Source: Marinobacterium sp.
GTDB taxonomy: Bacteria; Pseudomonadota; Gammaproteobacteria; Pseudomonadales; Balneatricaceae
Direction of reading: 5' to 3'
Length of the DNA: 44,519 nt
Assembly (NCBI GenBank): GCA_003250495.1
Contig: QKGH01000207.1
Coordinates: 1-44,519, forward strand
Made by a program: the position numbers and the translations under genes. Positions 1 through 44,519 of the stretch are shown one piece after another. The first letter of the stretch is position 1. Each line of letters opens with the position of its first letter. The notes below the pieces were generated by a model that saw only the letters and a list, made by a program, of their open reading frames with translations, did not search any database and was not told the DNA's origin.

Positions 1-236
1 ATCGCCAGACCGCGCTTGCCGGAGGGGCGCCCGGTGATGTCGTCGCCGTTCAGACAGATGCGGCCACCGCTGGGCGTCTCGAGGCCGGCGATCATCTTCA
101 GCGTGGTCGATTTGCCGCAGCCGGAGGGCCCCAGCAGTGCCACGAATTCGCCCTCGGCGATCTCGAAGCTGATGTCGTCGACGGCTTTCGCCGCGCCCCA
201 GTGTTTGCTCAGATGTTCGACGCTAAGCTGGCTCAT
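1..236 (-). CDS. ABC transporter ATP-binding protein (partial, C-terminus outside window)
   Basis: Reverse translation from ATG at 236 gives MSQLSVEHLSKHWGAAKAVDDISFEIAEGEFVALLGPSGCGKSTTLKMIAGLETPSGG...; Walker A GPSGCGKST. Confidence 0.93.
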   Translation of the reverse strand, partial: MSQLSVEHLSKHWGAAKAVDDISFEIAEGEFVALLGPSGCGKSTTLKMIAGLETPSGGRICLNGDDITGRPSGKRGLA

Positions 237-570
237 GACGCGACCCCTGGCCGATCGAATGTTGTGGTCGCTGCGGCTGCGCTGGCGGCATCGGGTGGAG
301 GGGCGACGGGCGGAAGCCGGTCGGCGCGCGTAAGCGGTTGAGAGTATGGGGTTGTCGGTTGGTTAACGGCATCGGTCGGATCGGTGGCTGAGTTTCGTTC
401 GAAGGTATCAGGCGCGCCATACTGTGGCGTTATGCGGTTTCGCCCGAGTGATTTTGGTTTCGAACGAAATTATCGGCGCCTTCTGTGACCCCTCGGCAAC
501 AGGGCGGTGACCGTTTGGTGACCCGTAGATGACTGGCGCGCGACCGGGAGGTGGCAGCGATGTGACTTTC

Positions 571-614
571 TTGCGACCGAATTGCGACTGAGTTGCGACT
601 GAGTTGCGACAGGA
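571..614. repeat. Four tandem copies of an 11-bp unit (TTGCGACtGAg)
   Basis: TTGCGACCGAA|TTGCGACTGAG|TTGCGACTGAG|TTGCGACAGGA read directly. Confidence 0.85.
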
Positions 615-667
615 TTGGCCGCGAGGGAGGGAGAGTCCGCCTGCGGGACGCGCAGGCGGGGGGGATA

Positions 668-1477
668 TCAGTTCAGGAGCAGCGGCAGCAGGTGCTTTTT
701 CATCAGCATCAACGACGCGATGCTGGCGAGAATGGCGAAGAACAGCTGCAGGTAGCGGCCGGGCAGGTGTGGGGCGATTTGACGTCCCACCAGCATGCCG
801 ATACAGGTGGAGCCGATGAACCACCAGGCCTCTTCGTTGATGCGGGCGCCGCCGAGCAGTGCGCTGGTCACGGTGCCGATGGAGATCAGCGTGATCACCG
901 TCAGCGAGGTGGCGACGATACCGTGCATATTCAGGTTACTGAACTGACGGATACCGGGCACGATCAGGAAACCGCCGCCGACGCCGAGCATGCCGCTGCA
1001 CAGGCCGGACAGGCCTCCAATCGACGACAGGGTCATGAAACAGCGCGGATTCCATTGGAAGCGACCGGTATCCGGGCGCAGCATGCAGTTCTTTCCCATC
1101 AGGTCCGGTGCGTCCAGCGCCTCTCGTTTCAACGCCTGGCGGGCCATGCGCAGCGCGATCATGAACAGCAGCAGGCTGAAGATCAGGGTCAGGACGGTGG
1201 TGGGCAGATTATGCGACAGCCAGATACCGAGCGGGGCGAAGAGGGTGCCGCAGAGTGCCATGACAATGGCGGCACGGTAACGGACCAGGCCGCGACGCAG
1301 CCCGTCCAGGCTGCCGATGAACGATGCGATGCCGACCGAGATCAGCGAGATCGGCATCGCCTGCGGCAGGGTAAAACCGAGCCCGAGCATCAGCGCCGGT
1401 ACGGCCAGTACGCCGCCGCCGCCGGTCAGCCCCAGCGCGATACCAACGCCGCCGCCCAATAGGATTGCATTCAGCAT
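668..1477 (-). CDS. TauE/SafE-family sulfite exporter/permease
   Basis: 269 aa multi-TM protein with repeated glycine-rich motifs (GLTGGGGVLAVP, GMLGVGGGFLIVP) typical of TauE/SafE. Confidence 0.88.
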   Translation of the reverse strand: MLNAILLGGGVGIALGLTGGGGVLAVPALMLGLGFTLPQAMPISLISVGIASFIGSLDGLRRGLVRYRAAIVMALCGTLFAPLGIWLSHNLPTTVLTLIFSLLLFMIALRMARQALKREALDAPDLMGKNCMLRPDTGRFQWNPRCFMTLSSIGGLSGLCSGMLGVGGGFLIVPGIRQFSNLNMHGIVATSLTVITLISIGTVTSALLGGARINEEAWWFIGSTCIGMLVGRQIAPHLPGRYLQLFFAILASIASLMLMKKHLLPLLLN

Positions 1478-1550
1478 GCTTGTACGATCGCCTCCTGTAT
1501 TCTCCGCCTGAATCGACTCACTCGCAGCGGCGGTATGCAGCGGAGATATT

Positions 1551-1570
1551 GTATTATTCTTTTTTAATAT
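1551..1570. promoter_or_regulatory. Candidate ArsR/BigR-type operator upstream of TauE/SafE gene
   Basis: GTATTATTCTTTTTTAATAT; TATTA-N8-TAATA, same spacing as sites at 29613 and 36186; adjacent palindrome TATTAGCTAATA at 1568-1579. Confidence 0.4.
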
Positions 1571-1939
1571 TAGCTAATAACCAAATATTTTAAACGGCCG
1601 GCGTTTCAAGCCCCCTGGCCTGGCGATCTGCCGCTCGTCGGGGCACTGTGTAATGGGGCAGTGGGTGGAGTCACAGGGGGGAGAAACGGCGAGCCTCTGC
1701 GTCTGTCCAGGCGCGCAGCCTGTGGCGATAGGCATGCTGGCCAGTTGTTGCGCGCCCCTGCATCGGGCCGGTGTATGCTTCCGGTGTATATCCGGATGCT
1801 GGAGCCGGTGCTGGTTGTAGAGGCCGGTTGGTTGTTCGGTTACGCGGTTTGGTTGTATGGCTCGGTCAGTCGCGCCGATAGATAGGTGACTGGCGGTTAA
1901 GCGACAGTCGTTGTTCAGGGTAAGAGGAGTGTTGGGGTT

Positions 1940-2740
1940 TTGAGTGTTCTGTCGAGACAGTTTCATCGTCGCGGTCCCGACCACCGGCAGGGGCGGGAGG
2001 TCGGGTTCGTCGATATACGTCGACGCTTCGATTTTCGCTCCATCCAGATCGGCCGCTGGGTGACCCGGGCGGAGCAGGCCCGGGTGGCGGGGTTGTTCTA
2101 CGATGCGCTGCACGACCTGATGCTGATCCTGCACGGGACCGAGGCGCTTATCTCGTTGCGTGGCTCGCTGGCGCTGCAGTATGGGATCGGGGGCCGCCCC
2201 GGGGTATCGGCGCACTACGACCCGTCGCAGCGTAGCTTCGCGCTGGCGAAAAATGCCGGCCCCGGCAGTATCGCCCATGAGTGGTTCCACGCCTTCGATC
2301 ACTATATCGCCGCCCAGGCGTTTGCCGATGCGCCGGCCAACCTGTTCGGTTCCAGTGCCTGGATAGCTGATGCCACCCCGATACCCCATCCGCTGAACGA
2401 CCGCCTGTGCCGCTGCTATCGTGCCATCCTGCTGAGTCCCGCCGGGGACCGCCCCAGCGAGCTGTTCCGGCGCGCGGCGCGGGTCGATGCCCGGCTTGGG
2501 TCGAACTACTTCAGCCAGCCGGAGGAGGTGTGCGCCCGTGCGTTCGAGGCCTATGTGCAGGATGCGGGCATCAGCAACAGCTTTCTGGTGCGTGGCACGC
2601 GCTCTTCGGAGGAGGCACGCCAGGGGCTGTATCCGAGCGGCGAGGAGCGGGACTATATCGGTGCGGCATTCGATGCCTATTTCGGGGCGCTGGGGCAGGC
2701 GCTGTGCCGCCAGCGGGCCGGTTCCGGTCCTGCGCGATAG
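1940..2740 (+). CDS. CLCA_X / LPD1-like family protein with HExxH motif
   Basis: 266 aa ORF; RSIQIGRWVTRAEQ (LPD1-like) and AHEWFHAFDHY (HExxH). Confidence 0.7.
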   Translation: MSVLSRQFHRRGPDHRQGREVGFVDIRRRFDFRSIQIGRWVTRAEQARVAGLFYDALHDLMLILHGTEALISLRGSLALQYGIGGRPGVSAHYDPSQRSFALAKNAGPGSIAHEWFHAFDHYIAAQAFADAPANLFGSSAWIADATPIPHPLNDRLCRCYRAILLSPAGDRPSELFRRAARVDARLGSNYFSQPEEVCARAFEAYVQDAGISNSFLVRGTRSSEEARQGLYPSGEERDYIGAAFDAYFGALGQALCRQRAGSGPAR

Positions 2741-2786
2741 CGGCTACACTGGTTGGACGATTTCAATAACCTAGAGGTAGCCGCAG

Positions 2787-3263
2787 ATGATACGCGAGGG
2801 TGATCGCATACCGTCTCTACCGCTGGTGGCCGTGGATGCCGAGGGGCAACGTGCGGTCAAGGCGGATGAACTTTTTGCCGGAAAGAGGGCGGTGCTGTTT
2901 GCCGTGCCGGGAGCGTTTACGCCGACCTGCTCGCAACGCCACCTGCCGGGGTTTGTCGAGCAGGCCGATGCGCTGTACGCCAAGGGGGTGGAGCTGATCG
3001 CCTGCGTTGCGGTCAACGATGCCTTCGTCATGCAGGCCTGGGGAGCGGCGAACGGTGTCGCTGACAAGGTGCTGATGTTGGCCGACGGTGGCGCTACCTT
3101 TACCCGCAGTCTGGGACTGGAGATGGAAACCGGGGATTTCGGCGGCGTGCGCTCGCAGCGCTATGCCATGATCATCGACGATGGGGTGGTGACGCGGCTG
3201 TTGCTGGAGGCGCCGAAGGCGTTCGAGGTCAGCAGCGCGGAGTATGTCCTGTCGCAGCTGTAA
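2787..3263 (+). CDS. Peroxiredoxin (Prx5/redoxin family)
   Basis: 158 aa; FAVPGAFTPTCSQRHLPGF motif. Confidence 0.93.
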   Translation: MIREGDRIPSLPLVAVDAEGQRAVKADELFAGKRAVLFAVPGAFTPTCSQRHLPGFVEQADALYAKGVELIACVAVNDAFVMQAWGAANGVADKVLMLADGGATFTRSLGLEMETGDFGGVRSQRYAMIIDDGVVTRLLLEAPKAFEVSSAEYVLSQL

Positions 3264-3290
3264 TTCGGTTCCGGCTGGAACCGGAAATGC

Positions 3291-3316
3291 AACGGCCCGC
3301 ACGAGTGCGGGCCGTT
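3291..3316. terminator. Convergent hairpin between peroxiredoxin and gltA
   Basis: AACGGCCCGCAC-GA-GTGCGGGCCGTT inverted repeat. Confidence 0.7.
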
Positions 3317-3333
3317 TGCGTTGTACCGGGCGC

Positions 3334-4614
3334 TTACTTGGCCGGGTAGTCGCGGCGGGTCGGGCCAGTGTAGAGCTGGCGCGGACGACCGATCTTGTTC
3401 GGGCTGGAGTGGAACTCGTTCCAGTGGGAGATCCAGCCGATGGTGCGTGACAGGGCGAAGATCACGGTGAACATGTTGGTCGGGATGCCGATCGCTTTCA
3501 GGATGATGCCTGAGTAGAAGTCGACGTTCGGATACAGTTTGCGCTGTACGAAGTATTCGTCTTCCAGGGCGATCTGCTCCAGACGCTTGGCGATCTTCAA
3601 CAGCGGATCGTTTTCGATACCCAGTTCGGCCAGTACTTCGTCGCAGGTCTTCTTCATGACCTTGGCGCGCGGGTCGAAGTTGCGGTAGACGCGGTGACCG
3701 AAGCCCATCAGGCGGAACGGGTCGTTCGGATCTTTGGCGCGTTCGATGAATTCCGGGATGTTGGATTCGTCGCCGATCTCGTTCAGCATCACCAGGACCG
3801 CTTCGTTGGCACCGCCGTGAGCCGGTCCCCACAGCGCGGCGATACCGGCTGCGATACAGGCGAACGGGTTGGCGCCGGAGGAGCCTGCCAGACGTACGGT
3901 CGAGGTGGAGGCGTTCTGCTCGTGGTCGGCGTGCAGCACGAAGATGCGGTCCATCGCCTTGGCCAGGGTCGGGCTGACCTGGTATTCGCCGCAGGGGGTG
4001 CCGAACATCATGTTCAGGAAGTTTTCGGCGTAACCCATTTCGTTACGCGGATACATGAACGGCTGGCCGATGGAGTACTTGTAGCACATCGCTGCCAGGG
4101 TCGGCATCTTGGCGATCAGACGATAGGCGCAGACTTCACGGTGGTGCGCATCGTTGATGTCGAGGGAGTCGTGATAGAAGGCGGACAGGGCACCGACAAC
4201 ACCGCACATGATGGCCATCGGGTGCGCATCGCGACGGAAGCCTTTGAAGAACTGGCTCAGCTGTTCGTGCACCATGGTGTGGTTGGTGATGGTGTTGACG
4301 AACGTTTCCTTCTGTTCCGGCGTCGGCAGTTCGCCGTTGAGCAGCAGGTAGCAGACTTCCAGGTAGTCGGACTTTTCGGCCAGCTGTTCGATCGGGTAAC
4401 CACCGTGCAGCAGGACGCCTTTTTCGCCGTCGATATAGGTGAGCTTGGACTCACAGGCTGCGGTGGAAACAAAGCCGGGATCGTAGGTAAACAGACCTTT
4501 GCCGGTCAAGGGACGAACGTCGATAACATCCGGGCCTTCGGTGCCGCTGTACACCGGAAGCTCGATCGCTTCCTCCAGACCGTCGACTGTCAAACGTGCT
4601 TTCTTGTCAGCCAT
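3334..4614 (-). CDS. gltA: Citrate synthase
   Basis: 426 aa; [17 protein letters not shown] motifs; located next to sdh. Confidence 0.98.
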
Positions 4615-4900
4615 TCGAGGCTCCTATCATTCGGTTGTAATAGCTGCGACTTGTCTCCAGCCGCTTATTTCCGGGCTCCGGGATCGGCCGGGCGCCGGAT
4701 TTGAAGAGCAACAACTATAGTGGTTGAAGCGTGATTGTCAATTTAGCCGTTGGGCGAATATGCTGCGTCGCATCATGAGTAAAATTGCAAAAAAGAGGCG
4801 TGGGTAAAGCGTGGGTTAACAGGGGGTAAATGGGTGCCGGTGAAGGGCGATATCGGCGGATTGTTATATTGGACATAAGGCTAATGCCCCATGCCTTACA

Positions 4901-4929
4901 TTGTTTTCAATAGGCGAACTGTCTATACT
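4901..4929 (+). promoter_or_regulatory. Candidate sigma70 promoter for sdhCDAB
   Basis: TTGTTT - 17 nt - TATACT; predicted start about 4936. Confidence 0.5.
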
Positions 4930-4935
4930 CCGGCT

Positions 4936-4980
4936 CCTGAAATAGCTCACAGATGAAAACATAAGTGAGCATATTTCAGG
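4936..4980 (+). promoter_or_regulatory. 5'-leader hairpin of sdhCDAB
   Basis: CCTGAAATAGCTCAC / GTGAGC(A)TATTTCAGG, 15 bp with one bulge and 14-nt loop. Confidence 0.7.
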
Positions 4981-5058
4981 CATCTCGAGGTATTACTCTC
5001 TGAGCACTTCCAAGCAACCGCGCCTTGTCACAGGGCCGCAAGAGTGTGAACTAGAGCC

Positions 5059-5436
5059 GTGAACAAAAAACGACCTGTAAACCTAGATCTGCGAACCATT
5101 AAACAGCCACTACCGGCTATTACCTCCATTCTGCACCGTGTGACGGGTGTCGCGCTGTTTTTCGGCGCCATCTTCATGGTGTATATCCTGGGGTTATCGC
5201 TGGAATCTCCGGAAGGCTTCGCGCAAGCGTCGGAGATGCTCCAGGAATCCTTCCTGGCAAAACTCATTGCATGGGGTCTGGTATCGGCACTGCTGTACCA
5301 CTTCTTTGCGGGCATCAAGCATCTGATCATGGATGCCGGTTACTGTGAAGAGCTGGAGAGCGGCCGTCTTGCTGCGAAAACGACGCTGATCGTTGCCGCG
5401 GTAGCAATCCTGCTGGCGGGGGTATGGATATGGTAA
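5059..5436 (+). CDS. sdhC: Succinate dehydrogenase cytochrome b556 subunit (GTG start)
   Basis: RPVNLDLRTIKQPLPAITSILHRVTGV; first gene of sdh cluster. Confidence 0.97.
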   Translation: MNKKRPVNLDLRTIKQPLPAITSILHRVTGVALFFGAIFMVYILGLSLESPEGFAQASEMLQESFLAKLIAWGLVSALLYHFFAGIKHLIMDAGYCEELESGRLAAKTTLIVAAVAILLAGVWIW

Positions 5437-5777
5437 CTTCTATTACTAGTTTCGGCCGCAGCGGTCTGTATGACTGGATGATGCAGCGTGTTACCGCTAT
5501 CGTTCTGCTGGCTTATACCGTCTTTATGATCGGTTATCTGCTGTTCAACCCCGATCTGGATTACAACCAGTGGGCAGGTCTGTTCCAGTGCACGTCGATG
5601 CGCATCTTCACTCTGCTTGCGCTGCTGTCCATGGTTGCTCACGCTTGGATCGGTCTGTGGTCTGTATCCACCGACTATATTAAGCCGACCGGCGCACGTT
5701 TCGTATTCCAGTCCGTATGTGGCCTGCTCGCGTTTATCTACGTTGTGTGGGGCGTCCAGATTCTGTGGAGTATCTAA
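5424..5777 (+). CDS. sdhD: Succinate dehydrogenase membrane anchor subunit
   Basis: 117 aa; gene order and TM pattern; overlaps sdhC by 13 bp. Confidence 0.95.
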   Translation: MDMVTSITSFGRSGLYDWMMQRVTAIVLLAYTVFMIGYLLFNPDLDYNQWAGLFQCTSMRIFTLLALLSMVAHAWIGLWSVSTDYIKPTGARFVFQSVCGLLAFIYVVWGVQILWSI

Positions 5778-5780
5778 GAC

Positions 5781-7553
5781 ATGTCTAAACTGCGTACGCT
5801 TTCTTTCGACGCGATCGTAGTCGGCGGTGGTGGTGCAGGCATGCGTGCTGCGCTGCAACTGGCTCAGTCCGGTCTGAAAACCGCTTGCGTAACCAAGGTT
5901 TTCCCGACTCGCTCCCATACCGTTTCCGCTCAGGGCGGTATTACCTGCGCGATTGCCAGTTCCGATCCGAACGATGACTGGCGCTGGCATATGTACGATA
6001 CCGTCAAGGGTTCCGATTACATCGGTGACCAGGACGCTATCGAGTACATGTGCTCTGTCGGTCCGCAGGCGGTGTTCGAGCTGGATCACATGGGTCTGCC
6101 GTTCTCCCGTACCGAAACCGGCCGTATCTACCAGCGTCCGTTTGGTGGTCAGTCCAAGAACTTCGGTGAAGGCGGTCAGGCTGCTCGTACCTGTGCTGCG
6201 GCTGACCGTACCGGTCACGCGCTGCTGCACACCCTGTACCAGGGCAACATGAAAGCCGGTACCACCTTCCTGAACGAGTGGTATGCCGTCGATCTGGTTA
6301 AAAACGCCCAGGGTGCTGTCGTCGGTTGTATCGCGATCTGCATCGAAACCGGTGAAACCGTCTACATCAAGGCCAAGGCGACCGTTCTGGCCACCGGTGG
6401 TGCTGGTCGTATCTATGCGTCCACTACCAACGCGCTGATCAACACCGGTGACGGTGTAGGTATGTCCCTGCGTGCAGGTGTGCCGGCGCAGGATATGGAG
6501 ATGTGGCAGTTCCACCCGACCGGTATTGCCGGTGCCGGCGTCCTCGTGACCGAGGGTTGCCGCGGTGAGGGTGGCTACCTGATCAACAAGAACGGCGAGC
6601 GCTTCATGGAGCGTTATGCGCCGAACGCCAAAGACCTGGCGTCCCGCGACGTGGTTGCGCGCTCGATGATCCTCGAGCTGCTGGCCGGTAACGGTGCCGG
6701 TGAGAACGGCGATCACGTGTTCCTGAAGCTCGATCACCTCGGTGAAGAGGTTCTGCACTCGCGTCTGCCGGGTATCTGCGAGCTGTCGCAGACCTTCGCC
6801 CATGTCGATCCGGTCAAAGAGCCGATCCCGGTCGTGCCGACTTGCCACTACATGATGGGCGGTATCCCGACCAACATCGGTGGTCAGGCGCTGACCCAGA
6901 ATGCGGCCGGCGAAGATCAGATCGTCAACGGTCTGTTCGCTTGCGGTGAAGTCGCTTGCGTATCCGTTCACGGTGCCAACCGCCTGGGCGGTAACTCACT
7001 GCTCGACCTGGTGGTCTTCGGTCGTGCGGCAGGCCTGCATATCGAACAGCAGATGCGTGAAGGCTACGAAGTAGCCGACGCCACCGAGTCCGATATCGAT
7101 GCGGCAATGGCACGTCTGAACCGCCTGAACAACAGCACCAGCGGCGAGAAAGTGGCTGATGTCCGTAAGGATCTGCAGAGCACCATGCAGCTGTACTTCG
7201 GCGTGTTCCGCGATGGCGAGAGCATGCAGAAGGGCCTGGGTCTGCTGAAAGAGATCCGCGAGCGCGTGGCCAACGTTCACCTGGAAGATAAGAGCCAGGC
7301 GTTCAACACCTCTCGCGTTGAGGCACTGGAACTCGAGAACCTGATGGAAGTGGCTGAGGCGACTGCCGTCGCGGCGGAAGTGCGTAAAGAGTCGCGCGGT
7401 GCGCATGCTCGTAACGACTTCACCGACCGTGATGACGAGAACTGGCTGTGCCACTCCGTTTTCTTCCCGCAGGATAAGCGCATCGGCAAACGTGCGGTTA
7501 ACTTCGCACCGAAGACGATGGAGCCGTTCCCGCCGAAGATCAGAACTTACTAA
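5781..7553 (+). CDS. sdhA: Succinate dehydrogenase flavoprotein subunit
   Basis: 590 aa; FAD motif [26 protein letters not shown] flavin-attachment region. Confidence 0.99.
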
Positions 7554-7565
7554 GGGGCAGGTACG

Positions 7566-8270
7566 ATGCTGGTAAGTGTATATCGCTATAACCCTGAAGT
7601 TGATGACGCGCCGTACATGCAGGATGTCCATATCGATATTCCTGGCGGCAAGGACATCATGGTGCTGGATCTGCTCCAGCTGCTGAAAGAGAAAGATACG
7701 ACGCTGGCTTACCGTCGTTCCTGCCGTGAAGGGGTGTGTGGCTCCGACGGTATGAACATGAACGGCAAAAACGGCCTGGCGTGTATCACTCCGCTGTCTG
7801 CGGTCGTTGAGAACGACAAGCTGGTGCTGCGTCCGCTGCCCGGCCTGCCGGTCATCCGTGACCTGGTCATCGATATGACCCAGTTCTACAAGCAGTACGA
7901 AAAGATCAAGCCGTACCTGATCAACGATACGCCGGCACCGGCGATCGAACGTCTGCAGTCTCCGGAAGAACGTGCCGAACTGGACGGTCTGTACGAGTGT
8001 ATTCTCTGTGCATGCTGTTCAACCGCTTGCCCGTCGTTCTGGTGGAACCCGGACAAGTTCATCGGCCCGTCAGGTCTGTTGCAGGCCTACCGCTTCCTGG
8101 CCGATAGCCGCGATACGGCCACCACTGCGCGTCTGTCCGATCTGGACGATCCGTTCAGTGTGTTCCGTTGCCACGGCATCATGAACTGCGTCAGCGTTTG
8201 CCCGAAAGGGTTGAACCCGACCAAGGCGATCGGCAAGATCCGCAATATGCTGATTCAGCAGGCGACCTGA
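7566..8270 (+). CDS. sdhB: Succinate dehydrogenase iron-sulfur subunit
   Basis: 234 aa; SCREGVCGSDGMNMNG and CILCACCSTACPSFWWN clusters. Confidence 0.99.
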   Translation: MLVSVYRYNPEVDDAPYMQDVHIDIPGGKDIMVLDLLQLLKEKDTTLAYRRSCREGVCGSDGMNMNGKNGLACITPLSAVVENDKLVLRPLPGLPVIRDLVIDMTQFYKQYEKIKPYLINDTPAPAIERLQSPEERAELDGLYECILCACCSTACPSFWWNPDKFIGPSGLLQAYRFLADSRDTATTARLSDLDDPFSVFRCHGIMNCVSVCPKGLNPTKAIGKIRNMLIQQAT

Positions 8271-8299
8271 TCCGGTAGTCGAGTAACAAGCGTTGATTA

Positions 8300-8326
8300 A
8301 AAAAGCGGCACTGAGTGCCGCTTTTT
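8300..8326 (+). terminator. Rho-independent terminator after sdhB
   Basis: AAAAAGCGGCAC-TGA-GTGCCGCTTTTT. Confidence 0.88.
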
Positions 8327-8498
8327 CTTTGCCCGGCGGATGGCAATAGCTCATTCGCAGCGGGTAGGGCGAGTTTGGCGGGAACTTTAGTAGTATCCGC
8401 AGCAGCAGGCTGTGTTAAGCCGCGTATAAAAGTCGTAGAATATTTACCGCAATTTCGCGCGACCCGTTAGATTGCAGCTGAATAAATCGGTAATCAGC

Positions 8499-8568
8499 AG
8501 GGGCGTAGGTGAATGTGGTGAGGAAATGGTGCACCCTGACCACGCCGGCGACCCCTAAAGCCAGGGTG
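8499..8568 (+). promoter_or_regulatory. Structured sucA leader, candidate cis-regulatory RNA with pseudoknot sequestering the SD
   Basis: 8499-8505/8549-8556 (AGGGGCG/CG-A-CCCCT), 8515-8519/8539-8543 (GTGGT/ACCAC), 8532-8538/8562-8568 (CACCCTG/CAGGGTG); last strand contains SD AGGGTG. Confidence 0.5.
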
Positions 8569-8576
8569 ATATCATA

Positions 8577-11408
8577 ATGCAAGACGGCATAATGGAGCTG
8601 ATGTGGAAAAATGCCCATCTTTACGGTGGCAACCTTTCCTACGTCGAGCAACTGTACGAAACCTACCTGATGGACCCGAACGCCGTTCCACAAGAGTGGC
8701 GTGACGAGTTCGACCACCTGCCCAAAGTCGGTGACAACATCGCTCAGGATGTTCCTCATTCACCGATTCGGGAGCATTTTCTTTACCTCTCCAAGAATCA
8801 GAAGCGGGCACAGCCTGTAGCGGTCAGCAGCGTTAGCTCAGAACACGAGAAGAAACAGGTCCGTGTCCTGCGCATGATCAACGCTTTCCGTGTCCGTGGG
8901 CACCAGGTTGCAAACATCGATCCGCTGGGTCTGTTGCAGCGTGAGGACGTTCCTGATCTGCAGCCGCGGTTCCATGAGCTTTCCGAAGCCGACTACGATA
9001 CGGTGTTCCAGCTGGGTTCACTGTTTTTCGGCAAAGAGGAAGCGCCGCTGAGCGAGATCCTGGCTGATCTGAAGAAGACTTACTGCACTACCGTCGGCGC
9101 TGAGTACATGCATATCGTCGACACTCAGGAAAAACGCTGGATCCAGTCCCGTCTGGAGCCGGTGCGCTCCCATCCCGAAAGCGCGGCGGAAAAGAAAATG
9201 ATGGTGCTGGAGCGCCTGACCGCTGCCGAGGGGCTGGAAAAATACCTGGGCTCCCGTTATGCCGGTGCCAAGCGCTTCGGTCTGGAGGGCGGCGAGTCGC
9301 TGATCGTATCACTGAACACGCTGGTTCAGCGCGCCGGTAAGCAGGGCGCCAAAGAGATCGTTATCGGCATGGCCCACCGTGGCCGTCTGAACACGCTGGT
9401 TAACATCTTCGGCAAGAACCCGGCGGACCTGTTCGGCGAGTTCGAAGGCAAGAAACTGGTTGAAACCTCCGGCGACGTGAAATACCACCAGGGCTTCTCC
9501 TCCAATGTCATGACTGGCGGCGGCGAAGTGCACCTGGCGATGGCGTTCAACCCGTCGCATCTGGAGATCGTGGCGCCGGTGGTCGAAGGTTCTGTGCGTG
9601 CGCGTCAGGATCGTCGTCACGATGAGGTCGGCACCAGCGTGCTGCCGGTCAACATCCACGGCGACGCGGCGTTTGCCGGCCAGGGCGTGGTCATGGAGAC
9701 ACTGCAGATGTCCCAGACCCGTGCCTACAAAACCGGCGGCACCATCCATATCGTCATCAACAACCAGGTCGGTTTCACCACCTCCAAGAAGGAGGATGCG
9801 CGTTCCACCGAGTACTGTACCGATGTCGCCAAGATGGTTCAGGCGCCGATCTTCCACGTCAACGGTGATGATCCGGAAGCGGTGCGTTTCGTGACACAGA
9901 TCGCGGTCGATTACCGTAACGAGTTCAAGAAAGACGTCGTTATCGACCTGGTCTGCTACCGTCGTCGCGGTCATAACGAGGCGGACGAACCGTCCGGTAC
10001 TCAGCCGCTGATGTACGCCAAGATCAAGGGTCAGAAAACCACTCGGACGCTGTATGCCGATCAGCTGGTCGCCGAAGGCGTGATCACTGCAGAGCAGAGC
10101 AACGAGATGGAGAAAGAGTATCGTCGCGCACTGGAAAACGGTGAGCACGTGGCGAAGTCGCTGGTGCTGGAACCGAACACCGAGCTGTTCGTCGACTGGC
10201 GCCCCTACCTCGGTCACCAGTGGAGTTTCGACTGCGATACCAGCGTCGACTTCAAACTGCTGCAGGAGTTGGCGAACAAGACCTGCCAGTTCCCCGAGGG
10301 CTTCGCGATCCAGCGTCAGGTGCAGAAGATCTACGAAGACCGGCAGAAGATGGCCGCCGGTGCGATGGAGATCAACTGGGGCTTCGGCGAGACCATGGCC
10401 TATGCCACGCTGCTGGCCGAAGGTTTCCCGATCCGCCTGACCGGTCAGGACGTGGGCCGCGGCACCTTCTCGCACCGCCATGCGGCCGTGCACAACCAGA
10501 AGGATGCGTCCGTCTACATCCCGCTGCAGCATATCGCCGAGGGGCAGCCGCCGTTCGATATCTACGACTCCTACCTGTCCGAAGAAGCGGTACTCGGTTT
10601 CGAATACGGCTACGCGACCACCACGCCGAACGCGCTGGTGATCTGGGAAGCACAGTTCGGTGACTTCGCCAACGGTGCCCAGGTCGTTATCGACCAGTTC
10701 ATCACCTCCGGCGAGCAGAAGTGGCAGCGCCTGTGCGGCCTGACCATGCTGTTGCCGCATGGCTTCGAAGGTCAGGGGCCGGAGCACTCCTCCGCCCGTC
10801 TGGAACGCTACCTGCAGATGTGCGCCGAGCACAACATCCAGGTTTGCGTACCGACTACCCCGGCGCAGATCTTCCACCTGCTGCGTCGCCAGGTCGTGCG
10901 TCCGCTGCGCAAGCCGCTGGTGATCATGTCGCCGAAATCGCTGCTGCGTCACAAGCAGGCGATCTCTACGCTCGAAGATCTGGCGGAAGGTACTTTCCAG
11001 CCGGTGATCCCGGAGGTCGATGCGCTGGATCCGGCCAAGGTCAAGCGTCTGGTACTGACCAGCGGCAAGGTCTACTACGACCTGTACAACCGCCGTGCGG
11101 AACTGGGCAAGGACGATGTCGCCATCCTGCGTATCGAACAGCTGTACCCGTTCCCGGAAGATATCCTGCTGGAGCTGATCAGCCAGTACACCAACCTCGA
11201 ATCCGTGGTGTGGTGTCAGGAGGAGCCGATGAACCAGGGCGCGTGGTACTGCAGCCAGCACCATATGCGTACGGTTATGCACCGGCACAATCCGAGTCTG
11301 TACCTGCAGGGCGTCGGTCGCCCGAGTGCAGCGGCACCGGCGGTCGGGTATATCTCCGTCCACCTGGAGCAGCAGGAACAGCTGGTCAACGAAGCTATCA
11401 ACGGTTAA
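8577..11408 (+). CDS. sucA: 2-oxoglutarate dehydrogenase E1 component
   Basis: 943 aa; MAHRGRLNTLVNIFGK, GRGTFSHRHAAVHNQ motifs. Confidence 0.99.
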   Translation: MQDGIMELMWKNAHLYGGNLSYVEQLYETYLMDPNAVPQEWRDEFDHLPKVGDNIAQDVPHSPIREHFLYLSKNQKRAQPVAVSSVSSEHEKKQVRVLRMINAFRVRGHQVANIDPLGLLQREDVPDLQPRFHELSEADYDTVFQLGSLFFGKEEAPLSEILADLKKTYCTTVGAEYMHIVDTQEKRWIQSRLEPVRSHPESAAEKKMMVLERLTAAEGLEKYLGSRYAGAKRFGLEGGESLIVSLNTLVQRAGKQGAKEIVIGMAHRGRLNTLVNIFGKNPADLFGEFEGKKLVETSGDVKYHQGFSSNVMTGGGEVHLAMAFNPSHLEIVAPVVEGSVRARQDRRHDEVGTSVLPVNIHGDAAFAGQGVVMETLQMSQTRAYKTGGTIHIVINNQVGFTTSKKEDARSTEYCTDVAKMVQAPIFHVNGDDPEAVRFVTQIAVDYRNEFKKDVVIDLVCYRRRGHNEADEPSGTQPLMYAKIKGQKTTRTLYADQLVAEGVITAEQSNEMEKEYRRALENGEHVAKSLVLEPNTELFVDWRPYLGHQWSFDCDTSVDFKLLQELANKTCQFPEGFAIQRQVQKIYEDRQKMAAGAMEINWGFGETMAYATLLAEGFPIRLTGQDVGRGTFSHRHAAVHNQKDASVYIPLQHIAEGQPPFDIYDSYLSEEAVLGFEYGYATTTPNALVIWEAQFGDFANGAQVVIDQFITSGEQKWQRLCGLTMLLPHGFEGQGPEHSSARLERYLQMCAEHNIQVCVPTTPAQIFHLLRRQVVRPLRKPLVIMSPKSLLRHKQAISTLEDLAEGTFQPVIPEVDALDPAKVKRLVLTSGKVYYDLYNRRAELGKDDVAILRIEQLYPFPEDILLELISQYTNLESVVWCQEEPMNQGAWYCSQHHMRTVMHRHNPSLYLQGVGRPSAAAPAVGYISVHLEQQEQLVNEAING

Positions 11409-11456
11409 TGACAGTTCCCCCGAGCGAACTACTGAGTACCTGATTAAGGAAACAGC

Positions 11457-12680
11457 ATGTCCATCGATATCAAAGCCCCTACTTTCCCGGAGTCCGTCGC
11501 GGACGGTACTGTCGCAACTTGGCACAAACAGCCTGGCGAGGCTTGTGCTGCGGATGAGCTGATCGTCGACATCGAGACCGATAAAGTGGTTCTCGAAGTG
11601 GTTGCGCCGGCTGACGGCGTGATCAAGGAGATCATCAAAGGCGAGGGCGAAACCGTCCTCAGCGACGAGGTGATCGCTGTATTTGAAGAGGGCGCTGCAG
11701 GTACTGCTGCAGCCTCCGCACCGGCGGCAACTGCGTCTGCAGCAGTCGAAGCGCCGGCCGGCGAAACCGGCGACGGCGACAAGGTCGGCCCGGCAGCCCG
11801 CAAGCTGATCGACGAGAACAACCTGGATGCCAGCCAGATTCCGGCGACCGGCAAGAACGGCGGCATCACCAAAGAAGATGTTCTGAACTACCTGAAAAAC
11901 AAACCGGCGGCTGCACCGGCCGCTGCTGCAGCACCGGCTGCCAAGGCCGTTGCTCCGGTCAGCATCGATTTCGGTGCGCGCACCGAGAAGCGTGTGCCGA
12001 TGACCCGCCTGCGTGCGACCATCGCCAAGCGTCTGGTCGAAGCGCAGCAGAACGCTGCCATGCTGACCACCTACAACGAAGTCAACATGAAGCCGGTCAT
12101 GGATCTGCGCAAGCAGTACAAGGACCTGTTCGAGAAGACCCACAATGGTGTGCGTCTGGGCTTCATGTCCTTCTTCGTCAAGGCGGCTACCGAAGCGCTG
12201 AAACGTTTCCCGGCCGTTAACGCCTCTATCGACGGCAACGACATGGTTTACCACGGTTACCAGGATATCGGCGTGGCCGTATCCACCGACCGCGGTCTGA
12301 TGGTACCGGTGCTGCGTGACACCGACGCCATGAGCCTGGCCGATGTCGAGTCGACCATCGCCGATTTCGGTAAGCGTGGCCGTGACGGCAAGCTGGGTAT
12401 GGAAGATATGCAGGGCGGCACCTTCACCATCACCAACGGTGGTGTGTTCGGTTCCCTGATGTCTACGCCGATCCTGAACCCGCCGCAGACTGCAATCCTG
12501 GGTATGCACAAGATCCAGGAACGCCCGATGGCCGTTAACGGTCAGGTGGTTATCCTGCCGATGATGTATCTGGCTCTGTCATACGACCACCGTATGATCG
12601 ATGGCAAGGAAGCGGTACAGTTCCTCGTGACCATCAAGGACCTGCTGGAAGATCCGGCCCGTATGCTGCTGGACATCTAA
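11457..12680 (+). CDS. sucB: Dihydrolipoamide succinyltransferase E2 component
   Basis: 407 aa; lipoyl motif [16 protein letters not shown], catalytic [12 protein letters not shown]. Confidence 0.99.
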
Positions 12681-12710
12681 GTCCGAGAGTAACATCCAGG
12701 AAAGAATTGA

Positions 12711-14159
<1,449 letters not shown>

Positions 14160-14168
14160 TCTTGGGGG

Positions 14169-14216
14169 TTGTATCCACGTTAGCCGGGCCATGAGCCCGG
14201 CTAACTGTGGATGCAG
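14169..14216 (+). promoter_or_regulatory. Long stem-loop between lpdA and sucC
   Basis: ATCCACGTTAGCCGGGC-CATGA-GCCCGGCTAAC(T)GTGGAT; 17 bp core stem with one bulge, extendable with wobble pairs; no following U-tract. Confidence 0.75.
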
Positions 14217-14280
14217 AGATGAAAGCGCATGGCCGGAAACAACGGTCTTGTATGAATAACCGACAATAACGGATTAGAGC

Positions 14281-15447
14281 ATGAACCTTCACGAGTACCA
14301 GGGTAAACAGCTGTTTGCCGCCTATGGTCTGCCGGTCTCCAAAGGGATCGCGGTAGATACTCCGGAAGCAGCCGCAGAAGCAACTAAGCAGATTGGTGGG
14401 GACAAGTGGGTCGTTAAAGCCCAGGTTCACGCCGGTGGCCGCGGTAAAGCGGGTGGTGTAAAGCTGGTTAACTCTGCTGACGAAGCAAAAGCTTTCGCTG
14501 AAAAATGGTTGGGCCAGCGTCTGGTGACTTACCAGACAGACGCCAAGGGTCAGCCGGTTTCCAAGATCCTGGTTGAGACCTGCACCGATATCGCCAACGA
14601 GCTGTATCTGGGTGCCGTTGTCGATCGTTCCAGCCGCCGTATCGTCTTCATGGCGTCTACCGAAGGCGGTGTGGAGATCGAAAAGGTCGCTGAAGAGACT
14701 CCGGAAAAAATCCTGAAAGCCACCATCGATCCGCTGTGCGGCGCACAGCCGTATCAGGGGCGCGAGCTGGCCTTCCAGCTCGGTCTGCAGGGCGACCAGA
14801 TCAAACAGTTCGTCAACATCTTCCTCGGCCTGGCCAAGATGTTCGAAGAGAAGGATCTGGCGCTGCTGGAGATCAACCCGCTGGTGATCACCGAGCAGGG
14901 CAACCTGCACTGCCTCGACGCCAAAGTGGTGATCGACGGCAACTCCGTATACCGGCACAAGGATCTGCAGGCGATGCACGATCCGTCCCAGGACGACGCC
15001 CGTGAAGCCCGTGCGGCCGAGTGGGATCTGAACTACGTGGCGCTGACCGGCAACATCGGTTGCATGGTCAACGGTGCGGGCCTGGCCATGGGTACCATGG
15101 ACATCGTTTCCCTGCACGGCGGTTTCCCGGCCAACTTCCTCGACGTTGGCGGCGGCGCAACCAAAGAGCGCGTTACCGAAGCATTCAAGATCATCCTCGA
15201 AGACGACAAGGTCAAGGCCGTTCTGGTCAACATCTTCGGTGGTATCGTACGCTGCGACCTGATCGCCGAAGGTATCATCGGTGCAGTCAAGGAAGTGGGT
15301 GTGAGCGTACCGGTCGTGGTACGTCTTGAAGGTAACAACGCGGATCTGGGTTCCAAGCTGCTGTCCGAGTCTGGCCTGGATATCATCGCCGCAACCAGCC
15401 TGACCGATGCAGCGCAGCAGGCGGTTAAAGCAGCGGAGGGTAAATAA
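14281..15447 (+). CDS. sucC: Succinyl-CoA synthetase beta subunit
   Basis: 388 aa; [22 protein letters not shown]. Confidence 0.99.
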
Positions 15448-16328
15448 TGTCCATTCTGATCAACAAAGACACCAAAGTCATCTGTCAGGGTTTCACCGGT
15501 GGTCAGGGGACTTTCCACTCTGAGCAGGCGATCGCTTACGGCACCAAGATGGTCGGCGGTGTAACGCCGGGCAAAGGCGGTACCGAGCACCTGGGTCTGC
15601 CGGTGTTCAACACCGTCAAGGAAGCGGTAGAAGCGACTGGCGCCGAAGCCTCCGTGATCTACGTTCCGGCCCCGTTCTGCAAGGACTCCATCCTGGAAGC
15701 GGCCAACGCCGGCATCAAGCTGATCGTGACCATCACCGAGCATATCCCGGTCATGGACATGCTGCAGTGCAAAGTGAAGTGCGACGAGCTGGGCGTGCGC
15801 CTGATCGGCCCGAACTGCCCGGGTGTCATCACCCCGGGTGAGTGCAAGATCGGTATCATGCCGGGTCACATCCACCTGCCGGGTAAAGTGGGTATCGTCT
15901 CCCGCTCCGGTACGCTGACCTATGAAGCGGTCAAACAGACCACCGACGCTGGCTTCGGTCAGTCCACCTGCGTCGGTATCGGTGGCGACCCGATCCCGGG
16001 TTCCAACTTCATCGATATCCTCGCGATGTTCGAACAGGATCCGCAGACCGAAGCGATCGTCATGATCGGTGAGATCGGCGGTTCTGCCGAAGAGGAAGCC
16101 GCTGCCTACATCAAGGCTAACGTAACCAAGCCGGTGGTGTCCTACATCGCAGGTGTTACTGCGCCTCCGGGCAAGCGCATGGGTCATGCCGGTGCGATCA
16201 TCTCCGGCGGTAAGGGCACTGCAGACGAGAAGTTTGCCGCTCTGGCCGATGCCGGCGTCAAAACTGTCCGCTCCCTGGCCGATATCGGCAAGGCGCTGGC
16301 AGAAGTGACCGGTTGGGAAATGAAGTAA
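15447..16328 (+). CDS. sucD: Succinyl-CoA synthetase alpha subunit
   Basis: 293 aa; [43 protein letters not shown] overlap with sucC. Confidence 0.99.
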
Positions 16329-16349
16329 CATTCATCTCTGGTCGTAATG

Positions 16350-16377
16350 AAAAAGGCAGCTTAGGCTGCCTTTTTTT
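16350..16377 (+). terminator. Rho-independent terminator after sucD
   Basis: AAAAAGGCAGC-TTAG-GCTGCCTTTTTTT. Confidence 0.95.
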
Positions 16378-16484
16378 ACGCCTTTATGTTGTAAGTCAGT
16401 TGTCTGTTTTGCTGCAGCGGCTAAGCTGTCACGACGGTTGACGGGCAGGCGTTCGCCTGCTGGCCGGTTCAGCGGAGGGAGAGG

Positions 16485-16793
16485 GTGAGAGTGAAAATAG
16501 CGACGATAGTGTCTGTGTCGATACTGCTGCTAAGCGCGCCGCTAACCTGGGCGCAGGATGCCCAGAGCGTTGTCGATACCCATTGCAAGGCGTGTCATCT
16601 GGCCGGGCTGGGCGGGGCGCCGAAACTGGACGACCGGGCGGCCTGGGCACCGCGCCTGGCCAGCGGGATCGATGCGATGCTGACCACCGTGACGAGCGGT
16701 AAGGGGGCGATGCCGATGAAGGGAACCTGTACCAGCTGCACTGAGGATCAGTTGCGGGCCGCGATCGAGCTGCTGACCCAGGATGTGCGCTGA
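16485..16793 (+). CDS. Cytochrome c5-family c-type cytochrome
   Basis: signal peptide, CKACH heme motif, CTSC cysteine pair near C-terminus. Confidence 0.88.
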   Translation: MRVKIATIVSVSILLLSAPLTWAQDAQSVVDTHCKACHLAGLGGAPKLDDRAAWAPRLASGIDAMLTTVTSGKGAMPMKGTCTSCTEDQLRAAIELLTQDVR

Positions 16794-16797
16794 TGGG

Positions 16798-18090
16798 TTA
16801 GCGGTCGGTGGGGCGGGTGGCGCTGCTTTGCGCCACCAGTTCCAGGGTTTCCCGGCACCACGCCAGGCTTTCGATATAGCAACGGCTGAAGAGCTGCTCA
16901 TCGATCCCGCTGAGCTTGTCCCAGGTGCCGGACATGAAGGCGTCGACCTGTTCCAGCAGGGTGGCCAGCGGGCCCTCGCCATCGCTCAGGGCCGCCCTGA
17001 TCTCATCGTTGACCGAGATCTGCTCGAGTAGCGTGCGGCGCTCGATATCGAGCATGGCATCCAGTTTGCTGAGCAGGCCGGTCAGGAAGCCGGCGCGGGC
17101 ATGTGCCTGGAAGGCGGTCGAGCGGTGTGCGACCAGTTCGCACATGCGGGCGCAGACCAGTGCCTGGCGGGTCAGCTCGCAGGGCTTGTCCTGCTGTCCC
17201 GACAGCGCGATCAGCGTGACCCATTTCTTGATCTCCTGCAGGCCGATGAGGATCAACGCATCGCTGATGCTGGAGATCTTGCGCGGCAGCGCGAAGGCGG
17301 CGGAGTTGACGATGCGTAACAGGCGAAAGGTCAGTGCCGGGTCGTGATTGATCAGCGCTTCGATATCGCGGAATTCGATATTGGGATCGTCCAGTGCGGT
17401 CATCAGTTGTAGCAGTATGACCTCGTTACTGCCCAGGCGGCGGCCCTCGATTAGTTGGGGGCGGCACAGGAAGTAGCCCTGGAACAGCTTGCACCCCAGA
17501 TCGACGCACTCCTTCAGCTGGCTATAGCTTTCGATCTTTTCGGCGAGCAGGGTCAGATGGCGGAACGGTTTCAGCAGTCGTATCTGTTCGCGGGTCCCCG
17601 CCATCCCCAACGCCAGGACATCGAGTTTGACGATCTGCGCCATCTCCAGCAGCGGATCGTATTCTGGGTTGTAGACGAAATCGTCGAGGGCGATGCGGTA
17701 ACCGGCGGCGCGGAAACGTTGCAGGGCATCGATCAGCGGCTGGTCGATACGGATATCCTCGAGTACCTCCACCACCAGATGCTGGTTGGACAGGGAGGGG
17801 AGGGCGTCGCTCGCCATCAGTTCATGGGTCATGTTCAGGAACGCGGGCAGCTGGCGCTGCTCGTGCTGGTCGGTGATGCAGGTATAGGCATTCAACAGTA
17901 CATTGGAGGTGGCTTGATCGCCGTTCAGGATATCGCACAGCTCCCGGCTGTCGTCGGAGCGGTAGAGGAGTTCGTAGGCGACTACTTTCAGCTCCGTATT
18001 GAAGATCGGCTGCCGTGCCATCAGGATCTGGGTGTTGGGCGTTGCGGTCACTCGCCTGCTCTCTTGTACACTGTCGTTATAGAACCACAA
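16798..18090 (-). CDS. EAL/HDOD-domain signalling protein (YuxH/CdgJ-like, likely degenerate EAL)
   Basis: LMARQPIFNTELKVVAYELLYR N-terminus; HDOD-like C-terminal half. Confidence 0.85.
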   Translation of the reverse strand: MWFYNDSVQESRRVTATPNTQILMARQPIFNTELKVVAYELLYRSDDSRELCDILNGDQATSNVLLNAYTCITDQHEQRQLPAFLNMTHELMASDALPSLSNQHLVVEVLEDIRIDQPLIDALQRFRAAGYRIALDDFVYNPEYDPLLEMAQIVKLDVLALGMAGTREQIRLLKPFRHLTLLAEKIESYSQLKECVDLGCKLFQGYFLCRPQLIEGRRLGSNEVILLQLMTALDDPNIEFRDIEALINHDPALTFRLLRIVNSAAFALPRKISSISDALILIGLQEIKKWVTLIALSGQQDKPCELTRQALVCARMCELVAHRSTAFQAHARAGFLTGLLSKLDAMLDIERRTLLEQISVNDEIRAALSDGEGPLATLLEQVDAFMSGTWDKLSGIDEQLFSRCYIESLAWCRETLELVAQSSATRPTDR

Positions 18091-18175
18091 AGATATAGGG
18101 GCGACAATCGGTTTGAGTCGCTGCCAGCTTCCTGCTACAACTGCTTACACAACAACAATAAACGCGAGGCCAGAG

Positions 18176-18778
18176 ATGTTTCAGGAATTTCATCCGTTGC
18201 AGATGTCGACCACTCGGGATGTCAGGTACCTGTTGCGCCCGGAGCAGTTGCATGAGCCGATAGGACTGTACAGCTCGGCGCTTCATGTCATGACCGACTT
18301 TCTGGAGGTGACCCCGGTATGTGTCGATCAGGCGCTGCAGGTCGATGAGGCGCTGGCCTATATGAAGGCGCAGCACGTGCGGCTGCTGTTCGCCGTCGAT
18401 GCCGACGATCGCCTGACCGGTATCATCACCGCGGCGGATCTGGTCGGCAGCGCCGTATTGAGTTACATGCAGCGCAGTGCCCAGAGTCGCGATGCCGTCG
18501 TCGTCAAAGACCTGATGCTGCCGATCGATGCCGCCGCGGCGCTGCAATATAGCCAGGTCGAAGGGGCACGCATCGGCGATGTGATGCAGACCCTGAGCCA
18601 TTCCGGCGGGCAGCACGTACTGGTGATCGACCGCGGTATTGCCGGCATCGCGCGTATCCGGGGCATCATCTCCGCCACGAATGTCTCGCGGGCGCTGAAA
18701 GTGGGCTTCGACGTCATGTATGAAGCCAAGTCGTTCGCGGAGATAGAGCGGATGGTGACCCATGGCAACCAAAGTTGA
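18176..18778 (+). CDS. CBS-domain protein
   Basis: In-frame ATG at 18176 (MFQEFHPLQM...); CBS-like AVDADDRLTGIITAADLVG and VIDRGIAGIARIRGIISATNVSRAL. Confidence 0.82.
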   Translation: MFQEFHPLQMSTTRDVRYLLRPEQLHEPIGLYSSALHVMTDFLEVTPVCVDQALQVDEALAYMKAQHVRLLFAVDADDRLTGIITAADLVGSAVLSYMQRSAQSRDAVVVKDLMLPIDAAAALQYSQVEGARIGDVMQTLSHSGGQHVLVIDRGIAGIARIRGIISATNVSRALKVGFDVMYEAKSFAEIERMVTHGNQS

Positions 18779-18882
18779 GGGGTGATCCGAAGAGTGCTCC
18801 CGCATCTTCATGCTCACAGTTTAACCCGGTGCGAGTTACTGCGGTGACAAGCGGAATCGAAGCGTAATCGAGGGAGTACCCA

Positions 18883-19770
18883 TTGGATATAGATCCGTTG
18901 TGTGGCACGTTGCTGAAGGCAACGTCAGATCTGGTGATGGTGTTGGTCGATGATCGAATCGTGCAGGTGTCGCCCGGGGAGATCGCCTGGTCGGGCCTGG
19001 CGCTGCTGCAACAGCAGCGTTTGGAGGCGATATTTCCGCCCGATCTGTCGTCCCTGTTCCGGATAGCTATCGATCGGGCGCAGGCCGCGCCCGGCACGAT
19101 TGAGGCGCTGGATTATGCGCTGCGCCCCGAGCATCTGCCGAAATTGCGCGAAATCGGGCTGCATGAGACCCGCTGGTTCGAGTCGCGCGTCGTCGCGACC
19201 GCTGCCGGGGTGGTGGTCTGGAGCTCGCATGATGTCAGCGAAAAGAAGAAGCTGCAGCGCAGGGTAAGCAACCAGGCGCAGCGCGACCCGATCACCGGCG
19301 CCTATAACCGTCGGGCATTGATGACCGTCATGGAGCAGACGGTGGCACAGGCACAGCGTTACGACTGGAGCTGCAGTGTGCTGCTGATCGATATCGACGA
19401 CTTCAGCGCCATCAACGACCGTTTCGGCTGGGATGCCGGCGATCGCTTGCTGCGGGAGATCCTGGACAATATGCAGCGTCTCAAACGTACCTCCGATTTC
19501 TTGGCGCGTTACGGCGATGATCAGGTGGTGCTGTTCGTGCCCGAAACCAACCATGATCAGGCGCTCGCCGCCGGGGAGCGCTACCGCCGCCTGATTCATG
19601 GGCTCGAGCTCCATTATCCGCAGGGCGCGCTGCGCTGTAGTGCCAGTGTCGGTGTGGCGACGCTGCGCGATCTGGCGGATAGCGCCGCCGCGATGCTCAG
19701 GCGGGCCGAGGATAACCTGTCGCAGGCGCGTAGCGGCGGCGGTAACCGGGTCGAAGGGGCGGCGGCCTGA
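18883..19770 (+). CDS. GGDEF-domain protein (putative diguanylate cyclase)
   Basis: DPITGAYNRRAL...LLIDIDDFSAINDRFGWDAGDRLL; signature site reads ARYGDDQV (degenerate GGDEF). Confidence 0.85.
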   Translation: MDIDPLCGTLLKATSDLVMVLVDDRIVQVSPGEIAWSGLALLQQQRLEAIFPPDLSSLFRIAIDRAQAAPGTIEALDYALRPEHLPKLREIGLHETRWFESRVVATAAGVVVWSSHDVSEKKKLQRRVSNQAQRDPITGAYNRRALMTVMEQTVAQAQRYDWSCSVLLIDIDDFSAINDRFGWDAGDRLLREILDNMQRLKRTSDFLARYGDDQVVLFVPETNHDQALAAGERYRRLIHGLELHYPQGALRCSASVGVATLRDLADSAAAMLRRAEDNLSQARSGGGNRVEGAAA

Positions 19771-19780
19771 TCAGGCCGCC
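19761..19780. terminator. Perfect 20-bp palindrome spanning convergent stop codons
   Basis: GGCGGCCTGA|TCAGGCCGCC; TGA stop of GGDEF gene and complement of rarD stop abut at the dyad. Confidence 0.6.
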
Positions 19781-20664
19781 TCCTGGCGCAACTGGCGGTA
19801 GAGGTCGCGGCTAAACACGATCAGTGCCAGCCAGATCAGTGCGAAGCTGATCAGTGTCGTGCGATTGAGGGGTTCCCCCAGTATCGTCACGGCGCTGATG
19901 AACTGCAGGGTGGGCGCCAGGTAGTTGGCAAACCCGAGTATCGACAACGGCAGCAACCTGGCGGCGCTGGTGAAGGCGAGCAGCGGCAGCGTGGTGAGGA
20001 CGCCGGCGCCGATCAACAGCCAGGGGGCTTCGACGAAGTGGGTCTGTCCGGTCGTCTGCAGATAGCCCAGGGCCAGCAGGGCAAAGGGGGTCATCAGGGC
20101 GGTCTCGACTAGCAGCCCGGTCAGGGCGTCGATCTGGACCTGCTTGCGAATCAGGCCATAGAAAGCGAACAGAAACGCCAGCGCCAGCGCGATCCAGGGG
20201 ATCGCGCCGTAGCTGGACACCTGCCAGCCGACGCCGGCCGCGGCCAGGACCAGGGCGGCGATCTGGTCGCGGCTGAGGCGCTCCTTCAACACCATCACGC
20301 CGAGCAGCACGCTGACCAGCGGGGTCAGATAGTACCCCAGGCTGGTCTCGATCACCCGCGCCTGCGCGACCGCCCAGATATAGACCCCCCAGTTCAGGCT
20401 GATCAGCAGCGATGAGCAGAGCAGCCATGCCAGTGTGGAGGGGGAGCGCAACGTCACGACCAGTGCCCCCAGCTTGCGCCGTACCAGCATGATGCCGAGA
20501 ACGAACAGCGCCCCCCAGACGATGCGGTGGATCAGGACCTCGGGCGCGGGGATTGCGGCGAGGAGGTGGAAATAGAGGCCGAAGCCACCCCATAGCCCGT
20601 AGGCGATCAGGGCGTGGCTCAATCCTCTCCCGGAAATGTGCATCTGGCGTCCTTTGCCTGGCAA
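19771..20664 (-). CDS. rarD: RarD/EamA-family transporter
   Basis: 297 aa; YGLWGGFGLYFHLLAAIPAPEVLIHRIVWG typical of RarD. Confidence 0.92.
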   Translation of the reverse strand: MPGKGRQMHISGRGLSHALIAYGLWGGFGLYFHLLAAIPAPEVLIHRIVWGALFVLGIMLVRRKLGALVVTLRSPSTLAWLLCSSLLISLNWGVYIWAVAQARVIETSLGYYLTPLVSVLLGVMVLKERLSRDQIAALVLAAAGVGWQVSSYGAIPWIALALAFLFAFYGLIRKQVQIDALTGLLVETALMTPFALLALGYLQTTGQTHFVEAPWLLIGAGVLTTLPLLAFTSAARLLPLSILGFANYLAPTLQFISAVTILGEPLNRTTLISFALIWLALIVFSRDLYRQLRQEAA

Positions 20665-20668
20665 CCGA

Positions 20669-21748
20669 TCAGGCGCTTAGCTTGCTGCTGAGTTCCGGGT
20701 GGCGGGCCAGGGTGGTGACCAGGGCATCCATCTCGTCGTCGGTACCGACCGTGATGCGCAGATAGTCAGCGATCTGCTCCTTGCTGAAGTGGCGTACCAG
20801 AATGTTATGGCTGCGCAGGTAGCTCATCAGCTCGGCGCCGGGGATGTCCGGGTGGCGGGCGAACAGGAAGTTGGTGCTCGACGGCAGTACGTTAAAGCCC
20901 AGTGCCGTCAGCCGTTCTGCCGCACTTTCCCGAGTGTCGACGATGCGCTGGCAGGTGGCGACGAAATAGTCGCGGTCGGCCAGTGCCGCGCAGGCGGTTT
21001 CGATCGCCAGCATATCCAGCGGATAGGAGTTGAAACTGTTCTTGACCCGTTCCAGCCCCTCGATCAGTGCCGGGTGGCCGAAGGCAAAGCCGATGCGCAT
21101 GCCGGCCAGGGAGCGGGATTTGGAGAAGGTCTGTACCACCAGCAGGTTGGGGAACTCATTGACCAGCGCCAAGGCGCTTTCGGCGCCGAAATCGACATAG
21201 GCTTCGTCAACCAGCACCAGGGTTTCGGTATTGGCTTCCAGCAACGAGCGGATGGCGTCGAGCCCCAGGGCGATGCCGGTCGGGGCGTTGGGGTTGGCGA
21301 AGATGATGCCGCCGTTCGGCGTGCGATAGTGCGCCAGATCGATGCGGAACTGCTGGTCCAGCGGGATCTTGCGGTAATCGATGTCGAACAGGTCGCAGTA
21401 GACGTCGTAAAAGCTGTAGGTCGTTTCCGGCATCAGCAGCGGCGCGTTTTGGCGGAAAAAGGCCATGAAGGCCAGCGCCAGCACCTCGTCGGAACCGTTG
21501 CCGACGAAGATCTGCCGGGTTTCCAGCCCGCTGTCCTCGGCCAGGGCCTGTTTTAGGCGGCCGGCGTCGGGGTCCGGATACAGGCGCAGGCGTTCGCTCG
21601 GAAAGCTGTGGAGTGCCGCACTGACGCCGGGGGCCGGGGGATAGGGGTTCTCATTGGTGTTGAGTTTGATCAGTCCGGCCACCTTCGGCTGTTCGCCCGG
21701 GGTATAGGGCACCAGGGAGTGGATGGCGGGACTCCAGAATTTGCTCAT
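20669..21748 (-). CDS. hisC: Histidinol-phosphate aminotransferase
   Basis: 359 aa; LNTNENPYPP, FANPNAPTG, TFSKSRSLAGMRIG motifs. Confidence 0.95.
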   Translation of the reverse strand: MSKFWSPAIHSLVPYTPGEQPKVAGLIKLNTNENPYPPAPGVSAALHSFPSERLRLYPDPDAGRLKQALAEDSGLETRQIFVGNGSDEVLALAFMAFFRQNAPLLMPETTYSFYDVYCDLFDIDYRKIPLDQQFRIDLAHYRTPNGGIIFANPNAPTGIALGLDAIRSLLEANTETLVLVDEAYVDFGAESALALVNEFPNLLVVQTFSKSRSLAGMRIGFAFGHPALIEGLERVKNSFNSYPLDMLAIETACAALADRDYFVATCQRIVDTRESAAERLTALGFNVLPSSTNFLFARHPDIPGAELMSYLRSHNILVRHFSKEQIADYLRITVGTDDEMDALVTTLARHPELSSKLSA

Positions 21749-21861
21749 TGCGCGTGCTGCTCTCGGATGGCGTAACCGTGATAAGGGGCCAAAGCATAGC
21801 AGAGCGCTTGGTGTCAGGGTAGTCGCGGCGGGCGCCGACAGCTAAGGCCGGGGAGTGATCC

Positions 21862-22344
21862 CTAGGCCTGCGGTGGCCGATCGAGCCGGCCGATATCGAG
21901 CATCGGTGCGGCATCGATCTGGTCCGCCCCCAGCAGTGTGGCGACACGTTGCAGCGAAGCCTGGATCATCGACTGTTCCCAGGCTTCCAGTGCCGTAAAA
22001 CGGTGCACGAATTGATCCTGCAGCGTGGTGGGTGCGGATTGCAGCCGCTCCGTGCCGGCCGCTGTCGGGCTGACCAGTACCTTGCGCTTGTCGCTCTGGC
22101 TGCGCTCTCTGCGGACCAGTCCCTTGAGCTCCAGGCGGTCGATGATACTGGTGACCGTGGCCTGGGCGAGGTTCATCTTGCGCGCCAGTACGCCGATGGT
22201 GATCGCGCCCTCGGTTTCGAGGGTCTGCATCGTCATCAGTTGCGGCAGGGTGAGCCCGGTCATCCTGCTGAGCTGTTTGTCGTGCATATCGGTAACGCGG
22301 ATGATCTGGCGGAGCAGAATCAGCACGTCTTGGCTCTTATCCAT
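21862..22344 (-). CDS. MarR-family transcriptional regulator
   Basis: 160 aa; MNLAQATVTSIIDRLELKGLVRRERSQSDKRKVLVSPT wHTH. Confidence 0.92.
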   Translation of the reverse strand: MDKSQDVLILLRQIIRVTDMHDKQLSRMTGLTLPQLMTMQTLETEGAITIGVLARKMNLAQATVTSIIDRLELKGLVRRERSQSDKRKVLVSPTAAGTERLQSAPTTLQDQFVHRFTALEAWEQSMIQASLQRVATLLGADQIDAAPMLDIGRLDRPPQA

Positions 22345-22406
22345 GAGGTGTGAAACCCGTGTTCAGCGTCGAAAGCGCGCCGTTTTTAACGTGAATCGGG
22401 AGATCA

Positions 22407-22423
22407 TGCAATAAAAGATTGCA
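22407..22423. promoter_or_regulatory. Candidate MarR operator upstream of the MarR gene
   Basis: TGCAAT-AAAAG-ATTGCA inverted repeat; another ATTGCAT nearby in AT-rich DNA. Confidence 0.4.
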
Positions 22424-22810
22424 TATTTTAAATATATTGCATCGGAATGCGATCGAATTTTATTTTGCTGGCGAGAGCTTTATGGCGGCAATGGCATATT
22501 AAAAATGGCGCTTAAGTTATAAATCGTAATATTCGATTCGTATCTCGATATATTTTAAATCGCAGTAAGGTGGGTTTGAGTCGAGGGCGGCTTGGCGATC
22601 TTCTGGGCTGGCCTGTCTGTGATCGGAGCCTAGTGAAAGGACGCGACGGCAAAGATAGCGGGTGCGGGCGCGAATAGCGGATGCGGTTCGCTGTTGCTGT
22701 TGCCGTGGCAGGCGACGGAGGTGGCTAAATGGGGTGGGTAGAGATTGGTGCGGGCAACAATCGACCTCCCGTCCAGGCGGCGGCAGGTCGATCTTGGAAC
22801 GGGGCGGGCG

Positions 22811-23002
22811 TTAGGTACGCTCGTCGTAGATGTCGCCAATCTGCTTGGCCAGGCGACGCTCTTCCATCAGGTCTTCGATCTGGCGACGGCGCTTGCCGTT
22901 GTAGCGCAGTCGGCTGCGGGTAGCATCTTCGTCGTCGCTAAACTGTTCGTTCCAATCGTCAAGGTCGTCAAGTGACTGATCGACACGGACTTTAGTGCCC
23001 AT
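22811..23002 (-). CDS. PA3496-family small protein
   Basis: 63 aa; KRRRQIEDLMEERRLAKQIGDIYDE. Confidence 0.75.
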   Translation of the reverse strand: MGTKVRVDQSLDDLDDWNEQFSDDEDATRSRLRYNGKRRRQIEDLMEERRLAKQIGDIYDERT

Positions 23003-23229
23003 CGGCTGTTATCTCGCACTTAGGTTTCGGTAATGCAGGGAGCTGCTGTTTAGATACCAGGCTCGGGGTTTATATCGGTATATAAAGCCCACCCGACCAG
23101 TGGTTTGTGGCCCGATCCTGTATTGGCGCGAATATAATTCAGCGTTAAGCACGCCTCAAAATTGATTTTTCCTATAAATAAGATCGGAAGAAACTCGTCT
23201 TATCTATCATGTGGAGGGCAGGGGGAGGG

Positions 23230-23260
23230 GCTGCAGGCCGCTCTACGACCGGCCTGCAGC
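23230..23260. terminator. Hairpin downstream of phaC (no clear U-tract)
   Basis: GCTGCAGGCCG-CTCTACGAC-CGGCCTGCAGC. Confidence 0.5.
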
Positions 23261-23277
23261 GATGCAACGAGGAGCGA

Positions 23278-25011
23278 CTATTTCTCTAACACATAACTTC
23301 CCGGGGCGGGGCAGATCGGGGCATAACCCGCCTCCCGGTTGCCCATCGGGGGCGGGGCGGTGCGTCCGCTGGAATGTTCGGCCAGCCACTCCGACCAGGG
23401 TTCCCACCAGGAGCCGGTATGCGGTTCATTTCGCGTTACCCAGTCATCGGCCGGGATATATTTGTCGTCCTTGAGACTGGTCGCGATACGGTAGCTGCGG
23501 CGCGGGTGGCCCGGTTCGCTGACGATGCCCGCGTTGTGGCCGCCGCTGGTCAGCACGAAGGTCAGGTCGGTATTGACCAGGCCGTGCAGTTTGTAGACCG
23601 AGTGCCAGGGCGCGACATGGTCGGTTTCGGTGGCCACGGAGAAGATCGGCGCGCGGATATCATGCAGGGATACCGGACGGTCGTCGACCGTGAAGCGGCC
23701 GCTGGCCAGGTCGTTGTTCAGGAACATCTGGCGCAGGTACTGCGAGTGCATCTTGTACGGCATGCGGGTGGAGTCGGAGTTCCACGCCATCAGGTCGTTC
23801 ATGTGCGGGCGCTCGCCGAGCAGGTATTCGCTGACCAGGCGCGACCAGAGCAGGTCGTAGGAGCGCAGCAGCGTGAACGCCCCGGCCATCTGGTTGGTGT
23901 CCAGATAGCCGCGATCCCACATCATATCTTCCATATAGCTGAGCTGGCTTTCATCGATGAACAGCATCAGCTCCCCGGCCTCGGTAAAGTCGGTCTGGGC
24001 GGTGAACAGCGAGATCGATTTCATCTGGTCGTTGCCATCGCGCGCGGCGGCGGCCGCGGCCGTGGCGAGCAGGGTACCGCCGAGGCAATAGCCGACGGTG
24101 TGCACCTTCTGCTCCGGCACGATCGAATTGATCGCACGCAGTGCATCGCGCACCCCGCGGTTGATGTAATCGCGAATCTGCATGTCGCGGTCTTCGGCCT
24201 CGGGGTTATGCCAGGAGACCATGAATACCGTATGGCCCTTGTCGACCAGGTAGCGCACCATCGAGTTGTGCTCGGACAGGTCGAGGATGTAGTACTTCAT
24301 GATCCAGGCGGGGATGATCAGCACCGGTTCGGCATACACATCCTTGGTGGTGGGCTCATACTGGATCAGCTCGATCAGGCGGTTCTTGTAGATCACCTGG
24401 CCCTTGGTCGCGCCGATATTCTTGCCGACGCAGTATTCGCTGCATTGCCGGCTGGTGCCCATGATGTACTCCTGCATATCCTCCAGCAGGTTCTGCATCC
24501 CCTGGACCAGGTTCATGCCGCCACTTTCCACCGTTTTTTCGATCACTTTCGGGTTGGTGGTCGGGAAGTTGGTCGGCGAGAACACATCGAGCAATTGGCG
24601 GGCGCTGAAGGAGACCACGTTCTCGTGATGGCGGCCGACCCCGGGAATACCGGTCGTCGCGTAATGCCACCACTGTTCGCGCATCAGGAAGCTCTGCGCC
24701 ATGACGTTGAACGGGAAGGTGTTCCAGGCCGGATCCTTGAAACGGCGGTCCTGGGCCAGCGGCGTGATCAGCGGCGGGGTGTTGGGGTCTACCGCGGCGC
24801 GGGTGCTCCACAGCGCGAGGGCCTGGGTTTTACGCGAGATATTTTCCGCCAGTTCGCTGATCTTGCCGGGCGAGTGGCTGAGGTGGATCAGCCAGTCGAG
24901 GTAGGCCAGCGACAGGGATGCCGGGGACATGCCCTGGGTAAAGCGGCTTTCCATGGCGTGGATGACACGGTCGATGTTGTTTTTCAGGTCATGGAGAGAG
25001 GATTGCGGCAT
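23278..25011 (-). CDS. phaC: Class I poly(3-hydroxyalkanoate) synthase
   Basis: 577 aa; lipase-like box GYCLGG, HNPEAEDRDM, SGGHNAGIVSEPGH. Confidence 0.95.
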   Translation of the reverse strand: MPQSSLHDLKNNIDRVIHAMESRFTQGMSPASLSLAYLDWLIHLSHSPGKISELAENISRKTQALALWSTRAAVDPNTPPLITPLAQDRRFKDPAWNTFPFNVMAQSFLMREQWWHYATTGIPGVGRHHENVVSFSARQLLDVFSPTNFPTTNPKVIEKTVESGGMNLVQGMQNLLEDMQEYIMGTSRQCSEYCVGKNIGATKGQVIYKNRLIELIQYEPTTKDVYAEPVLIIPAWIMKYYILDLSEHNSMVRYLVDKGHTVFMVSWHNPEAEDRDMQIRDYINRGVRDALRAINSIVPEQKVHTVGYCLGGTLLATAAAAAARDGNDQMKSISLFTAQTDFTEAGELMLFIDESQLSYMEDMMWDRGYLDTNQMAGAFTLLRSYDLLWSRLVSEYLLGERPHMNDLMAWNSDSTRMPYKMHSQYLRQMFLNNDLASGRFTVDDRPVSLHDIRAPIFSVATETDHVAPWHSVYKLHGLVNTDLTFVLTSGGHNAGIVSEPGHPRRSYRIATSLKDDKYIPADDWVTRNEPHTGSWWEPWSEWLAEHSSGRTAPPPMGNREAGYAPICPAPGSYVLEK

Positions 25012-25293
25012 GGAACAGCCTCCTTGCGGTCATAACTGTTAGTTTCTCACAACGCTGCTGCGCGCTGAAATAGGTATTGGCACTACCCATAACGGTTGTT
25101 TATTACCAGAAAATGTCCGCTGATGACGGGATGCTTCGACCGCCTCGGCGCAGCGGCGGTTGACAAAACGCAAACAGCATACTGCTTATTCTCTTTTGCT
25201 GCACCTGCGAAAGACATAAAATGCTCAAGTGTTCTACATTCAGAACTTGGATTCAGCAAACCGCCACCGCCAGCGTTAACAGGATGATTCAGC

Positions 25294-28020
25294 GTGTCGA
25301 CCCGATACTTAAAGCGTTTTTTCAAGCCCCGCTCCATCGCGATCTTCGGCGCTTCCGAGCGTGAGGACAGCATGGGGGGGATCGTGCTTCGCAACCTGCT
25401 GGAGAGCGGTTTTGCCGGTACGCTGATGGCGGTCAATGACAAGGGATATCCCAGCGTCAACGGCGTGCCGTGCTATTCCGGGGTGGCGGAACTGCCCGAG
25501 ATGCCGGATCTGGCGATCATCTGCACACCGCCGGAGGCGGTGGCCGGTATCGTGCGCAAGCTCGGGGCCAACATGGTCAAGGCGGCGATGATTCTGACCG
25601 GCGGCCTGTCGCTGCACCAGAACAGCCGCGCCCGGACCCTGCGCGAAGAGGTCCGCGAGGCTACGCGGCCCTACGGCCTGCGCATACTGGGCCCCGACTG
25701 CATGGGGATGCTGGTGCCGGGCTCCAATATGAACGCCAGCTATTCCCACGCCAATATCCTGAAGGGGAAGGTGGCCTATGTCGGGCAATCCGGTCTGCTC
25801 GGGACGGCGATCATCGACTGGGCCAACGGCCAGGAGATCGGCTTCTCCCATTTCCTGACCCTGGGCGACGGCGTCGATGTGGACCTGCCCTCCATCGTCG
25901 ATTACCTGGCCCGCGACCCGATGACCCACGCCATCCTGCTGCAGATGGACCGGGTCATCGGCAATGCGCGCAACTTCCTGTCCGCGATCCGCTCCGCCTC
26001 CCGCAACAAGCTGGTGCTGATCCTGAAGTCGAATATTCCCAATCCCGACGGTCCGCAGACGCCGGGGGTGCCGGACCGGGATCGGGTCTTCGATGCGGCG
26101 CTGCGCCGGGCGGGTGTGGTGCGAGTGGAGACCGCCGATGAGCTGTTCAACGCGCTGGAGACCCTGTCGCGGATGAAACCGATGCGCGGCGAGCGCCTGG
26201 CGGTGATGTGCAACGGCATGGGGCCCAATTCGCTGGCGACCGGACGGCTGCTGAAGAGCGGCGGCCAGCTGGCGCAATTGACGGAGGAGACGCAGCAGGC
26301 GCTGCGCGAGCTGTTGCCACCGGACAGTCGGGTCAGCAACCCGGTGGACCTGAACGGCGATGCCACGCCGCAGCGGTTTGCCGAGGCGGCGGCGATCCTG
26401 GTCAAGGACCCCAATGTCGATGCGCTGCTGGCGATCCATGCCCCGACGCGCCTGGCCCCCAGTGTGGCAACGGCGGAGGAGGTGGTGAAGATCGCGCGCA
26501 AGACGCCGCGTAACCTGCTGACCTGCTGGATGGGACGCGCCTCGGCCATCGCCGCGCGCAACCACTGTAACGCGGCGGGGATCGCGACCTTCCTGACTCC
26601 GGAGGAGAGCGTCGACGCGTTCATGCATATGGTCGATTACCACCACAACCAGCGGGTGATGCGGCAGACGCCGGCGCCCTACCAGTTGCAGAACCTGCCC
26701 AACCGTGAGCGCGCCCGTGGCTTGCTGGAGGAGGTTCAGGGCGACGCGCGGGAGTATCTGAAGCACGCTGAGGTTGGCACCCTGCTGAACCTGTACGAAA
26801 TTCCCACCGCCAAGACCTGCTATGCGCAGGATATCAACGGCGTCGTCGACTGCGCCCGGCAGATGGGTGGTTCGGTGGCGGTCAAGGCGATGCACAGTGC
26901 CAACGTCTACCCGTTCAGTTACGACGACAGCGCACATCAGCGCTGGCACGATATGGCGCTGGACCTCTACTCGATCAACGAGGTGCGCCACTCGGCGACC
27001 AAACTGGCCTACCGGGTCAGCGAAAAGTACAGCAACGACGAGTTGTTCGGGTTTGTCGTACAGCAGATGAAGCGCGGCTTCCAGTCATTACAGATCAACG
27101 TCGGCATCACCCGCGACCCGGTGTTCGGGCCGCTGCTGGTGTTTGGCGTCGGCGGCTATACCGTCGATGTGCTGGCGGACCGCAATGTGACCATCCCGCC
27201 GCTTAACCTGGCGCTGGCGCGGGAGGTGGTGAAGCGCTCGCGGGTCTACCGCATCATCGCCGAGAACAGCTACCAGGTGGAGCGCGATGTCGACCACCTC
27301 AGCGAACTGCTGCTGCGGCTGTCGGACATGGTGGTGGACCTGCCGCAGTTGCAAACGCTGGAGATCAACCCGCTGCTGCTGAACAAGCGCGGCCTGCTGG
27401 CGGTGGATTACACCGCGACCATCGGCGAGCCGCATCCGCCGGCGATCAGCCCCTACCCGGAGTACCTGACCGAACAGATCACGCTGCAGCGCTCCGGACG
27501 GGCGGCGATCCTGCGGCCGATCCGGGGCGAGGATGAACCGGCCCACCTGGAGTTCTACAACAAGCTCAGTCCGGAATCGATCCGCCTGCGCTACTTCTAC
27601 AGCCGCGGCGTGCCGACCCATGATGAGCTGGCGACCTGGACCCAGATCGATTACGACCGCGAGATGGCCTTTATCGTGTCGGCACTGAAGTTCGATGGCA
27701 GCGGCTACGAAACCCTCGGCGTGGTGCGAGCGGTAACCGATGCCGACAACGTGCGCGCCGAGTTCTCGGTGGTGATCCGCGACGATCTGCAGGGCGAGGG
27801 GCTCGGTGTGATCCTGATGCAGAAGGTGATCGACTATTGCCGTTCGCGCGGCACGCTGGAGCTGGCGGGCTCGACGTTGGCCACCAACAAGGGGATGCAG
27901 GGGTTGGCGCGCAAACTCGGCTTCCGTATCAGCTATAACGCCGAGGAGGAGGTGGTCGAGATGAAGATGCTGCTGAACGAGCCCACTGAAGACTGGCAGA
28001 TGTACCGGTTGCAGCAGTAA
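25294..28020 (+). CDS. NDP-forming acyl-CoA synthetase fused to C-terminal GNAT (PatZ/YfiQ-like protein lysine acetyltransferase), GTG start
   Basis: 908 aa; RSIAIFGASEREDSMGG N-terminus, ATP-grasp, C-terminal GNAT (VVIRDDLQGEGLGVILMQKVI). Confidence 0.93.
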   Translation: MSTRYLKRFFKPRSIAIFGASEREDSMGGIVLRNLLESGFAGTLMAVNDKGYPSVNGVPCYSGVAELPEMPDLAIICTPPEAVAGIVRKLGANMVKAAMILTGGLSLHQNSRARTLREEVREATRPYGLRILGPDCMGMLVPGSNMNASYSHANILKGKVAYVGQSGLLGTAIIDWANGQEIGFSHFLTLGDGVDVDLPSIVDYLARDPMTHAILLQMDRVIGNARNFLSAIRSASRNKLVLILKSNIPNPDGPQTPGVPDRDRVFDAALRRAGVVRVETADELFNALETLSRMKPMRGERLAVMCNGMGPNSLATGRLLKSGGQLAQLTEETQQALRELLPPDSRVSNPVDLNGDATPQRFAEAAAILVKDPNVDALLAIHAPTRLAPSVATAEEVVKIARKTPRNLLTCWMGRASAIAARNHCNAAGIATFLTPEESVDAFMHMVDYHHNQRVMRQTPAPYQLQNLPNRERARGLLEEVQGDAREYLKHAEVGTLLNLYEIPTAKTCYAQDINGVVDCARQMGGSVAVKAMHSANVYPFSYDDSAHQRWHDMALDLYSINEVRHSATKLAYRVSEKYSNDELFGFVVQQMKRGFQSLQINVGITRDPVFGPLLVFGVGGYTVDVLADRNVTIPPLNLALAREVVKRSRVYRIIAENSYQVERDVDHLSELLLRLSDMVVDLPQLQTLEINPLLLNKRGLLAVDYTATIGEPHPPAISPYPEYLTEQITLQRSGRAAILRPIRGEDEPAHLEFYNKLSPESIRLRYFYSRGVPTHDELATWTQIDYDREMAFIVSALKFDGSGYETLGVVRAVTDADNVRAEFSVVIRDDLQGEGLGVILMQKVIDYCRSRGTLELAGSTLATNKGMQGLARKLGFRISYNAEEEVVEMKMLLNEPTEDWQMYRLQQ

Positions 28021-28074
28021 TCGCCGCTCCGTATAGTCGCGGCTCCTGATCATCAAGGTTTTCAAGTCGTTGCG

Positions 28075-28770
28075 ATGAATCTGTCGGGTTCCGTGTCCGC
28101 TTTCCGCCTGTCGCTGCCGGTGCTGTTCGGTTATATACCGCTCGGCATCGCCTTTGGCGTGCTGTTTTCCGATCTTGGCTATCACTGGCTCTGGGCCGTG
28201 GCGATGGGGCTGATCATCTTCGCCGGCGCCGCGCAGTTTCTCGCCGTCGGCCTGATCGCCAACCATGCCGGCCTGTTCGAGGTCGGCGTGGCGATCTTCC
28301 TGCTCAATGCCCGGCATATGGTCTACGGCCTGTCGCTGATCAACCGCCTCGGCTTGCGGGGATGGCGGCGCTGGTATCTGATCTTCGCGCTGACCGACGA
28401 AACCTATTCGCTGCTGACGCTGCTGGAGCAGCGTGCCCCGGCGCTACGCGATCGCCTGCAGGTCCGGGTCGCGGCGCTCAACCATCTGTACTGGGTGCTG
28501 GGCTGCGGCCTCGGCGCCTGGCTCGGTACCACGCTGGATCTGCCGACGGAAGGTGCGGAGTTCGCGTTGCCGGCACTGTTCATGGTGCTGGTGGTGGAGC
28601 AGTATCGCGCGCTGCGACGCCCGTTGCCCTTCCTGGTGGGGCTGGCTATCGCCGCCCTCGCGATGCTGTTGCACCCCGATCAGATGCTGTTGATCTCGGT
28701 GCTGTTGGCGGTAGCGGTGTTGTTGCTGGTGCGAGGAGGGGAGAAATGGACGCACAGACGTATCTTCTGA
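28075..28770 (+). CDS. azlC: AzlC-family branched-chain amino acid exporter subunit
   Basis: 231 aa; PLGIAFGVLFSDLG, FAGAAQFLAVGLI, LLNARHMVYGLSL. Confidence 0.93.
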   Translation: MNLSGSVSAFRLSLPVLFGYIPLGIAFGVLFSDLGYHWLWAVAMGLIIFAGAAQFLAVGLIANHAGLFEVGVAIFLLNARHMVYGLSLINRLGLRGWRRWYLIFALTDETYSLLTLLEQRAPALRDRLQVRVAALNHLYWVLGCGLGAWLGTTLDLPTEGAEFALPALFMVLVVEQYRALRRPLPFLVGLAIAALAMLLHPDQMLLISVLLAVAVLLLVRGGEKWTHRRIF

Positions 28771-29081
28771 GTTTCATCCTGGTGGCGGCACTGGCGACCT
28801 TCCTGACCCGGGCCTTGCCCTTCGTACTGTTTTCGCGCCATTCCGACCATCCGTTGCTGGAATTCCTCGGCCGTTACCTGCCGCCGGTACTGATGGTGCT
28901 GCTGGTGGTCTATGCCATGCGGGACGCGCTGTTGAGCGGGCAGGATCTGCTGCCGTCGCTGCTGGCGCTGGGTGTCGTGGTCGGCTTGCAGCTGTGGTTG
29001 CGCAACGCGTTGATCAGTATCGGCGGGGGGACTGCACTCTACATGCTGCTGGTGCAGGGCGTCATCGCGTTACCGGGCTAG
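28746..29081 (+). CDS. azlD: AzlD-family transporter subunit
   Basis: In-frame ATG at 28746: MDAQTYLLSFILVAALATFLTRALPFVLF...; overlaps azlC. Confidence 0.9.
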   Translation: MDAQTYLLSFILVAALATFLTRALPFVLFSRHSDHPLLEFLGRYLPPVLMVLLVVYAMRDALLSGQDLLPSLLALGVVVGLQLWLRNALISIGGGTALYMLLVQGVIALPG

Positions 29082-29122
29082 TGCCGCCGTTGTAGTTGTG
29101 TTGCAGTGCCGTTTCGGCGGGG

Positions 29123-29494
29123 TCAGGAGGGACCCGGACCACAATACATCTCGTGCAGCGTGCGGATGATCCGCTTCGCCGTATCGCCCTCCAGCGAGTA
29201 GTAGATGGTCTGCGATACGCGGCGGGTCCTGACCAGGCCATCTTTGCGCAGTACGGCGAGGTGTTGGGATAGCGCACTCTGGCTGAGTTCCAGGCAGCGG
29301 TTCAGCTCGCTGACCGATAACTCCTTGCCATCCAGGTGGCACAGAATCAGCAGGCGACTGTCATTGGCCAGTGCCTTCATCAGTTTGGCGGCGCTGGATA
29401 CATTGCTTTTCATCATCTCTAGCGTACGCTCGCTCATGCAGCTCGAGCTTCTGGGCGCTAGTTCTTCGGTTCCGATCGTTGTGGATTCGCTCAC
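29123..29494 (-). CDS. ArsR-family regulator, BigR/SqrR/YgaV-like with two conserved cysteines (likely GTG start at 29494)
   Basis: wHTH ALANDSRLLILCHLDGKELSVSELNRCLELSQSALSQHLAVLRKDGLVRTRRVSQTIYYSL...EMYCGPGPS; GGAG 6 nt before GTG. Confidence 0.85.
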   Translation of the reverse strand: MSESTTIGTEELAPRSSSCMSERTLEMMKSNVSSAAKLMKALANDSRLLILCHLDGKELSVSELNRCLELSQSALSQHLAVLRKDGLVRTRRVSQTIYYSLEGDTAKRIIRTLHEMYCGPGPS

Positions 29495-29604
29495 GTACTT
29501 CTCCGGCAGGTGTGTCAAAACGTTTTTTCGACCACCCTTGCTGTCATAACAACGAAATTTTATCCCATACTTAAGCAACTGCTCAAATAACGGAAAAGCA
29601 GGGC

Positions 29605-29632
29605 TTGTTGAAATATTAGTATAACCTAATAT
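29605..29632 (+). promoter_or_regulatory. Promoter/operator of MMPL operon (divergent with arsR)
   Basis: TTGTTG-N16-TAATAT overlapping inverted repeat ATATTAG-TATAAC-CTAATAT (29613-29632). Confidence 0.6.
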
Positions 29633-29670
29633 ACTGCGTACAACTCTGAAGCAGACTGAGGATTCAGTGC

Positions 29671-32244
29671 ATGATGCTGCGCGATTCGCTGGTGCAGATG
29701 TCGATTCACCGGCCCCGTTGGGTCTTTCTACTCGTTACCCTGATGTGTGTACTGGCCGCCTGGCAGATACCTTCCATCAAGGTTGATACCGATCCGGAGA
29801 ACATGCTGCCGCATGATCAGCCGGACCGGGTATTTCACGATCAGGTCAAGGAGCGCTTCGCGCTGCACGACATGATCGTGGTCGGCATCGTCAATACCGA
29901 CGATCCGAACGGCATCTACAATCCGCGCTCGCTGGATGCGCTGCACCAGCTGTCCACCGCCATCAGCCATTTCGATGGCGTGATCCTGCAGGACCAGATG
30001 GCGCTGGACCGGGTCGACAACATCACCCAGGAGGGGCCGGGCTCGATCCGCTTCGAATGGTTGATGAACGCGGCGCCGACCACCCAGGCGCAGTCCAGCG
30101 CGATACGCGATGCGGTCGCGCGCCTGCCGCTGCTGCAGAACACCCTGGTCTCCGGTGACGGCAAGGCGGCCGGGATCTATGTGCCGATCCAGGCCAAGTC
30201 GATCAGCTACCAGCTGTCGCAGCAGATCGAACAGGTGATCGCCGGCCTTAATGTGCCCGACCAGTTTCATATCGCCGGCCTGCCGGTATCGGAGGACACC
30301 TTCGGTGTCGAGATGTTCGTGCAGATGGCGATCTCGGCACCGCTGGCCGGTCTGATGATCTTCATCCTGATGTGGGTGTTCTTCCGCAGCCTGCTGCTGA
30401 TCACGGCGCCGATGCTGGTGGCGATGGCGTCGGTGATCGTGACCATGGGGCTGCTGATCGGGCAGGGCTACACCGTCCATATCATGAGCTCGATGATCCC
30501 GATCTTCCTGATGCCGATCGCGGTGGTGGACTCGGTGCATATCCTGTCGGAGTTCGCCGACCGCTATAAACCCGGCGAAAACGCCAAGCCGGTGGTCGCC
30601 GACGTCATGCACCACCTGTTCACGCCGATGTTCTTTACCTCGCTGACCTCCGCCGTGGGCTTCGCCTCGCTGGCGTTCACGCCGATTCCGCCGGTGCAGA
30701 TCTTCGGCCTGCACGTGGCGTTCGGCATCATGCTGGCGTTCCTGCTCACCGTCACACTGGTGCCGGCCTACATCGTCAGCCTGTCGCAGAAACGGATGGC
30801 GCAGCTGAAGGACCACAACATCGCCGAGGATGACAATTCACGCCTGGGACGCCTGCTGGCGGCGACCGGACGCCTGTCGGTGCGCTGGTCGCGTCCGCTG
30901 GTGTTGCTGTTCACCGCGCTGGTGGTGATCAGTGTCTGGGGCGTCACCAAGATCCAGATCAACGACAACCCGGTACGCTGGTTCAAGTCCGATCACCGTA
31001 TCCGTATCGCCGACCAGGTGTTGAACAGCCATTTTGCCGGCACCTACGACGCCTACCTGGTGTTCGATCGCACGCCGGGCCAGGACCTGACGGCACAGTT
31101 GACCAGCGGTTTGCTTAAGAGCGCCCAAGAGCAGGGCATGAGTGCCGAGGCACAGACTGCACTGCAGCAGATGATCGATGCCGCCGCGGCCGACAGCTTC
31201 GACCAGTTCGCCAGCCGTCTCTCCGGCGCGCTCGACGAAGCCAGCTTCAGTCGCCCGGCGGAAGAGGAGGCGCAGTGGCTCGATCTGATCGCCCAGGTGG
31301 AGCAGGCGCAGGTCAGCGCCAAGTACTTCCTCGACCCGCAGGCGCTGGCCTATGTCGATCAGATGGCGCAGGCGCTGGAGCAGAGCGATTACGTGGGCAA
31401 GGTCAACAGCCTGCCGGTACTGGTGAAGACCGTCTACCGCGAGCTGAACGGCGGTAACGAAACCGACTACCGGCTGCCCGATTCGGCCCGCGCCGTGGCG
31501 CAGACGATCCTCAGCTACCAGTCTTCGCACCGGCCGGACGATCTCTGGCATTTCGTGACCCCGGACTACCGTTCGACGCTGCTGTGGCTGCAGCTGAAGA
31601 GCGGCGACAACCAGGATATGACCAAGGTGATGGCGCAGGTGGACGCGTATATCGCCGCCCATCCGCTGCCGCAGGGGCTGACCACGCACTGGGCCGGACT
31701 GACCTACATCAACGTGGTGTGGCAGGAGCGCATGGTCAACGGTATGTTGAACAGCCTGCTCGGTGCCTTCGTCATGGTGTTGGTGATGATGGTACTGCTG
31801 TTCCGCTCGCTGAAGCTGGGGCTGCTGGCGATGTTGCCGCTGTCGGTAACGATCCTGGCGATCTATGGTCTGATCGGCTTTATCGGCAAGGATTACGATA
31901 TGCCGATCGCGGTGCTGTCGGCGCTGACGCTGGGGCTGTCGGTGGACTTCGCGATCCACTTCCTGGAGCGCGCCCGGGCGATCTACCGCGCCACCGGCAA
32001 CTGGCCGGAAACCGTGGCGGAGATGTACCGCGGCCCGTCGCGTGCGATCAGTCGTAACGCGATCGTCATCGCCATCGGTTTCACACCGCTGTTGGTGGCG
32101 CCGCTGGTGCCCTATATTACCGTCGGCTTCTTCCTCGCTTCGATCATGGCGGTCTCGGCGGTGGTGACCATCGTGCTGCTGCCGGCGGTGATGACGATGA
32201 TAAGCAATAAAGAAAGTCTGTTTGGGATCAAAAAGGGAGTCTGA
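29671..32244 (+). CDS. RND/MMPL-family transporter
   Basis: 857 aa; two SSD-like TM blocks (MSSMIPIFLMPIAVVDSVHILSEFADR; LGLSVDFAIHFLERAR). Confidence 0.92.
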   Translation: MMLRDSLVQMSIHRPRWVFLLVTLMCVLAAWQIPSIKVDTDPENMLPHDQPDRVFHDQVKERFALHDMIVVGIVNTDDPNGIYNPRSLDALHQLSTAISHFDGVILQDQMALDRVDNITQEGPGSIRFEWLMNAAPTTQAQSSAIRDAVARLPLLQNTLVSGDGKAAGIYVPIQAKSISYQLSQQIEQVIAGLNVPDQFHIAGLPVSEDTFGVEMFVQMAISAPLAGLMIFILMWVFFRSLLLITAPMLVAMASVIVTMGLLIGQGYTVHIMSSMIPIFLMPIAVVDSVHILSEFADRYKPGENAKPVVADVMHHLFTPMFFTSLTSAVGFASLAFTPIPPVQIFGLHVAFGIMLAFLLTVTLVPAYIVSLSQKRMAQLKDHNIAEDDNSRLGRLLAATGRLSVRWSRPLVLLFTALVVISVWGVTKIQINDNPVRWFKSDHRIRIADQVLNSHFAGTYDAYLVFDRTPGQDLTAQLTSGLLKSAQEQGMSAEAQTALQQMIDAAAADSFDQFASRLSGALDEASFSRPAEEEAQWLDLIAQVEQAQVSAKYFLDPQALAYVDQMAQALEQSDYVGKVNSLPVLVKTVYRELNGGNETDYRLPDSARAVAQTILSYQSSHRPDDLWHFVTPDYRSTLLWLQLKSGDNQDMTKVMAQVDAYIAAHPLPQGLTTHWAGLTYINVVWQERMVNGMLNSLLGAFVMVLVMMVLLFRSLKLGLLAMLPLSVTILAIYGLIGFIGKDYDMPIAVLSALTLGLSVDFAIHFLERARAIYRATGNWPETVAEMYRGPSRAISRNAIVIAIGFTPLLVAPLVPYITVGFFLASIMAVSAVVTIVLLPAVMTMISNKESLFGIKKGV

Positions 32245-32246
32245 AG

Positions 32247-33068
32247 ATGAAGACCCTTCTGCAACGTGTGAATGTGCTGATGCTCGGTGCCCTGATGGCT
32301 ACGCCACTGATGTCGGCGCCGCTGCAGGCGGCCGACCTGACCGATGTGCAGCAGATCGTCGACCAAGCCAACCTGGCCTCCTACTACCAGGGCAAGGATG
32401 GTCGTAGCGAGGTGCGCATGCTGATCACCGATGGTCAGGGGCGCGAGCAACTGCGCCAGTTCACCATCCTGCGCTATGACGTGGCCGATGCCGGCGACCA
32501 GTACTTCTACGTCGCGTTCAGCCGCCCGGCGGACGTGCGCGACACCGTATTCATGGTCGCCAAGCACGTGGACCGCGACGACGATCGCTGGCTCTACCTG
32601 CCGGGTCTGGACCTGGTCAAGCGCATCTCCGCCGGTGACAAGCGCACCAGTTTCGTCGGCTCGCACTTCTTCTACGAGGATGTGTCCGGGCGTAACCCGG
32701 CGGAGGACAACTTCGAGCTGATCAGTACCGACGACAGCTTCTACCACCTGAAAGCGACGCCGAAAGATCCGGCCAGCGTCGAGTTCGCCAGCTATACCCT
32801 GGCGGTCGACAAGCACACGATGCTGCCGATGAAGATCGAGTACACCGATGCGGGGGGCAAGCTCTATCGCCGCGTCGAGGCGCTGGAGGTGAAGGAGATC
32901 CAGGGCTACCCGACCGTGATCAGCAACAAGGTCTCCGACCTGCGCAGTGGCGGTCAGACCCTGATGCAGTTCGGCTTCATGAAGTATGACATCGGTCTGG
33001 ATGAATCGGTGTTCAGCGAACGCTCCCTGCGTAACCCGCCGCGCGACTGGCTGAGGAGACCGCAATGA
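32247..33068 (+). CDS. Outer membrane lipoprotein-sorting (LolA-like) protein
   Basis: 273 aa with signal peptide; VDQANLASYYQGKDGRSEVRMLITDGQGREQLRQFTILRYD...DRWLYLPGLDLVKRI. Confidence 0.87.
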   Translation: MKTLLQRVNVLMLGALMATPLMSAPLQAADLTDVQQIVDQANLASYYQGKDGRSEVRMLITDGQGREQLRQFTILRYDVADAGDQYFYVAFSRPADVRDTVFMVAKHVDRDDDRWLYLPGLDLVKRISAGDKRTSFVGSHFFYEDVSGRNPAEDNFELISTDDSFYHLKATPKDPASVEFASYTLAVDKHTMLPMKIEYTDAGGKLYRRVEALEVKEIQGYPTVISNKVSDLRSGGQTLMQFGFMKYDIGLDESVFSERSLRNPPRDWLRRPQ

Positions 33069-34369
33069 GATCGGCGCTGATCGCGGCGCTGCTGCTGGCG
33101 GCGCCAGCGGCCTTCGCCGCGGGCGATACGGCCACCGATAGCGCGGACTGGGGTGGCGACGCCTGGGGCGGTGACAGCTGGTCACAGGATCAGAGCGCGT
33201 CGCGCCTGCACGGCTTCTTCGAGGCCGGGATTGGCGCGCGGATACAGGACGATCCGCTGCTGGAGGACGACCTGACCCTGGGCGAAACCCGCGGGCGGCT
33301 GGAGTGGGCCGGCGAGCTGGGCAGTGCGCGTTACAGCCTGAAGGGCGACCTGTACGCCGATGCGGTGGAAAACGGCCTGCATGGCGATCTGCGCGAGGCG
33401 GTGCTCAGCTTCACCCCGCTGCAGCAGGTCGATATCCAGGCTGGCCAGCAGGTGCTGACCTGGGGTACCGGGGATATGCTGTTCCTGAACGACATGTTTC
33501 CGAAGGACTGGAAATCGTTCTTCGCCGGGCGCGACGAGTCCTACCTGAAAGCGCCGGCGGCCAGCATCAAGGGCAGCTATTTCGCCGATAGCTTCAGTGT
33601 CGACCTGGTGTGGACGCCGCTGTTCGAGTCGGACCGCTATATCGATGGCGAACGTTTCAGCTACTTCTCGCCGCTCAGCGGCGGCTACCAGGCCGCTCCC
33701 GACGGCAAGCTGAGCGCGGATGATCCCGACGATCTGCCGGAGGATGGCGAGCTGGCGGCGCGGATCTCGGGGCTGTCCGGTGCCACCGAGTGGGCGCTGT
33801 ACGGCTATCGCGGGTTCTGGAAGCAGCCGATGGGGATGGACAGCCTCGGCCATGCGATCTTCCCGCGCCTCGATGTCTATGGCGCCAGCCTGCGCGGTAC
33901 CCTCGGCGGCGGTATCGCCAACGCCGAGGTCGCCTGGTACGACGGCAAGGACAGCGGCGGCGACGACCCGCTGATCCCAAACGATCAGCTGCGCCTGCTG
34001 CTCGGCTACGACCACGAGATCGTGCCGCACCTGACCGGGGCCGGCCAGTATTACGTCGAGTGGACCCAGGATTACGATGCGCTACGCCGTACCAGCGCCG
34101 CGGACTACCGCGCGGACCAGTTCCGCCATGTGCTGACCTTCCGCCTGACCTGGAAGCTGATGCAGGATAATCTGACCCTGTCCTGGTTCAACTACTGGTC
34201 ACCCAGTGATCAGGATTACTACCTGCGCCCGCAGGCCAGCTATCGCTTCGACGATCACTGGACCCTGAGCGGCGGCGCCAACCTGTTTGGCGGCAAGCAG
34301 GAGCACACCTTCTTCGGCCAGTTCGAGAACGCCTCCAACGTCTGGGCGCGTCTGCGCTACGGCTTCTGA
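33065..34369 (+). CDS. Outer-membrane beta-barrel protein (DUF1302/alginate-export-like)
   Basis: 434 aa, signal peptide, alternating beta pattern, C-terminal aromatic RLRYGF; ATGA overlap with upstream gene. Confidence 0.78.
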   Translation: MRSALIAALLLAAPAAFAAGDTATDSADWGGDAWGGDSWSQDQSASRLHGFFEAGIGARIQDDPLLEDDLTLGETRGRLEWAGELGSARYSLKGDLYADAVENGLHGDLREAVLSFTPLQQVDIQAGQQVLTWGTGDMLFLNDMFPKDWKSFFAGRDESYLKAPAASIKGSYFADSFSVDLVWTPLFESDRYIDGERFSYFSPLSGGYQAAPDGKLSADDPDDLPEDGELAARISGLSGATEWALYGYRGFWKQPMGMDSLGHAIFPRLDVYGASLRGTLGGGIANAEVAWYDGKDSGGDDPLIPNDQLRLLLGYDHEIVPHLTGAGQYYVEWTQDYDALRRTSAADYRADQFRHVLTFRLTWKLMQDNLTLSWFNYWSPSDQDYYLRPQASYRFDDHWTLSGGANLFGGKQEHTFFGQFENASNVWARLRYGF

Positions 34370-34399
34370 GTCCGGTGCCCCACTTGATGGCGCCCCGGC

Positions 34400-35659
34400 T
34401 CAGGCCGGCCGGGTGCGCCGCCGGGTCGGGCTGCTGGCCAGCACCACGCGATTGCGGCCCGTCCCCTTGGCGCGATAGAGCGCCTCATCGGCACGTTTGA
34501 TCACCGTCTCGGGGCGCTCGTCGGCCTGGCGCTCGGCAACTCCGATACTGACCGTTACCCTGACGCTTTCCTGGCCGTTGTCGTCGGCGGAACCGCGAGC
34601 CTGGCGTCCCTCGCGGTGGCGTTTGGGCCGGTCCGGCGCGCGTACCCGCATCGGATACTGCTCGATCTGGTGGCGCAGCTGTTCCAGCGCCTGCTGCGCA
34701 TCGGCTTCGCTGCGGTGGTTGAACACCAGCGTGAACTCCTCGCCGCCGTAACGGTAGAGTACCCCGCCGGCCTGAACCCGGCGCAACTGGCTGGCTACCA
34801 TCCGCAGTACCTGATCGCCGACGTCGTGACCGTAGCTATCGTTGAACTGCTTGAAATGGTCGATATCGACCATGGCTATGCTGTAGTGGCGCCCCAGCGC
34901 CGCCAGATGATGCTCCAGTGCCCGGCGGGCCGGGATTCCGGTCAGCGTATCGATGAACGCCAGCCCATAGATATGCTGGATGATCGCCAGGATCAGCAAC
35001 AGGGCGGCACTGCCCTGCGCGAGCAGGCTGAACATCGGCAGGTGCAGGGTACCGATCGCCAGCATCTGCATGCCGACCACGCCCAGCAGCGCGACCTCAT
35101 CGGGGGTGCGCCGGACCAGGGTCAGTAACAGGGCCAGCAGTAGCGGCGGGAGGGTCAGCCATCCCGCGGCGCTGCTCAACTGCAACGAGGCGCTGGCGGT
35201 TTCCAGCAGCGCGGTGGGGAGATGGGGCAACCAGGCCGCGGTGAGCGCGGGTGCCTGCCATAGCAGCAGTATTGTCAGAAACGGTAACAGCAGCAGGCCG
35301 AGGCGCAGCACTCCCCGCAGCGTGAGCGGCGAGGTATCGCGTTGCACCAGAATCCAGCCCAGGAGCAGCGGAACGCCCAGCCCCAGCAGCGTATACAGCA
35401 CATAGCCCGAGGCTCGGTCGATACCGAGGCGATTCAATTGGTAGAGAGTGTAGGCGGTCAACCCGCTGAGTGCGGCGGCGAGGGCGATGCGACCGCGTTT
35501 GAAGGCGCAGGCGAGGAGCAGTGCCACGGCCGACAACACGGGCGGCAGGCGTTGCCCCAGAACTGAAACGGCCGGATCGACGGTGGCCAGCATTGGTGCC
35601 AGCAGCCAGGGCAGTAACAGCAGCGACAGGGGCAGGCAGAGGCGTAACAGTGGAAGCAA
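34400..35659 (-). CDS. Membrane-anchored diguanylate cyclase (GGDEF)
   Basis: 419 aa; N-terminal TMs; DIDHFKQFNDSYGHDVGDQVLR...YRYGGEEFTLVF. Confidence 0.92.
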   Translation of the reverse strand: MLPLLRLCLPLSLLLLPWLLAPMLATVDPAVSVLGQRLPPVLSAVALLLACAFKRGRIALAAALSGLTAYTLYQLNRLGIDRASGYVLYTLLGLGVPLLLGWILVQRDTSPLTLRGVLRLGLLLLPFLTILLLWQAPALTAAWLPHLPTALLETASASLQLSSAAGWLTLPPLLLALLLTLVRRTPDEVALLGVVGMQMLAIGTLHLPMFSLLAQGSAALLLILAIIQHIYGLAFIDTLTGIPARRALEHHLAALGRHYSIAMVDIDHFKQFNDSYGHDVGDQVLRMVASQLRRVQAGGVLYRYGGEEFTLVFNHRSEADAQQALEQLRHQIEQYPMRVRAPDRPKRHREGRQARGSADDNGQESVRVTVSIGVAERQADERPETVIKRADEALYRAKGTGRNRVVLASSPTRRRTRPA

Positions 35660-35704
35660 GGCTGTCTAGATCCCGAACCGACGTTGTCCGGATACTAGCA
35701 TGAA

Positions 35705-35732
35705 CGCCGCTGCCCGGCAGGGGGCAGCGGCG
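35705..35732. terminator. GC-rich hairpin between DUF2892 gene and GGDEF gene
   Basis: CGCCGCTGCCC-GGCAGG-GGGCAGCGGCG. Confidence 0.5.
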
Positions 35733-35754
35733 CATTAGGCGCGAGCAGGGTGGG

Positions 35755-36168
35755 TTAAGCGCGCGGCTCGGGTTTTTTGAAGCCGCACAGCCGCGACAGC
35801 GTCATCGCCGGGCACCAGCCGGTGAACGCGGATTGTACCAGGCTCACACCGATCACCGCGGTCAGCAGCAGGATCTGCGAACTCAGGCCGGCGATAAACA
35901 CCAGTCCCAATGTCAGCAGGACCAGGGTGCCGGCAAACAGGTGAACGCCCTGATGTACGCTCATACCCCGGGCACACACCTCCTCCTTCAGTCCGATCTT
36001 GCGGAAGATCACCATCGCCGGGCACCAGTTGGTGAAGGCGGACTGCAGCAGGTTGAGACCGACAAAGGCGGTCAGGTAGTAGCCCCAGGGATGGTACCAG
36101 GTGCCGATCGCCAGACTGATCAGGATGACGGAACCCGCGAGCAGGCGCAGGGCGGAATGGAAGGACAT
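35755..36168 (-). CDS. Tandem DUF2892 (YgaP-like transmembrane) protein
   Basis: 137 aa; two internal repeats ending LLQSAFTNWCPAMVIFRKIGLK and LVQSAFTGWCPAMTLSRLCGFKK. Confidence 0.87.
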   Translation of the reverse strand: MSFHSALRLLAGSVILISLAIGTWYHPWGYYLTAFVGLNLLQSAFTNWCPAMVIFRKIGLKEEVCARGMSVHQGVHLFAGTLVLLTLGLVFIAGLSSQILLLTAVIGVSLVQSAFTGWCPAMTLSRLCGFKKPEPRA

Positions 36169-36185
36169 GGATGGTGCTCCTATAT

Positions 36186-36205
36186 ATATTAACTTTGGCT
36201 AATAT
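36186..36205. promoter_or_regulatory. Candidate ArsR/BigR-type operator upstream of DUF2892 gene
   Basis: ATATTA-ACTTTGGC-TAATAT, same 6-8-6 layout as arsR/MMPL site. Confidence 0.55.
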
Positions 36206-36324
36206 AGCACGAATGCACGCCGTTGCCAGCGAAATACTGGAGTTGAGGGTGGTAACGGCACTATGCTTTTAACGAGGCTCCTGCCAGTTGGCGAGGTGAT
36301 CGATTCGGGAGTAGGAGAGCTACC

Positions 36325-37254
36325 ATGTTCAATAAGATACTGGTCAATCTGGATGAACAGCATGAGCATCTGCAGTTGCTGGAAAAGGCGGCCCGCCTGG
36401 TGCAGCCGGGTGGGCATCTGGAGTTGTTCTGCGCCACCTGGCAGGCGTTGATCGGCGGTGCCTCCCTGCTCAATGACGAGGCGCAGCGGGGCTCCCGGCA
36501 TGCCTGGTTGAACCAATGCGAAGGGCGCCTGGAGCGACTGGCACAGCGGATCCGGTTACCGGAGGTCGAGATCGGTACCGATGTGTGCTGGGATGAGCAG
36601 CGCGCCGAGGCGGTGGTGCGCAAATGTCTGCGCTACCATCCCGACCTGCTGCTGCATCCGTTATCGAGTCACAGCGGCCTGCTGCATCATCTGCTGGCGC
36701 CGGAAGACTGGGCGTTGTTGCGCGATGCGCCGGTGCCGGTGCTGCTCGGGCGGGATCGCAGCTGGGCCTCCCATCCGCGCCTGGCGGTGGCGTTGAACCC
36801 CTTCCATCTGAAGGACGAACCGGAGGAACTCGACCTGCAGCTGCTCGGTCTGGCGCATCGCCTGGTGCGGTTGCTGGACGGCGAACTGCATGTGGTCCAC
36901 ACCTTTTCGACCCTGCCGCAGGCGGCCATTTTCGACGAGCACCGGGTCATCGATTTCGAGCGCTTGCAGACAGATGTCAGGGCCGAGCATCAGGCCAGGA
37001 TGAGTGCGCTGCTGGCACCGTTCAGCGGCGAGGCCGGCGCGCCGGAACTGCATCTGCTGGAGGGCGAGTTGCACCAGACGCTACCGGCATTCTGCCATCA
37101 GCAGCAGATCGACCTGCTGTTGATGGGCAATATCGAGCGTTCCCTGCTCGAGCATCTGCTGTTGGGCAGTAGCGCCGAGCGGGTGTTGGATCGCCTCGAG
37201 TGCGATCTGCTGGTGCTTAAACCGCAGGATTTCGTGTGCCCGATCGACGCCTAG
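36325..37254 (+). CDS. Universal stress protein family protein (tandem-domain size)
   Basis: 309 aa; MFNKILVNLDEQHEHLQLLEKAARL...; HLLLGSSAERVLDRLECDLLVLKP. Confidence 0.88.
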   Translation: MFNKILVNLDEQHEHLQLLEKAARLVQPGGHLELFCATWQALIGGASLLNDEAQRGSRHAWLNQCEGRLERLAQRIRLPEVEIGTDVCWDEQRAEAVVRKCLRYHPDLLLHPLSSHSGLLHHLLAPEDWALLRDAPVPVLLGRDRSWASHPRLAVALNPFHLKDEPEELDLQLLGLAHRLVRLLDGELHVVHTFSTLPQAAIFDEHRVIDFERLQTDVRAEHQARMSALLAPFSGEAGAPELHLLEGELHQTLPAFCHQQQIDLLLMGNIERSLLEHLLLGSSAERVLDRLECDLLVLKPQDFVCPIDA

Positions 37255-37264
37255 ACGCGGGGGG

Positions 37265-38083
37265 TTACAGGTCGAACCTGGCCCAGATCGGGGCGTGGTC
37301 CGAGGGTTTCTCCATCGCCCGGATCTCGTAATCGATGCCGGCGTCGACGCACCGGGCCAGCATCGGTGCCGTGGCCAGGATCGCATCGATGCGCAGGCCG
37401 CGCTTCGGGTCGTCCTCGAAGCCGCGGCTACGGTAGTCGAACCAGCTGAACAGATCGTCGCGCTGCGGGTGACAGTGGCGGTAACAGTCGTGCAGGCCCC
37501 AGGCGTAGAGGCGTTGCAGCCACTCCCGCTCCTCCGGTTGGAAACTGGTCTTGCCGCTCTTCAGCCAGCGTTTGCGGTTGGCGTCGCCGATGCCGATATC
37601 GATATCCTCGGGCGAAATGTTCAGGTCGCCCATCACCACCAGCGGCTCCCCGCTCGAACAGTGCTGCGTCAGGTGTGTCAGCAGGTCGGCGTAGAACTTG
37701 CGCTTGGCCGGGAACTTGGTCTCGTGGGCGATATTTTCCCCCTGGGGGAAATAGCCGTTGATCAGCGTGAACGGCTTGCCCTGGCTGTCGAGATAGCGGC
37801 CGATGATCAAGCGTTTCTGCGCCTCGGCGGCATCCCCTTCGAACCCCTTCTGGACCGCGAGCGGCGGCTGCTTCGACAACAGGCAGACGCCATAGTGGGT
37901 TTTCTGGCCGAAGAACTCGGCATGGTAGCCCAGTGCGGCGATCTCGTCCCGGGGGAACTGGTCGTCGGCGACCTTGCTCTCCTGGATACCGATGACGTCC
38001 GGCGCGTGGCGTTCGATCAGGCGTGCCAGCTGATGCATGCGGGCGCGGATACCGTTGGTGTTGAACGAAACGAGAGTGATCAA
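37265..38083 (-). CDS. xthA: Exodeoxyribonuclease III
   Basis: 272 aa; VSFNTNGIRARMHQL, IGIQESKV, GDLNISPEDIDIG, SDHAPIWA. Confidence 0.96.
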   Translation of the reverse strand: MITLVSFNTNGIRARMHQLARLIERHAPDVIGIQESKVADDQFPRDEIAALGYHAEFFGQKTHYGVCLLSKQPPLAVQKGFEGDAAEAQKRLIIGRYLDSQGKPFTLINGYFPQGENIAHETKFPAKRKFYADLLTHLTQHCSSGEPLVVMGDLNISPEDIDIGIGDANRKRWLKSGKTSFQPEEREWLQRLYAWGLHDCYRHCHPQRDDLFSWFDYRSRGFEDDPKRGLRIDAILATAPMLARCVDAGIDYEIRAMEKPSDHAPIWARFDL

Positions 38084-38147
38084 AGGCGGGCTCCAGTCAG
38101 TCGGTCGGTTGAATGCAGGGATGCTAGCAAAAAGTGACTGAGATCAA

Positions 38148-38190
38148 AGCGATAAGCTGATAAATTTTAGCTATTGTCAGCGTTATCGCT
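38148..38190. promoter_or_regulatory. Extended inverted repeat in xthA/gor divergent promoter region
   Basis: AGCGATAAGCTGA ... TCAGC(G)TTATCGCT, 13 bp with one bulge. Confidence 0.5.
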
Positions 38191-38267
38191 GTTAATTGGC
38201 ATCCGTTGGCCGCTTCGGGCTAAGGTGTAGGCCATTAATATGGATCGATGTTTCGGGAGTAGCGAAC

Positions 38268-39638
38268 GTGTCAACGAGTGATAGCGGTTTTGATTATGAC
38301 CTCTTCGTCATAGGTGCGGGTTCCGGCGGTGTGCGCGCCGGGCGCATGGCGGCGGGCCTGGGGGTACGTGTGGCGGTGGCGGAAGATCTCTACCTCGGCG
38401 GCACCTGTGTCAACGTCGGCTGCGTACCGAAGAAGTTGTACGTTTATGCCTCGCACTATGCCGAGGGGTTCGAAGAGGCCAAGGGGTTTGGACTGAACGC
38501 GGACGGGGTGTCGTTCGACTGGCCGACGTTGCGGGACCACAAGAAAGACGAGATTGGCCGACTGAACGGCATCTACGGCAATCTGCTGCGCAATGCTGGC
38601 TGCGATCTGATCGACGGCCGTGCCGTCATTACCGGCCCGCACAGTGTCGAGGTGGCCGGCAAGGCGTACAGCGCCGAGCGGATCCTGGTCGCGACCGGGG
38701 GCTGGCCGTTCGTGCCGGAGTTCCCCGGCAGCGATCAGGTGATCAGCTCTAACGAGGTATTCGATCTGGAGCAGTTCCCGCAGCGGGTGATCGTGGTCGG
38801 CGGCGGCTACATCGCGGTGGAGTTCGCCGGTATCTTCGCCGGCCTCGGCGCGAAGACCGAGCTGATCTACCGCGGCGATATGATTCTGCGTGGTTTCGAT
38901 GAGGAGGTCCGCCGCTTCACCGCCCAGGAGATCGCCAAGAAAGGAGTTGGGCTGAACCTGGGGGTGAATATCACCCGGGTAGAAAAGCGTGCCGATGGCA
39001 CCCTGTGCGCGACGCTGGATGACGGCCGGGTGCTGGAGGCGGACCAGATCCTCTACGCTACCGGGCGCACGCCGAAGACGGCGGGGCTGGGGCTGGAGGC
39101 GGTCGGCGTCGAGCTGGCCGACAACGGCGCCATCCGGGTCAACGACAACTTCCAGAGCAGCGTGCCGTCGATCTATGCCATCGGAGACGTGATCGACCGC
39201 GTCCAGCTGACCCCGGTGGCGCTGGCCGAGGGGATGGCGCTGGTGCGGCATCTCTATTCCGGCGGCGATGCCCGGGTGGATTACGAATTGATCCCGACGG
39301 CGGTGTTCTGCCAGCCCAATATCGGTACCGTGGGGCTCAGCGAAGAGCAGGCGCGCGCGCGTTACGCGCAGATCAAGGTGTACTGCTCGGAGTTTCGGGC
39401 CCTCAAACACACGCTCAGCGGCAGCCAGGAGCGCACGCTGATGAAGATGATCGTCGATGGCGACAGCGATCGCGTGGTCGGCGTGCACATGGTCGGCGCC
39501 GAGGCGGGCGAGATCATTCAGGGCATCGCGGTGGCGCTGAAAGCGGGGGCGACCAAGGCGGTGTTCGATGCGACTATCGGTATCCATCCGACGGCCGCGG
39601 AGGAGTTCGTGACGATGCGCCAGGTAACGCGGAACTGA
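38268..39638 (+). CDS. gor: Glutathione-disulfide reductase (likely GTG start at 38268)
   Basis: [29 protein letters not shown] upstream of GTG. Confidence 0.95.
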
Positions 39639-39687
39639 GGCGGCCGCCTCGCCATGCCGCCGGGGGAGGGGCGTGGCGGGGCCGGGG

Positions 39688-40746
39688 TTAGCCGGCGGCC
39701 TGCACGTCTGTGGATCGATCCGCGGCGCTGCAGACCCGGTTGCGGCCCTGCTGCTTGGCTTGGTACAGCGCCTGGTCGGCCCGTTCGATCAGGCTGCCGG
39801 CGCTCTCGGCAGGCCCCCGTGTCGCCACGCCGAACGATGCCGTGATGGTGCTGATCACGCTGCCGGAGCTCTTCTGGCGCAGCCGGATCGCGGCCACCCG
39901 CTGGCGCAGGCGTTCGGCAAACGCCAGCGTCTGCTGCGGCTCAGCGCCCGGCAGCAGCAGGGCAAACTCCTCCCCGCCGAACCGCGCCGCCAGTACCGGG
40001 GCCTGGCACTCCTCGCGTAGCAGCGCACCGACATACTGCAGTACCCGGTCCCCGGTCTGGTGGCCGTAGCGGTCGTTGAACTGCTTGAAATGGTCCACAT
40101 CGAGCATGATCAACGTCAGCGCTGCCGCCGCGTCCGACTGGACCAGCCGCTGCAGTTCGGTGTCGAACAGACGGCGGTTGCCGAGCCCGGTCAGGGCATC
40201 GATCTGGGCGTCCTGGCGTGCCTGCTCGAGGGCGTTCTTCAGGCTGTCGATCTCCTGCTGGGCGGCATCGATCTGCTGCTGAAAACACAGGGTCTTCTCG
40301 TTGATGCTCTCGGTATTCAGTGCCAGCGTGCGCAGTACCGATTCCAGCGGCAGTGCTTCCTGCGCGGCGTTGCCGTGCCGCATCAGCGCGTCGAGACTGT
40401 CGCGGAGCTGCTCGGAGTAGTGTCCGGTATGCTGGGCGGCGGCGTTGGCCTGTTCGCTCAGCGTGGTCACCAGGTTGATCAGATTGTCCTGGATCTGCCG
40501 GGTGGAGGCGCTGTCGGTGGGATACAGGTGTTGTTTGACCAGCTGCTCGCCGATCTCGCTGGGGCAGGTGCCGTAGGTACGCAGCGTGGCGTCCAGCGCC
40601 TGGTTCAGCGCTGGCAGCCGGTTTGAGACGTAGGTGTACCAGAGTGCGTAATTGAGAGGATTGGGCGCTATCTGGTGGCGCACCATCAGCGGCACGGCCT
40701 GGCGTAACAGCTCCGCCGCTTCGCTGGGGTTTTCAGGGTAGTTCAT
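39688..40746 (-). CDS. Diguanylate cyclase (GGDEF)
   Basis: 352 aa; DALTGLGNRRLFD, DVDHFKQFNDRYGHQTGD, ARFGGEEFALLL. Confidence 0.93.
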   Translation of the reverse strand: MNYPENPSEAAELLRQAVPLMVRHQIAPNPLNYALWYTYVSNRLPALNQALDATLRTYGTCPSEIGEQLVKQHLYPTDSASTRQIQDNLINLVTTLSEQANAAAQHTGHYSEQLRDSLDALMRHGNAAQEALPLESVLRTLALNTESINEKTLCFQQQIDAAQQEIDSLKNALEQARQDAQIDALTGLGNRRLFDTELQRLVQSDAAAALTLIMLDVDHFKQFNDRYGHQTGDRVLQYVGALLREECQAPVLAARFGGEEFALLLPGAEPQQTLAFAERLRQRVAAIRLRQKSSGSVISTITASFGVATRGPAESAGSLIERADQALYQAKQQGRNRVCSAADRSTDVQAAG

Positions 40747-40809
40747 GGTCAGGTCACATCCATACTGCGAGCTAAATCAGGCATGCCCTTCCCTGAGCCG
40801 TATCCCTCC

Positions 40810-41979
40810 TCAATCGCTGGCCGGAAGCCAGATACGTAGTTCCCGGCACCAGTCCAGCGGTGCCAGTTGTTCGCGAATGCGCTGCTCCAGATCCCTGGCG
40901 GCCAGCCCACGCTCGGTGAGCAGGGCGTGCAGCGCCGGCGCGGCCTTGATATCGAGATCGATATATTCCGGGTGATAGTAGAGCGTCAGTTCATACTCCG
41001 GGCGCTGCTGCAGCAGGTCGTGCAGGACGTTGTCGATCCGTTCCGCAATATCGGCCCGCGGCGGCATCACCGGGAGATTCTCGTCCGGATACAGCTGGTC
41101 ATCATAGGTATCTATGTGGAAGATGATATGACCGATATCATCGAAGCGCTCCTTCAGCTTGATCACCGCCGAATCGCCGATGTAATGGCCTTCCGCCGCG
41201 CTGAGGTGGGGATCCACCTGCAGATGCATCTCGAGCAGGCTCTGGTTGCCCATCTGGCGGCTCTTGAAGCTGTGTACGCTGCGGATCCCGGCGACGGACA
41301 GGATCGTTTCCCTGAGCTCCTTGACGCGCTCCTCGGGCAGTGCGGTGTCGACCAGTTCGGTAACGCTGCGAGCCACCAGGTCCCAGCCGATCTTGCCGAC
41401 GAACAGGGCGACGATGATGGCGGCGACGCCATCCAGCCACCAGATGCCGAGCAGGGAGCCGGCCACGGCGACGCAGACCACGACCGACGAGAAGGCATCG
41501 GTGCGGCTGTGCCAGGCGTTGGCGATGATCAGGTCGGACTTCAGCTGTTTGCCCACCCGGTAGGTGTACTGGAAGATCCACTCCTTGCCGATCACCGACA
41601 GTGCGGCCACCAGTAGCGCGGGCCAGCTCGGGGTCGGTGGATGTTCGGCATTGAACAGGATAACCAGCGTCTCGTACGCCATCAGCGCGCCGACGCCGAT
41701 CAGGATGACCCCGAGTGCCACGGTTCCGACCGTTTCGAACCGGCCATGTCCATAAGGGTGGTTACGGTCCGGTGCCTGGTGCGACAGGCGCAGGACCGCG
41801 ATGACCATGAAATCGGTCAGCAGGTCGGAGAGGGAGTGGATACCGTCAGCAACCAGGGCGGCGGAGTTGGCCAGCAGGCCGACGATGATCTTGGCGACGC
41901 CGAGGACGGTATCGATTACCGAGCCGATAAGGGTCACGCGCTCCGCTATCCGGCGGCGCTCGTCGAGTTGTTGCTGCAT
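40810..41979 (-). CDS. Cation diffusion facilitator (CDF) family transporter
   Basis: 389 aa; LVADGIHSLSDLLTDFMVI, HPYGHGRFETVGT, NAWHSRTDAFSSVVV. Confidence 0.94.
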   Translation of the reverse strand: MQQQLDERRRIAERVTLIGSVIDTVLGVAKIIVGLLANSAALVADGIHSLSDLLTDFMVIAVLRLSHQAPDRNHPYGHGRFETVGTVALGVILIGVGALMAYETLVILFNAEHPPTPSWPALLVAALSVIGKEWIFQYTYRVGKQLKSDLIIANAWHSRTDAFSSVVVCVAVAGSLLGIWWLDGVAAIIVALFVGKIGWDLVARSVTELVDTALPEERVKELRETILSVAGIRSVHSFKSRQMGNQSLLEMHLQVDPHLSAAEGHYIGDSAVIKLKERFDDIGHIIFHIDTYDDQLYPDENLPVMPPRADIAERIDNVLHDLLQQRPEYELTLYYHPEYIDLDIKAAPALHALLTERGLAARDLEQRIREQLAPLDWCRELRIWLPASD

Positions 41980-42464
41980 CAGGAGTGGGTCCAGGTCATA
42001 AATAATAGTCGCGCGGATTTTACAGTGATTACCCTCATCAAGGCCAGTTCGGCCGGGGGCTGGGGGGACGCGGCGCTCGCCGGGGCGCCCCGCGGGCTTC
42101 GCTGTGTAACACCGAATGTCAGAAAGGTGACAAGTGAGTGTCAGTTGGACGTTGCAGGACTGAGCCTCCGTAACCCCCTAACTTTTCCGATGTCAAGTAT
42201 TAACATATTGAATAATAAGGATAAAAACAGCTGGTTAAAAAATATACAATCTGTGCTCCGGTAAGGTGTAACGGGTGGTTGACGCTTCTTTTGTGGCAAT
42301 GTTCACAGTGTTATCCACAGTAGATGTGGGTAGTGCCGGCAATCCCGCGTGGTTACTGAATTGGCTGTTTTATAAACAGGCGGAGCCCGACCGGTGTCGC
42401 TGGGGAGGCTTTACATGTGGCGGGGGCTGCCCCATCATCTTTCGGCCTGAAGGGGAGGAGTTGC

Positions 42465-43352
42465 ATGGATTCGGGAACAGTTTTCGATCGCATCTTACCG
42501 CTGGCGCTCTGCCTGATGATGCTGGGGGTCGGTATCACGCTGAAGCGGGGCGATTTCACGCGTATTTTGCGCCAGCCGCGGGCGTTGCTGGCCGGTATCG
42601 GTGGCCAGTTGCTGCTGTTGCCGCTGCTCGGGGCCTTGCTGGTGTGGGGGTGGCAACTGCCGACGAGCCTGGCGTTGGGGCTGTTGATCGTTACCTTCGC
42701 CCCGGGGGGCGTCACCTCCAATATGATCACGCTGCTGGTGCGAGGCGATACGGCGCTGTCGGTGAGTCTCACCGCCGTCAGCAGCCTGGTAGCGCCGATT
42801 ACTCTGCCTCTATTGACTGCATTGATCCTGGGGCTGGCGCAGATGGATGCAACGCTGGCGGAGTTTCCGGTCCTGCCGTCGGTCGGGAAACTGGTGCTCG
42901 TTTCGCTGCTGCCGGTGTTGGTCGGCGTGTGGCTCAATGAGCGTTTCCCGGCGCTGTGCCGGCGCCTGTATCCCTGGGTCAAGGGATTCGCCCTGCTGTT
43001 CTTCGTCGCCATCGTCGTGGCCTTGGTCAGCTCGCGCTGGGCACAACTGCCGGCATTGCTGGGACAGCTCGGTCCCGTGGTCATCACGCTGTCTACGCTG
43101 GCGATGCTGATGGGAGCCGGGTTGGGGCGTCTGGCCGGGCTTGGCGGCCAGCAGCAGCTCACGCTGGCGGTGGAGGTGGGGATCCAGAATGCCGGTACGG
43201 CGCTGATGGTGACCGCGGGGATACTGCACAACGCGGAGATGTCCGCGGCGGTACTGATCTACGGCGTACTGATGCAGCTGCCCGCTTTCCTGCTGATCCT
43301 GGTGCGCAACCTGCCCGGTTTGCTGCCGGGGACGCAGATCCAGCGTCCCTGA
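42465..43352 (+). CDS. Bile acid:sodium symporter family protein
   Basis: In-frame ATG at 42465 (MDSGTVFDRILPLALCLMMLGVGITL); APGGVTSNMITLLVRGDTALSVSLTAVSS. Confidence 0.9.
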   Translation: MDSGTVFDRILPLALCLMMLGVGITLKRGDFTRILRQPRALLAGIGGQLLLLPLLGALLVWGWQLPTSLALGLLIVTFAPGGVTSNMITLLVRGDTALSVSLTAVSSLVAPITLPLLTALILGLAQMDATLAEFPVLPSVGKLVLVSLLPVLVGVWLNERFPALCRRLYPWVKGFALLFFVAIVVALVSSRWAQLPALLGQLGPVVITLSTLAMLMGAGLGRLAGLGGQQQLTLAVEVGIQNAGTALMVTAGILHNAEMSAAVLIYGVLMQLPAFLLILVRNLPGLLPGTQIQRP

Positions 43353-43997
43353 TCAGTCGATGCCGAGCAGCTTGTGGGTTTGCAGGCTGAGTTTCCACTG
43401 CGGGTGTGCCAGGCAGTAATCGACACAGCGGCGGGTATATTCGCGTACCAGCGGGCCATCCAGCGGCTGTAGATAAAAGTGCGCGAACGCCAGGCCGGCG
43501 AAGCGCTCCGGCGGCGCCTTGGGCTGCGGATAGACCAGCTTCAACTCGTCACCGGCGTCGATCAGCAGCTCACTGTCCGCCTTGGGGCTGACACAGATCC
43601 AGTCGATTCCCGGCGCCAGTGGGCGGGTGCCATTGGTTTCGATGGCGATCTCGAAGCCTTCGGCATGCAGGGTGTCGATCAGCGCTTCATCCAGCTGCAA
43701 CGCCGGCTCGCCGCCGGTACAGACCACGTAGGGGCGCCCCTGCAGCTTGCCGGCCTGATCTTGTGGCCATAACGCCTTCAGCGTATCCACCAGCATCTGC
43801 GCGGTCGCGAACTTGCCGCCGTTCTGGCCGCCGGTACCGACGAACTGGGTATCGCAGAAGTCGCAAACGGCCTGGGCCCGGTCCTGTTCCCGGCCCGACC
43901 ACAGGTTACAGCCGGAGAAGCGACAGAAGATGGCCGGGCGACCGCTCTGGGCGCCTTCGCCCTGCAGTGAATAAAAGATCTCGTAGACGCTGTACAC
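43353..43997 (-). CDS. queE: 7-carboxy-7-deazaguanine synthase
   Basis: 214 aa; YSLQGEGAQSGRPAIFCRFSGCNLWSG, CDFCDTQFVG, VCTGGEPALQ. Confidence 0.96.
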   Translation of the reverse strand: MYSVYEIFYSLQGEGAQSGRPAIFCRFSGCNLWSGREQDRAQAVCDFCDTQFVGTGGQNGGKFATAQMLVDTLKALWPQDQAGKLQGRPYVVCTGGEPALQLDEALIDTLHAEGFEIAIETNGTRPLAPGIDWICVSPKADSELLIDAGDELKLVYPQPKAPPERFAGLAFAHFYLQPLDGPLVREYTRRCVDYCLAHPQWKLSLQTHKLLGID

Positions 43998-44024
43998 GTT
44001 AGATTCTCAAATAGTGTCCGTTGC

Positions 44025-44519
44025 TCAGCGCTCGCTCTCGCCGCCGAAACAGTTCAGCAGTTGCGGCAGCAGGCGGGTAAATTCGAGCCCGAGCTGCGCG
44101 ACATCGGCATCCAGCGCGGCGAGCTCCTCCTCCGGCGTATTCTCTTCCAGCTGATCGCGGTACTGTTCGGTCAGCTTCAGGCGGTGCAGGGTCAGGTCGT
44201 CATGCAGCAGCAGGCTGATCTGCTCCTCCCAGGTCAGTGCCAGCCGCGCGACCTGCATACCACCTTCGATATGGGCCTGAATCTCCGGGCTGGTCAGCAT
44301 CTGGCCCTTGATCTTGATCACGGCGCCCTCGCCATACTGGTCGCGCAGCTCGCACTCCTCGTCAATCTCGAAGGCGCTCGGAACGTCGCGCTCGCCCATC
44401 AGCCAGCCCGACATCTCGGCCTGGGGTGAGTTCTGCACTTCGGGCAAGCGTACTTTCAGGCTTCCCAGCGTTTCGCGCAGGCTGCTGAGCAGCTGCTCGG
44501 CGCGGGTGGGGGAGGAGGC
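44025..44519 (-). CDS. rdgC: Recombination-associated protein RdgC (partial, N-terminus outside window)
   Basis: C-terminal region: AEQLLSSLRETLGSLKVRLPEVQ...MTGW-like MSGWL, VARLALTWEEQISLLLHDDLTLHRLKL, LLPQLLNCFGG. Confidence 0.9.
   Translation of the reverse strand, partial: ASSPTRAEQLLSSLRETLGSLKVRLPEVQNSPQAEMSGWLMGERDVPSAFEIDEECELRDQYGEGAVIKIKGQMLTSPEIQAHIEGGMQVARLALTWEEQISLLLHDDLTLHRLKLTEQYRDQLEENTPEEELAALDADVAQLGLEFTRLLPQLLNCFGGESER

Follow-up and report, generated by a model that had tools for sequence, protein, structure and literature searches.

The locus raises the question whether a single ArsR-type repressor controls several dispersed genes of reactive sulfur metabolism. The original prediction assigned three loci to one regulator, based on three 20-bp inverted repeats in the window, i.e. 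the whole stretch of 44,519 nucleotides from a Marinobacterium MAG that was analysed. Coordinates and sequences of these repeats (29613-29632, 36186-36205 and 1551-1570) were verified exactly, and the claimed 6-8-6 layout was found as described, with an exact ATATTA-N8-TAATAT at sites 1 and 2 and a deviation of one base at site 3. The sites and the genes next to them are:

29123..29437, minus strand: arsR, predicted HlyU/SqrR-like dithiol repressor (Pfam HTH_5)
29613..29632, no strand: operator 1, ATATTAGTATAACCTAATAT, an exact ATATTAG-N6-CTAATAT between the divergent arsR and MMPL genes
35755..36168, minus strand: DUF2892/YgaP-like_TM protein (Pfam YgaP-like_TM, 1e-19, two stretches)
36186..36205, no strand: operator 2, ATATTAACTTTGGCTAATAT, 17 bp upstream of the DUF2892 start
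668..1477, minus strand: TauE/SafE permease (Pfam TauE, 6e-41)
1551..1570, no strand: weak candidate operator 3, GTATTATTCTTTTTTAATAT, 74 bp upstream of tauE

Operator motif and its placement over promoters

Allowing up to two mismatches, ATATTA-N8-TAATAT matches the 44.5 kb at these three sites only, whereas dinucleotide shuffles of the window contained 0.07 matches on average and never reached three. ATATTAG-N6-CTAATAT turned out to be the better motif, with 40 sites at one mismatch or less in 13 related genomes versus 4 reversed-control sites. The whole-genome search suggested earlier, with ATATTA-N8-TAATAT, yielded 9 matches at up to one mismatch in the 3.51-Mb assembly compared to 1 in the reversed control. 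A weight matrix, which was trained on other genomes only and kept the window's own genome out, ranked the MMPL, DUF2892 and TauE sites first to third in the window (scores 29.8, 25.6 and 14.0), and the next score was 3.9, barring a register that overlaps site 3 (9.15). The expected number of such matches per shuffled window is 0, 0 and 0.005, respectively. The three sites are not due to chance. Some sites with two mismatches in the own genome, near clpB and an iron ABC transporter, may be chance matches; at up to three mismatches there are 31 sites versus 21 in the reversed control.

Operator 1 occupies the spacer of a predicted promoter and overlaps both of its hexamers, which is the placement expected of a repressor site:

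29608..29635, plus strand: predicted sigma-70 promoter of MMPL, TTGAAA-16-TATACT, 10/12 match

The -10 element reads TATAAT in many relatives instead of TATACT, and in a comparison of 10 genomes nothing in the intergenic region apart from this promoter/operator block is strongly conserved. Operator 2 overlaps the predicted extended -10 element TGCTATATT of the DUF2892 gene on the minus strand. The comparison of orthologous promoters showed that sites 1 and 2 are kept in place in 8 relatives, where they also stay about 6.5 kb apart, and in relative G018 DUF2892 and arsR form one operon behind a single operator. Among 80 named loci, 38 promoters are common to a divergent arsR, and half of these (19) contain a site with at most one mismatch, while the reversed control gave none; in the Idiomarina and Bowmanella loci arsR is located downstream and the motif is mostly absent.

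Site 3 is the weakest of the three: it deviates from the refined motif at 3 positions, and its matrix score was reached in local shuffles with P=0.003. The family contains no orthologous tauE promoter with which to compare it, and no sigma-70 promoter was seen there. From its sequence, tauE is only a plausible target.

Regulator and regulon

The arsR gene probably starts with the ATG at 29437, although the frame is open upstream as far as 29578. The best matches of its product among solved structures are HlyU (4e-27), SqrR (1e-21), YgaV (1e-17), NolR and BigR (1e-14), which reflects group similarity and the winged-helix ArsR fold. Cys33 (RLLILC) and Cys99 (LHEMYC) align with both cysteines of HlyU and SqrR and are retained in nearly all co-located ArsR homologs; their 66-residue spacing is the same as that of the C34/C100 dithiol in Acinetobacter baumannii BigR (PMC7315123). 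The description as BigR/SqrR-like holds for the dithiol of the persulfide-sensing group and for the proximity to SqrR, but HlyU and SqrR are closer than BigR, and strict BigR identity was rejected by the NCBIfam model NF040642 (82.7 bits, cut-off 155). We infer a HlyU/SqrR-type repressor that would bind DNA and sense persulfides.

HlyU of Vibrio cholerae, the nearest solved sequence, is a persulfide-sensing ArsR of SSN cluster 4, and its published operator contains AATTTAG-N6-TTAATTT (PMC10509353), which shares the 7-6-7 layout of the motif described here with 4 mismatches, a likeness equalled by 6.6% of shuffled operators. Its target is a haemolysin promoter, in contrast to the sulfide-oxidation and export-type genes here. 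SqrR (Rhodobacter), BigR (Xylella, Acinetobacter) and YgaV (E. coli) are likewise dithiol ArsR repressors and, as here, are linked to genes for sulfide:quinone oxidoreductase (SQR), persulfide dioxygenase (PDO), rhodanese, TauE or DUF2892, but they are less similar to this ArsR than HlyU, and the reported SqrR operator is ATTC-N8-GAAT (PMC9774250). Unlike in ygaVP, arsR and DUF2892 are 6.5 kb apart in the window (adjoining in G018), and the DUF2892 protein contains its transmembrane domain twice in Pfam and is not fused to a rhodanese domain.

In the own genome, further sites precede two SQR-type genes, genes for a rhodanese, an OsmC protein, a peroxiredoxin and a TDT transporter as well as an octaheme cytochrome gene of the tetrathionate-reductase type, and in relatives they are also located before PDO genes. 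The site of the type I SQR gene (matching 3sz0 with 5e-150) at C70:1545 has 3 mismatches and a matrix score of 20.9. The PDO gene of the own genome adjoins the peroxiredoxin gene behind the C427 site, and it is left as an uncertain target because what we read as a terminator-like hairpin separates the two. Judged from these sequences, the window very probably represents the hub of a reactive-sulfur regulon under a HlyU/SqrR-type ArsR. The proposal of one regulator for three loci is supported for arsR/MMPL and DUF2892 by position-conserved operators and sulfur genes across the genome, and goes no further than plausibility for TauE. From this regulon, an operator of the HlyU/SqrR group in Oceanospirillaceae can be predicted together with its targets.

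The motif overlaps -10 and -35 elements and might be taken for mere AT-rich promoter sequence, but its palindromic half-sites are kept while the flanks diverge, it is enriched over reversed controls and shuffles, and G003, G004 and G012, which lack the MMPL-LolA-OMP genes and DUF2892, have no site at one mismatch. Chance or an AT-rich artefact is ruled out by shuffles, reversed controls and footprints, so that the probability of this explanation is negligible. The same three genomes retain arsR, which would fit sites that serve another regulator, e.g. the second ArsR on contig C489, and there are Nitrincola loci with a perfect operator and no adjoining arsR. However, the sites recur in arsR's own promoter across many lineages and follow its position (arsR/MMPL, arsR/SQR, DUF2892-arsR, arsR-TauE), and the other ArsR proteins of the genome are distant paralogs only (36-38%), which makes another regulator improbable. 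Most relatives hold one close arsR ortholog, and its retention in G003, G004, G010 and G012 despite the loss of these genes and DUF2892 points to other or weaker targets there.

The MMPL-LolA-OMP trio as predicted main target

The original prediction missed that the most conserved target, often together with DUF2892, is a trio of genes:

29671..32244, plus strand: MMPL/RND inner-membrane transporter, 857 aa (Pfam MMPL, 4e-38)
32247..33068, plus strand: LolA-like periplasmic protein, 273 aa (Pfam LolA_like, 2e-52)
33065..34369, plus strand: outer-membrane beta-barrel (OMP) of a DUF1302-type family, 434 aa (homologs and model)

The best subfamily of the transporter, whose residues D287 and D759 are invariant, is HAE3 (NCBIfam TIGR00921), with 163 bits against a cut-off of 351.9, and its AF2 model (pLDDT 87.5) matches MmpL4/5, NPC1, HpnN and MmpL3, a lipid-type RND fold. 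The LolA-like protein also matches DUF1329 (8e-8) and has 4z48, 9tp6 and 3bk5 as solved relatives. DUF1302 is matched by 24 of 57 members of the barrel family, the window copy not among them; a sequence search of this copy against solved structures gave no match, and its AF2 model is an all-beta barrel (pLDDT 88.6) with porins and AlgE as Foldseek neighbours. The operon stops after the OMP and contains no membrane-fusion protein (MFP) according to Pfam, in contrast to HAE1 tripartite pumps, where the MFP is encoded with the pump.

In Woeseiaceae and other lineages type I sqr stands immediately in front of the trio, and start and stop codons mostly overlap by 4 bp; such an MMPL gene directly after SQR was found in 16 promoter-bearing loci, most of them with the overlap. 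DUF2892 is present in 50 of the 80 named loci, and PDO is located immediately upstream in locus L160. Co-occurrence of the trio and type I SQR on the genome level is weak: among 146 genomes of the order 9 contain the trio, 10 the enzyme and 2 both, so the trio is not dependent on this type of SQR. A published link of MMPL with SQR or persulfide was not found in a literature search that covered few subscription journals.

Two known systems resemble parts of this arrangement. AmeABCD of Castellaniella defragrans, which exports apolar molecules, combines a HAE3-type RND pump, HAE3 being the best but below-cut-off subfamily of the pump here, with a LolA-superfamily periplasmic protein and a DUF1302 outer-membrane protein, as the trio does, but differs in gene order, the DUF1329-type AmeB, its monoterpene genes and an AmeC component (PMC6394551); no such fourth gene lies between MMPL, LolA and OMP in the window. 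In Azospira suillum, Dsui_3440-3443 encode an RND pump together with SQR and are strongly induced during sulfide oxidation, as is a DUF2892 gene (about 10-fold), but an MFP subunit is present, neither a LolA-like nor a DUF1302 component is mentioned, and deletion did not slow sulfide oxidation (PMC5358917). The trio also sets the regulon described here apart from those of SqrR, BigR and YgaV.

Putative mechanism and cargo

The reduced-cysteine ArsR would bind ATATTAG-N6-CTAATAT, shutting out RNA polymerase at the MMPL site, where it would cover spacer, -35 and -10, and masking the extended -10 element at the DUF2892 site. Sulfide-derived persulfides would bridge the two cysteines and release the repressor, which may induce the genes of sulfide oxidation (SQR), of persulfide disposal (PDO, rhodanese, OsmC, peroxiredoxin) and of sulfur-anion transport (TDT, perhaps TauE and SulP), along with DUF2892 and the trio. 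SQR might leave hydrophobic polysulfane or S8 at the inner membrane, from where the RND pump could lift the sulfur out, the LolA-like protein could carry it across and the barrel could release it outside. The exit route of zero-valent sulfur that forms inside the cell or at its surface is an open question, as stated for Chlorobaculum tepidum (PMC12285230).

We tentatively propose that the trio is an exporter dedicated to hydrophobic zero-valent sulfur, which would act across the whole envelope and be controlled by a persulfide-sensing repressor; its cargo from inner to outer membrane would be zero-valent sulfur or a polysulfide-modified lipid. LolA-like carriers bind acyl chains, and it is also quite conceivable that the trio serves lipid or envelope upkeep (hopanoid, sterol-like, phospholipid), is induced by membrane damage from sulfide and carries no sulfur. 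This would agree with the carrier type, with lipid and sterol transporters as structural neighbours of the pump (MmpL3/4/5, NPC1, HpnN) and with the absence of sqr from many loci of the wider family, but in most of the 16 loci the trio is joined to type I sqr by ATGA-type coupling, which argues against it, and the neighbouring PDO and DUF2892 genes point to sulfur and not to general stress. General efflux of hydrophobes such as organic polysulfides or other apolar toxins, recruited into the regulon, is rather unlikely: the parts are similar in kind to those of AmeABCD, which acts on monoterpenes (PMC6394551), but an AmeC-like fourth component was not seen, and the neighbours are genes of sulfide oxidation and not of terpene or hydrocarbon metabolism.

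The same locus is present in cultured marine heterotrophs such as Marinobacterium (e.g. M. jannaschii DSM 6295), Amphritea (e.g. A. atlantica) and Neptuniibacter. By sharing operators and, in other gammaproteobacteria, an operon of overlapping genes with sqr, the trio is a concrete candidate for zero-valent-sulfur export, which, if true, would explain in genetic terms how sulfide oxidisers deposit sulfur outside the cell.

Operator sites in the window and in the whole assembly

The three sites of the original prediction were recovered by a search of the window, in which they are the only matches at two mismatches or fewer, with an expectation from shuffled sequences of 0.07.

Sites and genes in the window
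668..1477 (-): tauE
1551..1570: site upstream of tauE
29123..29437 (-): HlyU/SqrR-like arsR
29613..29632: site between arsR and MMPL
29671..32244 (+): MMPL
32247..33068 (+): LolA-like gene
33065..34369 (+): outer membrane barrel gene, completing the trio
35755..36168 (-): DUF2892 gene
36186..36205: site upstream of the DUF2892 gene

Using a weight matrix trained on other genomes only, the arsR/MMPL, DUF2892 and TauE sites scored 29.8, 25.6 and 14.0. As the next unrelated value in the window is 3.9, the TauE site is a plausible but unproven operator; a search of the family for a tauE ortholog for promoter comparison yielded none. The best sites of the whole Marinobacterium assembly (3.51 Mb, 490 contigs, 87.5% complete) share the longer core ATATTAG-N6-CTAATAT, and the genome-wide search confirmed that sites precede sulfur genes.

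Sites in the Marinobacterium genome, by contig
Window, at most one mismatch: arsR/MMPL
Window, at most one mismatch: DUF2892
C172, at most one mismatch: upstream of an OsmC-family gene
C196, at most one mismatch: upstream of a TDT/TehA-type transporter, itself 3' of a TauE/SafE gene
C450, at most one mismatch: upstream of a tetrathionate-reductase-family octaheme cytochrome (TIGR04315, 632 bits) with cytochrome b561
C488, at most one mismatch: upstream of an SQR-like flavoprotein gene
C119, at most one mismatch: contig end
C378, weaker: upstream of a periplasmic rhodanese
C427, weaker: upstream of a 1-Cys peroxiredoxin, adjoined by a persulfide dioxygenase (PDO) gene
C3, weaker: upstream of SulP
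C70, weaker: upstream of type I sulfide:quinone oxidoreductase (SQR)

At up to three mismatches the genome holds 31 sites versus 21 for the reversed motif, and therefore some sites with two or three mismatches are likely due to chance. Contig C489 carries a second ArsR gene (L037:1375-1801, 36% identical), preceded at about 50 bp by a palindrome-like site of its own, ATATTCGATTTTCCGTATAT; this gene may encode a paralog of the regulator whose operator has shifted.

Conservation and promoter geometry

The order arsR, MMPL, LolA, OMP, GGDEF, DUF2892, Usp is kept in eight relatives with the operator at both ends, in one of them with two mismatches at the DUF2892 end. Comparison of orthologous promoters bore out the arsR/MMPL and DUF2892 operators, and strong conservation is confined to the operator block (TTG..ATATTAG-N6-CTAATATAATG at MMPL, ATATTAG/CTAATATAGC at DUF2892). 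In the window the operator fills the spacer of the predicted MMPL promoter and overlaps both its -35 (TTGAAA) and -10 (TATACT) hexamers, which is the classic geometry of a repressor. Links of the site to SulP, TDT, SQR, rhodanese and OsmC were seen again in relatives, whose PDO promoters also bear it. At one mismatch the motif is absent from three relatives (G003, G004, G012) in which arsR persists and trio and DUF2892 are missing. The arsR of these and of G010, which also lacks trio and DUF2892, adjoins AzlD, GGDEF or Usp genes (L120, L121, L122, L124).

In three relatives from the window's genus (G002, G006, G005; L093, L097, L102) the operator lies between divergent PDO and aconitase-like genes, an arrangement that hints at possible sulfur control of an Fe-S enzyme as well. 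In several genera the DUF2892 promoter contains two overlapping tandem operators (ATATTATATATTAATAATATCTAATAT; L115:8617-8659, L143, L144, L175, L178, L205), suggesting that binding may be cooperative.

The regulator

The regulator had been called BigR/SqrR-like. SqrR is indeed among the nearest solved proteins, and two cysteines align with the known sensing pair, whereas HlyU is nearer (followed by SqrR, YgaV, NolR and BigR) and the score against the BigR equivalog model stays under the cut-off. The spacing of these cysteines, 66 residues, is the same as in Acinetobacter baumannii BigR (C34/C100; PMC7315123). HlyU reacts with persulfides and not with peroxide (PMC10509353). Its published operator fits the 7-6-7 layout of the motif at four mismatches, a fit that is no more than consistent, as 6.6% of shuffles do equally well. 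We infer both DNA binding by this ArsR and its ligand; persulfide would release the repressor from the operator. The predicted reactive-sulfur regulon, with operators at arsR/MMPL, DUF2892 and sulfur genes that are kept in relatives, is supported as a variant of the HlyU/SqrR/BigR systems, and what is new in it is that the envelope trio would be its most conserved, autoregulated target.

The envelope trio and its possible cargo

MMPL is an RND transporter whose predicted model resembles MmpL4/5, NPC1, HpnN and MmpL3; Asp287 and Asp759, invariant in 36 homologs, likely form a proton relay, judging from where they lie in the transmembrane core. Homologs of the second protein, which is LolA-like, have solved structures, and the third is a confidently predicted beta-barrel of the DUF1302 type. 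With the LolA-like protein as query, GTDB genomes yielded 80 named loci, of which 77 carry all three genes. Nearby genes include HlyU-like arsR at 50 of the loci, DUF2892 likewise at 50, type I SQR at 21 and PDO at 8; only five loci have neither such a neighbor nor the site. Among divergent arsR promoters, 19/38 carry the site at one mismatch or fewer (reversed control, 0). In the MMPL tree, Oceanospirillaceae, Alteromonadales-type and Woeseiaceae-type sets form separate clades that differ in gene order and keep the same partners.

In 16 loci with readable promoter, mainly from Woeseiaceae and other uncultured gammaproteobacteria, sqr lies immediately 5' of MMPL, in most cases with a 4-bp overlap of stop and start. 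A role strictly as exporter of the SQR product is opposed by the finding that, among 146 genomes from the order, only 2 hold both trio and type I SQR. Computation shows the operator and its conservation, its overlap with the promoter, the targets and the coupling to sqr. Sulfur export is the leading but unproven function, in which the trio would export a hydrophobic sulfur species. AmeABCD, built of the same kinds of parts, is an exporter of apolar monoterpenes (PMC6394551). In Azospira suillum an SQR and RND operon is strongly induced in sulfide oxidation and a DUF2892 gene about tenfold, and deletion of the operon does not slow sulfide oxidation (PMC5358917), which is compatible with a role in export or tolerance and no proof of it.

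In L222:5086-10348 and L225:3143-8398, the ArsR adjoining trio and DUF2892 is of another type (33-34% identical) and the motif is absent, a possible case of a swapped regulator with conserved cargo genes. Two MAG contigs are probably misbinned, since MMPL of L172 (labeled Simkaniaceae) is almost identical to that of L173 from Woeseiaceae and MMPL of L153 (labeled Deltaproteobacteria) is nested among gammaproteobacteria.
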